From: Actinomycetota bacterium | GTDB lineage: Bacteria; Actinomycetota; Actinomycetes; Actinomycetales; Microbacteriaceae | Length of the DNA: 62,337 bases | Direction of reading: 5' to 3' | NCBI GenBank assembly: GCA_947450345.1 | Contig: CANFVD010000003.1 | Location: forward strand, 1 to 62,337 | Part shown: positions 1-62,337 of the stretch, one piece after another | How positions within the stretch are numbered: position 1 is the stretch's first letter | How the letters are laid out: every line of letters starts with the position of its first letter | Translations under genes and position numbers: made by a program | Notes under the pieces: model-generated | What the model was told of the DNA's origin: nothing | What the model saw: the letters and a program-made list of their open reading frames with translations, nothing else | The model's database searches: none

Positions 1-651
1 AATGTGTCCCTGGCCTCAACGGCGTCTGCGGCCAACACCTTCACGGCAACTGACCAGGGAGGCGGCGAGCACGCGCTTGGCGGCAACGACAGCTGCCTCA
101 TCCAGCCCGGCGAGCACCCTTACGCGACCTACAACCTCACCGTCGGACTTTCCGGTGAGTACTCCTTCCGCGTCGTCAACACGGACCCCCTCACCAATGA
201 CGTTGTTGCGTGGGGCGACAGGGACCTCCCCATTGGAGACCCTTTCGTGGCCGTCTACACATCGTTTGATCCCGCCAACATCGACGCCAACGTCGTAGGT
301 TGCAACGACGACGGCTCGGCCAACGGTTACCCGGACGGAACCGGCGCCACGGTCGGACACAAGTACCTCGTCAACGGCCTCTACCCCGAGTTCGTGCAGA
401 CGCTCGCGCCCGGCAGCTACACACTCGTTCTGGCCACCTACGTGACCCAGAGCATCACCGACTGGAACAACCAGGCCTTCCCCACACAGACGGCAACGTT
501 CGAGCTGTGGGGCCCCGCCGGTGCGTTCAAGCTCGCGGACACCGGCTTCGCCACGCCCTCGTGGGTTCTCCCCACGGGCCTCGGAGTTGTCGCCTTCGGT
601 CTGGCCATCGGCATGGTGAGCTTCGTGCTTCGCCGCCGGGCTAACGCCTAG
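1..651 (+). CDS. Secreted, cell-wall-anchored protein (5' end probably outside the window)
   Basis: Frame is open to the left edge. C-terminus is LADTG + hydrophobic stretch + RRRANA, a sortase-type sorting signal. Confidence 0.75.
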   Translation, partial: NVSLASTASAANTFTATDQGGGEHALGGNDSCLIQPGEHPYATYNLTVGLSGEYSFRVVNTDPLTNDVVAWGDRDLPIGDPFVAVYTSFDPANIDANVVGCNDDGSANGYPDGTGATVGHKYLVNGLYPEFVQTLAPGSYTLVLATYVTQSITDWNNQAFPTQTATFELWGPAGAFKLADTGFATPSWVLPTGLGVVAFGLAIGMVSFVLRRRANA

Positions 652-665
652 GCATCAGCCACAAA

Positions 666-700
666 AAACTGCGCCCCGGGAAAATCCCGGGGCGCAGTTT
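666..700. terminator. Bidirectional intrinsic terminator
   Basis: Perfect 15-bp inverted repeat aaactgcgccccggg-aaaat-cccggggcgcagttt, with A-run/T-run on both flanks, between convergent genes. Confidence 0.85.
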
Positions 701-719
701 ACGTATGGAGAGTGTGGGG

Positions 720-818
720 CTACTTGCAACCGCAAGATCCGCCGCAACATCCACCCTCTTCGCCGCCGCCCAGCTGAGCTGCGGCTTGGGGGCTCTCGAG
801 CTTAATTCCCTCTGTCAT
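720..818 (-). CDS. 32-aa Cys-rich small protein MTEGIKLESPQAAAQLGGGEEGGCCGGSCGCK
   Basis: Hand translation of the complement. Strong SD (AGAGAGAAGG) 6 nt before ATG; terminator directly downstream. Below the ORF-track length cutoff. Confidence 0.7.
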   Translation of the reverse strand: MTEGIKLESPQAAAQLGGGEEGGCCGGSCGCK

Positions 819-923
819 AGTGCACCTTCTCTCTGCGCTCCCTACGGTGAGAGCAACGTCTAGATATAAGTGTGCGCCCGGATGCTCAAGAACTCAAACT
901 CTTCCTGCCGCGAGTTGGCAGGA

Positions 924-1646
924 TTACGCCGACAGCGCATCAATCAACTGTGGCCCGTTGTTGCGCACATTACCGACCGCCGACCCCACGGCATAGGCTT
1001 CGACGGAACGAGCCGTCGCCTGCGATGCCGTGTCGAGAAAGTTCAAGGCCTCATCGGCTGACGCGAAATCACCGGCAAGCCAGGCGTCGTAGTGGTCCGG
1101 TCCCAACAACACCGGCATTCGATCGTGAATGGGCTCGATGTCACCGAGCGCCGAGCGCGTGATGATTGTCGCTGTGCGGCGCACTGGGCCAGACTGCCCC
1201 GCGGGCCTCGCGACATCAGTCCAATCCTCGAAGAGGCCTGCCATGGCGAGGCCGCGTCCAGCAAGTCCGTGAATGTAATACGGCTGCTTGACGCCGTCCC
1301 CATTGACGCTCCACTCGAAGTAACCGGAGGCGGGCACGATGCAGTGTCGGTGCCGGAACGCCTCACGAAACATGCCGTTGGTGGCCACGCCCTCGATGCG
1401 GGCGTTGACGGGTTGCGGGCGCTCACTGAACGACTTCTTCCAGGCCGGCACAAAACCCCAGTGCACCCAGTCGATGGCGCGGTGCACTTCGCCACTGTGA
1501 TCGTTGACCTGCCGAACAACAACAGGAATGTCGGCTGTGGGCGGGATGTTGAAGTTTTCGAACTCCGGATTCCAACCCTCAAGATTCTCGAGCAGATCGG
1601 GCAGTGAGCCACTCAGTGTCTTCGCCACCACGTATCGTCCGCACAC
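924..1646 (-). CDS. SOS response-associated peptidase (SRAP / HMCES-YedK family)
   Basis: N-terminal MCGRYVV with catalytic Cys2; 'NARIEGVATNGMFREAFRHRHCIVPASGYFEW' is characteristic of the SRAP domain. Confidence 0.93.
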   Translation of the reverse strand: MCGRYVVAKTLSGSLPDLLENLEGWNPEFENFNIPPTADIPVVVRQVNDHSGEVHRAIDWVHWGFVPAWKKSFSERPQPVNARIEGVATNGMFREAFRHRHCIVPASGYFEWSVNGDGVKQPYYIHGLAGRGLAMAGLFEDWTDVARPAGQSGPVRRTATIITRSALGDIEPIHDRMPVLLGPDHYDAWLAGDFASADEALNFLDTASQATARSVEAYAVGSAVGNVRNNGPQLIDALSA

Positions 1647-1678
1647 GCTGACAATGCTAGGACAGCGAGCCCGTCAGA

Positions 1679-2164
1679 TTATTTCGCTCCAAGGGCCTTG
1701 AGCAGTTCGGGCTTGGTCATCGACGAATAGCCGGAAATACCCTTCTTGCGAGCGGCAGCCTTAAGTTCGGCTACCGACCACGTGCTGTTGGGCTTTGTGG
1801 CGAGATCGACGTCTTTCTTGACATCGGCAACGATGGCCTTGCCAACGGTCTTCGCCGTGCGGGCGGTCTTGGTGACGTTCTTGGCGGTGTCCTTTGCCGT
1901 GGCCTTGACCGTCTTGACGGCAGACTTCGTTGTTGCCTTGGCACCCTTGACCGCCGACTTTGTCGTGGCCTTGGCCGTCTTGGCTGTGGTCTTTGCGGTT
2001 ACCTTCACGGCCTTCGTCGTCGACGCAACGGCCTTAGTGACATCGCGCTTCGCTTCGTCAATCGCCTGACCAACCTCGGATTCAATCTCGGCGCCCAACT
2101 TGCGAGCCGCCTTAGTGCCCTCTTTCGACTTACGCGAGAAGAATCCCGAAACCTTGTTGGCCAT
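1679..2164 (-). CDS. Lys/Ala-rich histone-H1-like protein with C-terminal SAP/Rho-N-like motif
   Basis: Repeated KATTKSAVKGAKATTKSAVKTVKATAK tract; C-terminus SVAELKAAARKKGISGYSSMTKPELLKAL. Confidence 0.75.
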   Translation of the reverse strand: MANKVSGFFSRKSKEGTKAARKLGAEIESEVGQAIDEAKRDVTKAVASTTKAVKVTAKTTAKTAKATTKSAVKGAKATTKSAVKTVKATAKDTAKNVTKTARTAKTVGKAIVADVKKDVDLATKPNSTWSVAELKAAARKKGISGYSSMTKPELLKALGAK

Positions 2165-2335
2165 GGTGTGCGCCTTTCCCCTTTTTCAGTGAGTACGTCC
2201 GCCTCAATTTTAGCGCGCAGGGAACCAATACCATCACCGCCATCAAGTAACAGTTCGTAGGCGATTTCGTGGGGTGCGCGGGGCACGACCACAATAGACA
2301 AAACACCATTTCAGTCCATCCACCAAGGAGAAATC

Positions 2336-3172
2336 ATGGCTAACACCTCACTTCGCAAGCGCCTCGCGCTCGGCGCGGCTGCCGCCGTGGCAGCGACCGC
2401 GCTGCTGCTCACCGGTTGCGCCAGCAACGCGAGCACGGGCGACTACATCACTGCGGGGAAGATCACCGTCGGAACGGGCGAGCCCGCCTACTACCCCTAC
2501 GTCATCGACGACAAGCCTGAGTCGGGCGAGGGTTTTGAAGCAGCCGTGGCTTATGCCGTAGCCGAAAAGCTCGGCTTCAAGGCCGAAGACGTCGTGTGGG
2601 TTCGCACCACGTTCGATGCTGCCATTGCTCCCGGAGCCAAGGACTTCGACTTCAACCTGCAGCAGTACTCCATCACTGACGAGCGCAAGGCCAACGTCGA
2701 CTTCTCGTCGTCGTACTACTCGGCTCCGCAGGCCGTCATCACGGTCAAGGGATCGAAGGCTGCCGGCGTGACCGACATCGCGGGCCTCAAGGGACTGCTC
2801 GTAGGAGCCGCTTCGGGAACGACCAGCTTTACTGTCGTTGAGAATCAGATCAAGCCCACGGCGGGTGCCCAGGCATTCAACTCGAACGACGACGCGGTGC
2901 TGGCACTGACCAGTGGCCAGATCGACGCCCTCGTGGTTGACCTGCCCACCGCGTTCTACCTGACCGGCGCCGAGCTCGACAACGGCGTGCTCATTGGTCA
3001 GCTGCCTGCCGCCGCCGGCGTCAGCGACGAGTGGGGCTTCGTGCTCCCTAAGGACAGCAAGCTCACCGCTCCCATCACCAAGGCTCTTGACGAACTCAAG
3101 GCCGATGGCACGCTCGACGCCATCATTGAGAAGTGGTTGGGTGCCGACGCGGGCGCACCCGTGCTTAAGTAG
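2336..3172 (+). CDS. Amino-acid ABC transporter substrate-binding lipoprotein
   Basis: Lipobox LLTGCAS; family 3 solute-binding protein sequence; SD aaggag before ATG; followed by permease and ATPase. Confidence 0.92.
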   Translation: MANTSLRKRLALGAAAAVAATALLLTGCASNASTGDYITAGKITVGTGEPAYYPYVIDDKPESGEGFEAAVAYAVAEKLGFKAEDVVWVRTTFDAAIAPGAKDFDFNLQQYSITDERKANVDFSSSYYSAPQAVITVKGSKAAGVTDIAGLKGLLVGAASGTTSFTVVENQIKPTAGAQAFNSNDDAVLALTSGQIDALVVDLPTAFYLTGAELDNGVLIGQLPAAAGVSDEWGFVLPKDSKLTAPITKALDELKADGTLDAIIEKWLGADAGAPVLK

Positions 3173-3188
3173 CAGTATTCTCACTCTT

Positions 3189-4049
3189 GTGAGTAATGAC
3201 CGTGAGGCCCGGCGGCCCAGCCCCATCGAGCTGGAACGCCGGGCCTTTCGGCGTCAACAGAACACCCGATCGGTCATCATTTCGTTGGTGAGCACCGTCA
3301 TCTTCGCCGTCATTCTCTGGCTTGCCGTGGTGAACTCCCCGGGCTGGGCTCAGGTGCAGAATTCGTTCTTCAACTGGGACACCATCGTGCAGGCGTTCCC
3401 CCGAGTGGCCGAGGGACTGTGGCTGAACATCCGCGTGCTGTTCTACGCAACGATCGGCGTGGCCGTGGTGAGTCTCATCATCGCCACCGTGCGCACACTG
3501 CGTGGCCCGGTGTTCTTTCCGTTGCGCGCACTAGCCGCTGGCTACACCGATCTCTTCCGCGGCATGCCGCTCATCATCGTTCTCTACCTCGTTGGTTTCG
3601 GCATCCCCGGGCTCAACCTGTTTGGGCGCATGCCGCTCGAATTTTGGGGAACCCTCGCACTTATCACGACGTATTCTGCCTACGTGGCCGAGGTTTTTCG
3701 CGCCGGAATCGAGTCGGTGCATCCGTCGCAGCGTCTGGCCGCTCGGTCGCTCGGCTTGTCTTATAGCAAGACCTTGCGTCTTGTCGTGATGCCCCAGGCG
3801 ATTCGCAAGGTCACACCCGCGCTCATGAACGACTTCATCGCCATGCAAAAAGACGTGGGACTCATCTCGGTGCTCGGTGCCGTGGATGCGGTGCGCGCCG
3901 CCCAAATCGAGACGGCAGCCGCCTTCAACTTCTCTCCCTACGTTCTCGCTGGCCTGCTGTTCGTCTTGCTGTCGCTTCCCATGATTCGACTCAGCGACTG
4001 GTACACCGCACGACTGCGCAAGCGTGAACAGATGGGGGCGCTCGTATGA
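3189..4049 (+). CDS. Amino-acid ABC transporter permease
   Basis: HisM/GlnP-like: 'AEVFRAGIESVHPSQRLAARSLGLSYSKTLRLVVMPQAIRKVTPALMN' EAA loop. GTG start chosen; overlaps ATPase by 4 nt. Confidence 0.9.
   Translation: MSNDREARRPSPIELERRAFRRQQNTRSVIISLVSTVIFAVILWLAVVNSPGWAQVQNSFFNWDTIVQAFPRVAEGLWLNIRVLFYATIGVAVVSLIIATVRTLRGPVFFPLRALAAGYTDLFRGMPLIIVLYLVGFGIPGLNLFGRMPLEFWGTLALITTYSAYVAEVFRAGIESVHPSQRLAARSLGLSYSKTLRLVVMPQAIRKVTPALMNDFIAMQKDVGLISVLGAVDAVRAAQIETAAAFNFSPYVLAGLLFVLLSLPMIRLSDWYTARLRKREQMGALV
3205..3246 (+). promoter_or_regulatory. Long hairpin inside the 5' end of the permease CDS (possible attenuator)
   Basis: AGGCCCGGCG ... CGCCGGGCCT perfect 10-bp arms with inner CCAGC/GCTGG stem, followed by TTCGG. 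Confidence 0.5.
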
Positions 4050-4822
4050 GCCCGACTCCGAACGCAACTGCGCGCGACGCCGAACAGGCGGTCTTGCGCA
4101 TCGACAATGTGGTCAAGTCCTTTGGCGAGACCGAGGTGCTCCGCGGCATCTCGTTGAACGTCAAACATCACGAAGTCGTGGCGCTGATTGGCGGATCTGG
4201 TTCGGGCAAGTCGACGCTCCTGCGCTGCATCAACCTGCTCGAACAGGTGGATGACGGTCAGATATTCCTGGACAACCGGGAACTCACCGATCCCCGCATC
4301 AAGCAGGACGAAGTGCGCACGCACATCGGCATCGTGTTTCAGCAGTTCAACCTCTTCCCACATATGAGCGTGGCCGACAACGTGGCATTGGCCAGTCGTC
4401 ACGTGTTCAAGAAAAGCAAGGCGGAAGCACGCGAGGAGGCTCACCGCCTGTTGGAGCGCATTGGGCTCGGCGAGAAGGCCGACGAGTTTCCCGATCGACT
4501 CTCTGGCGGTCAACAGCAGCGTGCGGCCATTGCCCGCGCCATCGCCACGAACCCGCGCATCCTCTTGCTCGATGAGGTCACGAGCGCGCTCGACCCCGAA
4601 CTCGTGGGCGAGGTGCTCGACCTCGTTCGTGAACTCAAACAAGCCGGTGTGACCATCGTCATGGCGACGCACGAAATGGACTTTGCTCGAGACGTGGCTG
4701 ACCGCGTGGCCTTTCTTGATGACGGCATCATCCTCGAAGAAGGGCCGGCCAAGCAGGTTCTGAGCAAACCCCGCGAGGCCCGCACGCGCGAGTACCTCAC
4801 ACGCTTTCACGCGTCACGCTAG
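4046..4822 (+). CDS. Amino-acid ABC transporter ATP-binding protein
   Basis: Walker A GGSGSGKST, signature LSGGQQQR, Walker B ILLLDEVTSALDPE. Confidence 0.95.
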   Translation: MSPTPNATARDAEQAVLRIDNVVKSFGETEVLRGISLNVKHHEVVALIGGSGSGKSTLLRCINLLEQVDDGQIFLDNRELTDPRIKQDEVRTHIGIVFQQFNLFPHMSVADNVALASRHVFKKSKAEAREEAHRLLERIGLGEKADEFPDRLSGGQQQRAAIARAIATNPRILLLDEVTSALDPELVGEVLDLVRELKQAGVTIVMATHEMDFARDVADRVAFLDDGIILEEGPAKQVLSKPREARTREYLTRFHASR

Positions 4823-4873
4823 ACGTGCGCGAAGTCACAGGATTCGGAGCATCGCGTAGGCGACAATGGAGTC

Positions 4874-5461
4874 ATGATGGCGAAGAATCAACCAACGCGT
4901 CGCTCGGCCTCGCCGTGGGTCGTTGCGTTTGTCGCGGTTGTGGCGGTGCTCGTGATCGCTGGATGGCTGACCGGAATCCTGAAGTTCGGCCCGGCAGGAG
5001 AACCCACACCCAGCAGTACGCACGCGGCAAGCGCCGCGCCAACGGTGAGCGCGACGATAAGCGCTAGCGGACTTCCAGCACCCCTGCCCACAAATGATCG
5101 CCTCTCGCTCAACCAGCAGATTCGTGAGGCGCTGTTTACGTGCGGCGAGAACCTTGTTCCGCTGAGCGAACTCACCATCGACCCGGTCACGTTCATTTAT
5201 GCGGCATCAGATGCGCCACCCAGCGTGGGACGTGACCAAGCCGTCTACAGTCTCTGCGATCGCTTTCTCGGCGGCTCAAACTGGGTGGACCTCTCCGACG
5301 AACAGTTCAACAACGTTCAAAACGGCGACTACGGTCAGTGGACCAGCAACAATGCCGTGGCCGTGCACGACGACACGGGCGACGTGATCCTCATCAGCCT
5401 TAACGAGGGCAACCAGATCGCCGTTCTGCTGTGGGGCCCCGCGGGAACCGTCGCGTACTAG
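4874..5461 (+). CDS. Hypothetical membrane-anchored protein
   Basis: N-terminal TM helix, Ser/Thr/Ala/Pro linker, extracytoplasmic domain. Confidence 0.65.
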   Translation: MMAKNQPTRRSASPWVVAFVAVVAVLVIAGWLTGILKFGPAGEPTPSSTHAASAAPTVSATISASGLPAPLPTNDRLSLNQQIREALFTCGENLVPLSELTIDPVTFIYAASDAPPSVGRDQAVYSLCDRFLGGSNWVDLSDEQFNNVQNGDYGQWTSNNAVAVHDDTGDVILISLNEGNQIAVLLWGPAGTVAY

Positions 5462-6000
5462 GCGCATCTCCGGTAAGGATTATCCGGACCAAACGGCGGC
5501 ACCATTCTCACGGTGAACTCCTTAAAGCTGTCCGTGTCATCAAGGCGGGTAACTTCAAACCGAGTCCAGCTGGACTGCATCATTTTCGTTTGCCCTTCGT
5601 TCATTAATGGGCACATTCCCCATTTTTCGCCCCCACCGATGTACCAGATGGTGACGACCGGCGGGACAAGCCTCTCATTTGATACGTTGAAGTTCCACGT
5701 CAGCCAGGTGCCCGGGTAAAGAACTGGTTCGTACTGAATCGTGCCGACTAAAGGGTTCTTCCACGGCATGTCGACATCGGTGTTGCAGTTCGAACTGCCC
5801 GGCGGGAGAGGTACCGTGCCTGAAAAGGCCTTGTACAGAATGCGCATGTTCATTGCCGTGTCATTGGTGAAGCAGACCCTGATGTCACGCAGGATGCTGG
5901 CCTCCCTCACGGGAGAGCTCTCCGCCGACGGAGATGTTGCGACGCAGCCAGAAAGGATGAGCGACGCGGAAACGGCTAAAACGGTCGTGAATAAACGCAT
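5458..6000 (-). CDS. Hypothetical lipoprotein
   Basis: Signal peptide and lipobox MRLFTTVLAVSASLILSGCVATSPSAES. Confidence 0.7.
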   Translation of the reverse strand: MRLFTTVLAVSASLILSGCVATSPSAESSPVREASILRDIRVCFTNDTAMNMRILYKAFSGTVPLPPGSSNCNTDVDMPWKNPLVGTIQYEPVLYPGTWLTWNFNVSNERLVPPVVTIWYIGGGEKWGMCPLMNEGQTKMMQSSWTRFEVTRLDDTDSFKEFTVRMVPPFGPDNPYRRCA

Positions 6001-6060
6001 GGCAAAACTTTACACGGACTAAAGCGCGTTAAGTCCAGGTGTCGTGAGTGGGATGTCAGC

Positions 6061-6077
6061 GCGGGGGCAGGATTTGA
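6061..6077. repeat. 17-bp direct repeat of the tRNA-fMet 3' end
   Basis: gcgggggcaggatttga, identical to 6204-6220 within the tRNA gene. Confidence 0.8.
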
Positions 6078-6096
6078 CGCCCCACTCGCGAAACCA

Positions 6097-6121
6097 CCGA
6101 GCGAAGGCATGCTTCGCTCGG
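6097..6121. repeat. Perfect 10-bp inverted repeat (hairpin)
   Basis: ccgagcgaag-gcatg-cttcgctcgg. Confidence 0.7.
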
Positions 6122-6161
6122 CGCGAGCGGGGGCCCAGTAGGTTCATTCACCCACCCCATC

Positions 6162-6200
6162 AAACGACGAAGACCCCCACAAGGGGGGCCTTCGTCGTTT
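6162..6200 (-). terminator. Terminator of the initiator tRNA gene
   Basis: aaacgacgaag...cttcgtcgttt inverted repeat with inner CCCCC/GGGGG pairing, immediately 3' of the tRNA on the minus strand. Confidence 0.75.
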
Positions 6201-6201
6201 G

Positions 6202-6275
6202 TTGCGGGGGCAGGATTTGAACCTACGACCTCTGGGTTATGAGCCCAGCGAGCTACCGAGCTGCTCCACCCCGCG
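6202..6275 (-). tRNA. tRNA-fMet (CAT), no encoded CCA
   Basis: Complement folds as CGCGGGGTGGAGCAGCTCGGTAGCTCGCTGGGCTCATAACCCAGAGGTCGTAGGTTCAAATCCTGCCCCCGCAA. C1:A72 mismatch and three G:C pairs in the anticodon stem identify the initiator. Confidence 0.95.
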
Positions 6276-6321
6276 TCGGTACTTCTAGATTAGCAGAGGT
6301 TCACGGGGCTCAAAAACCGAG

Positions 6322-6357
6322 GGTTTCGATACGCCGACTGCGTCGGCTACTCAACGA
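6322..6357. repeat. REP-like palindromic extragenic element
   Basis: ggtttcgatacGCCGACtgcGTCGGCtactcaacgag in intergenic space. Resembles the 'GGTTTCGATACG...CTACTCAACC' palindromes common in Microbacteriaceae genomes (recalled, not searched). Confidence 0.5.
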
Positions 6358-6366
6358 GCACCAGCG

Positions 6367-7401
6367 TTAGGGCGTCGCCCACACCTTGACAGATCGTCGC
6401 TCGTTCATCTCCGCATAGCCGGAGGGAAGCTCCTCCAAGCTGACCCTTCGATCGAAGACATCACCGGGAGTAATTTCGCCAGCCAACACTCGTGCAACCA
6501 AATCGGGCGTATAGACGCGCGTCGGCGCCACTCCCCCAGCCAAACCGATGTTGTGGCGGAACATTCTGCCGATGGGAGCTACCACTCCGTGAGGCACACC
6601 GACAAAGCCCACGGTTGCTCCCGGGCGGGCAGCATCGAAGGCCGTGGTCATCGACTCCTCGGTGCCCACACACTCCAGCACCGCATCGGCCCCCACACCC
6701 TCGGTAATCTCGCGAACCGCGACAACGGCGTCTTCCCCGCGCTCGGCCACGATGTGCGTTGCGCCAAAAGATCGTGCGAGCGCTTGGCGATCCGCGTGGC
6801 GACTCAGGGCAATGATGCGTTCGGCGCCGAGCAGACGTGCCGCCAGGACGCCCGACAGGCCAACGGCGCCGTCGCCCACCACGGCAACCGTGTCACCCGG
6901 GCGAACGCGCGCCGACACGGCCGCGTGATAGCCCGTGCCCATCACATCTGATAGCGCCAGGAGGTGCGGCACAAGCGAGTCGGCGGGTCGGCCGCCGGGC
7001 ACCATCACGAGCGAACCGTCGGCCAGGGGCGTGCGCACGAATTCGGCCTGTGCCCCCTGCGTGGAGAACACGCCTGCCTCGGCCGCGACCGTGCACGACT
7101 GCACCTGACCCTCTCGACACAGTCGGCAGTGGCCACAGGACGCGAGGAACGGCACCACCACAAAATCGCCCACCGAAATGTGACGCACGTCGTTGCCAAC
7201 CTCGACGACTTCGCCCACACACTCGTGTCCAATCGCAGAACCGGCATCGCGAGGGTTGTCTCCTCGGTATGGCCAGAGGTCACTGCCACAGACGCACGTT
7301 GCTGCCACGCGAACAATGGCGTCGCGCGGGTCAACGATCACCGGGTCGGGCGCATCGACCACCGCAACGTCAAAGGGTGCGTTAAACCGAAGCGCGCGCA
7401 C
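6367..7401 (-). CDS. Zinc-dependent alcohol dehydrogenase family protein
   Basis: GHECVGEVVEVG; structural-zinc Cys cluster CGHCRLCREGQVQSC; Rossmann VAVVGDGAVGLSGVLAA. Confidence 0.92.
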   Translation of the reverse strand: MRALRFNAPFDVAVVDAPDPVIVDPRDAIVRVAATCVCGSDLWPYRGDNPRDAGSAIGHECVGEVVEVGNDVRHISVGDFVVVPFLASCGHCRLCREGQVQSCTVAAEAGVFSTQGAQAEFVRTPLADGSLVMVPGGRPADSLVPHLLALSDVMGTGYHAAVSARVRPGDTVAVVGDGAVGLSGVLAARLLGAERIIALSRHADRQALARSFGATHIVAERGEDAVVAVREITEGVGADAVLECVGTEESMTTAFDAARPGATVGFVGVPHGVVAPIGRMFRHNIGLAGGVAPTRVYTPDLVARVLAGEITPGDVFDRRVSLEELPSGYAEMNERRSVKVWATP

Positions 7402-10280
7402 TAGCCACCCGATGCCGCCAGGGCCCGATTGAGCGCGTCAACGAGCTGCTGGTCGGCGACACCGTATGCGGCCCAGTCCCCGGCGATTCGGGCGGCTTCA
7501 CGGGCCGAGATTGCTGCCGACGCGTCACGCAACGCCTGATCGAGAGCGGCGTTCGTGCTGCTACCGGTGGTCGGGCTCGGCGCAGGAGCCGGTGTCTGAG
7601 GTCCGGGATTCGCGGGCTGGTCGACACCCGAAGAACTGTCGATTCCGGCATCGCCACCAAAGAGCGCATCGAGTGCGCCCGTCAGCGTGTTTTCGAAGGC
7701 AATCTTGTCGCCGAAGGCAACCAGCACCTTCTTCAGCAGCGGATAGCTGGTGTTACCCGTTGACTTGACGTAGACCGGCTGCACGTAAAGGAGCCCGCCG
7801 CCCACTGGCAGGGTGAGCAGGTTGCCTTTGAGTACACTCGTCGAGCCCTGGCTGAGCAAGTTGAGCTCCTTGGACACCGCGGGGTCGGCGTTGAAGTTGT
7901 TCTGCACCTGGCCGGGTCCGGGAATCGTGACGTCCTTGGGCAGTGTGAGCAGCTTGAGGCGACCGTACTCCGCATCAACCTTTCCTGCCGTTCCGCCGGC
8001 ATTCGAATCAACCACGAGATAGCCGGTGAGAACGTTTCGGCTGCTCGTCCCCGTAGCGTCCGGAATGTACGTGGAATAAAGCGAGAATGCCGGCGCAGCC
8101 GCACCCGGCGTCTGCATGGTCAGGTAGTACGGGGGCTGAAAGACTGCCTGCCCGGCGACGGCCGTGGGATCGCTGGGCGTAATCCACGCGTCATCGCGGG
8201 AGTAGAAAGAGCCCGCATCGGTCACGTGGTACTGGCCGAGAATGGCGCGCTGCGCCTTGAACAGGTCTTCGGGGTAGCGAACGTGACTCATCAGTTGCGC
8301 AGACATGTCCGACAGCGGCTTAACCGTGTTGGGATACACCTTCTGCCAGGTCGCAAGGATGGGATCCTCGGCGTCCCACGCGTAAAGCGTGACCTTGCCC
8401 GAGTAGGCGTCAACGGTGGCTTTGACCGAGTTGCGAATGTAGTTGACGTTATCCAGCGCGAGCGACGCGGTAGGGGTTTGTGTGTCGGCAATAGCTGACG
8501 CGAGACTTTCAATGCGCGAGTAGGGGTAGTCGGCCGACGTCGTATAGCCATCCACGATCCACACCAGTTTGCCGTCGACCACGCTCGGGTAAGGGTTACT
8601 GTCGAGCGTGAGGTACGGCGCGGCCTTCTGCACACGCTCCCGGGGATTCCGGTTATAGAGAATCTGGGACTTGGAGTTCACGGCGTCGGAGAGCAGAATC
8701 TGCTCGCTCTGGAACTTCAGGGCATAAACGAGTCGAGTGAACAGGTCACCCAATTGCGGGCCACCATCTCCGGCGTAGGTGGTGTACGTCTGCGACTGTT
8801 CGTCTTGAGACGGGTAATCCAGCTCGATCTTCTTACCGCCGTCAGCTCCGCCCACAATCGAATAGAGGGGCGAATTTTCTCCGAAATAAACCCGCGGCTC
8901 GAACTCGCCAAGCACTCCCTGGGTGGGGATACCCGCCTCAAAGAACACCGGCTGACCCTCGTTCGTGCGCTGCGTTCCGTAGGCGCCGACCAAACCATAT
9001 CCGTGCGTGTACACCAATACGTTGTTGTACCACGACTGGGAATCGCCGATGCCCGCCTGATTGAGCTCGCGAACCGAAGTCACGGCATCCTGAACCTTGC
9101 CATCGATGGCGTAGCGGTCGACATCGAGTTCTGCAGGAAACGTGTAGTACTGCTTGAACTGCTGAAGCTGCGCGAACGAGGCACTCACGAGTGCGGGATC
9201 AATAATGCGAATGTTGGCCGTGGTCTCGGCGTCCTTGCGCAACGCGCCCGGGGTCGCATCCGTCACCGCGTTGTAGGGAACCTCTTCGACACCAGACAGT
9301 CCGTAGGCCTGACGCGTCATGTCGATGTTTCGTTCGAGGTAGGGCTGCTCCAGGCTGCGCTCACTGGGGTCGACCACGAAACGCTGCACAATCCAGGGGT
9401 ACGCCACGCCCAGCACCAGGGCGCTGACCAAAACGAGGGCTGTGCCCACGAGCGGAAGGCGCCATTTTCCCGTGATGGCGGTGACCACAAAGAGCAGTGC
9501 AACGAGCGCGCAGATAATGGCCAGAATTTGCAGACCCGGAATGGTCGCGTTGACAGTTGCGTAGGACGCGCCGGTCATGAGTCCTGTTTGGTCGGTAACC
9601 GTGTGGAACTGGTCCAGGTAGAGGCTCACGCCTTGAAGGAGCAGATAAGCTGCCGCGGCAATTGCGATGCCGATTCGCGCTCCCTTGGCCACACGAAGTT
9701 CACGGCGCGAAATGCTGATGGAACCGTAGACCACGTTGGTGATGATGGAGGCGAGCAGGCTCAGGAAGACGATAGCCGAGGCAAACCCAATGACAGCCTG
9801 ATAGAACGGCAGCGAAAACAGATAGAAGGAGATGGGCAGGTTGAACTGCGGATCCGTCTGGGTTGTCGGCACCTGGTTGATGAACAGCACTACTGTCTGC
9901 CAGCGCGAGGAGGCCCACATGCCGGCGAAGATTCCGATGACCAGCGGAACGGCAATCGTGAGGAGTCGGCGCATCGGCTCGAGGGCCTGACGGTAGCGGT
10001 CCATCTGGTCATTGAGTCGGGCGTACACGGGACGCATCCGATAGGCCGAGGCAATGCTCAGCCAGAGGGCGCCGCCCATCAGAATGACGCCGGCGAAGAA
10101 GAATCCGGCCGAGCCCACCCACTCCGTCATCAGCACACCGGTGAAGCCGAGTTGGTTGTACCAGAGCACGTCGCTGTAAAGGCTCGCGAACGTGAAGAAC
10201 GCAATAATCAGCGCAACCACAATGACGAGGCTGATAACCACGGTGCGACGAGCGCGACGACGGGGAGTCTGACTGGACAC
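7401..10280 (-). CDS. UPF0182 family large membrane protein
   Basis: 959 aa; N-terminal multi-TM region; 'YLERNIDMTRQAYGL' and 'GYTTSADYPYS' are typical of UPF0182. Confidence 0.9.
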   Translation of the reverse strand: MSSQTPRRRARRTVVISLVIVVALIIAFFTFASLYSDVLWYNQLGFTGVLMTEWVGSAGFFFAGVILMGGALWLSIASAYRMRPVYARLNDQMDRYRQALEPMRRLLTIAVPLVIGIFAGMWASSRWQTVVLFINQVPTTQTDPQFNLPISFYLFSLPFYQAVIGFASAIVFLSLLASIITNVVYGSISISRRELRVAKGARIGIAIAAAAYLLLQGVSLYLDQFHTVTDQTGLMTGASYATVNATIPGLQILAIICALVALLFVVTAITGKWRLPLVGTALVLVSALVLGVAYPWIVQRFVVDPSERSLEQPYLERNIDMTRQAYGLSGVEEVPYNAVTDATPGALRKDAETTANIRIIDPALVSASFAQLQQFKQYYTFPAELDVDRYAIDGKVQDAVTSVRELNQAGIGDSQSWYNNVLVYTHGYGLVGAYGTQRTNEGQPVFFEAGIPTQGVLGEFEPRVYFGENSPLYSIVGGADGGKKIELDYPSQDEQSQTYTTYAGDGGPQLGDLFTRLVYALKFQSEQILLSDAVNSKSQILYNRNPRERVQKAAPYLTLDSNPYPSVVDGKLVWIVDGYTTSADYPYSRIESLASAIADTQTPTASLALDNVNYIRNSVKATVDAYSGKVTLYAWDAEDPILATWQKVYPNTVKPLSDMSAQLMSHVRYPEDLFKAQRAILGQYHVTDAGSFYSRDDAWITPSDPTAVAGQAVFQPPYYLTMQTPGAAAPAFSLYSTYIPDATGTSSRNVLTGYLVVDSNAGGTAGKVDAEYGRLKLLTLPKDVTIPGPGQVQNNFNADPAVSKELNLLSQGSTSVLKGNLLTLPVGGGLLYVQPVYVKSTGNTSYPLLKKVLVAFGDKIAFENTLTGALDALFGGDAGIDSSSGVDQPANPGPQTPAPAPSPTTGSSTNAALDQALRDASAAISAREAARIAGDWAAYGVADQQLVDALNRALAASGG

Positions 10281-10365
10281 GAAGTGTGCGCCTTTCTTAA
10301 GCGGTAGTGAACTACATCCTAGGTGTGCGTCAGCGCACCCGCCTGAGAGGGAACCGGGCGACGGC

Positions 10366-11517
10366 CTACGTGCAGGTGGGAAGTTGAGCCATGGCTGCTG
10401 CGTCGCCCGAGGCCGCCGTGGTTACCGCCGTGACAGCCTCCGTAATCGTGGCAACCGAGAACACCTGAATGCCCGCCGGAACATTGCCCACGACCTCGTC
10501 GCAGTTGTCAGCGGGCGACAGGAAGAAGGTTGCGCCCGCCGCTTGGGCCGAATACATCTTGAGCCGAATCCCGCCGATGGGACCAACGTTTCCGGCCGCG
10601 TCGATTGTGCCGGTTCCGGCAAACTTCTTGCCCCGAGTCATGTCTTCGGGAGTGACCTTGTCGATTATGCCCAAGGCAAACATGAGCCCAGCGCTCGGAC
10701 CGCCCACATCGTTCAAGTGGATGCTCACGTCGAACGGATAGTCATAAGCGGTTTGCCCCAGCACGCCGATGACCGCCGTGCCTTCGTTGTTGGTGGGCGT
10801 GAGTGTCTCGGTGAGGGTCTGCCCGCCGCGAATCAGGGTGACCGTGAGCGGTTGCGACGTACCGGAGGCCTTCACCGCGGCGCGGAGTTCATCAATGTTC
10901 AGCACAGCCTCATCGTTGACGGCAACAATCAGGTCGTCGGGCATCAGTACGCCGTCGGCGGGCATACCCGACGTGGTGCTGACCACTTTTGCGCCCTTCT
11001 CAACGGAGTAGCCGAGATAGGTCATGGCCGCCGCAATGGCTTCCGCCTGCGAATCGACCATCTGCGCTGTGTTGGCTTGGTTGCGCTCATCCTCGGTCTG
11101 GTCTTTGGGATACACGTACTCGAACGGAATGACGGACTGCGACGGGCTGAGGTATGCCTGAAGGACGTCAAACCAGTTGGGCATGATTTCGGGCGTGCCT
11201 TCGAGGCACACCGTGAGTAGATCCAGCGCGCCCGTGGTGGGGTACGTAGTCGTTCCCGAAATCTCAATCAGTGGCTCCGTGCCCTCTTTCGTCGGAGTGG
11301 GCGAGCAGTTATCAAAAACCGTCTGATTTGCGAGAGTGTTCCACCAGGGACCCGGGTGCTCGATAGCGAATGGCACCGGGATGGCGGTGATGCCAACAGT
11401 AAACAGTGCCGCGATGGCGACGAGAAGCAGGCCGCGTCGACGGCGCCGAGTGCGAGGATCCGTGGGAACGGGTGCGTGCTCGGGCGTCTCGCGGTCTGTG
11501 TTGGGGAAGAGTGTCAC
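10366..11517 (-). CDS. PDZ domain / Lon-like (S16) serine protease, YlbL-type
   Basis: PDZ region, then 'GGPSAGLMFALGIIDKVTPEDMTRGKKFAGTGTIDAAGNVGPIGGIRLKMYSA' with the Ser-Lys dyad motifs. Confidence 0.92.
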   Translation of the reverse strand: MTLFPNTDRETPEHAPVPTDPRTRRRRRGLLLVAIAALFTVGITAIPVPFAIEHPGPWWNTLANQTVFDNCSPTPTKEGTEPLIEISGTTTYPTTGALDLLTVCLEGTPEIMPNWFDVLQAYLSPSQSVIPFEYVYPKDQTEDERNQANTAQMVDSQAEAIAAAMTYLGYSVEKGAKVVSTTSGMPADGVLMPDDLIVAVNDEAVLNIDELRAAVKASGTSQPLTVTLIRGGQTLTETLTPTNNEGTAVIGVLGQTAYDYPFDVSIHLNDVGGPSAGLMFALGIIDKVTPEDMTRGKKFAGTGTIDAAGNVGPIGGIRLKMYSAQAAGATFFLSPADNCDEVVGNVPAGIQVFSVATITEAVTAVTTAASGDAAAMAQLPTCT

Positions 11518-11646
11518 AAGGCAATCTTTGTCTGGGGTGCACGGGGTGTTCGCCGTCGGCGCACTCGTTCGATCAGCCTAGGGGCTTTCTCGGAGGGCGA
11601 TAGGGCTAGCGTATTAGTCGTAACCTGAAAGGTGGCTTGAGGGCAC

Positions 11647-12996
11647 GTGACCGACAACAACGAACGCGACCCCGAAGAAGAGTTCCGCGACATGCTTCGG
11701 GGATTCCTTGAGGGGCGCGAAGGAATCGACCCGAGCAAACTTGCGGGAGCCGCGGGGCTGCCCACCGACCCCGACGCGATTTCTCGGATGATGGCGCAAC
11801 TGCAAGCAGCGATGAACGCCTCGGGCGGCGAGGGCATCAACTGGACGATGGCAATGGAACAGGCCAAGTCGATCGCCTTGAAGAGTGTCATCCCGGTGAC
11901 TGCCATTGCCCGGGCCGAGATCGACCAAGCCTTCCACGTTGCCACCCTCTGGTTGGCCGAGGCCTGTGACCTGTCCGACACGGCCGAAGAGCCTCAGTTG
12001 CTGACCCGCTTGGAGTGGATCGAACAGACGTTCCCCCTCTGGCAGCAGCTCGCCGAACCCGTGGCCCTCAACATTTCTGAGGCCATGACCACGGTGCTGA
12101 ACGATCAAGCACCCGAAGAGATGAAGGGCATGATCGCGGGCGCGAGCAACATGATGCGTCAGGTGGGTGGCACGCTCTTCGCCATGCAACTCGGCCAGGT
12201 GTTGGGCCAGCTCTCCACCGAGGTGGTTTCGGGCGGCGACGTTGGCATCCCCGTGCTCGATACCAACCGGGCCGCTTTGCTCCCCCAGAACATGGCCGAG
12301 TTTGGCGAGGGTCTCGACATCCCCATGGACCAGGTACACCTGTACCTCGCGGTTCGCGAAACCGCCTATGCCCGCCTGTTTCGGCACGCCAAGTGGCTGC
12401 GCCTGAATTTCCTTGCTAGCGTCACCGAATTCGCCCGGGGAATCAGCATCAATCAGGATCGCCTCGAAGAGATTGCCAACAACTTCGATCCGGCGAATCC
12501 CGAAGAGTTGCGCGACGCAATCGGGGCCGGCGCCCTGATTCCTCCCAAGACACCCGCTCAGCAAGCCGCGCTCGACCGCCTTGAAAATCAACTCGCCCTC
12601 ATCGAGGGATGGGTGGATGTGGTCACGACCGCGGCTACGCTCCGTTTGCCGCGCGTCGATGCCATCGCCGAAACAGTGCGTCGCCGCCGCGCGTCGGGCG
12701 GACCCGCGGAGTCGGCGCTCGCGTCGCTCGTGGGACTTGAACTTCGTCCGCGTCGACTCCGCGATGCAGTGAAAATGTGGCAGAGCGTCACCGAAGCCGT
12801 GGGCATCGAGGCGCGCGACGCCCTGTGGGATCACCCCGACGTCGTGCCGACCTCAGAAGATCTCGACAATCCCGCGGGTCTGATTGCCCGCCTCGAAGCG
12901 ACGGCCCGCGGCGAGACTCCGGCACCGGACGAGATGGACAAGGCCCTCGAGGACCTGCTGGACGGTAAGGACTTCGGACCCGCCCCCGAGAACTAA
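11647..12996 (+). CDS. DUF2342-family protein (annotated in relatives as zinc-dependent metalloprotease / putative hydrolase)
   Basis: GGTLFAMQLGQVLGQLSTEV, AALLPQNMAEFGEGLDIP and RLFRHAKWLRLNFLASVTEFARGI are family-typical. Confidence 0.82.
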   Translation: MTDNNERDPEEEFRDMLRGFLEGREGIDPSKLAGAAGLPTDPDAISRMMAQLQAAMNASGGEGINWTMAMEQAKSIALKSVIPVTAIARAEIDQAFHVATLWLAEACDLSDTAEEPQLLTRLEWIEQTFPLWQQLAEPVALNISEAMTTVLNDQAPEEMKGMIAGASNMMRQVGGTLFAMQLGQVLGQLSTEVVSGGDVGIPVLDTNRAALLPQNMAEFGEGLDIPMDQVHLYLAVRETAYARLFRHAKWLRLNFLASVTEFARGISINQDRLEEIANNFDPANPEELRDAIGAGALIPPKTPAQQAALDRLENQLALIEGWVDVVTTAATLRLPRVDAIAETVRRRRASGGPAESALASLVGLELRPRRLRDAVKMWQSVTEAVGIEARDALWDHPDVVPTSEDLDNPAGLIARLEATARGETPAPDEMDKALEDLLDGKDFGPAPEN

Positions 12997-13069
12997 CGTT
13001 CGTCGAAGACCTCGGCAACCGTGTGGATGACTGGGGTCACGAAAGAGGCGCTGCCGTCATGATGCACGC

Positions 13070-13975
13070 ATGCATCGGATAGATCCTCGCCTGCCCCTTC
13101 TATGGCGCACGCCAACTGAGATTCAAATCGGATTCGCGCGCCCGGTCGCGGTGCTCACCGACCTTACCGCCGCCCAGGAATACGTCGTGGCGGCACTACA
13201 TTCGGGCGTGAGTGACGTCTCGCTACGCGCCCTCGCCTCGCAGCGCGGCATGCCGGCTACTGACGTCTCGGACTTGCTCGAACGACTGAGGCCGGCGCTT
13301 GAGTCAGCGACCGACGTGTCGTCTCTCCGGGACCGCGTCTGGGTTGCCGTGGACGGCAAGGGATTGGGTGCCGCCCGAATCGCTCACACGCTTGCCGACA
13401 CGTCACTGACGCGCTCGTTATTCGCCAGCGCGACGGTCGCCGAATTATTGGCCGAGGCGCCGACTCATGAGGAGTCGCGCTCCTCGGCGTCGGCCGTTGT
13501 TGTTGTGGTCGCCACCATGGCACTCCCTCCGGAGCGCTGTGGCCCGTGGCTGCGGCGTGGGGTGAGGCACCTGCCCGTGGTGTGGCTCGACACAGCGGTG
13601 CACGTTGGACCGCTCATCGACCCCGGACGCACCGCCTGCTGGCACTGTGTGGAACTGGCCCGATGCGACGCCGATGCCGCCCGGCGCGCACTCGTGACGC
13701 AGGTGGCTGGTCGACCGGCCGCGACGGAAACCAACCTCATCACGCAAGATGTGGCCCTCCGGGTGGCGCGCTGGCTCGACGGCACAGACGCACCCGAACC
13801 GGGCATCGCCCTGGTCTACGAGGCAGCTAGCGCTCGCTGGCGGCAGGAGACGACGTCACCTCACGAAGCGTGTTCGTGCCACACTCCGCAAGGAAACGCG
13901 ACCGCTGTCGCGCGTGACGATGTCCCGCTCCCGACGCGGCCCACGAGAGGTGCAGCCGCTCCCCCGCTCGAGTGA
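13070..13975 (+). CDS. ThiF/TOMM leader-binding-like hypothetical protein
   Basis: GRTACWHCVELARCDADAARRALVTQVAGR plus C-terminal HEACSCH motif; between the DUF2342 and uvrD2-like genes. Confidence 0.55.
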   Translation: MHRIDPRLPLLWRTPTEIQIGFARPVAVLTDLTAAQEYVVAALHSGVSDVSLRALASQRGMPATDVSDLLERLRPALESATDVSSLRDRVWVAVDGKGLGAARIAHTLADTSLTRSLFASATVAELLAEAPTHEESRSSASAVVVVVATMALPPERCGPWLRRGVRHLPVVWLDTAVHVGPLIDPGRTACWHCVELARCDADAARRALVTQVAGRPAATETNLITQDVALRVARWLDGTDAPEPGIALVYEAASARWRQETTSPHEACSCHTPQGNATAVARDDVPLPTRPTRGAAAPPLE

Positions 13976-15560
13976 GGGCGACGTACAGCAGGCGTCGCTC
14001 TTCCGCGACGGCATCAAGTCCCTGGGCATAACTGATGGGAATCAGCCCCTCTGCCACACCCACGATGTACACGGCTTTCCACTCGAGGCCCTTGACCGAA
14101 TGGATCGAGGCCAGCGTGACGGCATTCATGGTGGGCTCGTGTCGCGCCTCGGCCCGCGCCTGCAAGCTGTCCGTGAATTCACGCAGCGTGGTTCCGGGCG
14201 GAGTCTCGTCGGCCATTTCGACAATCGCGTTGAGGGCCTCCCACTTCGCACGCACGGCACCCGACGATTCAGGCGCCGATTGAGTCCAGCCCAGCGCGCG
14301 CAGAACGTCACTCACCGACTTGAACAGGGGTTCGTCGATCGGGTTTACCGCGGAACCGCGCAAGGCCAGCAGTGCGCGCTTGACATCGGGCAAATCAAAA
14401 AAGCGCGTGGCGCCGGCCACCTGATAACTCACGCTCGCCTCCGTGAGAGCACGTTCGAGGTTGGCCGATTGGGCGTTGGTGCGATACAGAATGGCGATGT
14501 CGGATGCCGCGAGCCCCGACTCGAGGTCGGACCGGATTCGGGCAGCCACACCGTAAGCCTCCTCGTGATCCGACGCGAAGGCAGACACGGTGGGCACGGG
14601 TCCCTCGTCTCGCACTGACTGAAGCACAAGCGCGCCGGCCCGATCGCGCATCAACTCGTTGGCCACGCGAACGATGGGTGTCGTGGATCGGTAGTTGCGG
14701 TCGAGGCCAATCGTGATGGCCTGGGGAAACTCGTGGTCAAAGTTGAGCAGGTAGTCGCTCGTGGCCCCCGTGAACGAGTAAATAGTCTGGCTGGCGTCAC
14801 CCACCACGCACACGTCGGCCCGATCGCCCCGCCACAGTTCGAGCAAGCGATGCTGGAGTGGCGACACGTCCTGATATTCGTCGACGACGAAGAAACGATA
14901 CTGTTCGTGCACCTGCAGCGCTACGCGGGGCTCGGCCTCCAGGAGACCAGCGGTGAGCAGCAGTACGTCTTCGAAATCAATCGACGACCGCTCGTCCTTG
15001 ATGCGCTCATAGGCGCGCTGAACATCCACGCACTGTTCCACGGTGAGCGAGCCCGGCATCGACCGGGAGGCCGCACGGAGCGCATAGGCGTCAAGCGTCA
15101 GGTTGGTGACCTTGCGCCACTCGACTTCTGCGGCAACGTCCCGCAGTGACGCCGTGTCGAGTTTGAGCCCCAGGGTGGTCGCCGCCTCGGCGAGGGGGCG
15201 CGCTTTACCCTCGATGAGGCGGGGAGCGGGAACACCGGTGATCTGCGGCCAAAAGTAATTGAGCTGCCGAAGCGCCGACGAGTGAAAGGTGCGTGCCGAC
15301 ACGTTACCGGCGCCGAGGTCGCGCAAACGCGTGCGCATCTCTCCGGCGGCGCGCTGAGTGAACGTCAGAGCCAGAATCCGCTCGGGAGAATAGGTGTCCG
15401 TGGAGATTCCGTAGGCGATGCGGTGTGTGATGGCCCGCGTCTTGCCCGTTCCCGCGCCCGCAAGTACTCGCACGGGCCCGCGCAACGCCGTGGCTACTTG
15501 CCGTTGTTCGTCGTCGAGGGCGCTGAGAATCTGCTCCGGGTCTAGCGCTTGCCCAACCAC
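13827..15560 (-). CDS. ATP-dependent DNA helicase, UvrD2-like
   Basis: Walker A AGAGTGKTRAITHRI, VVDEYQDVSPLQ, SIHSVKGLEWKAVYIVG, LLYVALTRA. Confidence 0.93.
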   Translation of the reverse strand: MVGQALDPEQILSALDDEQRQVATALRGPVRVLAGAGTGKTRAITHRIAYGISTDTYSPERILALTFTQRAAGEMRTRLRDLGAGNVSARTFHSSALRQLNYFWPQITGVPAPRLIEGKARPLAEAATTLGLKLDTASLRDVAAEVEWRKVTNLTLDAYALRAASRSMPGSLTVEQCVDVQRAYERIKDERSSIDFEDVLLLTAGLLEAEPRVALQVHEQYRFFVVDEYQDVSPLQHRLLELWRGDRADVCVVGDASQTIYSFTGATSDYLLNFDHEFPQAITIGLDRNYRSTTPIVRVANELMRDRAGALVLQSVRDEGPVPTVSAFASDHEEAYGVAARIRSDLESGLAASDIAILYRTNAQSANLERALTEASVSYQVAGATRFFDLPDVKRALLALRGSAVNPIDEPLFKSVSDVLRALGWTQSAPESSGAVRAKWEALNAIVEMADETPPGTTLREFTDSLQARAEARHEPTMNAVTLASIHSVKGLEWKAVYIVGVAEGLIPISYAQGLDAVAEERRLLYVALTRAGERLHLSWAASGAGHRHARQRSRFLAECGTNTLREVTSSPAASER

Positions 15561-16495
15561 GTGTCCTCCTGTGGGAGCGTGGCACCCAACCAGTCTTCGA
15601 TGAGGTGGCGCGCGATGGACACCGGGCCGGGCAGCTTGATGGAATCGGTGGCCGCGGCCTCGGTCAATTCGGTGCGCGTGAACCAGCGCAGCGAACGGAT
15701 CTCTTCGCCGTCAGCAAGGATGGCGTTGGCATCCTGACCGGCGGCGAGACGCGCCCGAAAGCCCAGCATGAGGGATGCGGGAAAGGGCCACGGCTGCGAC
15801 GCCACATAGGTGGGGTCTTCGACGCGAAGGCCGCACTCTTCGAACATTTCGCGCACCACGGCGTCTTCGAGAGATTCGCCCGGCTCCACGTAACCGGCCA
15901 GTAGTGAGAAACGGTCTTCCTCCCACAGCGCGTTATTTCCGAGCAAAATGCGATCGTCCGCATCGGTGACGACGACAATGATGGCGGCGTCGGTGCGAGG
16001 AAAGACCTGGGTGCCCGACTCGTCGACGCGCACCCAGCCGGCCTGCTGCGGCAGAACGGCCTGACCACGCTGTGGCGAAAACGAGTGCGACCTGTGCCAA
16101 TGAGACATCCCGAGCGCTTGAGTAAAGAGTCCGACGTCGAGATCGCCCAGTTCCGTGGCCGCCAATCGCAGGTCGCGCCAGTCGGCCGCCACGACCGAGG
16201 TGCGGGCCAAGGCCACGGCATCATCGGCTGAAAAAGCGGCGTCAGTCAGCACTGCGACGAATGCCGAGCCCTCGTGGTGCCCCAAGTAGATTTTGGTCAG
16301 ACCGCTGACGGACTCGGGCGCCAGGTACACCACGGCTTTGTCGGCTATCAGCGTTGCGTTCTCGTGGATCACCAGAACACGGGTTTCCGGGTCACTCCAG
16401 AGATCGTCGAGGAGCTGGGGCTCGGCTCGCCGAACGGCGTCCCGGTCGTGCACCTGACGGGCCAAGGACAAGCGACGGCGAATTTCGTGCGACAT
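15542..16495 (-). CDS. nudC: NAD(+) diphosphatase NudC-like Nudix hydrolase
   Basis: Intact Nudix box GYVEPGESLEDAVVREMFEECGL followed by SQPWPFPAS, the NudC signature. Confidence 0.9.
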   Translation of the reverse strand: MSHEIRRRLSLARQVHDRDAVRRAEPQLLDDLWSDPETRVLVIHENATLIADKAVVYLAPESVSGLTKIYLGHHEGSAFVAVLTDAAFSADDAVALARTSVVAADWRDLRLAATELGDLDVGLFTQALGMSHWHRSHSFSPQRGQAVLPQQAGWVRVDESGTQVFPRTDAAIIVVVTDADDRILLGNNALWEEDRFSLLAGYVEPGESLEDAVVREMFEECGLRVEDPTYVASQPWPFPASLMLGFRARLAAGQDANAILADGEEIRSLRWFTRTELTEAAATDSIKLPGPVSIARHLIEDWLGATLPQEDTWLGKR

Positions 16496-16582
16496 GTGAT
16501 CCTTGAATGTTGTGAGACGACGTCAGCAGCGAAGTGCGTGGCGTTTCGCGCCTGAGGGCGCTGGGCGACCTAGCCTAAAAGC

Positions 16583-17584
16583 ATGGCTCGTTCTCACTTC
16601 ACTTTAGCGGCGCTCGTGGTTTCGGCTGTTCCCGATTTTGACCCCGCACGCGTGACCCCGATCGCGTCCGGGATTGACGCCGATTATGAATCCGCGCTGG
16701 TCACCGACCACGCCGGACGCGCGGTCATCGTGCGCCTCCCCACGTCACGCGACACCGAACAATCCCTGTCACACGAACTCCGTGCCCTCGAAATCCTGAC
16801 CGCGGGAGTGCGCTCACGGCTCGGGTTTGAACTGCCCACGGTGTGCGGACGCGCGCCGATGGGAAACACCTTCGGCCTGGTTTTTGATGTTCTGCCCGGA
16901 GACCCCCTCCACCTCGGAGACCTCATCGCCGGCACCGTGGTCCCTGAATCCATCGGTCGAGCAATCGCCTCGATTCACGAACTCCCCGCCAATCTTGTCT
17001 CGGATGCGGGTCTCTCCTACGTCTCGGCGACGGCCGCCCAGCAACGGGCGCGCGACACGGTGGAACGCGCAGTAGCGACGAACATGCTTCCCGCCGAACT
17101 CGAGACGCGGTGGAGTCGCGCCGTTGTGGATACGAGGATTTGGCAGTTCGAACCCACCGTGATTCACGGCTCACTGGGCGTGGCGAACTTCTTGTTTGGC
17201 AACGACTCGGTCAGTGCGATTCAGGGGTGGGGGGCGCTCCACGTGGGAGACCCAGCTCTCGACATGATGTGGCTGACCAACGCAGAGGAGACGGCAGGCG
17301 ACGAGGCCTTCCACGCCTATCAGCAGGTGCGGCTCTCGAGCGCCGATCCGAGTGTTCGACGTCGCGCCGTGCTTTACTCAGAGCTCGAGATTGCCAAGTG
17401 GCTGCTGCACGGCGTGCGGGAGAAAAACACGGAGATCGTCGAAGACGCCAACAGCATGATGGAGCGTCTCGTGGCCACGATCGAGGCCGAGCCCGTCAAC
17501 TCTGTGGGCGTCGGCACCGAGCCGATCATGACGGTTACCGACGTTGAGCGAATGCTCGACGTGGCACCTCCCGCTCGCGACTAG
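16583..17584 (+). CDS. Phosphotransferase (APH)-like protein, catalytically degenerate
   Basis: APH-fold motif region 'VIHGSLGVANFLFGNDSVSAIQGWGALHVGDPALDMMWL'. Confidence 0.75.
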   Translation: MARSHFTLAALVVSAVPDFDPARVTPIASGIDADYESALVTDHAGRAVIVRLPTSRDTEQSLSHELRALEILTAGVRSRLGFELPTVCGRAPMGNTFGLVFDVLPGDPLHLGDLIAGTVVPESIGRAIASIHELPANLVSDAGLSYVSATAAQQRARDTVERAVATNMLPAELETRWSRAVVDTRIWQFEPTVIHGSLGVANFLFGNDSVSAIQGWGALHVGDPALDMMWLTNAEETAGDEAFHAYQQVRLSSADPSVRRRAVLYSELEIAKWLLHGVREKNTEIVEDANSMMERLVATIEAEPVNSVGVGTEPIMTVTDVERMLDVAPPARD

Positions 17585-20500
17585 TCCTCGGTGCTCAACA
17601 GGCCGACCCACAGCTCTTCGAGTTCTCGGTAGCTCAGCAGTCGTTCTGGTCGGATAACGACGTCGTCGGCCACGAAGTAGAACGCCGCGTCGATGTTTTC
17701 TTCCGCAATGCCCGTGTAGGCCGCATAGGCGGCTCGATATAGAGCGAGCTGGTACGCCCGGACAGCCAGGTCGTCGGCGTCGCGGGGCGCCTTGCCGGTT
17801 TTCCAGTCAACGATCTCGTATCGGCAGTTCGCATCCCGCGGAGCGTGCGCTTCCGCACCGTCGGCGCGATACACGGCGTCGAGTTTGCAGACCACGACGT
17901 TCGGACCGAGCGGGAGATGAATTTCGATCTCAACGTCGACCGGCTGTCGATTGCCCCAGGGCGATGACTCAAAGGTGCGCTGCAGGTCTGCCAGAGCGGC
18001 GGCATCCGAGGCATCGAGGGTGTCAACACCGAATTCGGCCTCGGAGGAGAACCCGTCGGCGTCGGAGTCTTCGAGGTCAAAGAGTGTGGGTGAGTCGCCG
18101 CGCACGACACGATTCTCGACCCACGAATGGAAAAGCGTGCCCAGCATGGTGGCTCGGTAGGGGCGCTGCGGCAGTGGACGGCCGAGCGGACCGACGGGTG
18201 GCACGGGTGCTCCCGCGCGGGTGGCGGATGATGGGGGCGCGGTGTTGCTGAGGGCCAGACCGGCCGCCACAAAGTCTTTGAACGCCGACGCGGGAATACG
18301 CTGTGGCAGAGGGGTGCGCGTCTCAGCGGTGAGTCGGGCGTCCCGCTCGGCGATGAGCAGCTCGATATCGGAAGCCAGCGAACTCGCTCCGCGCGCATCG
18401 GACGCTTCCGACGACGTGGCACGCACGAGCGCGGCCGCGGCTCGCACGCGCGGTTCGCGCGCCCCGAGCGGAGGAAGCGGCCACACAATCGACTCGGCGT
18501 GGGGATCCCACGGGTTCTCGGTGTCGATGGGTTCCTCGGGCAGCCTGTTTGCCGCCAACTCGGCCTCGTCAATTTCGACAAGGTAGGGGCTTGGCCGCCT
18601 CAGCTTTTTGCCCGATGCCCACCACGAACCGCTGAGCAACATATCGTGGGCCGACCGGGTGAGCGCCACATAGGCGAGCCGCCGCTCCCCCGTCTCGTAG
18701 CGGGAACGCGCCGAATCGAGATATTCCTCGTATAACTCTTCGAGGTCGATCTGATCCTTCGCGTGTTCAAAGCGCCACAGGGTTCCCAGGTCAGCTTTAT
18801 CGGCGCGCAATTGCTCAGGGAGCGTGCCCAGGTCGGTCCACTTCTCCGTGTTGGTGGTGATGGTGCCCTTCTCATCGGCAATCATGCGCCCCACGGCGAC
18901 GAAGTCCCATTCCAATCCTTTGGAGCCGTGAATGGTGAGCAACTGAACCACGTCGCCCTCGGGCGGCTCTTCGGCCGGGCTCAGCCGCTCGCGCCGCTCG
19001 ACGTCGTCGAGCCACGAGAGGAACGCTCCCAACGTGGGGTTTTCGTCGGTCGCAATGAAGGCCGACACGGTATCGAGGAACGTCTCAACGCTCGCGTCGC
19101 CAGCGGTGAGGCGATCATTGGCCGCGAGTTCAACGTCGAGATTCATTTCAGACATCACGAGTCGCACGAGATCGCGCAGGTTCATTCCGGCGTGACGACG
19201 CAGACGCGCGATCACCCGCCCCGCGTGCTGCATGCGCTCGAATGCCACTGCGCTGAGGCTCGCGAATGCGCGGTGCGTGGGATCGGTGGCCGTAGTGATG
19301 AAGTCCAACGCGTCAATCAGGCTCTGGCCGTCCGACGCAGACACCGACTCCTTCAACGATGCGCGCACCTCTTTACTCAGTCGCTGGAGGCGGTGGTCCC
19401 GTTCCGAGAGCCAGCGGGCCGTCGACTTGAGGGCGCGAAGATCACGCGGGGCAATCTGCCAACGAGCGCCGGCAAGAAGCCGGATCAACTGGCTGTCGGC
19501 CCGGGTGTCGTGCATCACGCGAAGTGTACTGACGATGTCCACGATGACGGGCTCCATGAGGAGGCCGCCCAACCCCAGCACGTGTGTGGCGATACCCGCC
19601 TGGTCCAAAGCGGCCTTGAAGTGGGCCAGATCGGCGGTCTTTCGCGTGAGCACTGCGGCCGTGGGGCGTTTTTTGTCGGCGGGCCATTCCGCGAATTTGC
19701 GACCAAACCACTGAGCAACGGCCTGAGCTTCATCCGTGATGGTCAGCGGGAAGATGACGTCGACCGTGCCCTGATGGCCTTTTCCTGCCTCCAGTTCGAA
19801 GGGCGTAGCGGAGTCAGCCACATTTTTGGGGAGGGGCCGGGCCACGAGGTTGGCGACGTCGAGTATCTGTTGAGCGTTGCGCCACGATTTCGAGAGCGTG
19901 TGTTGCGTTCCCGCGCGGTCGGGCGAGAACACCGCAAAGAATCGATGCGGCAACATATTGGATGCGCTGGCTCCGCGCCAGCCATAGATGGCCTGGTTGG
20001 GGTCTCCCACGGCCATCACCGTGCGGTCGTGGAACACGCTCGAGAGCAGCGCAACTTGAACACTCGAGGTGTCTTGGTACTCGTCGAGCAAGACGAATCG
20101 ATAGTTGGATGACACCTGATCGCGCACGCTCGGAATCTGAACGAGTCGATGCGCATAGGCAATCTGGTCGCCGAACTCAATGAGGTGGCGTGAGCGCTTG
20201 AGGTTTTCGTAGGCCACAACAACGTCGCACAGGAGGTCGAGCTTGGCGGCGACGGCAAGTCCTTTCTTGTACTTGTCTTGGGGAACCCGATGCGTGGTAC
20301 CGCGCGTGGTGATGGGGAGGTCTTTCACGTGTGCAACAAATTCCGCGGTGAACGCGCGAAGGTCGGCCGTATCAACCATGTTGTCGGTGAGCGCCCTTGC
20401 CACCTTTAGGGTGACCTCGATGACCGAGTTCAACGTCATGTCGAGTTTTGCTAGGTCGGTGCCCTTCGATTCCAAGACGGCCCGACGGGCCAGTTGCCAC

Positions 20501-20982
20501 GCGGTGGCTTCGGTCATCACGCCGGCCGATCCATCGACCCCGATGAGGTGGGCATACTCGCTGAAGATGCGATTGGCAAAGGAGTTGTAGGTCGTCATGC
20601 TCGCGGAGAAAAGCGCATGCGAGGAGTCGTCATCTGAGCCCGGAATCATGCCGCGCCAGGCCAGAGCGTCTAATCCCTCACGAACACGCGCTGCCAGGGA
20701 TATGGCGGCCCGACGCGTGAAGGTCATGCCTAGGATTTCGTCGAGGCGGGCGTGCCCGTTTGCCACCAGCCAGAGCACGCGCATGGTCATGGTTTCGGTC
20801 TTGCCACTGCCCGCACCGGCGGTGACAAGGCACGTGGTGGAGATGTCGCTGGCCACGATGTCGCGTTGCTCAGCGGTGAGCTCCACACGTTGCTTGGTCT
20901 CGTCGAGGATCCCCGCGCGACGATCGAGTTCTTGACGCCAGTCGAATGTGGCGTCGGAAATGTCTTGCGCTGTGTAGGTCAT
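17581..20982 (-). CDS. adnB: ATP-dependent helicase/nuclease, AdnB-like
   Basis: UvrD/RecB motor (TAGAGSGKTETM, VLLDEYQDTSSVQ, IHGSKGLEWDFVAVG) plus C-terminal PD-(D/E)XK (YEIVDWKTGK...YQLALYRAAYA); overlaps adnA by 4 nt. Confidence 0.88.
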   Translation of the reverse strand: MTYTAQDISDATFDWRQELDRRAGILDETKQRVELTAEQRDIVASDISTTCLVTAGAGSGKTETMTMRVLWLVANGHARLDEILGMTFTRRAAISLAARVREGLDALAWRGMIPGSDDDSSHALFSASMTTYNSFANRIFSEYAHLIGVDGSAGVMTEATAWQLARRAVLESKGTDLAKLDMTLNSVIEVTLKVARALTDNMVDTADLRAFTAEFVAHVKDLPITTRGTTHRVPQDKYKKGLAVAAKLDLLCDVVVAYENLKRSRHLIEFGDQIAYAHRLVQIPSVRDQVSSNYRFVLLDEYQDTSSVQVALLSSVFHDRTVMAVGDPNQAIYGWRGASASNMLPHRFFAVFSPDRAGTQHTLSKSWRNAQQILDVANLVARPLPKNVADSATPFELEAGKGHQGTVDVIFPLTITDEAQAVAQWFGRKFAEWPADKKRPTAAVLTRKTADLAHFKAALDQAGIATHVLGLGGLLMEPVIVDIVSTLRVMHDTRADSQLIRLLAGARWQIAPRDLRALKSTARWLSERDHRLQRLSKEVRASLKESVSASDGQSLIDALDFITTATDPTHRAFASLSAVAFERMQHAGRVIARLRRHAGMNLRDLVRLVMSEMNLDVELAANDRLTAGDASVETFLDTVSAFIATDENPTLGAFLSWLDDVERRERLSPAEEPPEGDVVQLLTIHGSKGLEWDFVAVGRMIADEKGTITTNTEKWTDLGTLPEQLRADKADLGTLWRFEHAKDQIDLEELYEEYLDSARSRYETGERRLAYVALTRSAHDMLLSGSWWASGKKLRRPSPYLVEIDEAELAANRLPEEPIDTENPWDPHAESIVWPLPPLGAREPRVRAAAALVRATSSEASDARGASSLASDIELLIAERDARLTAETRTPLPQRIPASAFKDFVAAGLALSNTAPPSSATRAGAPVPPVGPLGRPLPQRPYRATMLGTLFHSWVENRVVRGDSPTLFDLEDSDADGFSSEAEFGVDTLDASDAAALADLQRTFESSPWGNRQPVDVEIEIHLPLGPNVVVCKLDAVYRADGAEAHAPRDANCRYEIVDWKTGKAPRDADDLAVRAYQLALYRAAYAAYTGIAEENIDAAFYFVADDVVIRPERLLSYRELEELWVGLLSTED

Positions 20983-23900
20983 GCGCTCACCGCCGACACC
21001 GTGTGAATGCGCTTGGCGTAGGTACTGTCGAACTCGCCACGTTCTTCTCGCGTAAAGATGACCGCGGTAAACGAGCTGCCCGACATGCCTTCGGCGGCCG
21101 CCGCCACCTTGGCTTCGATGGCTTCTTGGGCAGCTCCGCCCCGCTCGATGGCCGCCTGGACAATCTCGATAATCTCGCCGGCACGCGACTTCTTGACTGC
21201 CTTCTCATCGACCATGAGGATCCCCGCCCCGCCCGATGTTGCCCCCGGAGCGATGAGTTCGCCCTGCGGTGCGGGGGTCTCACTTTCGGAATCGTGTTCG
21301 ACCGTCTCGCGAATCTCGTCGCGGACCAACGCCAATTGGTAACACTCGAGCTGAAGGTTGTCGGCCACCTCGTCTTCGGTCATTTTCTTTGCGCCGGTCT
21401 TGAGATCGATCACGGTAACCGTGCCATCCGGATTGCGATGCACGCGGTCGATACGTCCCACGAGCCTTCCGACGCCCACGTCGAAACTGAACGAACACTC
21501 CACTCCCACCACCTCGACGTTTCGGGCCCGCAGGTCGCCGAGGTAGGTGGCCAAGTTGCCCACCATGGTTTTCGCACGCGCTCGTTCGCGTTCGCCCAGC
21601 CAGTCGGCTTCGAACGTGAGCTCGTGCCAGCGCTTCTCGACGGCCGACCACAGGCTCTCCGCCGACAGGTCCGACAGGATCTCATTGCCGACGTCCTCGA
21701 ACACTTTGTGAACGAGTGTGCCCAATCCGGTTGCCACGGTTTGTTCGCCACCCACCGTGGAGTCAATGAACCAGCCGAGTTGGTTGCGCTCCCACGCCTC
21801 AAGGCGCGAGGGAGAGACGTGAACGGTGACACCGGCTGCCCGATCGACCTCGTCGACAATGTCACGCTCGGTGGAGGGACCGGCGAGTCCGTACCAGTCG
21901 TCGGGATGGGCGCCGGCCACGTCGGCCTCGGCAAGTCGGGCGAGTGCCTGTGCCAACTCGGTAGCCCGCGCCGGAGTGAGGGGTTGCGACGATTCGGTGG
22001 AGTGCGGAAACTGGCGCACCAATTCGCGCCGGGCGAACCCGGTGATTCCCGACAGGGACAGTGGATAGGAATCTGGAGTCGGAGTGGGCTCACTCGGGAC
22101 CGGTTCCGCGCCTTCCGCGGGAGTGCCGACAAGTCCCACAAATGGCGATGCCATGGCGTCGGCGCTCGTCGTGGCCGAGACGATCAGCGTCTGGCGCGCG
22201 CGCGAGCAGGCGAGGACAAACATGCGAAGTTCGTCGTGCAGCACCGCCAGGCGTGCATCGGTTGGCGAGGATGCCGAGGTGTGTCCACTCACGACGTCGT
22301 CGAATCGACCCGCGTGCAAGAGTTGGCCGCGCAGCCGGAGGTTGGGCCACACCCCTTCTTGAACGGCCACGACGGCGACCACATCGAACTCGGCACCGAT
22401 GATCGAGGGCGGCGTGCAGACCAACACCGCATCCGCGCTTGAGGTGGGTGCGAGGGTGTCTTCGGGGACGTCCGTGGTGAGGAGATCGTGAATAAAGTCT
22501 TTCGGGGTTCGGTCGGGCTCGCGTTCCACAAATCGTCGCGCCGAGGCAAAGAGCGCGAGAACGGTATCGAGCTTGCGATGAGCTTCTTCGGCAATCAGGC
22601 CGGCACCCTCCGTTGCCGCGGCCAGCTCGCGAGGCAGAACGGATCCGTGCCAGGCGGTCCACAGGAGTTCTTCGATGGTGCCGCCCGAGACGCGCTGTTG
22701 TAGCAACTCGGCCAACAGTGTGGCCACCCGCCCGGCGGCGCGCGCCGGTGCCGAATCGACGATGGCAAGTTCGGCAACACTCACGAGTCCGTCGCGCACG
22801 AGCTCGGGGCCGGTGCGTGTGCCACCTCCGGCGAGCTCCTGTTGCCGCAGCGCCAGTCTCAAGCGACGCGTATCGACCGATGACATTCCACCGATTTCGC
22901 TCAGCAGGAAGCTCTCGGCTTCGGCCGGAGTGAGGTTGTGCCCGGGCTCGGACAAACGCAGGGCGGCGACGAAGTCGCGCACCAACGGCTGATCGCGCAG
23001 GGCCTGATCGCTCACCAGAGAACGTGTGGGGACCTCGTGAATGGCCAGTTGCCGCGCCACACTCTCGACGAGCGATCCCTGACGCACGACGACCGCCATG
23101 CGATGCCACCCCACTCCGTCGCGAACGTGCGCCTGTCGCATGGCGCGTGCCACCGCCGCCAGTTCGCTCGAACGCTGCGACTCTTCGATGACCACGACCG
23201 AGCCCGGTTCGGCGTCGGGGCCGGCGACGGCCTTTCGCTGCGTACCCAGCCCGGCGGCACCCACGCGCGCTTCGAGCCGAGCCACCGCGGAGCGCACAGC
23301 CGAACCGTGGCGATATACGCGCTCGAGAACAATGGGCGGCCGCGCGCCCGAAACGATCGTGTCGAATCGTCCCAAGATGTGAGGAACGGCACCGCGGAAC
23401 GCCGTAGCCGTTTCGTCGGGATTGCCGAACAACACCACGGGAATATTGCGAGACGATGCTGCGGCCAGAAGAGCGATGGATCCGGCCGTCAGTTCCTGTG
23501 CGTCATCAACGACAATCAGTCGACACTCGCGAAGTGCCACCCCGTCGGCTACCGCGACAGTGGCCTGGCGCATGACTTCGGCGGCGTCGGCAAATCCGTA
23601 TCGCATGGCATCGAGGACATCGGTGAGTGACGTGGACCAGAACTGAGCGACAGCCTGCCATTCGGCCACGCCGTGCTTCGCAGCCAACGCCTCCATGTCG
23701 TGGGCGCTCACACCGGCGTCGATGCTGCGGTCGATGAGGTCGCGCAGTTCGTTGCGGAACACGCGAGACGCGCGCACCTCGGGACCGAGCGTGACCGGCC
23801 AACGCGAGGATGCGCCCTCCGACTCGCGCTCGCGAGCTTCTTCGGCCTCGAGCAGGGTGGCGATGATGCGGTCTTGCTCGGCACCGGTGAGGAGGCGGGG

Positions 23901-24326
23901 AAGCACGTCGCCGCGCGCCTGGGCGGCGTCGGTGGCCACGGCGAGCGCCAACGACATGGGTGTGCGGGCCAGCGGCCCCTGCGTTGGGCGACGCAGGCGC
24001 GCGGCCAGCGCCTCGCGGAGTCGGTTTGCCGCCAAACGCTGTGGCGTGAGAACGAGAATGTGGCCGGTGTCGACGTGATTCTGCTCAACGCGGTGGGCGA
24101 CAAACTCAACCAGCGTCGTGGTCTTTCCCGTGCCGGGTGCCCCCACAACCACAAACGATTCGCCCACCTCGTGATCGAGAACACGCTGCTGTTGCGCATC
24201 GAGAGGATGGCGCACGAACGCCACGCGTGGCGGTACGAGTCCCCTGTGTGCGGTCATGGCGTCAACGTTATCGCCCACGTCGGACAGAGCATCCGCTGGT
24301 GAGTTAGTGTTGCAGTGTTCCCGCAA
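20979..24326 (-). CDS. adnA: ATP-dependent helicase/nuclease, AdnA-like
   Basis: Walker A VVGAPGTGKTTTL, IVVDDAQELT, C-terminal nuclease 'VTVIDLKTGAKK...LQLECYQLAL'; operonic with adnB. N-terminal start uncertain. Confidence 0.86.
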   Translation of the reverse strand: MREHCNTNSPADALSDVGDNVDAMTAHRGLVPPRVAFVRHPLDAQQQRVLDHEVGESFVVVGAPGTGKTTTLVEFVAHRVEQNHVDTGHILVLTPQRLAANRLREALAARLRRPTQGPLARTPMSLALAVATDAAQARGDVLPRLLTGAEQDRIIATLLEAEEARERESEGASSRWPVTLGPEVRASRVFRNELRDLIDRSIDAGVSAHDMEALAAKHGVAEWQAVAQFWSTSLTDVLDAMRYGFADAAEVMRQATVAVADGVALRECRLIVVDDAQELTAGSIALLAAASSRNIPVVLFGNPDETATAFRGAVPHILGRFDTIVSGARPPIVLERVYRHGSAVRSAVARLEARVGAAGLGTQRKAVAGPDAEPGSVVVIEESQRSSELAAVARAMRQAHVRDGVGWHRMAVVVRQGSLVESVARQLAIHEVPTRSLVSDQALRDQPLVRDFVAALRLSEPGHNLTPAEAESFLLSEIGGMSSVDTRRLRLALRQQELAGGGTRTGPELVRDGLVSVAELAIVDSAPARAAGRVATLLAELLQQRVSGGTIEELLWTAWHGSVLPRELAAATEGAGLIAEEAHRKLDTVLALFASARRFVEREPDRTPKDFIHDLLTTDVPEDTLAPTSSADAVLVCTPPSIIGAEFDVVAVVAVQEGVWPNLRLRGQLLHAGRFDDVVSGHTSASSPTDARLAVLHDELRMFVLACSRARQTLIVSATTSADAMASPFVGLVGTPAEGAEPVPSEPTPTPDSYPLSLSGITGFARRELVRQFPHSTESSQPLTPARATELAQALARLAEADVAGAHPDDWYGLAGPSTERDIVDEVDRAAGVTVHVSPSRLEAWERNQLGWFIDSTVGGEQTVATGLGTLVHKVFEDVGNEILSDLSAESLWSAVEKRWHELTFEADWLGERERARAKTMVGNLATYLGDLRARNVEVVGVECSFSFDVGVGRLVGRIDRVHRNPDGTVTVIDLKTGAKKMTEDEVADNLQLECYQLALVRDEIRETVEHDSESETPAPQGELIAPGATSGGAGILMVDEKAVKKSRAGEIIEIVQAAIERGGAAQEAIEAKVAAAAEGMSGSSFTAVIFTREERGEFDSTYAKRIHTVSAVSA

Positions 24327-24337
24327 CTTCAGAAGGA

Positions 24338-24571
24338 GTGTCCCTCGTGGAAATCCGCATCGGCATCGTCAATACAGCTCGCGAACTCAATTTTGAGTCG
24401 GATGCGTCACTCAGTGACATCGAGTCCGCCGTGAGCGCAGCGCTCACAGGCACCGAGACCTTCCTCAAGCTTTCGGACAACAAGGGCAAGGTTTACCTCG
24501 TTCCCACGGCGACGATTGGTTTCGTTGAAATCGGCAGTGACGAGGGCCGACGCGTCGGATTTGTGGCCTAG
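24338..24571 (+). CDS. DUF3107 family protein
   Basis: EIRIGIVNTARELNFESDAS...KVYLVPTATIGFVEIGSDEGRRVGFV is typical of DUF3107. Confidence 0.88.
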   Translation: MSLVEIRIGIVNTARELNFESDASLSDIESAVSAALTGTETFLKLSDNKGKVYLVPTATIGFVEIGSDEGRRVGFVA

Positions 24572-24573
24572 CC

Positions 24574-24864
24574 GTGGAGATGATGTTTGCGGTCATCGCC
24601 GCGCTCGCCATCGGACTCAGCATTCGCTACAGCATGGCTGGGCGTGATCGTGTGGGTGTTGCCCTGATTCCCGCTCTCGCCACCGCAACAGGAGCGCTCG
24701 TGTGGGCGGTCGGCATCTGGTGCGGACTTCTCGCCACGGAACCGTGGCTCTGGCTCATCACGTTCGCCGTGAGCGGTGCTGTTGCTTTTTACGTCAACCT
24801 GCGGATCACGCGCAAGCGCATCGCAGCTGACAACGAGGTCTTCGGAAGAATCGCCCGCAAGTAG
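24574..24864 (+). CDS. Small hypothetical membrane protein
   Basis: Three hydrophobic segments; starts 2 nt after DUF3107 stop. Confidence 0.65.
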   Translation: MEMMFAVIAALAIGLSIRYSMAGRDRVGVALIPALATATGALVWAVGIWCGLLATEPWLWLITFAVSGAVAFYVNLRITRKRIAADNEVFGRIARK

Positions 24865-24894
24865 GCGCCAACCGCCCGGCCAGGCGCTCGGGAG

Positions 24895-25614
24895 CTAGGC
24901 CGTGAAGCCCAACGCATCCATGCGGCGCGAATGGGCAGCAATCAGGTCGGTAAAGACAGGTTCCATGCGCGCCTCGTCGTGCGCCTTATCGCCGGAGCCC
25001 GCAATCGCATTGCGCGCGAGCAGAATGGCATCACCCAGGAGACGACGGCCGAAGAGTGCGAGTCGCGACGCCACCTTGGGGTCCGCCTCAATGGCCTGCT
25101 GCAATTGCTCCACGATGATGGCGGCCTCACGATCGGGTTCGATCAGAGCCTGAACTCTCGCGGCCAGAGCCTTCGGCAGTCCACCGACGAGACGCTGGAA
25201 GAAGTCATCGAGGAAGCCGCCCGTGACGTAGACCGACACCAGCGTCTCGAGCCAGTCGTTGCCGCACGTGAGCTCCTCAAACCGATCGATCGAGTGGGCA
25301 AACGGTTCCATGGCCGAGGCGGGGTCAACCTTGAGCTTGCGCAGTTCCGCCACGATTCCGTGGTGTTTTGTCAGGGCATCGCCCGCGACGGCACTCAAGC
25401 CCTCTTTTGACGCCAGCGTGGGCGATTCACTCACGGCGCGACTGAGGGTCTCGAACACGGCGAGCTCGAAGTAGGCCACCTGCCCGAGATACGAGACAAC
25501 GTCGGGTGCTAGGTCCGCGAGGTCGTAGCGCGTCGACTCGTCAGTGACCCCGCGCTGTCCAATGACGGCAGCAGGTTTGCGATTGCGCGCGCGACGCCGG
25601 AACCATTCGAACAC
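24895..25614 (-). CDS. Ferritin-like fold protein (actinobacterial MiaE-like family)
   Basis: YFELAVFETLSRAV... and helical Glu/His pattern; sits divergent to DEAD helicase as in many actinobacteria. Confidence 0.72.
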   Translation of the reverse strand: MFEWFRRRARNRKPAAVIGQRGVTDESTRYDLADLAPDVVSYLGQVAYFELAVFETLSRAVSESPTLASKEGLSAVAGDALTKHHGIVAELRKLKVDPASAMEPFAHSIDRFEELTCGNDWLETLVSVYVTGGFLDDFFQRLVGGLPKALAARVQALIEPDREAAIIVEQLQQAIEADPKVASRLALFGRRLLGDAILLARNAIAGSGDKAHDEARMEPVFTDLIAAHSRRMDALGFTA

Positions 25615-25675
25615 CCTCTCAGCCTATGCCTCAACCTCGGGCAACGTCGACGAGCGCTAGACTCGAGGCAGACTT

Positions 25676-27157
25676 ATGACTTTTATTGACTTGGGTATTG
25701 AGCCCGACATTGCACAGGCACTGACCGACAAGGGCATTACCGAGCCCTTTCCGATTCAGGAGCAGACCATTCCTTTGGCCCTCAGCGGTCAAGACATCAT
25801 TGGCCAGGCCAAAACGGGTACCGGAAAGACCTTTGGGTTCGGCCTCCCGATCATCCAACGGCTGGGCATTGCTCCCGAGCCGGGCGTCAAGGTTCTCGTT
25901 GTCGTTCCCACCCGCGAACTCTGCGTTCAGGTCACCGAAGACCTCGAGCTGGCAGCGTCAAACCGGGCCACCACTGTTGTCTCCATCTACGGTGGCAAGG
26001 CTTACGAAGGCCAGATTGAGCAGCTCAAGGCGGGTGCCCAGATTGTCGTGGGAACTCCCGGACGCTTGATCGACCTCGCCGGACAGGGACTCCTGAGTCT
26101 CGGCAACGTCACTGAGGTCGTTCTCGACGAGGCCGACAAGATGCTCGACCTCGGGTTCCTCGCGGACATCGAGAAGATCTTCTCGCGACTGCCCGAGGTG
26201 CGCCACACCATGCTGTTCTCGGCCACCATGCCCGGCCCCATCGTCACGCTGGCCCGGCGCTTCATGTCGAAGCCCATCCACATTCGTGCCACCGACCCCG
26301 ACGAGGGCCTGACACAGGCCAACATCGAGCACATCGTGTACCGCGCCCACGCGCTCGACAAAGACGAAGTGATTGCGCGCATCCTGCAGGCAGAGGGCCG
26401 AGGCAAGACCGTCATCTTCACGCGCACCAAGCGCGCAGCCGCCCGACTGGTCGAAGAGCTGGCCGATCGCGGATTCCCGGCAGCAGCCGTGCACGGCGAC
26501 ATGAGCCAAGAGGCGCGCGAGAAATCGATGGCGTCGTTCAAGGCCGGCAAGAAAGAAATCCTCATCGCCACCGACGTGGCGGCCCGCGGCATCGATGTCG
26601 ATGACGTCACGCACGTGATCAACCACACCATCCCCGAAGACGACAAGGCGTACCTGCATCGCGTGGGCCGCACCGGTCGCGCCGGCAAGACGGGCATCGC
26701 CGTGACGTTCGTGGACTGGGACGACCTGCACAAGTGGGCGCTCATCAACCGCGCACTCGAGTTTGGCAAGCCTGAACCCCTCGAGACCTACTCCTCGTCG
26801 GAGCACCTGTACGCAGACCTCAACATTCCCGTCGGAGCCAAGGGTCGTCTCAAGTCGACGCCGGCCGCCAAGGGTGTCGAGCGCGGCACGTCAACCGGCA
26901 GTCGCAGCGGTAGCTCGCGTGACGGCGGTTCGCGCGACGGTCGTGGCGGATCACGCGGCGGCCAGACACGCTCGGGTCACGCCGCTGGCAGCGAGCGCCG
27001 GGTCAACAACCCGCCGCGACACGTCACTCCCGAGGGAACTCCCGAACAGGCCGGTGGCACGCACGACGGTGGCGGCAACGAACATCACGACGGCAACAAC
27101 CCGTCGCGCACACGCAGCCGCACGCGTCGCCGCGGACCGGGCCTCGCTTCGTCCTAG
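25676..27157 (+). CDS. DEAD-box RNA helicase
   Basis: AKTGTGKT, VVPTRELCVQ, VLDEADKMLDLGF, SATMP, HRVGRTGRAGKTG; low-complexity R/G/S tail. Confidence 0.95.
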   Translation: MTFIDLGIEPDIAQALTDKGITEPFPIQEQTIPLALSGQDIIGQAKTGTGKTFGFGLPIIQRLGIAPEPGVKVLVVVPTRELCVQVTEDLELAASNRATTVVSIYGGKAYEGQIEQLKAGAQIVVGTPGRLIDLAGQGLLSLGNVTEVVLDEADKMLDLGFLADIEKIFSRLPEVRHTMLFSATMPGPIVTLARRFMSKPIHIRATDPDEGLTQANIEHIVYRAHALDKDEVIARILQAEGRGKTVIFTRTKRAAARLVEELADRGFPAAAVHGDMSQEAREKSMASFKAGKKEILIATDVAARGIDVDDVTHVINHTIPEDDKAYLHRVGRTGRAGKTGIAVTFVDWDDLHKWALINRALEFGKPEPLETYSSSEHLYADLNIPVGAKGRLKSTPAAKGVERGTSTGSRSGSSRDGGSRDGRGGSRGGQTRSGHAAGSERRVNNPPRHVTPEGTPEQAGGTHDGGGNEHHDGNNPSRTRSRTRRRGPGLASS

Positions 27158-27175
27158 CGACTCACCCGGGCGCGC

Positions 27176-28069
27176 CTAAGCAGCGTCATTCGGAGCGTAG
27201 GTGGGCTCATTTCCTGTCGCCTGCTCAATGATGCGGGCAAGCATCTCGGGCTGGGTGGTGTTTTCGCCCGGGCGATTCTCTTTGCGCTCTCCGTGAAAGT
27301 CGCTCGATCCGGTAACGATGAGATCGTAATCTTGCGCGTACTCGTGCAGACGCGCGAGGCCAGCTGGGTTCTGAAGATTTTCCCGATGGTCAAGTTCGAA
27401 TCCCGCGAGACCGGCCTCAAGAAGCATCTCAAGATTCTTTTGCGGCATCACGCCGTCTGTGCGCCCCACGGGGTGCGCGATAATCGGCACTCCGCCGGCG
27501 CCACGCACGAGGCGGATGACATCCAAGATGTTCCCCTTTGCCGGCTTCGGCACGTGGTACTTACTGGATGAGCTGAGTATCTCGTCGAACGCGTCATCCA
27601 CGCTATTCACGTAGCCGTTCTTGACCAGCACCCCGGCCACGTGCGGGCGTTGAGGAGGAGCGCCCTTGGCCTCGGCAAGGACGTCATCAAACTCGATGTC
27701 GTAGTCGGCCTGCAGTCGCGCCACAACCTCGCGAATGCGCTCTTCGCTGCCGTCGGTGACGAGGCGCATGGCGTGGGCCAGCTGAGGCTCGAGCGGGTCA
27801 AAGAGATAGGCCAGCAGGTGCATGCCTCCCACCCCGGGTCCGCCGGTAGTCGAGAGTTCGGCGCCCGGAATGAACGTCATGCCCAATGCGAGACACTCGG
27901 CCTCCGCCTCGGCCCATCCGTCGACCATGTCGTGATCGGTGAGTGCCATGGTGCGCACCCCGTGAGCGTGGGCCTCGCGCACCACGGCCGCCGGGGAATC
28001 CGTGCCGTCCGACCTGTTGCTGTGCATGTGCAGGTCTATCGGGGATTGAGCACGAAAAAAGGACTCCAT
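27176..28069 (-). CDS. PHP domain phosphoesterase
   Basis: IDLHMHSNRSDGTDSPAAVVREAHAHGVRTMALTDHDMVDGW; ...SSDFHGE. Confidence 0.92.
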   Translation of the reverse strand: MESFFRAQSPIDLHMHSNRSDGTDSPAAVVREAHAHGVRTMALTDHDMVDGWAEAEAECLALGMTFIPGAELSTTGGPGVGGMHLLAYLFDPLEPQLAHAMRLVTDGSEERIREVVARLQADYDIEFDDVLAEAKGAPPQRPHVAGVLVKNGYVNSVDDAFDEILSSSSKYHVPKPAKGNILDVIRLVRGAGGVPIIAHPVGRTDGVMPQKNLEMLLEAGLAGFELDHRENLQNPAGLARLHEYAQDYDLIVTGSSDFHGERKENRPGENTTQPEMLARIIEQATGNEPTYAPNDAA

Positions 28070-28075
28070 AATGCC

Positions 28076-29098
28076 ATGCTAGTGACGATGTTTTCACGCT
28101 TGCTCGCCTTCGTGGTTTCGGTCGCCAGCATGGTCGTCGTGGTCGTGGCTTTTTGGCCGCAAGTTCTTGGCTGGCAGCGGTCGAGTCCGTGGTCGTTCAT
28201 GGTGGCTCCGCGAGGATTTGCCCTGGCCGTCGCCATCCTCGCCTTCATCGTCATATTTGTTCTGGGCAGGTTTGGCCGACCTCTCCGGCGCGTTCTCATG
28301 GCCGCCGGTTCGTGGCTTCTGGTGTTTGCCGTGGCCACGGGCGTGCTGCTGTTTTTCCGGGGGCTCGGCGCCCCCATGCCGGCGACGCCCGTCTCCGGCG
28401 ATAACGGAACCGTTCGCGTTCTGGAGTGGAACACCATGGGTGACGCCCCGGCGCCAGCGGCCATTGCCCAACTTGCCCTGGACTCAGGCGCTCAGGTTAT
28501 TGCCCTCCCCGAGACAACGCGCACGACGGCACAGGATGTCGAGAACATCATGGCGCTGGCCGGTGTGCCCATGCAGTCGTTCACCATTGCCTTTGACGAG
28601 GTCTATCGGGCACACTCGACGTCGCTCCTCATCGCCCGCAGTCTGGGCCCGTACGAGCTCGCCAACGGGAACGCCCAGACGTCCGTCTCCCCCACGGTCG
28701 TTGCCGTATCGACAGACGGCGGGCCCACCATTGTGGCCGCTCACGTAGTGGCCCCCTCGCAGGTGACCATGACCCAGTGGCGTGCCGACCTTGACGTCCT
28801 CGCCGACATCTGCCGTCTCCCCAACGTCATCCTCGCCGGCGACCTCAACGCCACGATTGACAACATGCAGGGGCTCGGCACGAAAAACCTTGGCAATTGT
28901 GTCGATGCGGCGCTGGAGACTCACGGCGCTGCGCTCGGCACCTGGCCCACGTGGTTGCCGACCCTGGGCGGTGCACCCCTCGACCACGTGATGGCCACGA
29001 CCGAATGGCAGATCACCGGATCAACCGTCATCACGAGCGTCGACGGCGCGGGAAGCGATCACCGACCCGTCCTGGCACAGATCACACGGTCCGGCTAA
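28076..29098 (+). CDS. Endonuclease/exonuclease/phosphatase family membrane protein
   Basis: TM helices then VLEWNTMGD...ALPET...ILAGDLNATIDN...DHVMA...GSDHRPVLAQI. Start chosen at 28076. Confidence 0.9.
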   Translation: MLVTMFSRLLAFVVSVASMVVVVVAFWPQVLGWQRSSPWSFMVAPRGFALAVAILAFIVIFVLGRFGRPLRRVLMAAGSWLLVFAVATGVLLFFRGLGAPMPATPVSGDNGTVRVLEWNTMGDAPAPAAIAQLALDSGAQVIALPETTRTTAQDVENIMALAGVPMQSFTIAFDEVYRAHSTSLLIARSLGPYELANGNAQTSVSPTVVAVSTDGGPTIVAAHVVAPSQVTMTQWRADLDVLADICRLPNVILAGDLNATIDNMQGLGTKNLGNCVDAALETHGAALGTWPTWLPTLGGAPLDHVMATTEWQITGSTVITSVDGAGSDHRPVLAQITRSG

Positions 29099-29149
29099 TC
29101 CCGGTCTGTCGTGGTGCGCATAGTCACGGCAGCGACGACCTGAAAGACT

Positions 29150-30595
29150 ATGGGCATGGCAGACAACGAGAACCGGTCGACGACGCCCGAGTCTGATGCG
29201 TTCCGCCAGCACATCAGTAGCGACTGGGCCGAGCGCATCGATCCGCCGGCCGTGCTGCGCGACGCTGCACGATCGGCCGCTCCCCGACGCACGCGCGTGT
29301 CCGCCGAGTACACCGGCTTTCGCCTCGTGATTCCCGCGGGAAATGCCAAGCAGCGCAGCAACGACACCGACTACCTGTTTCGAGCTCACTCGGATTTTGC
29401 CTACCTGACGGGCTGGGGCAGCGACACCGAACCCGATGCGGTGCTGGTGTTCGAACCGGCCGGGTCAACACACGCGTGCACAGTGTATTTTCGCGAACCC
29501 GCGGGTCGCGACCACGAAGAGTTTTATGCCAACGCGTCCATCGGAGAGTTCTGGGTGGGTCCGCGTCCCTCGGCGGCCACAGTGGCCGGTGAACTCGGCC
29601 TCGCCACGGCGCACATCGACACGCTCGCGGAGGCACTCACCACAAAGGTTCCCACGATCGTCATTCGGGAAGCCGATCCGGGTGTCACCGACCTCGTTGA
29701 CGGGCTCGATCGCACGCCGGAAGATGCCGAGCGCGATACCGAACTCGCGCGGGTGCTCTCCGAAATGCGGCTCATCAAAGACGATTACGAAATTGATCAG
29801 ATGCGCCGTGCCGTCACCGCCACCCACCTCGGTTTCTCCGACATCGCGCGCGTGCTGCCGGCCATCGGCGGTCAGGTGCGGGGTGAGCGCATCATCGAGG
29901 GCGCCTTCGCCACGCGCGCCCGCCTCGAGGGCAACGGCCTGGGCTACAACACCATCGCCGCATCCGGCACACACGCCTGCATTCTGCACTGGGAACGCAA
30001 CGATGGTTCGGTGGGAGTGGACGATTTGGTTCTCATCGACGCGGGCGTTGAGCTCGAGAGCTACTACACCGCGGACATCACACGCACGCTTCCCGTGTCG
30101 GGGCGATTTAGCCCCGCGCAACGCCAGGTCTACGAAGCGGTCCTCGAGGCGGCCGACGCCGCGTTTGCCATCGTCCGACCGGGCATCACGTTCAGCGAGG
30201 TTCACCAGACGGCCATGGCGGTGATTGCGCGCAAGACCGCCGAGTGGGGACTGCTTCCCGTCTCGGCAGAGGAGGCACTGGCTCCCGAAAACCAGCACCA
30301 CCGCCGCTACATGGTGCACGGGACGAGTCACCACTTGGGTCTTGACGTGCACGATTGCGCACACGCGCGTCGCACCATGTACCAGGACGGCGTGGTCACC
30401 GCGGGAATGGTGTTCACCATCGAGCCCGGTCTGTACTTTCAGCCGGATGACCTCACAGTGCCCGAGGAACTCCGCGGCATCGGCGTACGAATCGAAGATG
30501 ACATCCTGGTCACCGCGACGGGCGCCGAAAACCTGTCCGCGGGAATCCCCCGCACTGTGGCCGAAGTTGAGGCGTGGATTAAGCCCACGCGGTAA
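29150..30595 (+). CDS. Xaa-Pro aminopeptidase (aminopeptidase P family)
   Basis: HACILHWERNDG, LIDAGVELESYYTADITRTLPVSG, GTSHHLGLDVHD, GMVFTIEPGLYF metal-site motifs. Confidence 0.95.
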   Translation: MGMADNENRSTTPESDAFRQHISSDWAERIDPPAVLRDAARSAAPRRTRVSAEYTGFRLVIPAGNAKQRSNDTDYLFRAHSDFAYLTGWGSDTEPDAVLVFEPAGSTHACTVYFREPAGRDHEEFYANASIGEFWVGPRPSAATVAGELGLATAHIDTLAEALTTKVPTIVIREADPGVTDLVDGLDRTPEDAERDTELARVLSEMRLIKDDYEIDQMRRAVTATHLGFSDIARVLPAIGGQVRGERIIEGAFATRARLEGNGLGYNTIAASGTHACILHWERNDGSVGVDDLVLIDAGVELESYYTADITRTLPVSGRFSPAQRQVYEAVLEAADAAFAIVRPGITFSEVHQTAMAVIARKTAEWGLLPVSAEEALAPENQHHRRYMVHGTSHHLGLDVHDCAHARRTMYQDGVVTAGMVFTIEPGLYFQPDDLTVPEELRGIGVRIEDDILVTATGAENLSAGIPRTVAEVEAWIKPTR

Positions 30596-30604
30596 GTTGG
30601 TCTC

Positions 30605-31939
30605 ATGACCTCGGCGCGCGTATTCGTGGCCCGATTGGCGGGCTGCAACGTCTTTGACCCCGTGGGTGACCGCGTGGGTCGCGTTCGCGATGCCATTGTG
30701 GTGTACCGCGCGACGGCTGCGCCCCGCGTTGTCGGTCTCATGGTGGAGATTCCCGGCAAGCGTCGCGTGTTTGTCTCCATCGGTCGCGTGGCCTCCATTA
30801 CCAACGGACAGGTCATCACGTCCGGCCTGATCAACGTGCGACGGTTCGAACAGCGTGGTGGTGAGGTGCGCCTGATCACCGAGCTCCTCGGCCGCAAGGT
30901 GAGCTTCAACGACGGCTCCGGAGCCGGAACCATCGAAGACATCGCCATCACCGAGACCGCTGCTGGCGACTGGAACGTCTCCCAGGTGTTTGTTCGACGA
31001 CCGCGTGCCGGTGGCTCACCGTTCTCCAAGGGACCCACCACTCTGGTTGAGTGGTCGCAGATTGCGGAAATGGCGCCCGACGGAGAAAGCCAGTCGGCCG
31101 AGCAGCTCATCGCCGCCTACTCGGAACTGCGTCCCGCGGACCTTGCCACTACCCTTCTCGACCTGCCTCAGGAGCGCATGATCGAGGTGGCGGAAGAACT
31201 GCCGGATGACCGCCTCGCGGACGTGCTCGAAGAGATGGACGAGAGCGATCAGGTCGACATCATCACGCAGCTCGACGATGAGCGAGCCGCCGACGTCCTC
31301 GAAGAGATGGAACCCGACGACGCCGCCGACCTGATTGCCGAGCTCCCCCAGGCTCGCGGTGAGGCACTGCTCGATCTGATGGAGCCCGACGACGCCGACG
31401 ACGTGCGTCTGTTGTTGAGCTTTGGCCCAGACACGGCGGGCGGTTTGATGACCACTGATCCCATCATCCTGTCGGCTGAGGCAACCGTGGCCGAGGGACT
31501 GGCCATGATTCGCCGGCACGAGACCCACCCCGCGCTCGCAGCGGCCGTGTGCATCACGCTTCCGCCGTACGAGTCCCCCACCGGACGCCTGCTCGGCGTG
31601 GTGCACTTCCAGCGCATGCTGCGCTACCCCCCACACGAGCGCCTGGGCGGCCTCATCGACGAGAGCACCGAGCCCGTCAACGTGGGCACCAGTGCCGCCG
31701 AAGTGTCGCGCATCCTGGCCAGTTACAACCTGGTCTCGGTCCCCGTGGTCGACGATGCGGGCCGGCTCGTGGGCGTGGTCACCATCGATGACGTGCTCGA
31801 CTACATCCTGCCCGACGATTGGCGCAGTCACGACGACGACGCCAGCACGCCCAAGCGACGCAAGACGCGCACGCGATCCAAGGCGCCCGTGACCGCATCC
31901 ACCAATTCCAAGCCCACCACCCGCAAGAGGAAGGAGTAA
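30605..31939 (+). CDS. MgtE-N / CBS domain protein with N-terminal PRC-barrel-like region
   Basis: ADVLEEMEPDDAADLIAELP repeats and CBS pair ending GVVTIDDVLDYILPDDW; no MgtE transmembrane channel. Confidence 0.9.
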   Translation: MTSARVFVARLAGCNVFDPVGDRVGRVRDAIVVYRATAAPRVVGLMVEIPGKRRVFVSIGRVASITNGQVITSGLINVRRFEQRGGEVRLITELLGRKVSFNDGSGAGTIEDIAITETAAGDWNVSQVFVRRPRAGGSPFSKGPTTLVEWSQIAEMAPDGESQSAEQLIAAYSELRPADLATTLLDLPQERMIEVAEELPDDRLADVLEEMDESDQVDIITQLDDERAADVLEEMEPDDAADLIAELPQARGEALLDLMEPDDADDVRLLLSFGPDTAGGLMTTDPIILSAEATVAEGLAMIRRHETHPALAAAVCITLPPYESPTGRLLGVVHFQRMLRYPPHERLGGLIDESTEPVNVGTSAAEVSRILASYNLVSVPVVDDAGRLVGVVTIDDVLDYILPDDWRSHDDDASTPKRRKTRTRSKAPVTASTNSKPTTRKRKE

Positions 31940-31941
31940 TC

Positions 31942-32517
31942 GTGGCACGCAGCACCAACGACGTCGACGACTACTTCGACTCCCCCAAAGGCATGGGCCC
32001 CCGCCTGATTCGCCCCACCCGCTCGCGCGACCGCTTCGGCCGATCCACGGAGTCGATTGCGCGCGCCATGGGCACGCCCTGGTTCCTACTGGGGCTCACC
32101 GTGTTCTGTATCGTCTGGATTACGTTCAACGCGTTTGCCCCCGAGGCCTGGCGTTTTGACTCGGCAGCGATTGGCTTCACCGCACTCACTCTGCTGTTGT
32201 CGCTTCAGGCGTCGTACGCGGCACCCATGATCCTGCTGGCACAGAACCGCCAGGATGACCGCGACCGCGTTCAGTTTGAGCAGGATCGCGTGCGCGCCGA
32301 GCGCAATCTGGCCGACACCGAGTACCTCGCCCGCGAGGTCGTGGCCCTTCGGCTCGCCATGAAGGATCTGGCAACGAAGGACTTCATTCGGCAAGAACTG
32401 CGCGAACTGCTCGCCGAACTCGAGACCGAGCGTGCGGCGAAGCCCGCCTCCACATCGACCCGCTCTCCCGCGCGACCGGCACGCGCCTCTGTTGCGCGAG
32501 CACCTCGCACCAAGTGA
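31942..32517 (+). CDS. DUF1003 domain membrane protein
   Basis: MGTPWFLLGLTVFCIVWITFN...YAAPMILLAQNRQDDRDRVQFEQDR. Confidence 0.92.
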   Translation: MARSTNDVDDYFDSPKGMGPRLIRPTRSRDRFGRSTESIARAMGTPWFLLGLTVFCIVWITFNAFAPEAWRFDSAAIGFTALTLLLSLQASYAAPMILLAQNRQDDRDRVQFEQDRVRAERNLADTEYLAREVVALRLAMKDLATKDFIRQELRELLAELETERAAKPASTSTRSPARPARASVARAPRTK

Positions 32518-33650
32518 CCGCATCCTCGCCGGCGTCGGCAGAGAGCGTTCGCGCGCAGGTGGGCGCCATTCTCGACCCAGAGATTCGTCGTCCGCTGGCC
32601 GACCTCGGCATGATCGGCGAGGTCTCGGTTGACGGCGACGCGGCCCGCGTGAACGTTCGACTCACCATCGCCGGGTGTCCCGCGGCACGAGAGATCGAGT
32701 CGGCCGTCCGTGACGCCGCACTGGCGGTTCCCGGGATTACCGACGCCACGGTCGACGTGACCGTGATGACGACCGAGGAGCGCGGTGAGCTGATGGCTCG
32801 ACTGCGACCGGGTGGCACAACCATGGCCTTTGGTCCGGAGTCGGGCACGCGCGTGATTGCGGTGACCAGCGGCAAGGGCGGCGTGGGAAAGTCGAGCGTG
32901 ACCGTGAACCTTGCCGTCGCCTGTGCGCAGCGGGGACTTCGCGTGGGCATCCTCGATGCCGACGTTTACGGGTACTCCATCCCCGCGCTGATGGGTCTCG
33001 CGCCCGAGGGCATCCCCGTTCGCCCCACCCGACTCGACGACGCCATCGTGCCGCCGGTGGCGCACGACGTCAAAGTGATCTCCATCGGCATGTTCGTCGA
33101 CGACACCGATGTAGCGGTGGCCTGGCGCGGGCCCATGCTGCAGCGCACGGTCTCGCAGTTCCTCACCGACGTGTATTTTGGCGACCTCGACGTTCTGCTC
33201 ATCGACCTTCCGCCCGGCACGGGCGATGTGGCCATCACGGTCGGACAGATGCTCCCCCACTCCGACGTGCTCATTGTGACCACACCACAGCCCTATGCCG
33301 CCGGCGTGGCCATTCGCGCGGGCGGACTCGCGGCTCAGACGGGTCAGCGCGTGATTGGTGTCGTGGAGAACATGAGCGCGGGCGTGCAGGCCGACGGCAC
33401 GACACTCGACGTCTTCGGATCGGGGGGAGCCGCGGCGGTCGTGGCCGGTCTTGCCCGACAGTCGGTCGCCACCGAGGTGCTCGGTCACGTCCCCCTCAGT
33501 CCGCTCATGGCTCAGGCGGCAGACGCGGGCACACCCCTCGTGGCCTCACACCCCGATGATGCGGCAGCGCAGGAGCTCACCCGCATCGCCGACGCTCTAC
33601 TCAAACTCACGGCGCGCAAAGACCGCGGCGTTCCGCTGGCTCCTCGCTAA
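32514..33650 (+). CDS. Mrp/ApbC Fe-S cluster carrier P-loop ATPase
   Basis: SGKGGVGKSSVTVNLA, LDADVYGYSIPALMG, LIDLPPGTGDVAITV; N-terminal MIP18-like domain. Confidence 0.93.
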   Translation: MTASSPASAESVRAQVGAILDPEIRRPLADLGMIGEVSVDGDAARVNVRLTIAGCPAAREIESAVRDAALAVPGITDATVDVTVMTTEERGELMARLRPGGTTMAFGPESGTRVIAVTSGKGGVGKSSVTVNLAVACAQRGLRVGILDADVYGYSIPALMGLAPEGIPVRPTRLDDAIVPPVAHDVKVISIGMFVDDTDVAVAWRGPMLQRTVSQFLTDVYFGDLDVLLIDLPPGTGDVAITVGQMLPHSDVLIVTTPQPYAAGVAIRAGGLAAQTGQRVIGVVENMSAGVQADGTTLDVFGSGGAAAVVAGLARQSVATEVLGHVPLSPLMAQAADAGTPLVASHPDDAAAQELTRIADALLKLTARKDRGVPLAPR

Positions 33651-33665
33651 TCGGACGTTGCCGAG

Positions 33666-34271
33666 CTAAGCCAGTTGGCGGGCGTGGCGGCGCTGAGCAA
33701 CGAAGAGGGTAACCACAACCACGGCGGGCCACGTCGACTCGGCGTCGGCGGCAAGTCGTTCGACGAGACCGACGTAGCCCAGTGTCGGACTGCTCCACAC
33801 GCCGAGGAACCACAGGCACAGGGCTCCCAAAAAGACGGTGCCACCGACCGCGGCCCACGGGCGCACGATCCAGGGGTATGTGGCCCGCACGCGCATTCCG
33901 AGTACCGGCCAGACAGCGAGCAAGACGAAGCCGATCATGGCCGCAATGCGGTGGGGCACCGACGTTCCTTCGACCGTGGGAAGAGGAAAGAGACCCACGG
34001 TAAACGTGGCGGCACCTGCGAGTCCGAGGGCCACTCGACCGGGAATGCCAATGCCGGGCGTGAATGCCGCCGTGACCATATGACAGACGGCCGTGCACAA
34101 AAAGATCACCGTGACGAATAGGTGTGTTGGTGCCGTGAGCGCCGCCAGCTCGCTGATGGTTTGCGATATCGGTGAGAAACCGGGAAACATCTGTTCGCCC
34201 GCAATCGTTGCACCGATGAACAGGATTGGTGCGAGCAGCGACGAGATGAGGGCGGCCCGTCGAACGTACAT
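33666..34271 (-). CDS. DUF998-like membrane protein
   Basis: Multi-TM, 'GEQMFPGFSPISQTISELAA' typical of DUF998. Confidence 0.82.
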   Translation of the reverse strand: MYVRRAALISSLLAPILFIGATIAGEQMFPGFSPISQTISELAALTAPTHLFVTVIFLCTAVCHMVTAAFTPGIGIPGRVALGLAGAATFTVGLFPLPTVEGTSVPHRIAAMIGFVLLAVWPVLGMRVRATYPWIVRPWAAVGGTVFLGALCLWFLGVWSSPTLGYVGLVERLAADAESTWPAVVVVTLFVAQRRHARQLA

Positions 34272-34272
34272 G

Positions 34273-34638
34273 CTACGTGGCTTCCATATCGAACGGCGCT
34301 GATCCCGCCTTGGCGCGGGCCGGGCGCGGGCGCGCGGGTGAGGCGACCGGTGCCGCGACTGTTGCCGCTGCCGCGGGAGCTTGTGGTGTGTCTAACAGCG
34401 CATCGCGAATGATGCGTCGCGGGTCGTACTGGCGAGGATCGAGCGTACGCCAGTCGACATCGTCGAACTCGTCGCCCATCTCTTCGCGCATGCGCTCTTT
34501 GGCACCCGTCGCCATGTTGCGGATGCCCTTGACCAGGCGGGCAAGACCTGCGGCGTACTGGGGCAGACGTTCGGGGCCGAGCAGGAAAACGGCGAGAACG
34601 CCAATCACCAGCAACTTTTCGAAGGTCAGACCAAACAC
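34273..34638 (-). CDS. tatB: Sec-independent protein translocase TatB
   Basis: VFGLTFEKLLVIGVLAVFLLGPERLPQYAAGLARLVKGIRNMATGAKERMREEMG. GTG start at 34638; the longer ORF is read-through. Confidence 0.9.
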   Translation of the reverse strand: MFGLTFEKLLVIGVLAVFLLGPERLPQYAAGLARLVKGIRNMATGAKERMREEMGDEFDDVDWRTLDPRQYDPRRIIRDALLDTPQAPAAAATVAAPVASPARPRPARAKAGSAPFDMEAT

Positions 34639-34704
34639 GAGTACCAGATTACTCTTCGGGACTTGCCAGCGCGCTTCGGTAGGCTGAGGGCGACGGGAGG
34701 AATC

Positions 34705-35334
34705 GTGACCTTTAGCGAAATTGATGCACGCTACATCGCTGAGTTTGCCGACGAGACGCGAACACAGTTGACGGCCCGCTCCCTCGCCCACGAACACGGT
34801 GTCCCCGTCATTCCGCCGGCAACCGGTGCTCACTATGCCACCATTGCCGGCGCGACGAGCGCCCAGAACATCGTTGAGGTGGGCACTGCCTTTGGTGTCT
34901 CCGGTCTCTGGTTGTTGCGCGGGGCTCCCGGCGCAATCCTCACCTCGATTGACGACGGCTATGACCGACAGGAGCAGGCCAAGCCGCTCTTTGCCGAGGC
35001 GGGATTTGCCGCCAATCAGATTCGGCTGATCACCGGGCGTGCCAGCGATGTCTTGCCCCGGCTCAATGAAAACGCGTACGACGTTGTCGTGGTGGACGGT
35101 GACCCGGCCCACGTAGCGACGTACGTTGAACACGCGCTGCGTCTGGTTCGCGTGGGCGGGGTCGTGATGGTTCCCCACGTCCTGTGGAAGGGCGAAGTGT
35201 CAGACCCCACTAAGCGTGGAGCGATTCCCACAGCCTTCCGCAAGATGCTGCTGGACGTGCGCGACGGTACCGATCTCGTGTCCAGCATGTCTCCACTGGG
35301 CGACGGTCTTCTCACCGTCTCGAAACTCGCGTAA
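34705..35334 (+). CDS. O-methyltransferase (class I SAM-dependent)
   Basis: AQNIVEVGTAFGVSGLWLLRG, ...YDVVVVDGDPAHVATYVEHALRLVRVGGVVMV. GTG start at 34705. Confidence 0.9.
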   Translation: MTFSEIDARYIAEFADETRTQLTARSLAHEHGVPVIPPATGAHYATIAGATSAQNIVEVGTAFGVSGLWLLRGAPGAILTSIDDGYDRQEQAKPLFAEAGFAANQIRLITGRASDVLPRLNENAYDVVVVDGDPAHVATYVEHALRLVRVGGVVMVPHVLWKGEVSDPTKRGAIPTAFRKMLLDVRDGTDLVSSMSPLGDGLLTVSKLA

Positions 35335-35348
35335 CCAAGGACGAATGC

Positions 35349-35376
35349 GAAAAGCCCCGCAGAAGCGGGGCTTTTC
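35349..35376. terminator. Intrinsic terminator
   Basis: gaaaagccccgc-agaa-gcggggcttttc perfect inverted repeat. Confidence 0.88.
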
Positions 35377-35394
35377 TTCACTGAGGTAAACGCG

Positions 35395-35571
35395 CTAGGC
35401 CTTGGGCTTGATGACCTTGCCGAGGAGGTCGTGGAGCTCGGTGACCTCGTCGTCGTTCATGGAGACGGCCATGCGACCGCCACCCTCAAGAGGCACCCGG
35501 ACAACGATCAGACGACCCTCGCGGGTTGCCTCCATTGGTCCGTCACCGGTGCGTGGCTTTTGTGCCGCCAT
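35395..35571 (-). CDS. DUF3117 domain protein (58 aa)
   Basis: MAAQKPRTGDGPMEATREGRLIVVRVPLEGGGRMAVSMNDDEVTELHDLL is the DUF3117 signature. Confidence 0.93.
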   Translation of the reverse strand: MAAQKPRTGDGPMEATREGRLIVVRVPLEGGGRMAVSMNDDEVTELHDLLGKVIKPKA

Positions 35572-35685
35572 TCTGGCGCCCCTTTCATTGACTCCTTCTA
35601 TTATCCCAAATCTGAAGGGTCTCAATTACCACGGGGTTCCCAGAGCAGCCGCACGGAGGACGTGCCGGTGAGGCGACGGCGAGAC

Positions 35686-36924
35686 CTAGGGCGGTGTCCA
35701 ATCCGCGCCGTCAATCGCCCAACACACGCCCACCCAGACCACTTGAAGCGCAAGTGCCGCCAGCACCACTCCCGCCCGATAAAACCAGTTGCGAGGCGCG
35801 GCAAACGGCGCAAGACCGGGAAACAGCGGACCCAGCAGTCGGAACGTGGACGACTGCGGAAAGAAGATGGCCAGGAGGTAGAGGGAATAGCTCAACACCC
35901 ACAGGCGAATCTCCATTCCCGCGCGTCGGGTCGCGGGCAAGAACAGGTAGCCCACGAGGAGCAAGACCAGTCCGGCAAAAATAAGCGGACCGAGCCAAAC
36001 GGTGACATCGCCGGGCACGCCCCACGCCGGCAACCACCAGCCCAGCGCGTGGAACCACGGGGTGAACGGAATCAGTTCTTCGTAACCGATGTATACCGAT
36101 CGCCAGGCAAGCTCCGTGTCGAAGTACGCGGTGGGTACTCCCGTGACCACACCGGCGATCACGACCCAGGCAATCCCCGCCAGACCGGCCGTTGCCGTCG
36201 CCACAGCCAGCCACCAGCGTTCCTGCGACGGAAAGGGATCACGCCGCCGCTCACGCCAGCGCCAGATTCCATAGAGCACGAATGTCAGCGCCATGGCCAG
36301 GGCACCGGGTCGTGTAAACCCCAAGACCAGCAGCAGCGGAATCATGGTGCCGAAACGTCTGAGCACGAGCAGATACAGAATCGCCACGATGAGCAACCAC
36401 TGCAGAGACTCGGCGTAGGCCAGTTGGAGCAGCGGCGAGATGGGCGACACCTGGAAGAGGACGAGCGTAAAGAGTGCCTGAGTCGAGTCCCCGGTGACTC
36501 GACGCACCAGAAGATAGAGCAGGAACGACGTACCCAATGCGGCCAACAGCGATACCGAGACGGCGGCGATGGACCACGGCGCACCCGTCACCACCATGAT
36601 GATTTTCACGAGCATGGGGTAGACGGGCAAGAAGGCCCACTGTGATTCCCCCACGTGTCCGTCGGCGGTGTGCGGAAGTGTCTGGGGATAACCTCCCTCG
36701 GCAATGATGTTGTACCAGCGACCGTCCCACAGGCTCGAGTAATCGAACAGGGTGGGTTGTCCCGACGACCACGGATTCTCGCCCTGAACGCTGGCGTACA
36801 CGAGCAGGATGATGGTACTCGCGATACGACCAGCGAGAAAGATCAGGATGACGGCAAGCCACCACGGAACACGATGACCGGTGCCTACGCCAGCACCCCG
36901 TCGACCGAGTGCGATGTGAGTCAT
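35686..36924 (-). CDS. PIG-V-like mannosyltransferase / integral membrane protein
   Basis: Polytopic; 'SSLWDGRWYNIIAEGGYPQ...ESQWAFLPVYPMLV' matches the PIG-V/GPI-MT-II-like pattern. Confidence 0.8.
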   Translation of the reverse strand: MTHIALGRRGAGVGTGHRVPWWLAVILIFLAGRIASTIILLVYASVQGENPWSSGQPTLFDYSSLWDGRWYNIIAEGGYPQTLPHTADGHVGESQWAFLPVYPMLVKIIMVVTGAPWSIAAVSVSLLAALGTSFLLYLLVRRVTGDSTQALFTLVLFQVSPISPLLQLAYAESLQWLLIVAILYLLVLRRFGTMIPLLLVLGFTRPGALAMALTFVLYGIWRWRERRRDPFPSQERWWLAVATATAGLAGIAWVVIAGVVTGVPTAYFDTELAWRSVYIGYEELIPFTPWFHALGWWLPAWGVPGDVTVWLGPLIFAGLVLLLVGYLFLPATRRAGMEIRLWVLSYSLYLLAIFFPQSSTFRLLGPLFPGLAPFAAPRNWFYRAGVVLAALALQVVWVGVCWAIDGADWTPP

Positions 36925-38012
36925 GCGCGGTCGGCAGTGAGCCAGGCGCGGAGCACGTGTTCGCAGCGCTCAATCTGCGCAACGGGTACGTTCTCGTCGT
37001 CGGTGTGCGCGAGTTCGGGGTTTCCGGGGCCGAAGTTGACGGCGGGGATACCCAGGGCACTGAACCGAGCAACGTCCGTCCAGCCGTACTTGGGCGTGGC
37101 GTCGCCACCCACGGCGTTGAGAAATTCTTGCGCGACCGGTGAGGTCAAGCCGGGTCGGGCGCCGGGAGAACTGTCCGCGACGACAACGTCGTATCCGTCA
37201 AAGAATGCCCGCACACGCTGCTCGGCGTCGGCCTCGCTCTTGTCGGGGGCAAAGCGATAGTTGACCGTGAGCACAGCCTCGTCGGGAATCACATTGGTGG
37301 CCACACCGCCGCTGACGCCCACCGCGCTGAGGCCCTCGCGGTAGGCCAGACCATCGACCTCCACGGTTTCGGGTTCGAATTCCGCCAGTCGCGTGAGGAC
37401 GGGCGCGAGCGCGTGAATCGCGTTGTCTCCCGTCCACGCTCGAGCCGAGTGGGCACGTCGCCCGGTCGTTCGCAGCTCAACGCGCATCGTGCCGTTGCAG
37501 CCACCCTCGAGCTGTGCGTTGCTGGGTTCGCCCAAGATCGCAAAATCCGCCTGCAGGAGAGGTGCGTGGGTGCGAGCAAGTCGCCCCAGTCCGTTGAGGC
37601 TTGAGGCGACCTCTTCGTGGTCGTAGAAAATCCACGTCACATCAACCGTGGGGTCGGCAAGTTCAACGGCCAGTTTGAGGGCAACCGCACATCCCGCTTT
37701 CATGTCGACCGACCCGCGTCCCCACAGCGTTTGCGTCTCGCCGCTGCCGTCGAGGCGGCTCGGTACGTTGCCGTTGATAGGCACGGTGTCGATGTGACCG
37801 GCAACTATCACCCGCTGCGCACGACCGAGGGCCGTGCGTGCCACCACGGCGTCACCGTCCCGAATCACTTCCAGATGAGCGCACGCCGCCAATGTGGCCT
37901 CGATGGCATCGGCCAGCGTCGTTTCGTCTCCAGAAACCGAGGGAATGTCGATCAGCGCGCGCGTCAGGTCCGTCACCGAGTTGGTGGTGTCAAGCGACGA
38001 GTGCCGAGCCAT
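36921..38012 (-). CDS. dapE: Succinyl-diaminopimelate desuccinylase
   Basis: [40 protein letters not shown]; divergent from dapD. Confidence 0.93.
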
Positions 38013-38044
38013 GGTCTCAGTTTATGGGCGGTAACCTTGAGGCT

Positions 38045-38998
38045 ATGTCTGACAACGCCAACGTCACGCCGCGATTTGCCTGGGGCGACGGGCTCTCCAC
38101 GCTGACGGCCGACAATACCGTGCTCGACACGTGGTTCCCGCAGCCTGCGCTCGGCACGATTCCCGCCGATCACGGCGCGCACACCCCGGCCGCGTCGTTG
38201 ACCGAGGCCGCCGGTGCAGATCCGCGCCGCGGCGTTCACACCGAAGTCATCACTCTGCAGATTGACCTCGATGTGCCGCCCGCCTCAACATCAGATGCCT
38301 ATCTTCGCCTGCACCTGCTCTCCACACTTCTCGTTCGCCCCAATGACCTCAACCTCGACGGAATTTTCGGCCTGCTTCCCAACGTGGTCTGGACCTCCGC
38401 GGGCGCCGTTCACCCCGATGACTTTGCGAAACTGCGCGTGGCGCTCCAACGCGACGGCATTCAGGTCTGTGGCATCGATCGTTTCCCGCGACTCACTGAC
38501 TTTGTGATTCCCCGTGATGTGCGCATCGCCGATGCGTCGCGCGTTCGATTAGGCGCTTACCTCTCCCCCGGCACCGTGGTCATGCACGAGGGATTCTGCA
38601 ACTTCAATGCGGGCACACTTGGCACAGCGATGGTCGAGGGCCGCATTTCGCAAGGTGTTGTCGTGGGTGACGGTTCAGACATCGGCGGTGGTGCCAGCAT
38701 CATGGGCACGCTGTCCGGCGGCGGCACGCAACGGGTCTCTATTGGCGAACGGACCCTACTCGGTGCCAACGCCGGCTTGGGCATCGCTATCGGCGATGAC
38801 TGCATCGTCGAGGCCGGGTTGTACGTCACCGCCGGCACCCGCGTCACCCTGGTCGAGGGTGACGCGTCACGCGAGGTCAAGGCACTCGAACTCAGCGGGC
38901 AGAACGGTCTTCTGCTCCGCAGAAATTCCAGCACGGGACGCGTTGAGGCTCTTTCCCGCACGGGTGAGGGCATCACCCTCAATTCCGCGTTGCACTAA
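38045..38998 (+). CDS. dapD: 2,3,4,5-tetrahydropyridine-2,6-dicarboxylate N-succinyltransferase
   Basis: Actinobacterial Dap[61 protein letters not shown]. Confidence 0.95.
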
Positions 38999-39067
38999 GA
39001 ATGACCGTCGGGTGCTGAGATACGGGCTTACAAAGCGACACGCGTTCGTGGGACAAAAAAATGCACT

Positions 39068-39107
39068 CGTCATTTTTCGTAATACCCCGTAATGTTTCGT
39101 TTAGGTC
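39068..39107 (+). promoter_or_regulatory. 10-bp-phased CGT direct repeats upstream of the rhodopsin gene
   Basis: CGTcattttt-CGTaataccc-CGTaatgttt-CGTttaggtc, four consecutive units at exact 10-bp spacing. Confidence 0.35.
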
Positions 39108-39143
39108 ACATGCCCGTGATCTCTTGCGAAAGGTATTAACACA

Positions 39144-39860
39144 ATGCTCTCAATGACCGAAGGTGGATCGATGCTCTCCGTAGCAACGACCGCTCTCTTT
39201 ATTTTGGGGTTTGTCGGCATGGCTGCCGGTACGCTCTACTTCCTGCTCGAGCGCAATGAGCTGAAGGCAGCAAACCGCGGCGTTGCGGTTTACGCAGCCA
39301 TCATCACGTTCGTGGCCACCATCATGTACTTCATGATGATGAACCTCGCAATCGCTGGTGGCGTCAACCAGACCATGCCTTTGCGTTACATCGACTGGAT
39401 CATCACCACGCCGCTGTTGCTGCTCGAGTTCGGCGTTGTTGCCGCTCTCGCCGGCAAGGTTCAGAAGGGCCTCATCGCTCGTCTGATGGTTGCTGACGTC
39501 ATCATGATCGTCACCGGCTTCCTCGGTGAGATCAGCGCTCCCGGAGAGGTTGCCACGTACATCTGGTTCATCATCTCCTGCCTCGCTTGGATCTGGATCA
39601 TCGTTGAGGTGTTCTCGCTCAAGGCAACCGGCAAGGGATACGCAGCCAAGGCTGTCAACACCATGAAGTGGTTCGTCATCATTGGTTGGTCGATCTACCC
39701 TCTGGGTACCGCCATCCAGCAGTTCATGTCGATCGGAAAGGTTGACGGCGACTCGCTCGCCACGGCCGGTCTGATTGCTGCCATCATCTACATCGTTGCC
39801 GACCTCACCAACAAGGTCATCTTCGGCATCGTTGCAGTTCGCGCAGCCAAGAACAGCTAG
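39144..39860 (+). CDS. Microbial (type-1) rhodopsin, predicted outward proton pump (DTE)
   Basis: 7-TM protein; helix C RYIDWIITTPLLLLEF (D84/T88/E95), helix D ADVIMIVTG, helix F GWSIYP, helix G ADLTNK(224)VIFG retinal lysine; SD gaaagg upstream. Confidence 0.95.
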   Translation: MLSMTEGGSMLSVATTALFILGFVGMAAGTLYFLLERNELKAANRGVAVYAAIITFVATIMYFMMMNLAIAGGVNQTMPLRYIDWIITTPLLLLEFGVVAALAGKVQKGLIARLMVADVIMIVTGFLGEISAPGEVATYIWFIISCLAWIWIIVEVFSLKATGKGYAAKAVNTMKWFVIIGWSIYPLGTAIQQFMSIGKVDGDSLATAGLIAAIIYIVADLTNKVIFGIVAVRAAKNS

Positions 39861-39874
39861 TTCGAAAGAACTGA

Positions 39875-39912
39875 ACAGTGGGGTCCCGGGCAACCGGGGC
39901 CCCACTGTGTTT
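39875..39912 (+). terminator. Intrinsic terminator after the rhodopsin gene
   Basis: acagtggggtcccgg-gcaa-ccggggccccactgt, 15-bp stem with one G-U pair, then gttt. Confidence 0.9.
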
Positions 39913-39994
39913 AACTTGACCGTGAGCCTCAAGTCGAAACCCGGGCTCACCCCGCGCCCCCGCGTTGAATCGGGCCCACCGAAGAAGGAGCATC

Positions 39995-40639
39995 ATGACC
40001 ACACCGCTAAAGATTGATATTTGGTCCGATGTGCAGTGCCCGTGGTGTTACATCGGCAAGCGGAAGTTTGAGCGCGGTGTTGAGCTTTTTGGGCAGCCGG
40101 TCGAGATTGAGTACCACTCCTTTGAACTGGCTCCGGATACTCCCGTTGATTATGAGGGCAGCACCCTCGACTACCTCGCCGAGCGCAAAGGCCTCTCCCC
40201 CGAGCACGTGACCCAGATGCTCGACAACGTGACGACCATTGCCGCCGAGGTGGGCCTCGACTACGACTTTGGCTCGGTGCACCAAACCAACACGCGCAAA
40301 GCTCACGAACTGCTGCATATTGCTAAAGCGCACGGCAGGCAGGTCGAAATGAAGGAGCGCCTCCTCAAGGCCTACTTCGTCAACGGCGAGCACGTCGGCA
40401 AACTAGAGACGCTGGCCGACCTCGCCGCCGAGGTGGGCCTGGATCGTGATGCTGTGCTGCAGAGCCTCACCGCGGGTGAGTATGCCATCGCGGTGGAGGC
40501 CGACCTTGCGCAAGCGGAGGCCTTCGGCATCAGCGGAGTCCCCTTTTACGTCATCGATGGACGATTCGGTATTTCGGGCGCGCAGTCGCCCGAAACGTTT
40601 GCCGCCGCGCTCCAACAAGCTGCAACGCCAGCTTCCTGA
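39995..40639 (+). CDS. DsbA family oxidoreductase (FrnE-like)
   Basis: SDVQCPWCYIGKRKFE CPWC thioredoxin motif; 'FGISGVPFYVIDGRFGISGAQSPETF'. Confidence 0.93.
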   Translation: MTTPLKIDIWSDVQCPWCYIGKRKFERGVELFGQPVEIEYHSFELAPDTPVDYEGSTLDYLAERKGLSPEHVTQMLDNVTTIAAEVGLDYDFGSVHQTNTRKAHELLHIAKAHGRQVEMKERLLKAYFVNGEHVGKLETLADLAAEVGLDRDAVLQSLTAGEYAIAVEADLAQAEAFGISGVPFYVIDGRFGISGAQSPETFAAALQQAATPAS

Positions 40640-40707
40640 ACCGTAGTGTGCCAAAATTGTCAGGCTACTTTTCTTCCCCTCGGCCCGCGACCAGAGAGAG
40701 TGTCCTC

Positions 40708-41838
40708 ATGTTCAAGTACCTACGCATGCTGGGCGTTATCGCCCTGTCCACACTCGCGATCTTCGGTGGGTCTGCTGCCGCCCAAGCAGCCCCGTCGACT
40801 GTCACGATTCTCACCGGATTCCATTCGACCGCCGGCGTCGCATTTTCACTCGACGGCAAAACTGCCTTCGTGGTTCAGGACGACGACGGAACCATGGGCG
40901 GACCCTCGTCGCTCGTTGTCATCGACACGACGACCCTTACCCAAGTAGGTGACGCCATCTCGACAGGCGTCAATGGAGCGGGCGTCAACCACTCCATCGT
41001 GATGTCGCCTGACGGCACGAAGGCCTACGTCAGCCTGGGCACGGGCGTTGTCAAGCCGTTCTATCCCGCCACCCTCACGTTTGGACCAGCAATCACCGTG
41101 GGCACGGCGGGCATTGGGCAGGTTGTGTTTACTCCCGACGGATTGCACGCCTACGTTGCCGTGACTAACAATGGCAGCGGTCAGTATGTCAAGGTCATTG
41201 ACGTCGTCACAGACAGCGTGACGGCAACGATTTCCGCGTGCTCGGCTCCCGATGGCCTCGCTATGACTCCCGATGGCCTCACGGTCTTTGTCAACTGCAG
41301 CGACGGGAGCGTTCAGGTCATCGAGACCACCGGTAACACCGTTCTGACCACCTTTACCCCCACCGGTCACCTCCAGGGGACCATGATTACCATGGCGCCC
41401 GACGGTGCACGTGTCTACGTCACGGCGTTCGCGATTCCCACCACAGTCACAACGGTCATCGACACAACGACCTACACCGAGGTGCACCAATTCACCCATG
41501 AGCCCAAGGACGTTGCCTTCACCGCCGACGGCACCATCGCCTACCTCTTTAGTGCCAGCTCGGGAGACCTCGTCCCGACGGACGCCACGACGTTTGCCGA
41601 GGGCACCCCCATCGATGTAACTGTGCCGAGTCCCGGCGATTGGTTCTTGCTGGATAAAAACCCCGTTGTCGACCAATACTGGATTTGCGGAGGAAGCTCG
41701 ATTCGTATTGTCGGCCAGGGGTCCTCCCTTGCGGACACGGGGGCAAACGCGACAGGTGTAACCATCACGACCCTAGCGGGCACCGGGCTCATTGCTCTGG
41801 GACTGGCCGTCACACTCACCCGTCGTCGCCGCGCCTAG
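40708..41838 (+). CDS. Secreted beta-propeller (YVTN/NHL-like) surface protein with LADTG sorting signal
   Basis: Signal peptide from M at 40708; repeats such as 'VVMSPDGTKAYVSLG', 'VVFTPDGLHAYVAVTN'; C-terminus SLADTG + TM + RRRRA. Confidence 0.85.
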   Translation: MFKYLRMLGVIALSTLAIFGGSAAAQAAPSTVTILTGFHSTAGVAFSLDGKTAFVVQDDDGTMGGPSSLVVIDTTTLTQVGDAISTGVNGAGVNHSIVMSPDGTKAYVSLGTGVVKPFYPATLTFGPAITVGTAGIGQVVFTPDGLHAYVAVTNNGSGQYVKVIDVVTDSVTATISACSAPDGLAMTPDGLTVFVNCSDGSVQVIETTGNTVLTTFTPTGHLQGTMITMAPDGARVYVTAFAIPTTVTTVIDTTTYTEVHQFTHEPKDVAFTADGTIAYLFSASSGDLVPTDATTFAEGTPIDVTVPSPGDWFLLDKNPVVDQYWICGGSSIRIVGQGSSLADTGANATGVTITTLAGTGLIALGLAVTLTRRRRA

Positions 41839-41853
41839 CGGCTCTGGAGGCCC

Positions 41854-43152
41854 CTAGCGACGAATGTCGCGCGCGGGCTCGCCGATATAGAGCTGCTGCG
41901 GGCGGCCGATCTTGGTCTGCGCGTCCTGGTTCATCTCACGCCAGTGCGCAATCCAGCCGGGGAGACGACCGATGGCGAACAGCACGGTGAACATGCGCGT
42001 GGGGAAGCCCATCGCCTTGTAGATCACGCCGGTGTAGAAGTCCACGTTGGGGTAGAGCTTGCGCTCCTTGAAGTAATCGTCTTCGAGCGCGATCTGCTCG
42101 AGTTCTTTGGCAATGTCGAGGAGCGGATCCTTCACGCCGAGTGCAGCGAGCACCTCGTCGGCGCTCTCCTTCACCAGGCGCGCACGCGGGTCGTAGTTCT
42201 TGTAGACCCGGTGGCCGAAGCCCATGAGCTTGACGTTGTCTTCTTTGTTCTTGACGCGCTCAACAAACTTGCTGACCGACTCGCCCGACCGCTGGATCTG
42301 GCCCAGCATGGTCAGCACGGCCTCGTTGGCGCCACCGTGCAGCGGCCCGAACAGCGCGCTGATGCCAGCTGACACCGAGGCGAACAGGTTCGCATCCGTG
42401 CTTCCCACGAGGCGAACCGTCGACGTAGAGGCGTTCTGCTCGTGGTCCTCGTGCAGGATGAGGAGTCGCTCCAACGCCTTGACAAGAACAGGGTTGAGCG
42501 CGTAGTCCTCGGCGCGGTTTCCGAAAGTGAGGCGCAGGAAGTTCTCCACGTAGCCGAGGTCGTTCTGCGGGTAGAGGAAAGCCTGACCGATGCTCTTCTT
42601 GTGGGCGTAGGCGGCCATCACGGGCACCTTGGCCAACAGGCGATAGGTGGCAATTTCGACGTGCTCGGGGTTCTTTGGGTCGAGTGAGTCTTCGTAGTAA
42701 GTGGACAGCGTCGACACACCCGCCGAGAGAACGGGCATCGGGTGCGCGTTCCGTGGGAAGCCGTTGAAGAAATTCTTCAGGTCCTCGTGCAGCAACGAGT
42801 GCCGGCGAATCTGCTTCTCGAAGTCGGCCAGTTCGCTGGGGCTCGGGATCTCACCGTAGATGAGCAACCAGGCGGTCTCGAGGAAAGACATCTGGGTGGC
42901 CACCTGCTCAATGGGGTAGCCGCGATAACGAAGAATGCCCTCGTCGCCGTCGATGAATGTAATTTTGGACTTGGTCGATGCCGTGTTGACAAAGCCATAG
43001 TCGAGAGCAGTGAGACCGGTCTGCTTGGTCAGGGACGAGAGGTCAATGGCCGGGTGGCCGTCGCTTCCGCGAAGGACATCGAACTCCGATGTCGTACCCT
43101 GATAGGACACAGTGACTTTGTCACCCGTGGGGCGCACGCCGTTGTCTGACAC
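41854..43152 (-). CDS. gltA: Citrate synthase
   Basis: ILHEDHEQNASTSTVRLVGSTDANLFASVSAGISALFGPLHGGANEAV; KLMGFGHRVYKNYDPRA. Confidence 0.97.
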   Translation of the reverse strand: MSDNGVRPTGDKVTVSYQGTTSEFDVLRGSDGHPAIDLSSLTKQTGLTALDYGFVNTASTKSKITFIDGDEGILRYRGYPIEQVATQMSFLETAWLLIYGEIPSPSELADFEKQIRRHSLLHEDLKNFFNGFPRNAHPMPVLSAGVSTLSTYYEDSLDPKNPEHVEIATYRLLAKVPVMAAYAHKKSIGQAFLYPQNDLGYVENFLRLTFGNRAEDYALNPVLVKALERLLILHEDHEQNASTSTVRLVGSTDANLFASVSAGISALFGPLHGGANEAVLTMLGQIQRSGESVSKFVERVKNKEDNVKLMGFGHRVYKNYDPRARLVKESADEVLAALGVKDPLLDIAKELEQIALEDDYFKERKLYPNVDFYTGVIYKAMGFPTRMFTVLFAIGRLPGWIAHWREMNQDAQTKIGRPQQLYIGEPARDIRR

Positions 43153-43372
43153 CCAAGACTCCTTTTAAGACCAGCCGGTTAAGCTTCACCCGATTCGACG
43201 CCGTTTGTGTCAGCCTCGTGGGGATCTCTCTAAGCCTATTGCCTCTGCCGAACGCGTTAAAACACTGTTTTCTGAGTGGACGCGTAGACTGACGTGAGAG
43301 CCACGCGTCTTCTACATTCCGCAGTGAGAAACTCGGCTGGCAGGCGAATCGTGGAGAGAACTCCCGGGGAGA

Positions 43373-44656
43373 ATGAGACTGATGACTCGTGTGCGCGTCA
43401 CGTGGTACCTGTCACGTCGCTACCTCTGGGCCTGCATTATCGGCTTGCACGCCGTCATGTTTGTTTCGTTGATTCCCACGATGATTGCTGGCGAGGTTCA
43501 GGGAGACTTGGGTGTCTACCGTGAATGGGTCACTGTCGGTTTTAGTTTTGGCGTATGGCCCGGCATCGACACCCCCTGGGTCTATCCTCAGGCTGCCTTG
43601 ATCCCCATGGTTCTCGCCGGCCTTGCCCGACAGAAGTTCTACATGCTCCTGTGGCTGAGCATGATTGTGAGCCTCAACATCGCTTCATTTGCCGTCGTCC
43701 TCGGCCGGCGGCCGTCTAGTCGACGCCTCTTCGCGGCGTGGTGGTGGCTTGCCATCATCTTCGTTCTCAGCCCGGTTGAACTCCTCAGGCTTGAGGGCGT
43801 CACGGCCCCACTCGTCGTCATCGCCCTGGTCATTTTGTCGCGCCTCCCCTTCGTCTCCGGAATAGTTCTGACGTTAGTTACCTGGATAAAGGTGTGGCCT
43901 GTTGCCATTCTTTTTGCCGTCGTTGCGAGCTCTCGCAAATGGCTCACCGTCGTGCTGGCGGCGGTCACCACCACGTCAATTGTTGTGGCGACACTCCTCC
44001 TCATGGGCGGCGGGCCGAACCTGTTTAGTTTTATCACCGCACAATCCAGCCGAAGCCTGCAAATCGAGGCACCAATCGCGACACCATGGATGTGGATGTC
44101 CATCGCGAGCCCGAGTAACTATCACCGCTATAACGACTCGAACCTCTTGACGTGGGAAGTGTCGGGCCCCGGCTCGGGCCTCGTGTCGAAGCTCATGACA
44201 CCACTGATGGCTCTCGCCATTACTGCGATTATCGTTCTCCTCTTTCGGGCTCGGAGGCGAGGCGCTGCCCCGCAGGATGCTCTGCTGACTGGTTCGCTTG
44301 CTCTCGTGAGTGCCATGATCGTCTTTAATAAGGTCGGCTCGCCCCAGTACATGCTGTGGCTCGCCCCCATTGTGGTCGTCGGACTCCTCGTTGACCGCGG
44401 GGTATGGCGAGTTCCAGCAAATCTCATGATGGCCATTAGCATCGCAACGACGCTCATATTCCCGATCTTCTACATGCCTCTGGTTCACGGAAGCCGATCC
44501 GCCCTGATGCTGCTTTCTGCCCGAAATGTATTGCTCGTAGTGCTGTTGGGTTGGGCCGTCATGCGACTCGTGTCTTTGGGCAAAAAGTCACACGCGAGCG
44601 ACGAAAATCTCACGAGCGCTTCACCTCTGCGCGCCACGGCCAAAATCAGTTCCTAG
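43373..44656 (+). CDS. Polytopic membrane protein, GT87/DUF2029-like glycosyltransferase
   Basis: Multi-TM; 'GVWPGIDTPWVYPQAALIPM' and 'KVGSPQYMLWLAPIVVVG' pattern. Confidence 0.7.
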   Translation: MRLMTRVRVTWYLSRRYLWACIIGLHAVMFVSLIPTMIAGEVQGDLGVYREWVTVGFSFGVWPGIDTPWVYPQAALIPMVLAGLARQKFYMLLWLSMIVSLNIASFAVVLGRRPSSRRLFAAWWWLAIIFVLSPVELLRLEGVTAPLVVIALVILSRLPFVSGIVLTLVTWIKVWPVAILFAVVASSRKWLTVVLAAVTTTSIVVATLLLMGGGPNLFSFITAQSSRSLQIEAPIATPWMWMSIASPSNYHRYNDSNLLTWEVSGPGSGLVSKLMTPLMALAITAIIVLLFRARRRGAAPQDALLTGSLALVSAMIVFNKVGSPQYMLWLAPIVVVGLLVDRGVWRVPANLMMAISIATTLIFPIFYMPLVHGSRSALMLLSARNVLLVVLLGWAVMRLVSLGKKSHASDENLTSASPLRATAKISS

Positions 44657-44685
44657 GTTTTTTTCACTTCCCAGGGGCTCAGCCA

Positions 44686-45795
44686 CTACTGGGATATGTC
44701 GGAAAGACGTGTGACGGCCGCGTTTATCCGGTCGTCGGTGGCGGTCAGCGAGAGCCGGATGTGCTGCGGAAAGTGGTCGCCGTAGAAATATCCCGGACCG
44801 CCCAAAATGCCAATCTCGGCCAATCGTGCAATCGATTCCCACGCGTCCCGACCCTCCGTCAGCCAGAGGTAGAGACCGGCCTCGCTGCCCTCGATGGTGA
44901 ATCCGGCCGCGGTCAGCGTCGGCACGAGAGCGGCTCGGCGGTGGCGGTACAGTTCTTTCTGCGCCGCCACGTGCGCCTCGTCACCGAGCGCGACCGTCAT
45001 CGCCGCCTGAACGGGTGCGGGAACCATCATTCCGGCGTGCTTGCGCACCACCAGCAGTCTCTCGATCAGAGCGGAATCTCCCGCGATAAACGCCGCACGA
45101 TATCCGGCCAGATTCGACTGCTTGCTCAACGAATACGCGCACAGGATGTTGGTGAGGTCACCGCCCGTGACCCGCGGATCGAGAACGCTCGGAATGGGCT
45201 GAGAGTCCCAGGGGGCGTCCCACCCCAATTCGGCGTAGCACTCGTCGGAGATGATGATGGCCCCGAGTTCACGTGCGCGAGCGAGGCGTTCGCTGAGCTG
45301 CTGAACCGTGAGAACACGGCCGTCGGGGTTGCCGGGTGAATTGACCCACACCAGTCGCGTGTTCTCCGGCCACTGCGCCGGATCGTCTTCGGCGAGTGCC
45401 GACACATCGGCCAGAGCAGCTCCGAGCGCATACGTGGGGTAAGCCGCCCGAGGATGCACAACGAGATCGTCACCGCCTAGACCCAGCATGTAGGGCGCCC
45501 ACGCCACGAACTCTTTCGACCCGATGGTTGGCAACACGTTGTCAATTCCCAGGCCGGTCACCCCGCGACGGCGAGCAAACCACTCGACAATCGCCTCACG
45601 CAGCAGTGGCGTGCCGACCGTCGTGGGGTAAGCGTGGGCGTCGGTGGCTTCCGACAGGGCGCGGCGCACCACCTCTGGCGTGGGATCGACGGGCGAGCCA
45701 ATCGAGAGGTCAATCAGGCCGTCGGGATGTTCTGCCGCACGCTGGGCGTAGGGAGCCATCGCATCCCACGGGTACTCGGGAAGATCTCCCAGCAT
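44686..45795 (-). CDS. dapC: Succinyldiaminopimelate transaminase
   Basis: PLP class I/II aminotransferase: WVNSPGNPDGRVL, IISDECYAELGWD, AYSLSKQSNLAGYRAAFIAGD; between fdxA and dap genes. Confidence 0.93.
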   Translation of the reverse strand: MLGDLPEYPWDAMAPYAQRAAEHPDGLIDLSIGSPVDPTPEVVRRALSEATDAHAYPTTVGTPLLREAIVEWFARRRGVTGLGIDNVLPTIGSKEFVAWAPYMLGLGGDDLVVHPRAAYPTYALGAALADVSALAEDDPAQWPENTRLVWVNSPGNPDGRVLTVQQLSERLARARELGAIIISDECYAELGWDAPWDSQPIPSVLDPRVTGGDLTNILCAYSLSKQSNLAGYRAAFIAGDSALIERLLVVRKHAGMMVPAPVQAAMTVALGDEAHVAAQKELYRHRRAALVPTLTAAGFTIEGSEAGLYLWLTEGRDAWESIARLAEIGILGGPGYFYGDHFPQHIRLSLTATDDRINAAVTRLSDISQ

Positions 45796-45798
45796 GAG

Positions 45799-46119
45799 TT
45801 ACTGCGCCTGGGGCGGAAGAACCGACACCACGGGGTGATCGCTCTTGATGACGCCGACCTTGGCAGCACCGCCCGGTGAACCAATCTCGTTGAAGAACTC
45901 AACGTTGGCCTTGTAGTAATCGGCCCACTGCTCGGGAAGATCGTCTTCGTAGTAGATGGCCTCAACGGGACACACCGGCTCGCAGGCACCACAGTCGACA
46001 CACTCATCGGGGTGGATGTAGAGCATGCGGTCACCCTCGTAGATGCAATCAACCGGGCACTCATCAATGCAGGCGCGGTCCTTGACATCGACGCAGGGCA
46101 GGGCGATGACGTAGGTCAC
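45799..46119 (-). CDS. fdxA: Ferredoxin (7Fe-8S type)
   Basis: TYVIALPCVDVKDRACIDECPVDCIYEG...CVDCGACEPVCPVEAI. GTG start at 46119. Confidence 0.95.
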   Translation of the reverse strand: MTYVIALPCVDVKDRACIDECPVDCIYEGDRMLYIHPDECVDCGACEPVCPVEAIYYEDDLPEQWADYYKANVEFFNEIGSPGGAAKVGVIKSDHPVVSVLPPQAQ

Positions 46120-46156
46120 GAAGGTCTCCTCGAGGGTGGTTCTTGGTGACTCGAGT

Positions 46157-46525
46157 CTACCGACGCCGGGGCGCCGGAAGAGCGATGACCACGACAAAGA
46201 TGAGCGAGGGCAGGGCGGCCCAGAGGGTGCCCACGAGGTTTCCCGGAACAATCACGCCGCCGCCGGGACCCGGCAACGACAGCAACATGTTGACGACCAC
46301 GACACCAATGGCACCGAACAGAGCCAGGAGTCGTCTGTCACTCATGAACCGCAGTCCGAGAACGTAGGCCGTCACGACAATCAGACTGAGCACAAGACCC
46401 CACGGAATCGTTACGCTCCCAACGTCCACGGAGGCCTGAGCCAGCGGAGTGGTCACGGCGCCGATGACGACGCCGCCCACGGCGGCAATCAGCCACTTCA
46501 GTGGACGGGGCAATTTTTCCAACAA
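46157..46525 (-). CDS. Small hypothetical membrane protein
   Basis: Four hydrophobic segments. TTG start near 46525 preferred (SD AGAGAGGA); the ORF track extends to 46567. Confidence 0.55.
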   Translation of the reverse strand: MLEKLPRPLKWLIAAVGGVVIGAVTTPLAQASVDVGSVTIPWGLVLSLIVVTAYVLGLRFMSDRRLLALFGAIGVVVVNMLLSLPGPGGGVIVPGNLVGTLWAALPSLIFVVVIALPAPRRR

Positions 46526-46576
46526 TCGGAATTCCTCTCTGGGGGCCAGTTGGCCGTCGTCATACACTGTGTAAAG

Positions 46577-46595
46577 TTAGGTAAGCCTAACCAAA
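46577..46595 (+). promoter_or_regulatory. DtxR/IdeR-like iron box
   Basis: TTAGGTAAGCCTAACCAAA, 17/19 identical to the recalled consensus TTAGGTTAGCCTAACCTAA. Confidence 0.75.
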
Positions 46596-46629
46596 CTATC
46601 CGGTACGTTCTCCGAATAAGGGACACATC

Positions 46630-47505
46630 ATTCTCGCCAATCTTCTCATTGGACTCCGCGAAGGCCTTGAGGCTGCGCTGATCGTGGGGATATTCGCGGC
46701 GTACTTGATTAAGACAGATCGTCGTTCGGGGCTGAAGTATCTCTGGGGCGGCGTCATTGTTGCCGTCGTCGTCTCTATTGTGGCCGGAACCGCACTCTCG
46801 CTCACCGCAACCACACTGCCCAGCGAGGTAGAACAAGCGCTGGGAGGCAGCCTCTCACTCGTTGCCGTAGGCCTCGTGACGTGGATGATTCTGTGGTTGG
46901 CCCGAACCGCTCGCTCAATGGCGGGTCAGTTGCGGGGAGACGTCGATCGGGTCTACGCACGCGGTGCCGGCTGGGGAATGTTCTTTCTCGCCCTCTTCGC
47001 CGTAGGGCGCGAGGGACTCGAGACAGCGTTGTTCATCTGGGCAGCTGCCGGCTCTGCTGGCCAGGGCGGACTCCCCCTGCTCGGAGCAATCCTTGGCATT
47101 GCGATCTCCGTGACCCTGGGGTACCTCATCTTCGCGGGTATGAGCCGACTCAACATCCGTGCCTTCTTTGCGTGGTCCGGCGCCCTGCTTGTCGTCATGG
47201 TGGCCGGAGTATTCAGCTACGGCATCCACGAATTCCAGGAAGTCGGCTGGCTTCCGGGGGCCGAAGATCACGCCTTTGACGTCTCCACCACTATTCCCCC
47301 GGACAGCTGGTACGGCACCCTGCTCCGTGGCACAGTGGGCTTCACGCCCAACATGACGTGGCTCCAGGTCATCGGGTGGGTGCTTTACGTCGCTGTGGTC
47401 ATGCCGCTGTTCTTGGCCGTGAGCCTGCGCCGCACACAGCCACCGAAGGACACCGCCGACGACATCACGTCGACGGCCTCCCTCGCGGTTGTGGGCAACG
47501 GCTAA
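46630..47505 (+). CDS. FTR1/EfeU family iron permease, apparent ATT start
   Basis: In-frame 'ILANLLIGLREGLEAALIVGIF' encodes the first REGLE motif upstream of the track's GTG; second REGLE in 'GREGLETALFIW'. SD aaggga 6 nt before ATT. Confidence 0.85.
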   Translation: MLANLLIGLREGLEAALIVGIFAAYLIKTDRRSGLKYLWGGVIVAVVVSIVAGTALSLTATTLPSEVEQALGGSLSLVAVGLVTWMILWLARTARSMAGQLRGDVDRVYARGAGWGMFFLALFAVGREGLETALFIWAAAGSAGQGGLPLLGAILGIAISVTLGYLIFAGMSRLNIRAFFAWSGALLVVMVAGVFSYGIHEFQEVGWLPGAEDHAFDVSTTIPPDSWYGTLLRGTVGFTPNMTWLQVIGWVLYVAVVMPLFLAVSLRRTQPPKDTADDITSTASLAVVGNG

Positions 47506-47976
47506 CTACTGAGCAGGCTTGCCGCTGACCACATAGGTGACCGTGTTGTCGGTTCCGTCGTTGGTCGCCGTCACCATCGCGGTGTAGGAGGCGTTGGAAA
47601 AGATTCCGGTGGATGCTCCGTCGGCGGTCGCATCGAAATCCGATGTGAAGCCCGCGCCGAGCAGTTTGCTCGTGGCCTCGGCGTAACCGGCAGCTAAGTC
47701 GGGAACGGTGATGCTGACGGTCCACACCTTGTCAGCACCCACCCCCAAGGATCCGCTGACTTTGATGTCCCCGGAAATTGTGGGCACCTCGGCGGGGAAC
47801 CCCTCGGGGAGCGTGTTGGCGTCGACGTTCACGTCAACACCCGTGGCATCCTTGACGGCGTTCTGCAGGGTATCTTGCACGAGTTGCTGCGGACTACACG
47901 CGGCGAGTGCGGGAGCGGCACCCAGAGCAAGGGCGCCGACAAGCGAGAGGGTGATGATTTTTCGGGTTGTGGTCAT
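47506..47976 (-). CDS. Hypothetical exported protein/lipoprotein
   Basis: Signal sequence MTTTRKIITLSLVGALALGAAPALAAC. Confidence 0.7.
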   Translation of the reverse strand: MTTTRKIITLSLVGALALGAAPALAACSPQQLVQDTLQNAVKDATGVDVNVDANTLPEGFPAEVPTISGDIKVSGSLGVGADKVWTVSITVPDLAAGYAEATSKLLGAGFTSDFDATADGASTGIFSNASYTAMVTATNDGTDNTVTYVVSGKPAQ

Positions 47977-48008
47977 GGCAACTACCTCCGTGAGAGTGAG
48001 GGAATCGC

Positions 48009-49922
48009 CTACGCCGAGGCGTCCTGCTTCTTAAGTCGGCTGGTGAGGCGAGCGCGCTCCGAGGCATCGAGGGCAACCTTGCGGATGCGCACCGTCTCGG
48101 GCGTCACCTCAACGCACTCATCTTCGCGCGCAAACTCAAGACACTCTTCGAGCGAGAGCTGACGCGAGGGTGTCATTGACTCGAACGTGTCCGACGTCGA
48201 CTGGCGCATGTTCGTGAGCTTCTTCTCTTTCGTGATGTTCACGTCCATGTCGTCGGAGCGCGAGTTCTCGCCGACGACCATGCCCTCGTAAACCTCGTCG
48301 CCGGGCTCCACGAAGAACGACATGCGCTCCTGCAGGCCAATGATGGCGAACGGCGTGACGGATCCCGATCGGTCGGACACGATCGATCCGTTCTGACGCG
48401 TCACGATCTGACCCGCCCACTCTTCGTAGCCGTGCGAGATGGCGTTGGCAATTCCCGTTCCGCGCGTGCTCGTGAGGAATTCGGTGCGGAAGCCAATGAG
48501 CCCACGTGACGGAACAATGAACTCCATGCGCACCCAGCCGGTGCCGTGGTTCACCATTGACTCCATGCGACCCTTGCGACTGGCGAGTAGCTGCGTGACG
48601 GCACCGAGGTGCTCTTCGGGAACATCAATGGTGAGGTGCTCGTAGGGCTCGTGCGTCTTGCCATCGACCTTGCGGGTAACCACCTGGGGCTTACCCACGG
48701 TGAGCTCGAAGCCCTCGCGGCGCATGTTCTCCACAAGAATCGCGAGAGCAAGCTCGCCACGACCCTGAACTTCCCACGAATCGGGGTTTCCGATGTCGAC
48801 GACCTTGAGCGAGACGTTACCCACGAGCTCGCGATCGAGGCGGTCCTTGACCATGCGGGCGGTCAGCTTGTGCCCCTTGACCTTGCCCACGAGCGGCGAG
48901 GTGTTCGTGCCGATGGTCATCGAGATGGCCGGGTCGTCGACCGTGATGGCCGGTAACGGACGGATGTCGTCCGGGTCGGCCAGGGTTTCGCCAATGGTGA
49001 TCTCGTCGAAACCGGCAACGGCGACGATGTCGCCGGGACCCGCCGACTCGGCCGGGTAGCGGTCGAGCGCCTTGGTCTTGAGAAGTTCGGTGACGCGCAC
49101 GTTGCTGACGTCGCCGTTGTGACGAACCCAGGCCACGGTCTGGCCCTTCTTGAGCTCGCCATTGAAGATGCGCAGCAACGCCAAGCGGCCGAGGAACGGG
49201 GAGGCGTCGAGGTTGGTGACGTGGGCCTGCAGGGGTGCCTCGTCATCGTAGCTGGGGGCCGGAATGTGCTGCAGGATTGCCTCGAACAGTGGCTCGAGGT
49301 CATCGTTGTCGGGCAACGATCCGTTGGCCGGCTTAGCGTGACTCGCGGCACCGGCACGACCCGAGGCGTAAACCACGGGAACGTGCAGTGCGGCATCCAA
49401 ATCGAGGTCTGGGAAATCTTCGTGCAGATCGGAGGCCAGGCCGAGCAGGAGGTCTTGGCTTTCGCTGACCACCTCGTCGATGCGGGCATCCGGTCGGTCG
49501 GTCTTGTTGACGAGAAGCACGACGGGCAGTGACGCCTCGAGCGCCTTGCGCAGCACGAAGCGCGTCTGCGGAAGCGGGCCCTCACTGGCATCGACCAGCA
49601 GCACCACACCGTCGACCATCGACAGACCGCGTTCCACCTCGCCACCGAAGTCGGCGTGGCCGGGAGTGTCAATCACGTTAATCGTGATGGGACCGTTGGT
49701 GGCGTGCTTGCCCGAGTACTCGATGGCCGTGTTTTTGGCCAGGATCGTGATTCCCTTTTCTCGCTCAAGATCGTTGGAGTCCATCATGCGATCTTCGGCG
49801 CTGAAGTGCGCGTCGAACGAGTTTGTCTGCTTGAGCATGGCGTCGACCAGAGTGGTCTTGCCGTGGTCTACGTGGGCGACAATGGCGACATTGCGGAGGT
49901 CAGAGCGGGTGGCGATGGCCAT
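48009..49922 (-). CDS. typA: Translational GTPase TypA/BipA
   Basis: AHVDHGKTTLVDAMLKQ, DTPGHADFGGEVERGL, VNKTDRPDAR; C-terminal GTGIANAISHGYEEW. Confidence 0.97.
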   Translation of the reverse strand: MAIATRSDLRNVAIVAHVDHGKTTLVDAMLKQTNSFDAHFSAEDRMMDSNDLEREKGITILAKNTAIEYSGKHATNGPITINVIDTPGHADFGGEVERGLSMVDGVVLLVDASEGPLPQTRFVLRKALEASLPVVLLVNKTDRPDARIDEVVSESQDLLLGLASDLHEDFPDLDLDAALHVPVVYASGRAGAASHAKPANGSLPDNDDLEPLFEAILQHIPAPSYDDEAPLQAHVTNLDASPFLGRLALLRIFNGELKKGQTVAWVRHNGDVSNVRVTELLKTKALDRYPAESAGPGDIVAVAGFDEITIGETLADPDDIRPLPAITVDDPAISMTIGTNTSPLVGKVKGHKLTARMVKDRLDRELVGNVSLKVVDIGNPDSWEVQGRGELALAILVENMRREGFELTVGKPQVVTRKVDGKTHEPYEHLTIDVPEEHLGAVTQLLASRKGRMESMVNHGTGWVRMEFIVPSRGLIGFRTEFLTSTRGTGIANAISHGYEEWAGQIVTRQNGSIVSDRSGSVTPFAIIGLQERMSFFVEPGDEVYEGMVVGENSRSDDMDVNITKEKKLTNMRQSTSDTFESMTPSRQLSLEECLEFAREDECVEVTPETVRIRKVALDASERARLTSRLKKQDASA

Positions 49923-49934
49923 GCCAATACGTCC

Positions 49935-51602
49935 TTATTTTGCGGTTCGGCCCTCTCTCCGTTTGCGCTGAGCGACGGGATCGGGAACGGGAACAGCAGC
50001 AATGAGCTGCTGGGTGTAGGGGTCTTGCGGGTTTCGCAGAATCGCGTCCTTGGCACCCTGCTCCACAATCTTACCCCGGTGCATCACTACGATTCGGTCA
50101 GCGAGCTCGTCAATGACCGCGAGGTCGTGGCTGATGAACAGACAGGCAAAGCCAAAACGGTCCTGAAGACCCTGCAACAGTTCGAGAAAGCGGGCCTGAA
50201 CCGATACGTCGAGTGCACTCGTGGGCTCGTCGGCGACCAGCAGATCGGGTGCCAAGGCCAGCGCACGCGCGATGCCCACACGCTGTCGTTGACCACCCGA
50301 AAGTTCGTGCGGGTATCGATTTCGATACGAGATCGGCAGCTCCACTTGGTTGAGCAATTCTTCAACGCGGCGATCGAGTTCGCGCCCCTTCGCCTCGCCC
50401 GCCAGAAAGAGTGGCTCGCCGATGCTCTCGCCAATCGGCCACCGCGGATTGAGCGAGGAGCCCGGATCCTGGAAAACGATTCCCGTCTTGCGGCGCACGG
50501 GCCGCAGCCCCTTGCCCCGGGCCCGAGTGATGTCGACACCCACAACAGACAGTGACCCCTCCGTGACGGGCAACAGGCCCACGGCGGCCCGACCGAGCGT
50601 GGTCTTGCCCGAACCCGACTCCCCCACCAGACCCACGGTCTCGCCCGGGAATACATCAAAGGAAATGCCCTCAGCGGCACGGAAGGCGGGAACTCGGCCA
50701 CGCTTGGGGTACTCAATGGCCACGTCGCGGAAACTCAGCGCGGACAGGCGTTCAGTTTCACTGGTCTCCCGCGACGGGTCGGCGGGGCGATCCTGCGCGG
50801 TCAGCAGCTTCGGCACAGCCGCGAGAAGGGTTTGGGTGTAGGGGTGCTTCGGACTGCGGAAGATGTCGAGCGTGTCACCGACCTCAACCGTGGCACCGTC
50901 CTTCATCACGACGACGCGGTCGGCCATGTCGGCCACCACGCCCATGTCGTGAGTGATCAGGATGATTCCCGAATCGATGCGGTCACGGAGAGAGCGCAAC
51001 AACTCGAGGATTTCGGCCTGAACCGTGACGTCGAGCGCCGTGGTGGGTTCATCAGCGATGAGGAGGACCGGGTCGCACGAAATGGCCATGGCGATCATGG
51101 CCCGCTGCCGCTGACCGCCCGAGAGCTGGTGAGGGAACTTGCGGAAAGACGCAGCCGGGTTGGGCATCTCGACCTTGGCCAGCAACTCAATGGCACGGGC
51201 CTTTGCCTCACTGGGCGTGAGGTCCAGGTGTGTGCGCAAAACCTCAACGATTTGGAAACCCACGGTGTACACGGGATTGAGCGCCGTCATGGGCTCCTGG
51301 AAGATGACGGCGATGTCCTTGCCGCGAATTTCTCGGAGGTCGCGAGACCGCAGGCCGAGAATTTCCCTTCCGAGGAGCTTGACCGATCCGCTGATTCGAG
51401 AGTTGTCCGGGAGAAGGCCGAGGAGCGCCATCGCACTCGTGCTCTTTCCCGAACCCGACTCGCCAACGATGGCGAGCGTTTCGCCGCGGGCGACGTCGAA
51501 GGACACATTGGTGGCAGCCGGATACAACTGACCATCGACCCAAAAATCAACGCACAGATCGGTGACCTGCATCACCGTCTCCGCCTTATGCGCGGTCGCC
51601 AT
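49935..51602 (-). CDS. Dipeptide/oligopeptide ABC transporter ATPase, fused tandem (DppDF-like)
   Basis: Two ABC cassettes (GESGSGKSTSAM...LSGGQRQRAMIAM; GESGSGKTTLGRA...LSGGQRQRVGIARAL). Start at MATAHKAETVMQ. Confidence 0.95.
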   Translation of the reverse strand: MATAHKAETVMQVTDLCVDFWVDGQLYPAATNVSFDVARGETLAIVGESGSGKSTSAMALLGLLPDNSRISGSVKLLGREILGLRSRDLREIRGKDIAVIFQEPMTALNPVYTVGFQIVEVLRTHLDLTPSEAKARAIELLAKVEMPNPAASFRKFPHQLSGGQRQRAMIAMAISCDPVLLIADEPTTALDVTVQAEILELLRSLRDRIDSGIILITHDMGVVADMADRVVVMKDGATVEVGDTLDIFRSPKHPYTQTLLAAVPKLLTAQDRPADPSRETSETERLSALSFRDVAIEYPKRGRVPAFRAAEGISFDVFPGETVGLVGESGSGKTTLGRAAVGLLPVTEGSLSVVGVDITRARGKGLRPVRRKTGIVFQDPGSSLNPRWPIGESIGEPLFLAGEAKGRELDRRVEELLNQVELPISYRNRYPHELSGGQRQRVGIARALALAPDLLVADEPTSALDVSVQARFLELLQGLQDRFGFACLFISHDLAVIDELADRIVVMHRGKIVEQGAKDAILRNPQDPYTQQLIAAVPVPDPVAQRKRREGRTAK

Positions 51603-51639
51603 TCGGCTCACCGCCTCTCTCGTGTGCCATGCTGATTTT

Positions 51640-52239
51640 GTGCAACAGCCCCGAGTGGTCTTTCGACCCGCCTTCGGCAGAATCCTTACGATCGTCGTGG
51701 TTGCCCTGCTCCTGACCGCAGTCGGCGGATTTGTGTACACCGCCGACGTGAGCGGCGCGGTGCACTTTGGGCCCCTGCTCGCTTTCGTGGGCTACGGCAC
51801 TTGGCTGTTGTACTGGCGACCGGCGGTGATTGTTGACTCCGCACACCTCATCGTGATCAATGTGGGGCGCACCTGGGCGATCCCCTTCACGTGCCTGACC
51901 GCGGTCGAGACGCGATACGCTCTCGCCGTGACCACCACAGCCGGAAAAGTTACCGCGTGGGCTGCTCCCGCGCCGGGTCGTCACCAGACCCTGAGTCTGA
52001 GCCTCGCCGACTTCCGCAGCCTGCGCAAAGGTCGGCAACAAGAAAGTGTTCGTCCCGGTGACGCGCCGAACACGGAGAGCGGCTCGGTGGCCTTTGTGGT
52101 GCGCCGGCGCTGGCAAGACGCTCTGGAGAATCCCTCCGCGGGTGCCGCTGCTCAGGTGACCACCCGCTGGCACGTCATATCGCTCGCCGTCACGGCTGTT
52201 CTGCTGATACTCACCGTGGTGGGCATCGCCACGGCCTAG
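51640..52239 (+). CDS. Hypothetical membrane protein (PH-like domain)
   Basis: TM segments at both ends; GTG start at 51640. Confidence 0.6.
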   Translation: MQQPRVVFRPAFGRILTIVVVALLLTAVGGFVYTADVSGAVHFGPLLAFVGYGTWLLYWRPAVIVDSAHLIVINVGRTWAIPFTCLTAVETRYALAVTTTAGKVTAWAAPAPGRHQTLSLSLADFRSLRKGRQQESVRPGDAPNTESGSVAFVVRRRWQDALENPSAGAAAQVTTRWHVISLAVTAVLLILTVVGIATA

Positions 52240-52256
52240 TCGGGTCATCTCATGCC

Positions 52257-53297
52257 TCACGATGATTCCGCCTTCACTGCGCGAGCCATGTGCCGAGCCG
52301 AGGGCATGCGCTTCTGCCGCGGGTCAAACGCGTCGCGAAGTCCGTCGCCGATGAAGTTCACGCACAGCGCGATAGCAATGATGAACACGCCCGGCCACCA
52401 AAACAGCCACGGGCGTGTGGCAAAGGCAACCTGGTTCTCGCTGACAATCTTGCCGAGGGACGTATCGGGGGCCTGAACGCCGTAGCCCAAGAAGCTGAGG
52501 CCGGTTTCGATGAGAATGGCAGACGCCATGAGGAGCGTGGCGTTCACGATGATGACGCCCATGGCGTTCGGCAGGATGTGGCGGAAGATGATGCGGCCGT
52601 CACTGGCTCCAGCCACGCGAGCGGCATCAACGAACTCGCGCTCGCGCAGTGACAGGAACTCTCCCCGAACGAGACGGGCCAAGCCGGTCCACACCACGGC
52701 CCCCAGAATCAGAGCCAGCACGGGCGCCCCGGCGATGCCCACGGTGCGTCCCAGGACGGCACCAATCACGATCACGGGAATGGTGATGACCACATCGGTG
52801 AAACGCATCAGCGTTCCGTCGATGCCGCCACGGTAGTAGCCCGACACCGCACCAATCACGGTGCCCAGAACCGTGCCGATGAATCCCACGATGACCATGA
52901 TCATGAGCGACTGCTGCGCGCCTCGCATCACGACGGCAAAAATGTCGCGGCCGATTTCGTCCTGACCAAACGGGTGGTTGCCAAAAGTAAAGCGTGCGAA
53001 GTCAATCGTGGGAGCGCCACCGTTCTCGATGCCCACGGCCGTGACCCAGTTGTACTGCCACCATCCACCCACCTGCCAGTCGCCAATGACAAATCCCACC
53101 GACGTAAATGCGAGCAACACAATGAACACGAGCACGACGAGCGAAATCATGGCGCCGCGATGCCGGAAGAAACGTCGGCGAACAATCTGTGCTTGACCCA
53201 GTCCCTCGATTTCTTTGAGGGCGATGGCGTTTTCGTTGGTCTCCTCAGCGATGCTGGGTGCCGGATCGGGCATCGGAGGTCTCGTACCGCGCGTCAT
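52257..53297 (-). CDS. Peptide ABC transporter permease (DppC-like)
   Basis: FGNHPFGQDEIGRDIFAVVMRGAQQSL; EFVDAARVAGASDGRIIFRHILPNAMGVIIV. Confidence 0.94.
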   Translation of the reverse strand: MTRGTRPPMPDPAPSIAEETNENAIALKEIEGLGQAQIVRRRFFRHRGAMISLVVLVFIVLLAFTSVGFVIGDWQVGGWWQYNWVTAVGIENGGAPTIDFARFTFGNHPFGQDEIGRDIFAVVMRGAQQSLMIMVIVGFIGTVLGTVIGAVSGYYRGGIDGTLMRFTDVVITIPVIVIGAVLGRTVGIAGAPVLALILGAVVWTGLARLVRGEFLSLREREFVDAARVAGASDGRIIFRHILPNAMGVIIVNATLLMASAILIETGLSFLGYGVQAPDTSLGKIVSENQVAFATRPWLFWWPGVFIIAIALCVNFIGDGLRDAFDPRQKRMPSARHMARAVKAESS

Positions 53298-54826
53298 GAC
53301 AGCCTGATTCTCGGGTCGAGCCCGGCGTAGACAATGTCGGCCACAAGGTTGAACAGAATGGCGAGCGACCCCGTAACGAGGAAGAACGCCATCACGGGAT
53401 TGGGATCGACGTGATCGAGTCCGTATTGGAAGAGGGCTCCCATGCCCGTCCAGCCAAAGACGCGCTCGGTGATGACCGCACCACCAATGATTCCTCCGAT
53501 GTCGAAGGCCACGATTGTCGCGATCGGGATGAGCGCGTTACGGAAACCGTGTCGAACCACCACGGTGCGCTCGGAGAGCCCCTTGGCGCGTGCAGTGCGA
53601 ATGTAATCCTGATTCATGACCTCCAGCAGGCTGGCACGCGAATAGCGCGTGTAGCCGGCAAAAGAGATGAGAATCAGCGCAATCGTGGGCAGCAGGAGGT
53701 GCGTGAAGGTGTCGACCATGTGCACCCACATGGTGCCCTCGAGGCCGGGAGTCATGGCCCCGATGGTGGCGATGGGGCGTCCCTTGACGCGCTCAGATCC
53801 GGCGAAGTCATCCCACACGTACATCATGCGATCGACCGTGATGAGGAAACCCATCAGCAGGCCCACGATGGCCGCCGTGCGCGCTACGGGCACGCGCTCG
53901 GGCTTACCCATAAACCAACCGATGAAGAAGCTCGCGGCCACCGTGACCACGGCCAACACCGCGTAGCTCCACGGTTCAAGGTAGAACGAGAATCCGTAGA
54001 GGAACGGAAAGTAGATGGCGCAGCCCACGGCGACGACAATCAGCGAGGCATAGAGCGCACGCCGATTTCGGATTCCCGTTGAAATGGCCGTTACGCCAAA
54101 GGCAATAGCCGCGCCGGTCACCAGCAGACCGACAATGCCGATGTGCGGATACGTGAACCAGTTGGACAGCTTGATGTAGATCAGCATGCTCGCCGACGCG
54201 GCTAGCGCAATGAGGAACGTCCAGAGTCGTGCGCGTCCGCGCCACGGCAACACAAGCATCCAGAAGACGCCCAGGACCGGCGCCGCCACCGCGATAAACC
54301 ACCAGGGTATGTCTGGGGCGAACAGGAAGTCGTTGAAGCCGATGGCGAGGTACTGCTTGAGCAACACGGCCACCCAAAAGATGGGGAGCGAGAAGAACAG
54401 AAACGAGATGAAGGTGACCCCGTAGTCGTACGAGCTGTACTGGCGCAACGCCGTGGTAATGCCCACGACGAGGCCGAGAATGATGGCCGCGAGAGAAGCA
54501 AAGGTGACGAGCTGAAGCGTCGAGGATGCCGCCTGGGCCAGGAGAACGCTCACCGGTTGATTCTGAATCGTGACACCGAGGTCACACTGCCCAATGAAGC
54601 ACTTGCCGACGCCGCCCAGCCAGATGAAATACCGGAGGTAGACGGGAACGTCGAGGTGCAACAGCGCCGTACGCGAGGCGATGAGCTGAGCCTTCTGCGG
54701 CGAGGTACTCGTGCGCAGGTCGGCGAGCGGGTCGCCGGAGAGGGCCGTCAGCACGTACATGAGGTACGTGGCGGCCAAGAAGATCAGGAGGGAGATACCG
54801 AGGCGACGCACCACAAATGAGATCAT
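53294..54826 (-). CDS. Peptide ABC transporter permease (DppB-like)
   Basis: YTRYSRASLLEVMNQDYIRTARAKGLSERTVVVRHGFRNALIPIATIVAFDIGGIIGGAVITERVFGW; long extra central region. Confidence 0.93.
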   Translation of the reverse strand: MISFVVRRLGISLLIFLAATYLMYVLTALSGDPLADLRTSTSPQKAQLIASRTALLHLDVPVYLRYFIWLGGVGKCFIGQCDLGVTIQNQPVSVLLAQAASSTLQLVTFASLAAIILGLVVGITTALRQYSSYDYGVTFISFLFFSLPIFWVAVLLKQYLAIGFNDFLFAPDIPWWFIAVAAPVLGVFWMLVLPWRGRARLWTFLIALAASASMLIYIKLSNWFTYPHIGIVGLLVTGAAIAFGVTAISTGIRNRRALYASLIVVAVGCAIYFPFLYGFSFYLEPWSYAVLAVVTVAASFFIGWFMGKPERVPVARTAAIVGLLMGFLITVDRMMYVWDDFAGSERVKGRPIATIGAMTPGLEGTMWVHMVDTFTHLLLPTIALILISFAGYTRYSRASLLEVMNQDYIRTARAKGLSERTVVVRHGFRNALIPIATIVAFDIGGIIGGAVITERVFGWTGMGALFQYGLDHVDPNPVMAFFLVTGSLAILFNLVADIVYAGLDPRIRLS

Positions 54827-54936
54827 TCGCGCACATCCTCTCCGGTGAGTTGTTCCATGCTAATGGTTAGAACGCTGTGGGCGTCGAGGCGCATGCCCCG
54901 ACGCCCACAGGCGGTTACTTGGTGTTTATCCGTTGC

Positions 54937-56736
54937 CTAGGAAACGGGTGCCCACTCCCAGATGTTCCAGAACACCGTGGGAGACAGAGGCGACTGCGAA
55001 ACGTTCGCAATCTTCTTCTGGTCGTATGCGGTGACCGACGGGAACTGGAAGACGGTGACTCCGTAGAAGTCCGACCAGAGGAGCTTGTCGATTTGCTGCT
55101 GCAGAGTGATCTGCTTTGCCGCGTCGAACTCGCCGTCGAGCTGCTCGAGCAGCTTGTCAACCTCGGGGTTGCTGTAGTAGTTGAGGTTGTTGATGCCGTC
55201 CGTGTGGAACGTCGGGCTGCTGTTGGTCACACCGAGGCTGGTCGACTGCCATCCGAACAGCGAGGCGTCGTAGGCGCCAGGTGTTCCCAGGAGTCCGCCC
55301 CAGTCTTCGCTCGAGCAGTCGGTGATGTTGAATCCGGCGAGCGCACCCGACTGCTGAATGAGAGCAAACTCGTTGGCACGACGAGGGTTCGTCGAGCTGA
55401 AGAGCATGCAGACCTCAGGGTTGGTGACACCCGACTCAGCGATGAGCGCCTTGGCGCCCTCGATGTCGACGTCGGCGTAAGCGGATGAACCGTTGTTTGC
55501 GACCGAGTCGTCGTATCCGGCAGCACCCGGGAGGAACAGCTGCGAGTTACGCACCTGAGCATCCTTGTTGAGGGGCTTGATCAGCTTGTCCACGATGTCG
55601 GAACGAGGAATGATCTTCATGAAGGCCTCGCGGAGCTTCGGGTTTTCCATGGTTCCGCTCTTACCGTTGGCGAACTGAAGGTCGATGTGCTCGTAGGTAC
55701 CTTCAATGCCGAACAGCGTGGTGACGTCGAGCGCGTTCAGGGCATCTGCCACGTCGGCCGTGGCCTGGGGCGAGATGATCTGGACTTCACCGTTCTGGAG
55801 AGCCTGCACGGCCGCCATGGGGTCGGTGATGAAACGAACCGAGATCTCTTCGACCTTTGGCTTGTGCGCACCGGCGTAGTTCTTGTTGGCGGTCAGCGTG
55901 ATGTACTGGTCGGCAACAAAGTCGCTGATCACGTAAGGTCCGTTGGCGACGAGGAGATCGGCATCCGTGGGCAACTCGGTGAAGTTGTAACCGGTGTTCC
56001 AGAAGTTGGAGATGGCCGAAAGGGCCTTCGTGTCCTTGTCCTGAATGGCCTTGAGGACCGCGGCGGCGCCATCAGCGTTCGACGTTGCTCCAAGGGCCTT
56101 CTTGCCAATGATGTGGGCGGGAAGGCCAACATTGAAGGCAAGTTCCCAGTCCACGTAGGGCTTCGAGTAGGTCAGCGTGACGGACTTGCCATCGGCGCTC
56201 ACCTCGGGCAGGTCAGTAACCAGTCCAAGTCCCGTGGGGCTCGTGGGGTCGGCACCGGAGTCGAAGTAGACCACGTCGGCCGGCTGCTTGCCGTTGAGCT
56301 CACCCGTGTCGGGGTCCATGTACTCCGAAGGATCAAAAGTGGTGTCGTTGTAGACGCCGCCCACAGCAACCCAGCTAAGCATGAGGTCGGCGGCCGTTAC
56401 GGGCTCGCCATCCGACCACTTGGCCGTGTCGGCAAGGGTGTACTTCACCACGAGGGGCGAGTCGGAGATCTTCTCGTAGGTTCCGAACGAGGTGTCCTTG
56501 ACCAGCTCAGGAACGTCGTTGTAGTAGTTGAACGACGAGCCTGTTGCGTAGATGATGTTGGCGTTTGCCGTGGCATTTCCGTAGGTCGTCGATCCGTTGT
56601 AGGAGTAGAACGGCTGGTTCCACGCCACAGACAGGCTCGAGCCTGAGACAACCTCGGACTGCGGGGCACAACCCGACAGAACGAGTGCCGCTGTCGCCAC
56701 GACGGCGACGAGGGCGGCAATGCGAGTTTTCTTCAC
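54937..56736 (-). CDS. Peptide ABC transporter substrate-binding lipoprotein (family 5)
   Basis: VKKTRIAALVAVVATAALVLSGCAPQ lipobox; family-5 SBP sequence. GTG start at 56736. Confidence 0.93.
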   Translation of the reverse strand: MKKTRIAALVAVVATAALVLSGCAPQSEVVSGSSLSVAWNQPFYSYNGSTTYGNATANANIIYATGSSFNYYNDVPELVKDTSFGTYEKISDSPLVVKYTLADTAKWSDGEPVTAADLMLSWVAVGGVYNDTTFDPSEYMDPDTGELNGKQPADVVYFDSGADPTSPTGLGLVTDLPEVSADGKSVTLTYSKPYVDWELAFNVGLPAHIIGKKALGATSNADGAAAVLKAIQDKDTKALSAISNFWNTGYNFTELPTDADLLVANGPYVISDFVADQYITLTANKNYAGAHKPKVEEISVRFITDPMAAVQALQNGEVQIISPQATADVADALNALDVTTLFGIEGTYEHIDLQFANGKSGTMENPKLREAFMKIIPRSDIVDKLIKPLNKDAQVRNSQLFLPGAAGYDDSVANNGSSAYADVDIEGAKALIAESGVTNPEVCMLFSSTNPRRANEFALIQQSGALAGFNITDCSSEDWGGLLGTPGAYDASLFGWQSTSLGVTNSSPTFHTDGINNLNYYSNPEVDKLLEQLDGEFDAAKQITLQQQIDKLLWSDFYGVTVFQFPSVTAYDQKKIANVSQSPLSPTVFWNIWEWAPVS

Positions 56737-56884
56737 TAGATACCTCCGAATAGTGCATAACAAGGATGCGACGATACCGCCGCACTTGGTTTACCTTACG
56801 AGACGAATGGCCAGAATCAAACCGGCGTTATGTTTTCGTTACCTAGTGGATGGTTATTTCAGGGTGAATCTCTAGACTCGGGGC

Positions 56885-57673
56885 GTGAACGAGAACGCAC
56901 CTGATTGGCCGGCCCCGACATCTCGCCGGCGAACAATCATTGAGATTGTGATTGTGCTTGCCCTCTCATTGGGGCAGTCCGCCGCGTACTCGATTGTCTC
57001 GATTATCCAACGTCTTACGCGTGCCGAGGCACTAGCCGACCAGACGGCCACCATCAATCGGCCTCTCGCCGACGAGCAGATCTTCGACCTCATCTACCAG
57101 CTGATGGGGGTCGCCTTCGCTCTCGCTCCGGTGGCACTCATTCTCTATCTCCTGTGGCAACCCGGAACGAATCCGTTTCGGCGCATCGGCTTCGATCTCA
57201 CGCGCCCGGGACGCGACGTGGGTTGGGGCGTGGTTCTGGTTGCCGTCATTGGCATCCCCGGCATTCTGCTGTATCTCGCCGGGAATGCACTCGGTATCAC
57301 GGTCACGATTGTGCCTACTGCGCTTGGCACGTATTGGTGGACCGTGCCGGTGCTCGTTCTCGCGGCAGCCCGAGCCGCGCTCGAAGAAGAAATCATCGTC
57401 GTCGGCTATCTCTTTACGCGGCTGCGCGAATTCGGCTGGAAGCCCTTGGCAATCATCGGATTCAGCGCGGTCCTGCGGGGCAGCTACCACCTGTATCAGG
57501 GCTTCGGGCCCTTCATCGGAAACGTGGCCATGGGCATTGTCTTCGGTTACGCGTATCAGCGGTGGGGGCGCGTGATGCCGCTCGTCGTGGCGCACTTCAT
57601 CTTGGACGTTCTGTCATTCACGGGCTACGCCATCGTGGCGTCGCTCTTGCCCGGACTCTTACCCGGCACCTAG
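56885..57673 (+). CDS. CPBP family intramembrane metalloprotease
   Basis: AALEEEIIVVGYLFTRL, FSAVLRGSYHLYQGF, VVAHFILDVL motifs. Confidence 0.88.
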   Translation: MNENAPDWPAPTSRRRTIIEIVIVLALSLGQSAAYSIVSIIQRLTRAEALADQTATINRPLADEQIFDLIYQLMGVAFALAPVALILYLLWQPGTNPFRRIGFDLTRPGRDVGWGVVLVAVIGIPGILLYLAGNALGITVTIVPTALGTYWWTVPVLVLAAARAALEEEIIVVGYLFTRLREFGWKPLAIIGFSAVLRGSYHLYQGFGPFIGNVAMGIVFGYAYQRWGRVMPLVVAHFILDVLSFTGYAIVASLLPGLLPGT

Positions 57674-57935
57674 AGACGGCTTGAGAATTGGCGCGTTAAA
57701 CACAAAACCGCCAGCGATGAGAGCCAGCGACTTTGTGGATTCCCCCCAATCGGAATCCATTTTCAGCATAGTGAAGAAGTATTCACTTTGGCACGTCTCG
57801 ACAAGATTTCCGCGATGAGTGATGGCGAAAAAATGCAGGAAAAGCCACGTCAGCCGAATTCTCCCTCACGGAATAGCGACTCCTAGTGAAGTTTTCGGCA
57901 CTGACATTCACAGGTTGCCGTGTTTCAGTTGACCT

Positions 57936-58184
57936 ATGCCCCCACACCGCCCCTCGGCGGTGCCGAACTTTGGCGCCCTGAGATCGGAGTTTCGTCGTCG
58001 CCGCAGTGACGCCGGACTCACCTATGACGCGCTGGCCGAAAAGACCGGCGTTAGTCGTCGTACCCTCATCTCGATTGAGAACGGGCAATCAAACGGGTCC
58101 GTTGAAACCTGGTACCACATCGCCGGGGCACTCGGGGTGAGCGTTTCCGAACTCATGAACATGCTCGACAGCTCGGACAAGTAA
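57936..58184 (+). CDS. XRE-family helix-turn-helix regulator
   Basis: RSEFRRRRSDAGLTYDALAEKTGVSRRTLISIENGQSNGSVETWYHIAGALGVSVSELM. Confidence 0.92.
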   Translation: MPPHRPSAVPNFGALRSEFRRRRSDAGLTYDALAEKTGVSRRTLISIENGQSNGSVETWYHIAGALGVSVSELMNMLDSSDK

Positions 58185-58195
58185 CCGCCTGTCAC

Positions 58196-61090
58196 CTAAC
58201 TCCCCGCGAACGCCTCCGGTGGCGGGCAGGCGCAGACCAAGTTGCGGTCACCGAACGCGTTGTCGACCCGGCGCACCGGAGGCCAGTACTTGGACCGAAT
58301 CCGCGTCACCGATGTGAGATCCGCCGTGGCGTGAGCAAACGGGTAAACCGCCTGCGCACGGGCGTAGGGACGATCCCACTCCCCCGTGAGGTCAGCAGCC
58401 GTGTGCGGCGCATTCACCAGGGGGTTGTTGTCAGCTGGCCAGGTTCCCTCAGCCACAGCGTCGGCCTCGGCGCGAATGGCGATCATGGCGTCGATGAATC
58501 GATCAATCTCAACGAGGTCTTCGCTTTCCGTGGGTTCTACCATGAGCGTTCCCGCCACGGGAAAGCTCATCGTAGGTGCGTGGAATCCGAAATCGATCAG
58601 GCGCTTGGCCACATCGTCTACCGTCACGCCGGTGCGCTCGGTGAGCGGACGCAGGTCGAGAATGCACTCGTGGGCAATCAGGCCGTTTTCACCCGTGTAC
58701 AAAACGGGAAAGTGGTCGGCCAATCGGCGGGCGATGTAATTGGCTGAGAGAACTGCAGCAGTAGTCGCACGGCGCAGGCCCTCAACTCCCATCATCCGCA
58801 CGTAGGCCCACGAGATGGGCAGGATGCTCGGGCTCCCGAAGGGGGCCGCCGAAATCTGCGGACCACCGTGACTGACGGTGCCGAGTCCGGTGGGCGTGAG
58901 CAGGGTGCGGTCAGCCAACGGAGCTCCGCCATGGCCCGGCAGGTAGGGAGCCAGGTGGGCTTTGGCCGCGACCGGCCCCACGCCAGGTCCGCCGCCGCCG
59001 TGCGGAATACAGAAAGTCTTGTGCAGGTTGAGGTGTGAGACGTCCCCGCCGAGGTCTCCGTAGCGCGCAAAGCCCGTCATGGCGTTCATGTTGGCGCCAT
59101 CAACGTAGACCTGACCACCGGCCTCGTGAACAGCGCGTGTGACCTCGAGAACGTCGTGTTCGTACACGCCATGGGTCGAGGGATAGGTGATCATGAGGGC
59201 GGCCAGTTCGTTGCCGGCGTCGGCTATCTTCTGACGAAGGTCAGCGAGGTCAACGTTGCCGAGGTCATCACAGGCCACAACCACAACGCGCATGCCCGCG
59301 AGCACGGCACTCGCGGCATTCGTGCCGTGCGCGCTTGAGGGGATGACACAGACCGTGCGCTGCGCATCACCGTTGGCGAGGTGATAGGCGCGGATGGCCA
59401 ACAGGCCGGCCAGTTCACCCTGGCTGCCGGCGTTCGGCTGCAGCGAGACCGAGTCGTAACCCGTGACGTCAATCAGCCATGCTTCGAGGTCACGCACCAG
59501 ACGGTCATAACCCTGTGCGTCTGCCGACGGCGCGAACGGGTGAACGCCCGAAAACTCCGGCCAGCTGACGGCGGCCATCTCCGTGGCCGAGTTGAGCTTC
59601 ATGGTGCACGAACCCAGCGGGATCATTCCCCGGTCGAGCGCGTAGTCATAGTCGGCCAGACGCTTGAGGTAGCGCATCATGCTTGTCTCTGACGAGTGCG
59701 AGTTGAACACGGCGTGAGTCAAGAACGAGCTGCTGCGCACCACCTCCGGGTGGAGCGCCTCGCCCGTGGCAGGTGCCGATTTTCCGCCGATGAGTGAAAC
59801 GAGTTCGTCAACCTCGGCGTCCGTGGTGGTTTCGTCGACGGAGACAGAGATGACGTCACCCGTGCGCCAGACCAGATAACCGGCGTCCCCGGCGCGAGCC
59901 TCGAGTGCGGCCGCTTCGGGCGTGGTGAATCGGACCGTGTCGAAGAAGTGCTTGTGCTGCAGCGTGTGGCCACCGGCAACCAAGCCAGCGGCGAGTCGGG
60001 CGGCTCGGCCATGGACCTCGCGCGCGATCTCGCGCAACCCGTCGGGGCCGTGGTAGACCGCATACATGCCTGCCATGACGGCCAGAAGGACCTGTGCCGT
60101 GCAGATGTTTGACGTGGCCTTCTCGCGACGAATGTGCTGTTCACGCGCCTGCAGCGTCAGGCGATAGGCGGCTTCACCGTTTGCATCGCGCGAGACACCG
60201 ACGAGACGACCCGGCATGCTGCGCTCGATACCGGAGCGCACGGCGAGGTAACCGGCGTGCGGACCACCAAAGCCCAGAGGGATGCCGAAGCGCTGGCTCG
60301 TGCCCACCGCAACGTCGGCACCCAGCTCACCCGGGGACGTGAGCAGCGTCAGGGCGAGAAGATCAGCGGCCACCACGACCGTCATGTCGGCAGCTTTGGC
60401 TGCTGAAATCACCGAGGCGGGATTCCACACGCGACCGGATGCTCCGGGGTACTGCAGCAGAAGACCAAAGGCGTCGGGAAGCGGCGTGCCGTCGGACACG
60501 TCGCGTACCTCGATGTCGATGTCGAGCGGTTCGGCGCGACCGGTCAGCAAAGAAAGAGTCTGCGGCAGAACGTCGGCGTCGACGACAAAGCGGTTCGACG
60601 GCGACGACGACGCGCGACGCGCCAAGAGCATCGCCTCCACGGCGGCCGTCGACTCGTCGAGCATCGAGGCGTTCGCGATGTCCATCCCCGTCAGGTCGGT
60701 GATCATGGTCTGGAAATTCAACAACGCCTCAAGGCGACCCTGGGAAATCTCCGGCTGATACGGCGTGTACGCCGTGTACCAACTGGGGTTCTCGAGCACG
60801 TTGCGGGCAATCACCGATGGCGTGAAGGTGCCGTAGTAACCCTGTCCAATGAAGGATCGTCGAACGCGATTGCCCGCGGCAAGCTCGCGCAGTTGCGCGA
60901 GAGCCTCGGCTTCTGTAATCGGCTCGGGCAACAGAGAGTCGGCAGCGTTCTGAAATCCCTCAACGGCAATGCTGCGTGGAACCGCAGCTGTCATCAGTTC
61001 CTCGCGCGAGGCGAATCCCACCGTGGACAGCATGACCCGTTCGGCATCGTCATTGATGCCGATGTGACGTTCGACGAACGGGCGCGCCAC
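58196..61090 (-). CDS. gcvP: Glycine dehydrogenase (decarboxylating), P protein
   Basis: [43 protein letters not shown] (PLP lysine). Confidence 0.97.
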
Positions 61091-61093
61091 GTT

Positions 61094-61465
61094 CTACTCT
61101 CCCGTGAGGGCTGCGTATTCGTCAGCCGTGAGGAGTTGGGGCGCTTCGTCGATAGTCATCTTGATGAGCCACCCCTGGCCGAACGCGTCGTGGTTCACCA
61201 ATTCGGGTGACGCCACCACGGAGTCGTTGACACCGGTAATGGTGCCCGAAGCGGGAGCAAAGAGCTCGCCCACCGACTTGGTCGATTCGATTTCACCGAC
61301 GACGCTGCCGGCCGTAACCTTCTGGCCCACTTTGGGCAGGTCAACGTACACGACGTCGCCCAGCTTCTCCGCCGCATACGCCGTGATACCCACGGTGGCC
61401 TCGTCGCCATCCATGCGCAGCCACTCGTGCTCCGCCGTGTAACCCAGATCGTTTGGTAGTGACAT
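61094..61465 (-). CDS. gcvH: Glycine cleavage system H protein
   Basis: [12 protein letters not shown]...[22 protein letters not shown] (lipoyl lysine). Confidence 0.97.
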
Positions 61466-61467
61466 GG

Positions 61468-62337
61468 TTAGTTCTTCTTTCGTTGGTAGAAGGGAAGGTC
61501 GGAAACCACAACAGGAAGACGCGTGCCGCGCACGTCAACCTCAAGCCCCTGTCCTGACTCGGCAAATTCCGGGTCCACGAACGCCATGGCAATCGGATAC
61601 CCCAGCGTCGGAGACAGCGCGCCCGACGTGACCACGCCGACGGGCACATCGCCTGAAAAAATGCGATAGTCGGCACGCGGAGCACGGCGCCCGTCGCCGA
61701 TGAGGCCGACGAGGACGGGAGCGCCGAATCCCGGTCCTTCGACAACGGCGTCCCGGCCGACGAAGTTTCCCTTGACCAGCGAGACCGCGCGGCCGAGCCC
61801 GGCCTGAACCGGAAGCGTCGTTGCGTTGAGCTCGTGGCCGTAAAGCGGCATGCCCGCCTCAAGGCGCAGGGTGTCGCGACAGGCGAGTCCGGCGGGCACG
61901 AGGCCGAGGGGACCACCGGCGTTCATGAGCGCCTGCCACAGCGGAACGGCGTGGCTGACATCGATGAACAGTTCGAACCCGTCTTCGCCCGTGTACCCCG
62001 TGCGACCGATGAGCACAGGCTCACCCTCGAAGCGCGCCGGAATCGCTCGGTAATACTTGAGCTCAGACAGGGGCGTCTTGCCGACCTCGAGGCCGAAGAC
62101 CCGCATGAGCGTCTCGTAGGCCTTGGGGCCTTGAAGAGCGAGCAACGCCGTTTGGTCACTGACATCGTGCAGTTCAACGTCGAAGTCTTGCGCGCGTTGC
62201 TTGAGTGCCGTCCAGGCCGATTCGCGGTTTCCCGCATTCGCCACCACAAAGTACTGGAACGGGCCGGTGCGATAAACGATGAGATCGTCGATGACGCCAC
62301 CGGACTCGTTGAGGAGAAGCGAGTACTTGGCCTGGCC
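61468..62337 (-). CDS. gcvT: Glycine cleavage aminomethyltransferase, T protein (5' end beyond window)
   Basis: Open to the right edge: [40 protein letters not shown]...; [13 protein letters not shown]. Confidence 0.96.

Follow-up and report, generated by a model that had tools for sequence, protein, structure and literature searches.

The gene at positions 39144-39860 of the window (the whole 62,337-nucleotide stretch of DNA that was analysed) raises the question of which kind of rhodopsin it encodes and how that protein would move protons. A preliminary description had proposed a pump-type retinal protein with a carboxylic cytoplasmic donor and a bacteriorhodopsin (BR)-like core. The present analysis indicates that the product is probably a light-driven outward proton pump that uses green light, a type-1 rhodopsin from a Microbacteriaceae clade related to Exiguobacterium sibiricum rhodopsin (ESR), in which the predicted proton acceptor is a lone aspartate.

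The open reading frame is confirmed as a genuine protein-coding rhodopsin gene and not a chance frame. A Pfam profile search matched its product to PF01036 with 149 bits (E 1.5e-43; cut-off 24.6), and comparison with orthologs from other genomes gave dN/dS values of 0.08-0.31, indicating that the gene is under purifying selection. An AlphaFold model built from a 38-sequence alignment contains seven helices with a mean pLDDT of 90.2. The source genome, a 1.68 Mb assembly from a freshwater actinobacterium that is 83% complete, has one PF01036 gene. The features of the locus are as follows.

39144..39860, + strand: rhodopsin gene (open reading frame and translation; ATG start; 238 amino acids; seven helices)
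39324..39326, + strand: Met61 codon, at the aligned site of ESR His57 and GPR His75 (BR Met56)
39393..39395, + strand: Asp84 codon, predicted Schiff-base counterion and primary proton acceptor (BR D85), invariant in the alignment
39405..39410, + strand: Thr88 and Thr89 codons, aligned with BR T89 and T90
39426..39428, + strand: Glu95 codon, putative cytoplasmic proton donor site (ESR Lys96, BR D96)
39495..39497, + strand: Asp118 codon, aligned with BR D115
39567..39569, + strand: Phe142 codon, at the site of BR W138, which is Gly in carotenoid-binding XR/ActR
39708..39710, + strand: Thr189 codon, at the aligned site of BR W189
39777..39782, + strand: Ala212-Ala213 codons, at the site of ESR Arg-Glu, the Glu site corresponding to MAR Glu189
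39801..39815, + strand: Asp220 to Lys224, predicted second counterion and retinal-binding lysine (D220 and K224 invariant in the alignment)
39875..39908, + strand: terminator-type hairpin with a 15 bp stem (one found vs 0.9 expected in shuffles; weak alone)

The hairpin suggests that the rhodopsin is transcribed as a single gene.

Translation and alignment reproduced the residues on which the preliminary description was built (D84-T88-E95, K224, D220, L92, D118, M121, W182, Y185, P186 and F142), with R81 also in place. The DTE residues, K224 and the PF01036 domain agree with its assignment of a pump-type retinal protein with a carboxylic donor. Its two proposed losses are likewise borne out: the His-Asp counterion pair is absent, with Met61 at the ESR H57/GPR H75 site, and the BR proton-release pair is absent, with F194 and A212 at the E194 and E204 positions. 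BR T46 is replaced by Ala51, and the F-G region contains no Glu, yet Asp201 and Asp203 sit in the F-G loop. Phe142 instead of Gly argues against a xanthorhodopsin-type fenestration, as had been proposed. The protein indeed has no His over all 238 residues, although this total absence is incidental to the one protein. Most clade members carry His elsewhere, mostly at position 44, and the clade-wide feature seen in the alignment is the loss of the helix-B His.

In the proposed mechanism, green light would isomerise the retinal on Lys224, the Schiff-base proton would be transferred to Asp84, and Glu95 would reprotonate the Schiff base from the cytoplasmic side. Asp84 would act without a His partner, unlike the acceptor of proteorhodopsins, ESR and actinorhodopsins, and Met61 would occupy that place as Met56 does in BR. 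Because the ESR Arg-Glu is gone (Ala212-Ala213) and the BR release glutamates are also gone, the proton would probably be released directly from Asp84, late, past Arg81 and water. The Glu of this Arg-Glu site is equated with MAR Glu189, a residue assigned to the proton-release chain (PMC12002130), through our own mapping, in which it lies seven residues before the helix-G Asp. We infer pumping, its direction, the order of the proton transfers and the working pH range. As read from the sequence, DTE, together with the two counterion aspartates and the Arg of helix C, is the signature of an outward proton pump.

Evidence from relatives bears on this mechanism in both directions. The ESR mutant K96E still pumps, with an M decay that is ∼10-fold slower (PMC8387761), so a Glu donor is workable in an ESR scaffold. 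The rhodopsin of Pontimonas salivibrio (WP_104913209; 'PR, DTE') was expressed in E. coli with retinal and showed an absorption maximum at 538 nm (PMC7979833), as recorded in detergent after a pH 7 wash (PMC7979833). It is taken as the clade gene of the Pontimonas genome (G030) because that genome has one PF01036 gene. Retinal binding and the 538 nm maximum were thus shown for a relative at 53% identity. Transport assays in the same study were confined to rhodopsins red-shifted by ≥20 nm, and the Pontimonas protein is represented by its absorption only (PMC7979833); no transport assay of any clade member was found in the literature. The ESR mutant H57M has a counterion pKa raised from below 2 to 6.3 and absorbs at 517 nm at pH 8.5 and at 565 nm at pH 5 (via PMC10743670). 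By analogy, a comparable pKa could render a pump that lacks the His mostly inactive around neutral pH if nothing compensates. Either a mixed protonation state or ordinary tuning would be compatible with the 538 nm maximum of the Pontimonas protein.

The supply of retinal also weighs against a pump. Neither Blh (PF15461) nor carotenoid oxygenase (PF03055) was found in any of the six genomes of the genus (the source genome and five congeners; 77-89% complete); recognisable retinal-forming enzymes are thus lacking from these genomes, and retinal supply is presumptive. Among six genomes that carry Lys-donor relatives, the Blh model gave a match in five, indicating that the Blh search works. Absence from one genome that is 77-89% complete means little, and absence across six is suggestive. 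Aurantimicrobium minutum has no blh yet produces retinal by an unidentified route (PMC7734400), so the missing blh is no proof of a dead opsin. On another contig of the source assembly (G000 contig C62; L104, 838-4883), a carotenoid cluster encodes phytoene synthase, CrtI, two lycopene-cyclase-domain proteins and a UbiA-type prenyltransferase. The prenyltransferase occupies the place of lycopene elongase, an arrangement as in C50 carotenoid pathways.

Within the genus (L003, L004 and L007), the gene order is dapE, dapD, rhodopsin, a DsbA-like gene and citrate synthase. The rhodopsin is located elsewhere in other genera, and the Pontimonas copy is flanked by genes for PNPase and an M16 peptidase. 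At 40648-41838 (+ strand), the window additionally encodes a secreted beta-propeller protein of the YVTN type. Its LADTG-like motif at the C terminus, membrane segment and RRRRA tail give it the look of a surface protein anchored by sortase. The gene for this protein is missing at L003, L004 and L007, which are otherwise syntenic and in which citrate synthase comes immediately after the DsbA-like gene. Upstream, the listed dapD frame (37838-38998, + strand) overlaps dapE (36921-38012, - strand) on the opposite strand. Because the dapD family model covers residues 80-386 only, the true dapD start is probably ∼240 bases downstream of the listed one, with dapE and dapD divergent.

That the protein is a light sensor or regulatory rhodopsin instead of a pump appears unlikely. 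In favour of a sensor, a source that PMC6106888 cites terms Exiguobacterium rhodopsin a poor pump and a sensor, the photocycle could be slower without the acceptor His, and Ser takes the donor site in one clade member. However, the carboxylic donor is retained in nearly all members, and no transducer-like gene was seen beside the rhodopsin in the contexts examined, in line with Pontimonas, for which no transducer homolog was found (PMC6106888).

The relatives of the window rhodopsin place it with ESR. The best PDB sequence match is ESR (4hyj; 156 bits), ahead of green proteorhodopsin (100 bits) and archaeal BR (∼50 bits), and ESR is also the top Foldseek match of the model (41% identity, TM 0.83; BR ∼25% identity). 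In a maximum-likelihood tree of 83 proteins, the window rhodopsin falls inside a Microbacteriaceae clade of 26 rows with a support of 100/100. The nearest neighbours of the clade are ESR and a Lys-donor sequence from Desulfobacterales, with a moderate support of 85/85. Sequence, structure model and tree agree that the protein is ESR-related rather than BR-related, and the clade either stands beside the ESR-type rhodopsins as their sister group or branches from within them. The protein has the domain, the seven helices and the invariant helix-G retinal lysine (K224) of a type-1 rhodopsin of PF01036. It has the DTE residues and helix-C Arg of a proteorhodopsin in the broad sense (R81, D84, T88 and E95) without the His-Asp pair, and it groups with the ESR type without the Lys donor of that type (DTK; here Glu95) and without its His57-Asp85 pair (here Met61).

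Inward proton transport, or the pumping of some other ion, is very improbable. The residues of the extracellular half-channel, Ala212-Ala213 and Met61, are unlike those of known proteorhodopsins, but DTE with R81, D84 and D220 is an outward-proton-pump pattern, and the protein belongs neither to the NDQ group (L078/L079) nor to the BR/sensory group in the tree, which was built without xenorhodopsin or schizorhodopsin rows. AntR, an inward pump, was weighed as a potential relative and discarded.

Still less credible is a dual-chromophore pump of the ActR/XR type. ActR does occur in the same bacterial family (L046, L047, L049 and L050), and Thr189 may leave room near the retinal ring. However, the phylogeny, a check that the preliminary description had proposed, sets XR, GR and ActR on a separate 100/100 branch without the window rhodopsin, which therefore does not have the ActR/XR placement that would contradict the earlier proposal. 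Phe142 also replaces the Gly of the carotenoid fenestration, and the His is lacking.

The affinity to BR that the preliminary description had proposed did not survive, and a BR-clade rhodopsin in an actinobacterium, like that of Rubrobacter xylanophilus, can be set aside almost entirely: T89, D118, Met61 (BR M56) and the TTPLLLL motif match BR, but BR, archaerhodopsin, RxR and the Rubrobacter rhodopsins lie on one side of a 100/100 branch with the window rhodopsin outside, the Rubrobacter group (including L073, at zero tree distance from RxR, PDB 6kfq) is the true BR-type actinobacterial set, the donor is Glu and not Asp, and the E194/E204 and T46-D96 pairs are absent (F194, A212, A51 and E95). 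The BR-like motifs on which that affinity had been based (TTPLLLL and ADVIMIVTG) do match BR, but they are largely common to ESR-type sequences too, including T89 and D118.

Of 400 Microbacteriaceae genomes sampled, 33 carry a member of the ESR-related clade, and these represent 7 of 85 genera. Outside this family, matches in 397 sampled genomes of the phylum reach at most 36% identity; no relatives were found in viral contigs, and plasmids gave distant matches only. Those relatives of the gene that have names come from metagenome-assembled Microbacteriaceae, including one submitted as Aurantimicrobium sp. Three rhodopsins of another genus (g38; L002, L005 and L006) are 74-85% identical to the window rhodopsin, L002 being closer than L003 and L004 of the same genus as the window. 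None of the window's neighbouring genes is present on their contigs, which suggests that the gene was relocated or was passed between two freshwater genera.

Residues were compared among 26 clade, 12 Lys-donor ESR-type, 2 PR and 23 XR/ActR rows. The helix-B His site is occupied in the clade by Met (20 rows), Leu (5) or Phe (1), and by His in all 12 Lys-donor ESR-type rows, both PR rows and 23 of 23 XR/ActR rows. At the donor site, Glu is found in 26/26 clade rows vs Lys in 12/12 of the other ESR-type rows. The helix-G site of the ESR Arg-Glu is Ala-Ala in every clade member; both Arg and Glu are present in 11 of the 12 Lys-donor rows. The BR W189 site holds Thr (25 rows) or Val (1) in the clade and F/Y/W in all other pump groups compared, and Thr or Val there may enlarge the pocket around the ring of the retinal. 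Site 142 is Phe in 25 rows and Met in one. Two residues are common to the clade, all 12 Lys-donor ESR-type rows and BR: Thr89, which is Val in PR and XR, and Asp118, which is Ser, Ala or Thr in PR and XR. A further check of seven genomes and a second reading of Pontimonas found every sequence without the helix-B His and with Ala-Ala. One rhodopsin of genus g74 (L123, G1048) has Ser at the donor site (DTS) and also lacks the helix-B His. Another genome (G250) carries an ESR-type rhodopsin with Phe at the His site (L048) and a second PF01036 rhodopsin (G250:C1:259571-260308).

In the best tree, Lys-donor sequences surround the clade, which suggests that the donor changed from Lys to Glu. Monophyly of all Lys-donor sequences was not rejected with the two trait columns left out (p-AU 0.078), so Glu may have been regained or never lost, and both readings stand. 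A clean Lys-to-Glu reversal is thus favoured by the branching and is not upheld as firm. Extra sampling of Verrucomicrobiota and Desulfobacterota yielded few more Lys-donor relatives. For the His loss, the simplest placement is the stem of the clade itself.

The preliminary description had suspected a poorly described clade, and this holds, yet the clade had been noticed before. In 2018, the P. salivibrio rhodopsin was put in an 'Exiguobacterium subcluster' with orthologs in acMicro-4 and Yonghaparkia (PMC6106888), and in 2025, an 'ESR Type-1' clade was named in some Rhodoluna (PMC12422013). The latter is probably the clade described here because two rhodopsins of the small-genome genus g11 (L048 and L133) group with the clade or have its residues; both have Phe at the His site, in contrast to Met61 of the window rhodopsin. 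The clade is genuine and thinly described: its existence and the 538 nm maximum of the Pontimonas protein were already known. In the literature searched, which left most subscription journals outside, no remark was found on the clade's missing His, donor or extracellular residues. The preliminary description had overlooked the ESR kinship, the Lys/Glu donor difference, the Ala-Ala site, Thr189 and the clade member that had already been expressed.

Known rhodopsins share parts of this anatomy. The Pontimonas protein (WP_104913209, C3B54_11643; 52.9% identity to the window rhodopsin) belongs to the same clade and has Met at the His site, DTE, Ala-Ala and D118/T89, but it differs in Val at position 189 and in its PNPase/M16 peptidase neighbourhood. 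ESR (4hyj) shares T89, D118, an aromatic residue at 142 and N223, whereas it has His57, the Lys96 donor, the helix-G Arg-Glu and an aromatic residue at 189. The verrucomicrobial and planctomycete ESR-type rhodopsins (PMC5673642, PMC6040077) are likewise green and of ESR type with T89 and D118, but all those sampled are DTK with a helix-B His. The marine actinobacterial rhodopsin MAR/MacR (PDB 8rso) shares DTE and is an outward pump; unlike the window rhodopsin, to which it is 27-30% identical (Foldseek), it has a His51-Asp72 pair and Glu189. ActR (RlActR, 9hfk) and xanthorhodopsin share DTE but form a separate clade with His present and Val at 89, and the carotenoid-site Gly is found in the ActR, XR and GR references. 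Flotillin-associated rhodopsins, considered as another group with variant His and donor sites, were rejected since they are without a carboxylic donor.

The His-Asp pair is regarded as the primary acceptor of bacterial proteorhodopsin-type pumps and as the likely cause of their failure at low pH (PMC12002130). It has been called fully conserved in proteorhodopsins (PMC12002130), and the clade is, on its sequences, a natural counter-example to that rule among putative pumps. In the sources found, the role of the His has so far been probed with laboratory mutants only, and the outcomes of His-to-Met replacement conflict (PMC12002130 vs PMC10743670), such mutants being cited as restoring low-pH function in the former (PMC12002130). 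The clade presents the same change made by evolution and maintained by purifying selection in seven or more genera, with the donor and extracellular residues differing too. Tentatively, and with somewhat less than even confidence, the clade can be regarded as a natural, stable rebuild of a proteorhodopsin-type pump without the His-Asp pair, in which the His and the extracellular Arg-Glu disappeared together, with Glu in place of the Lys donor. A BR-like lone Asp would then have been reached independently, with a shifted working pH range. If this is true, the His would be dispensable for proton pumping in this family, and the shift in pH range would make these proteins acid-tolerant bacterial proton pumps or, conversely, pumps that work only under alkaline conditions. 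The role of the His thereby becomes testable in natural proteins, one of which already expresses well in E. coli.
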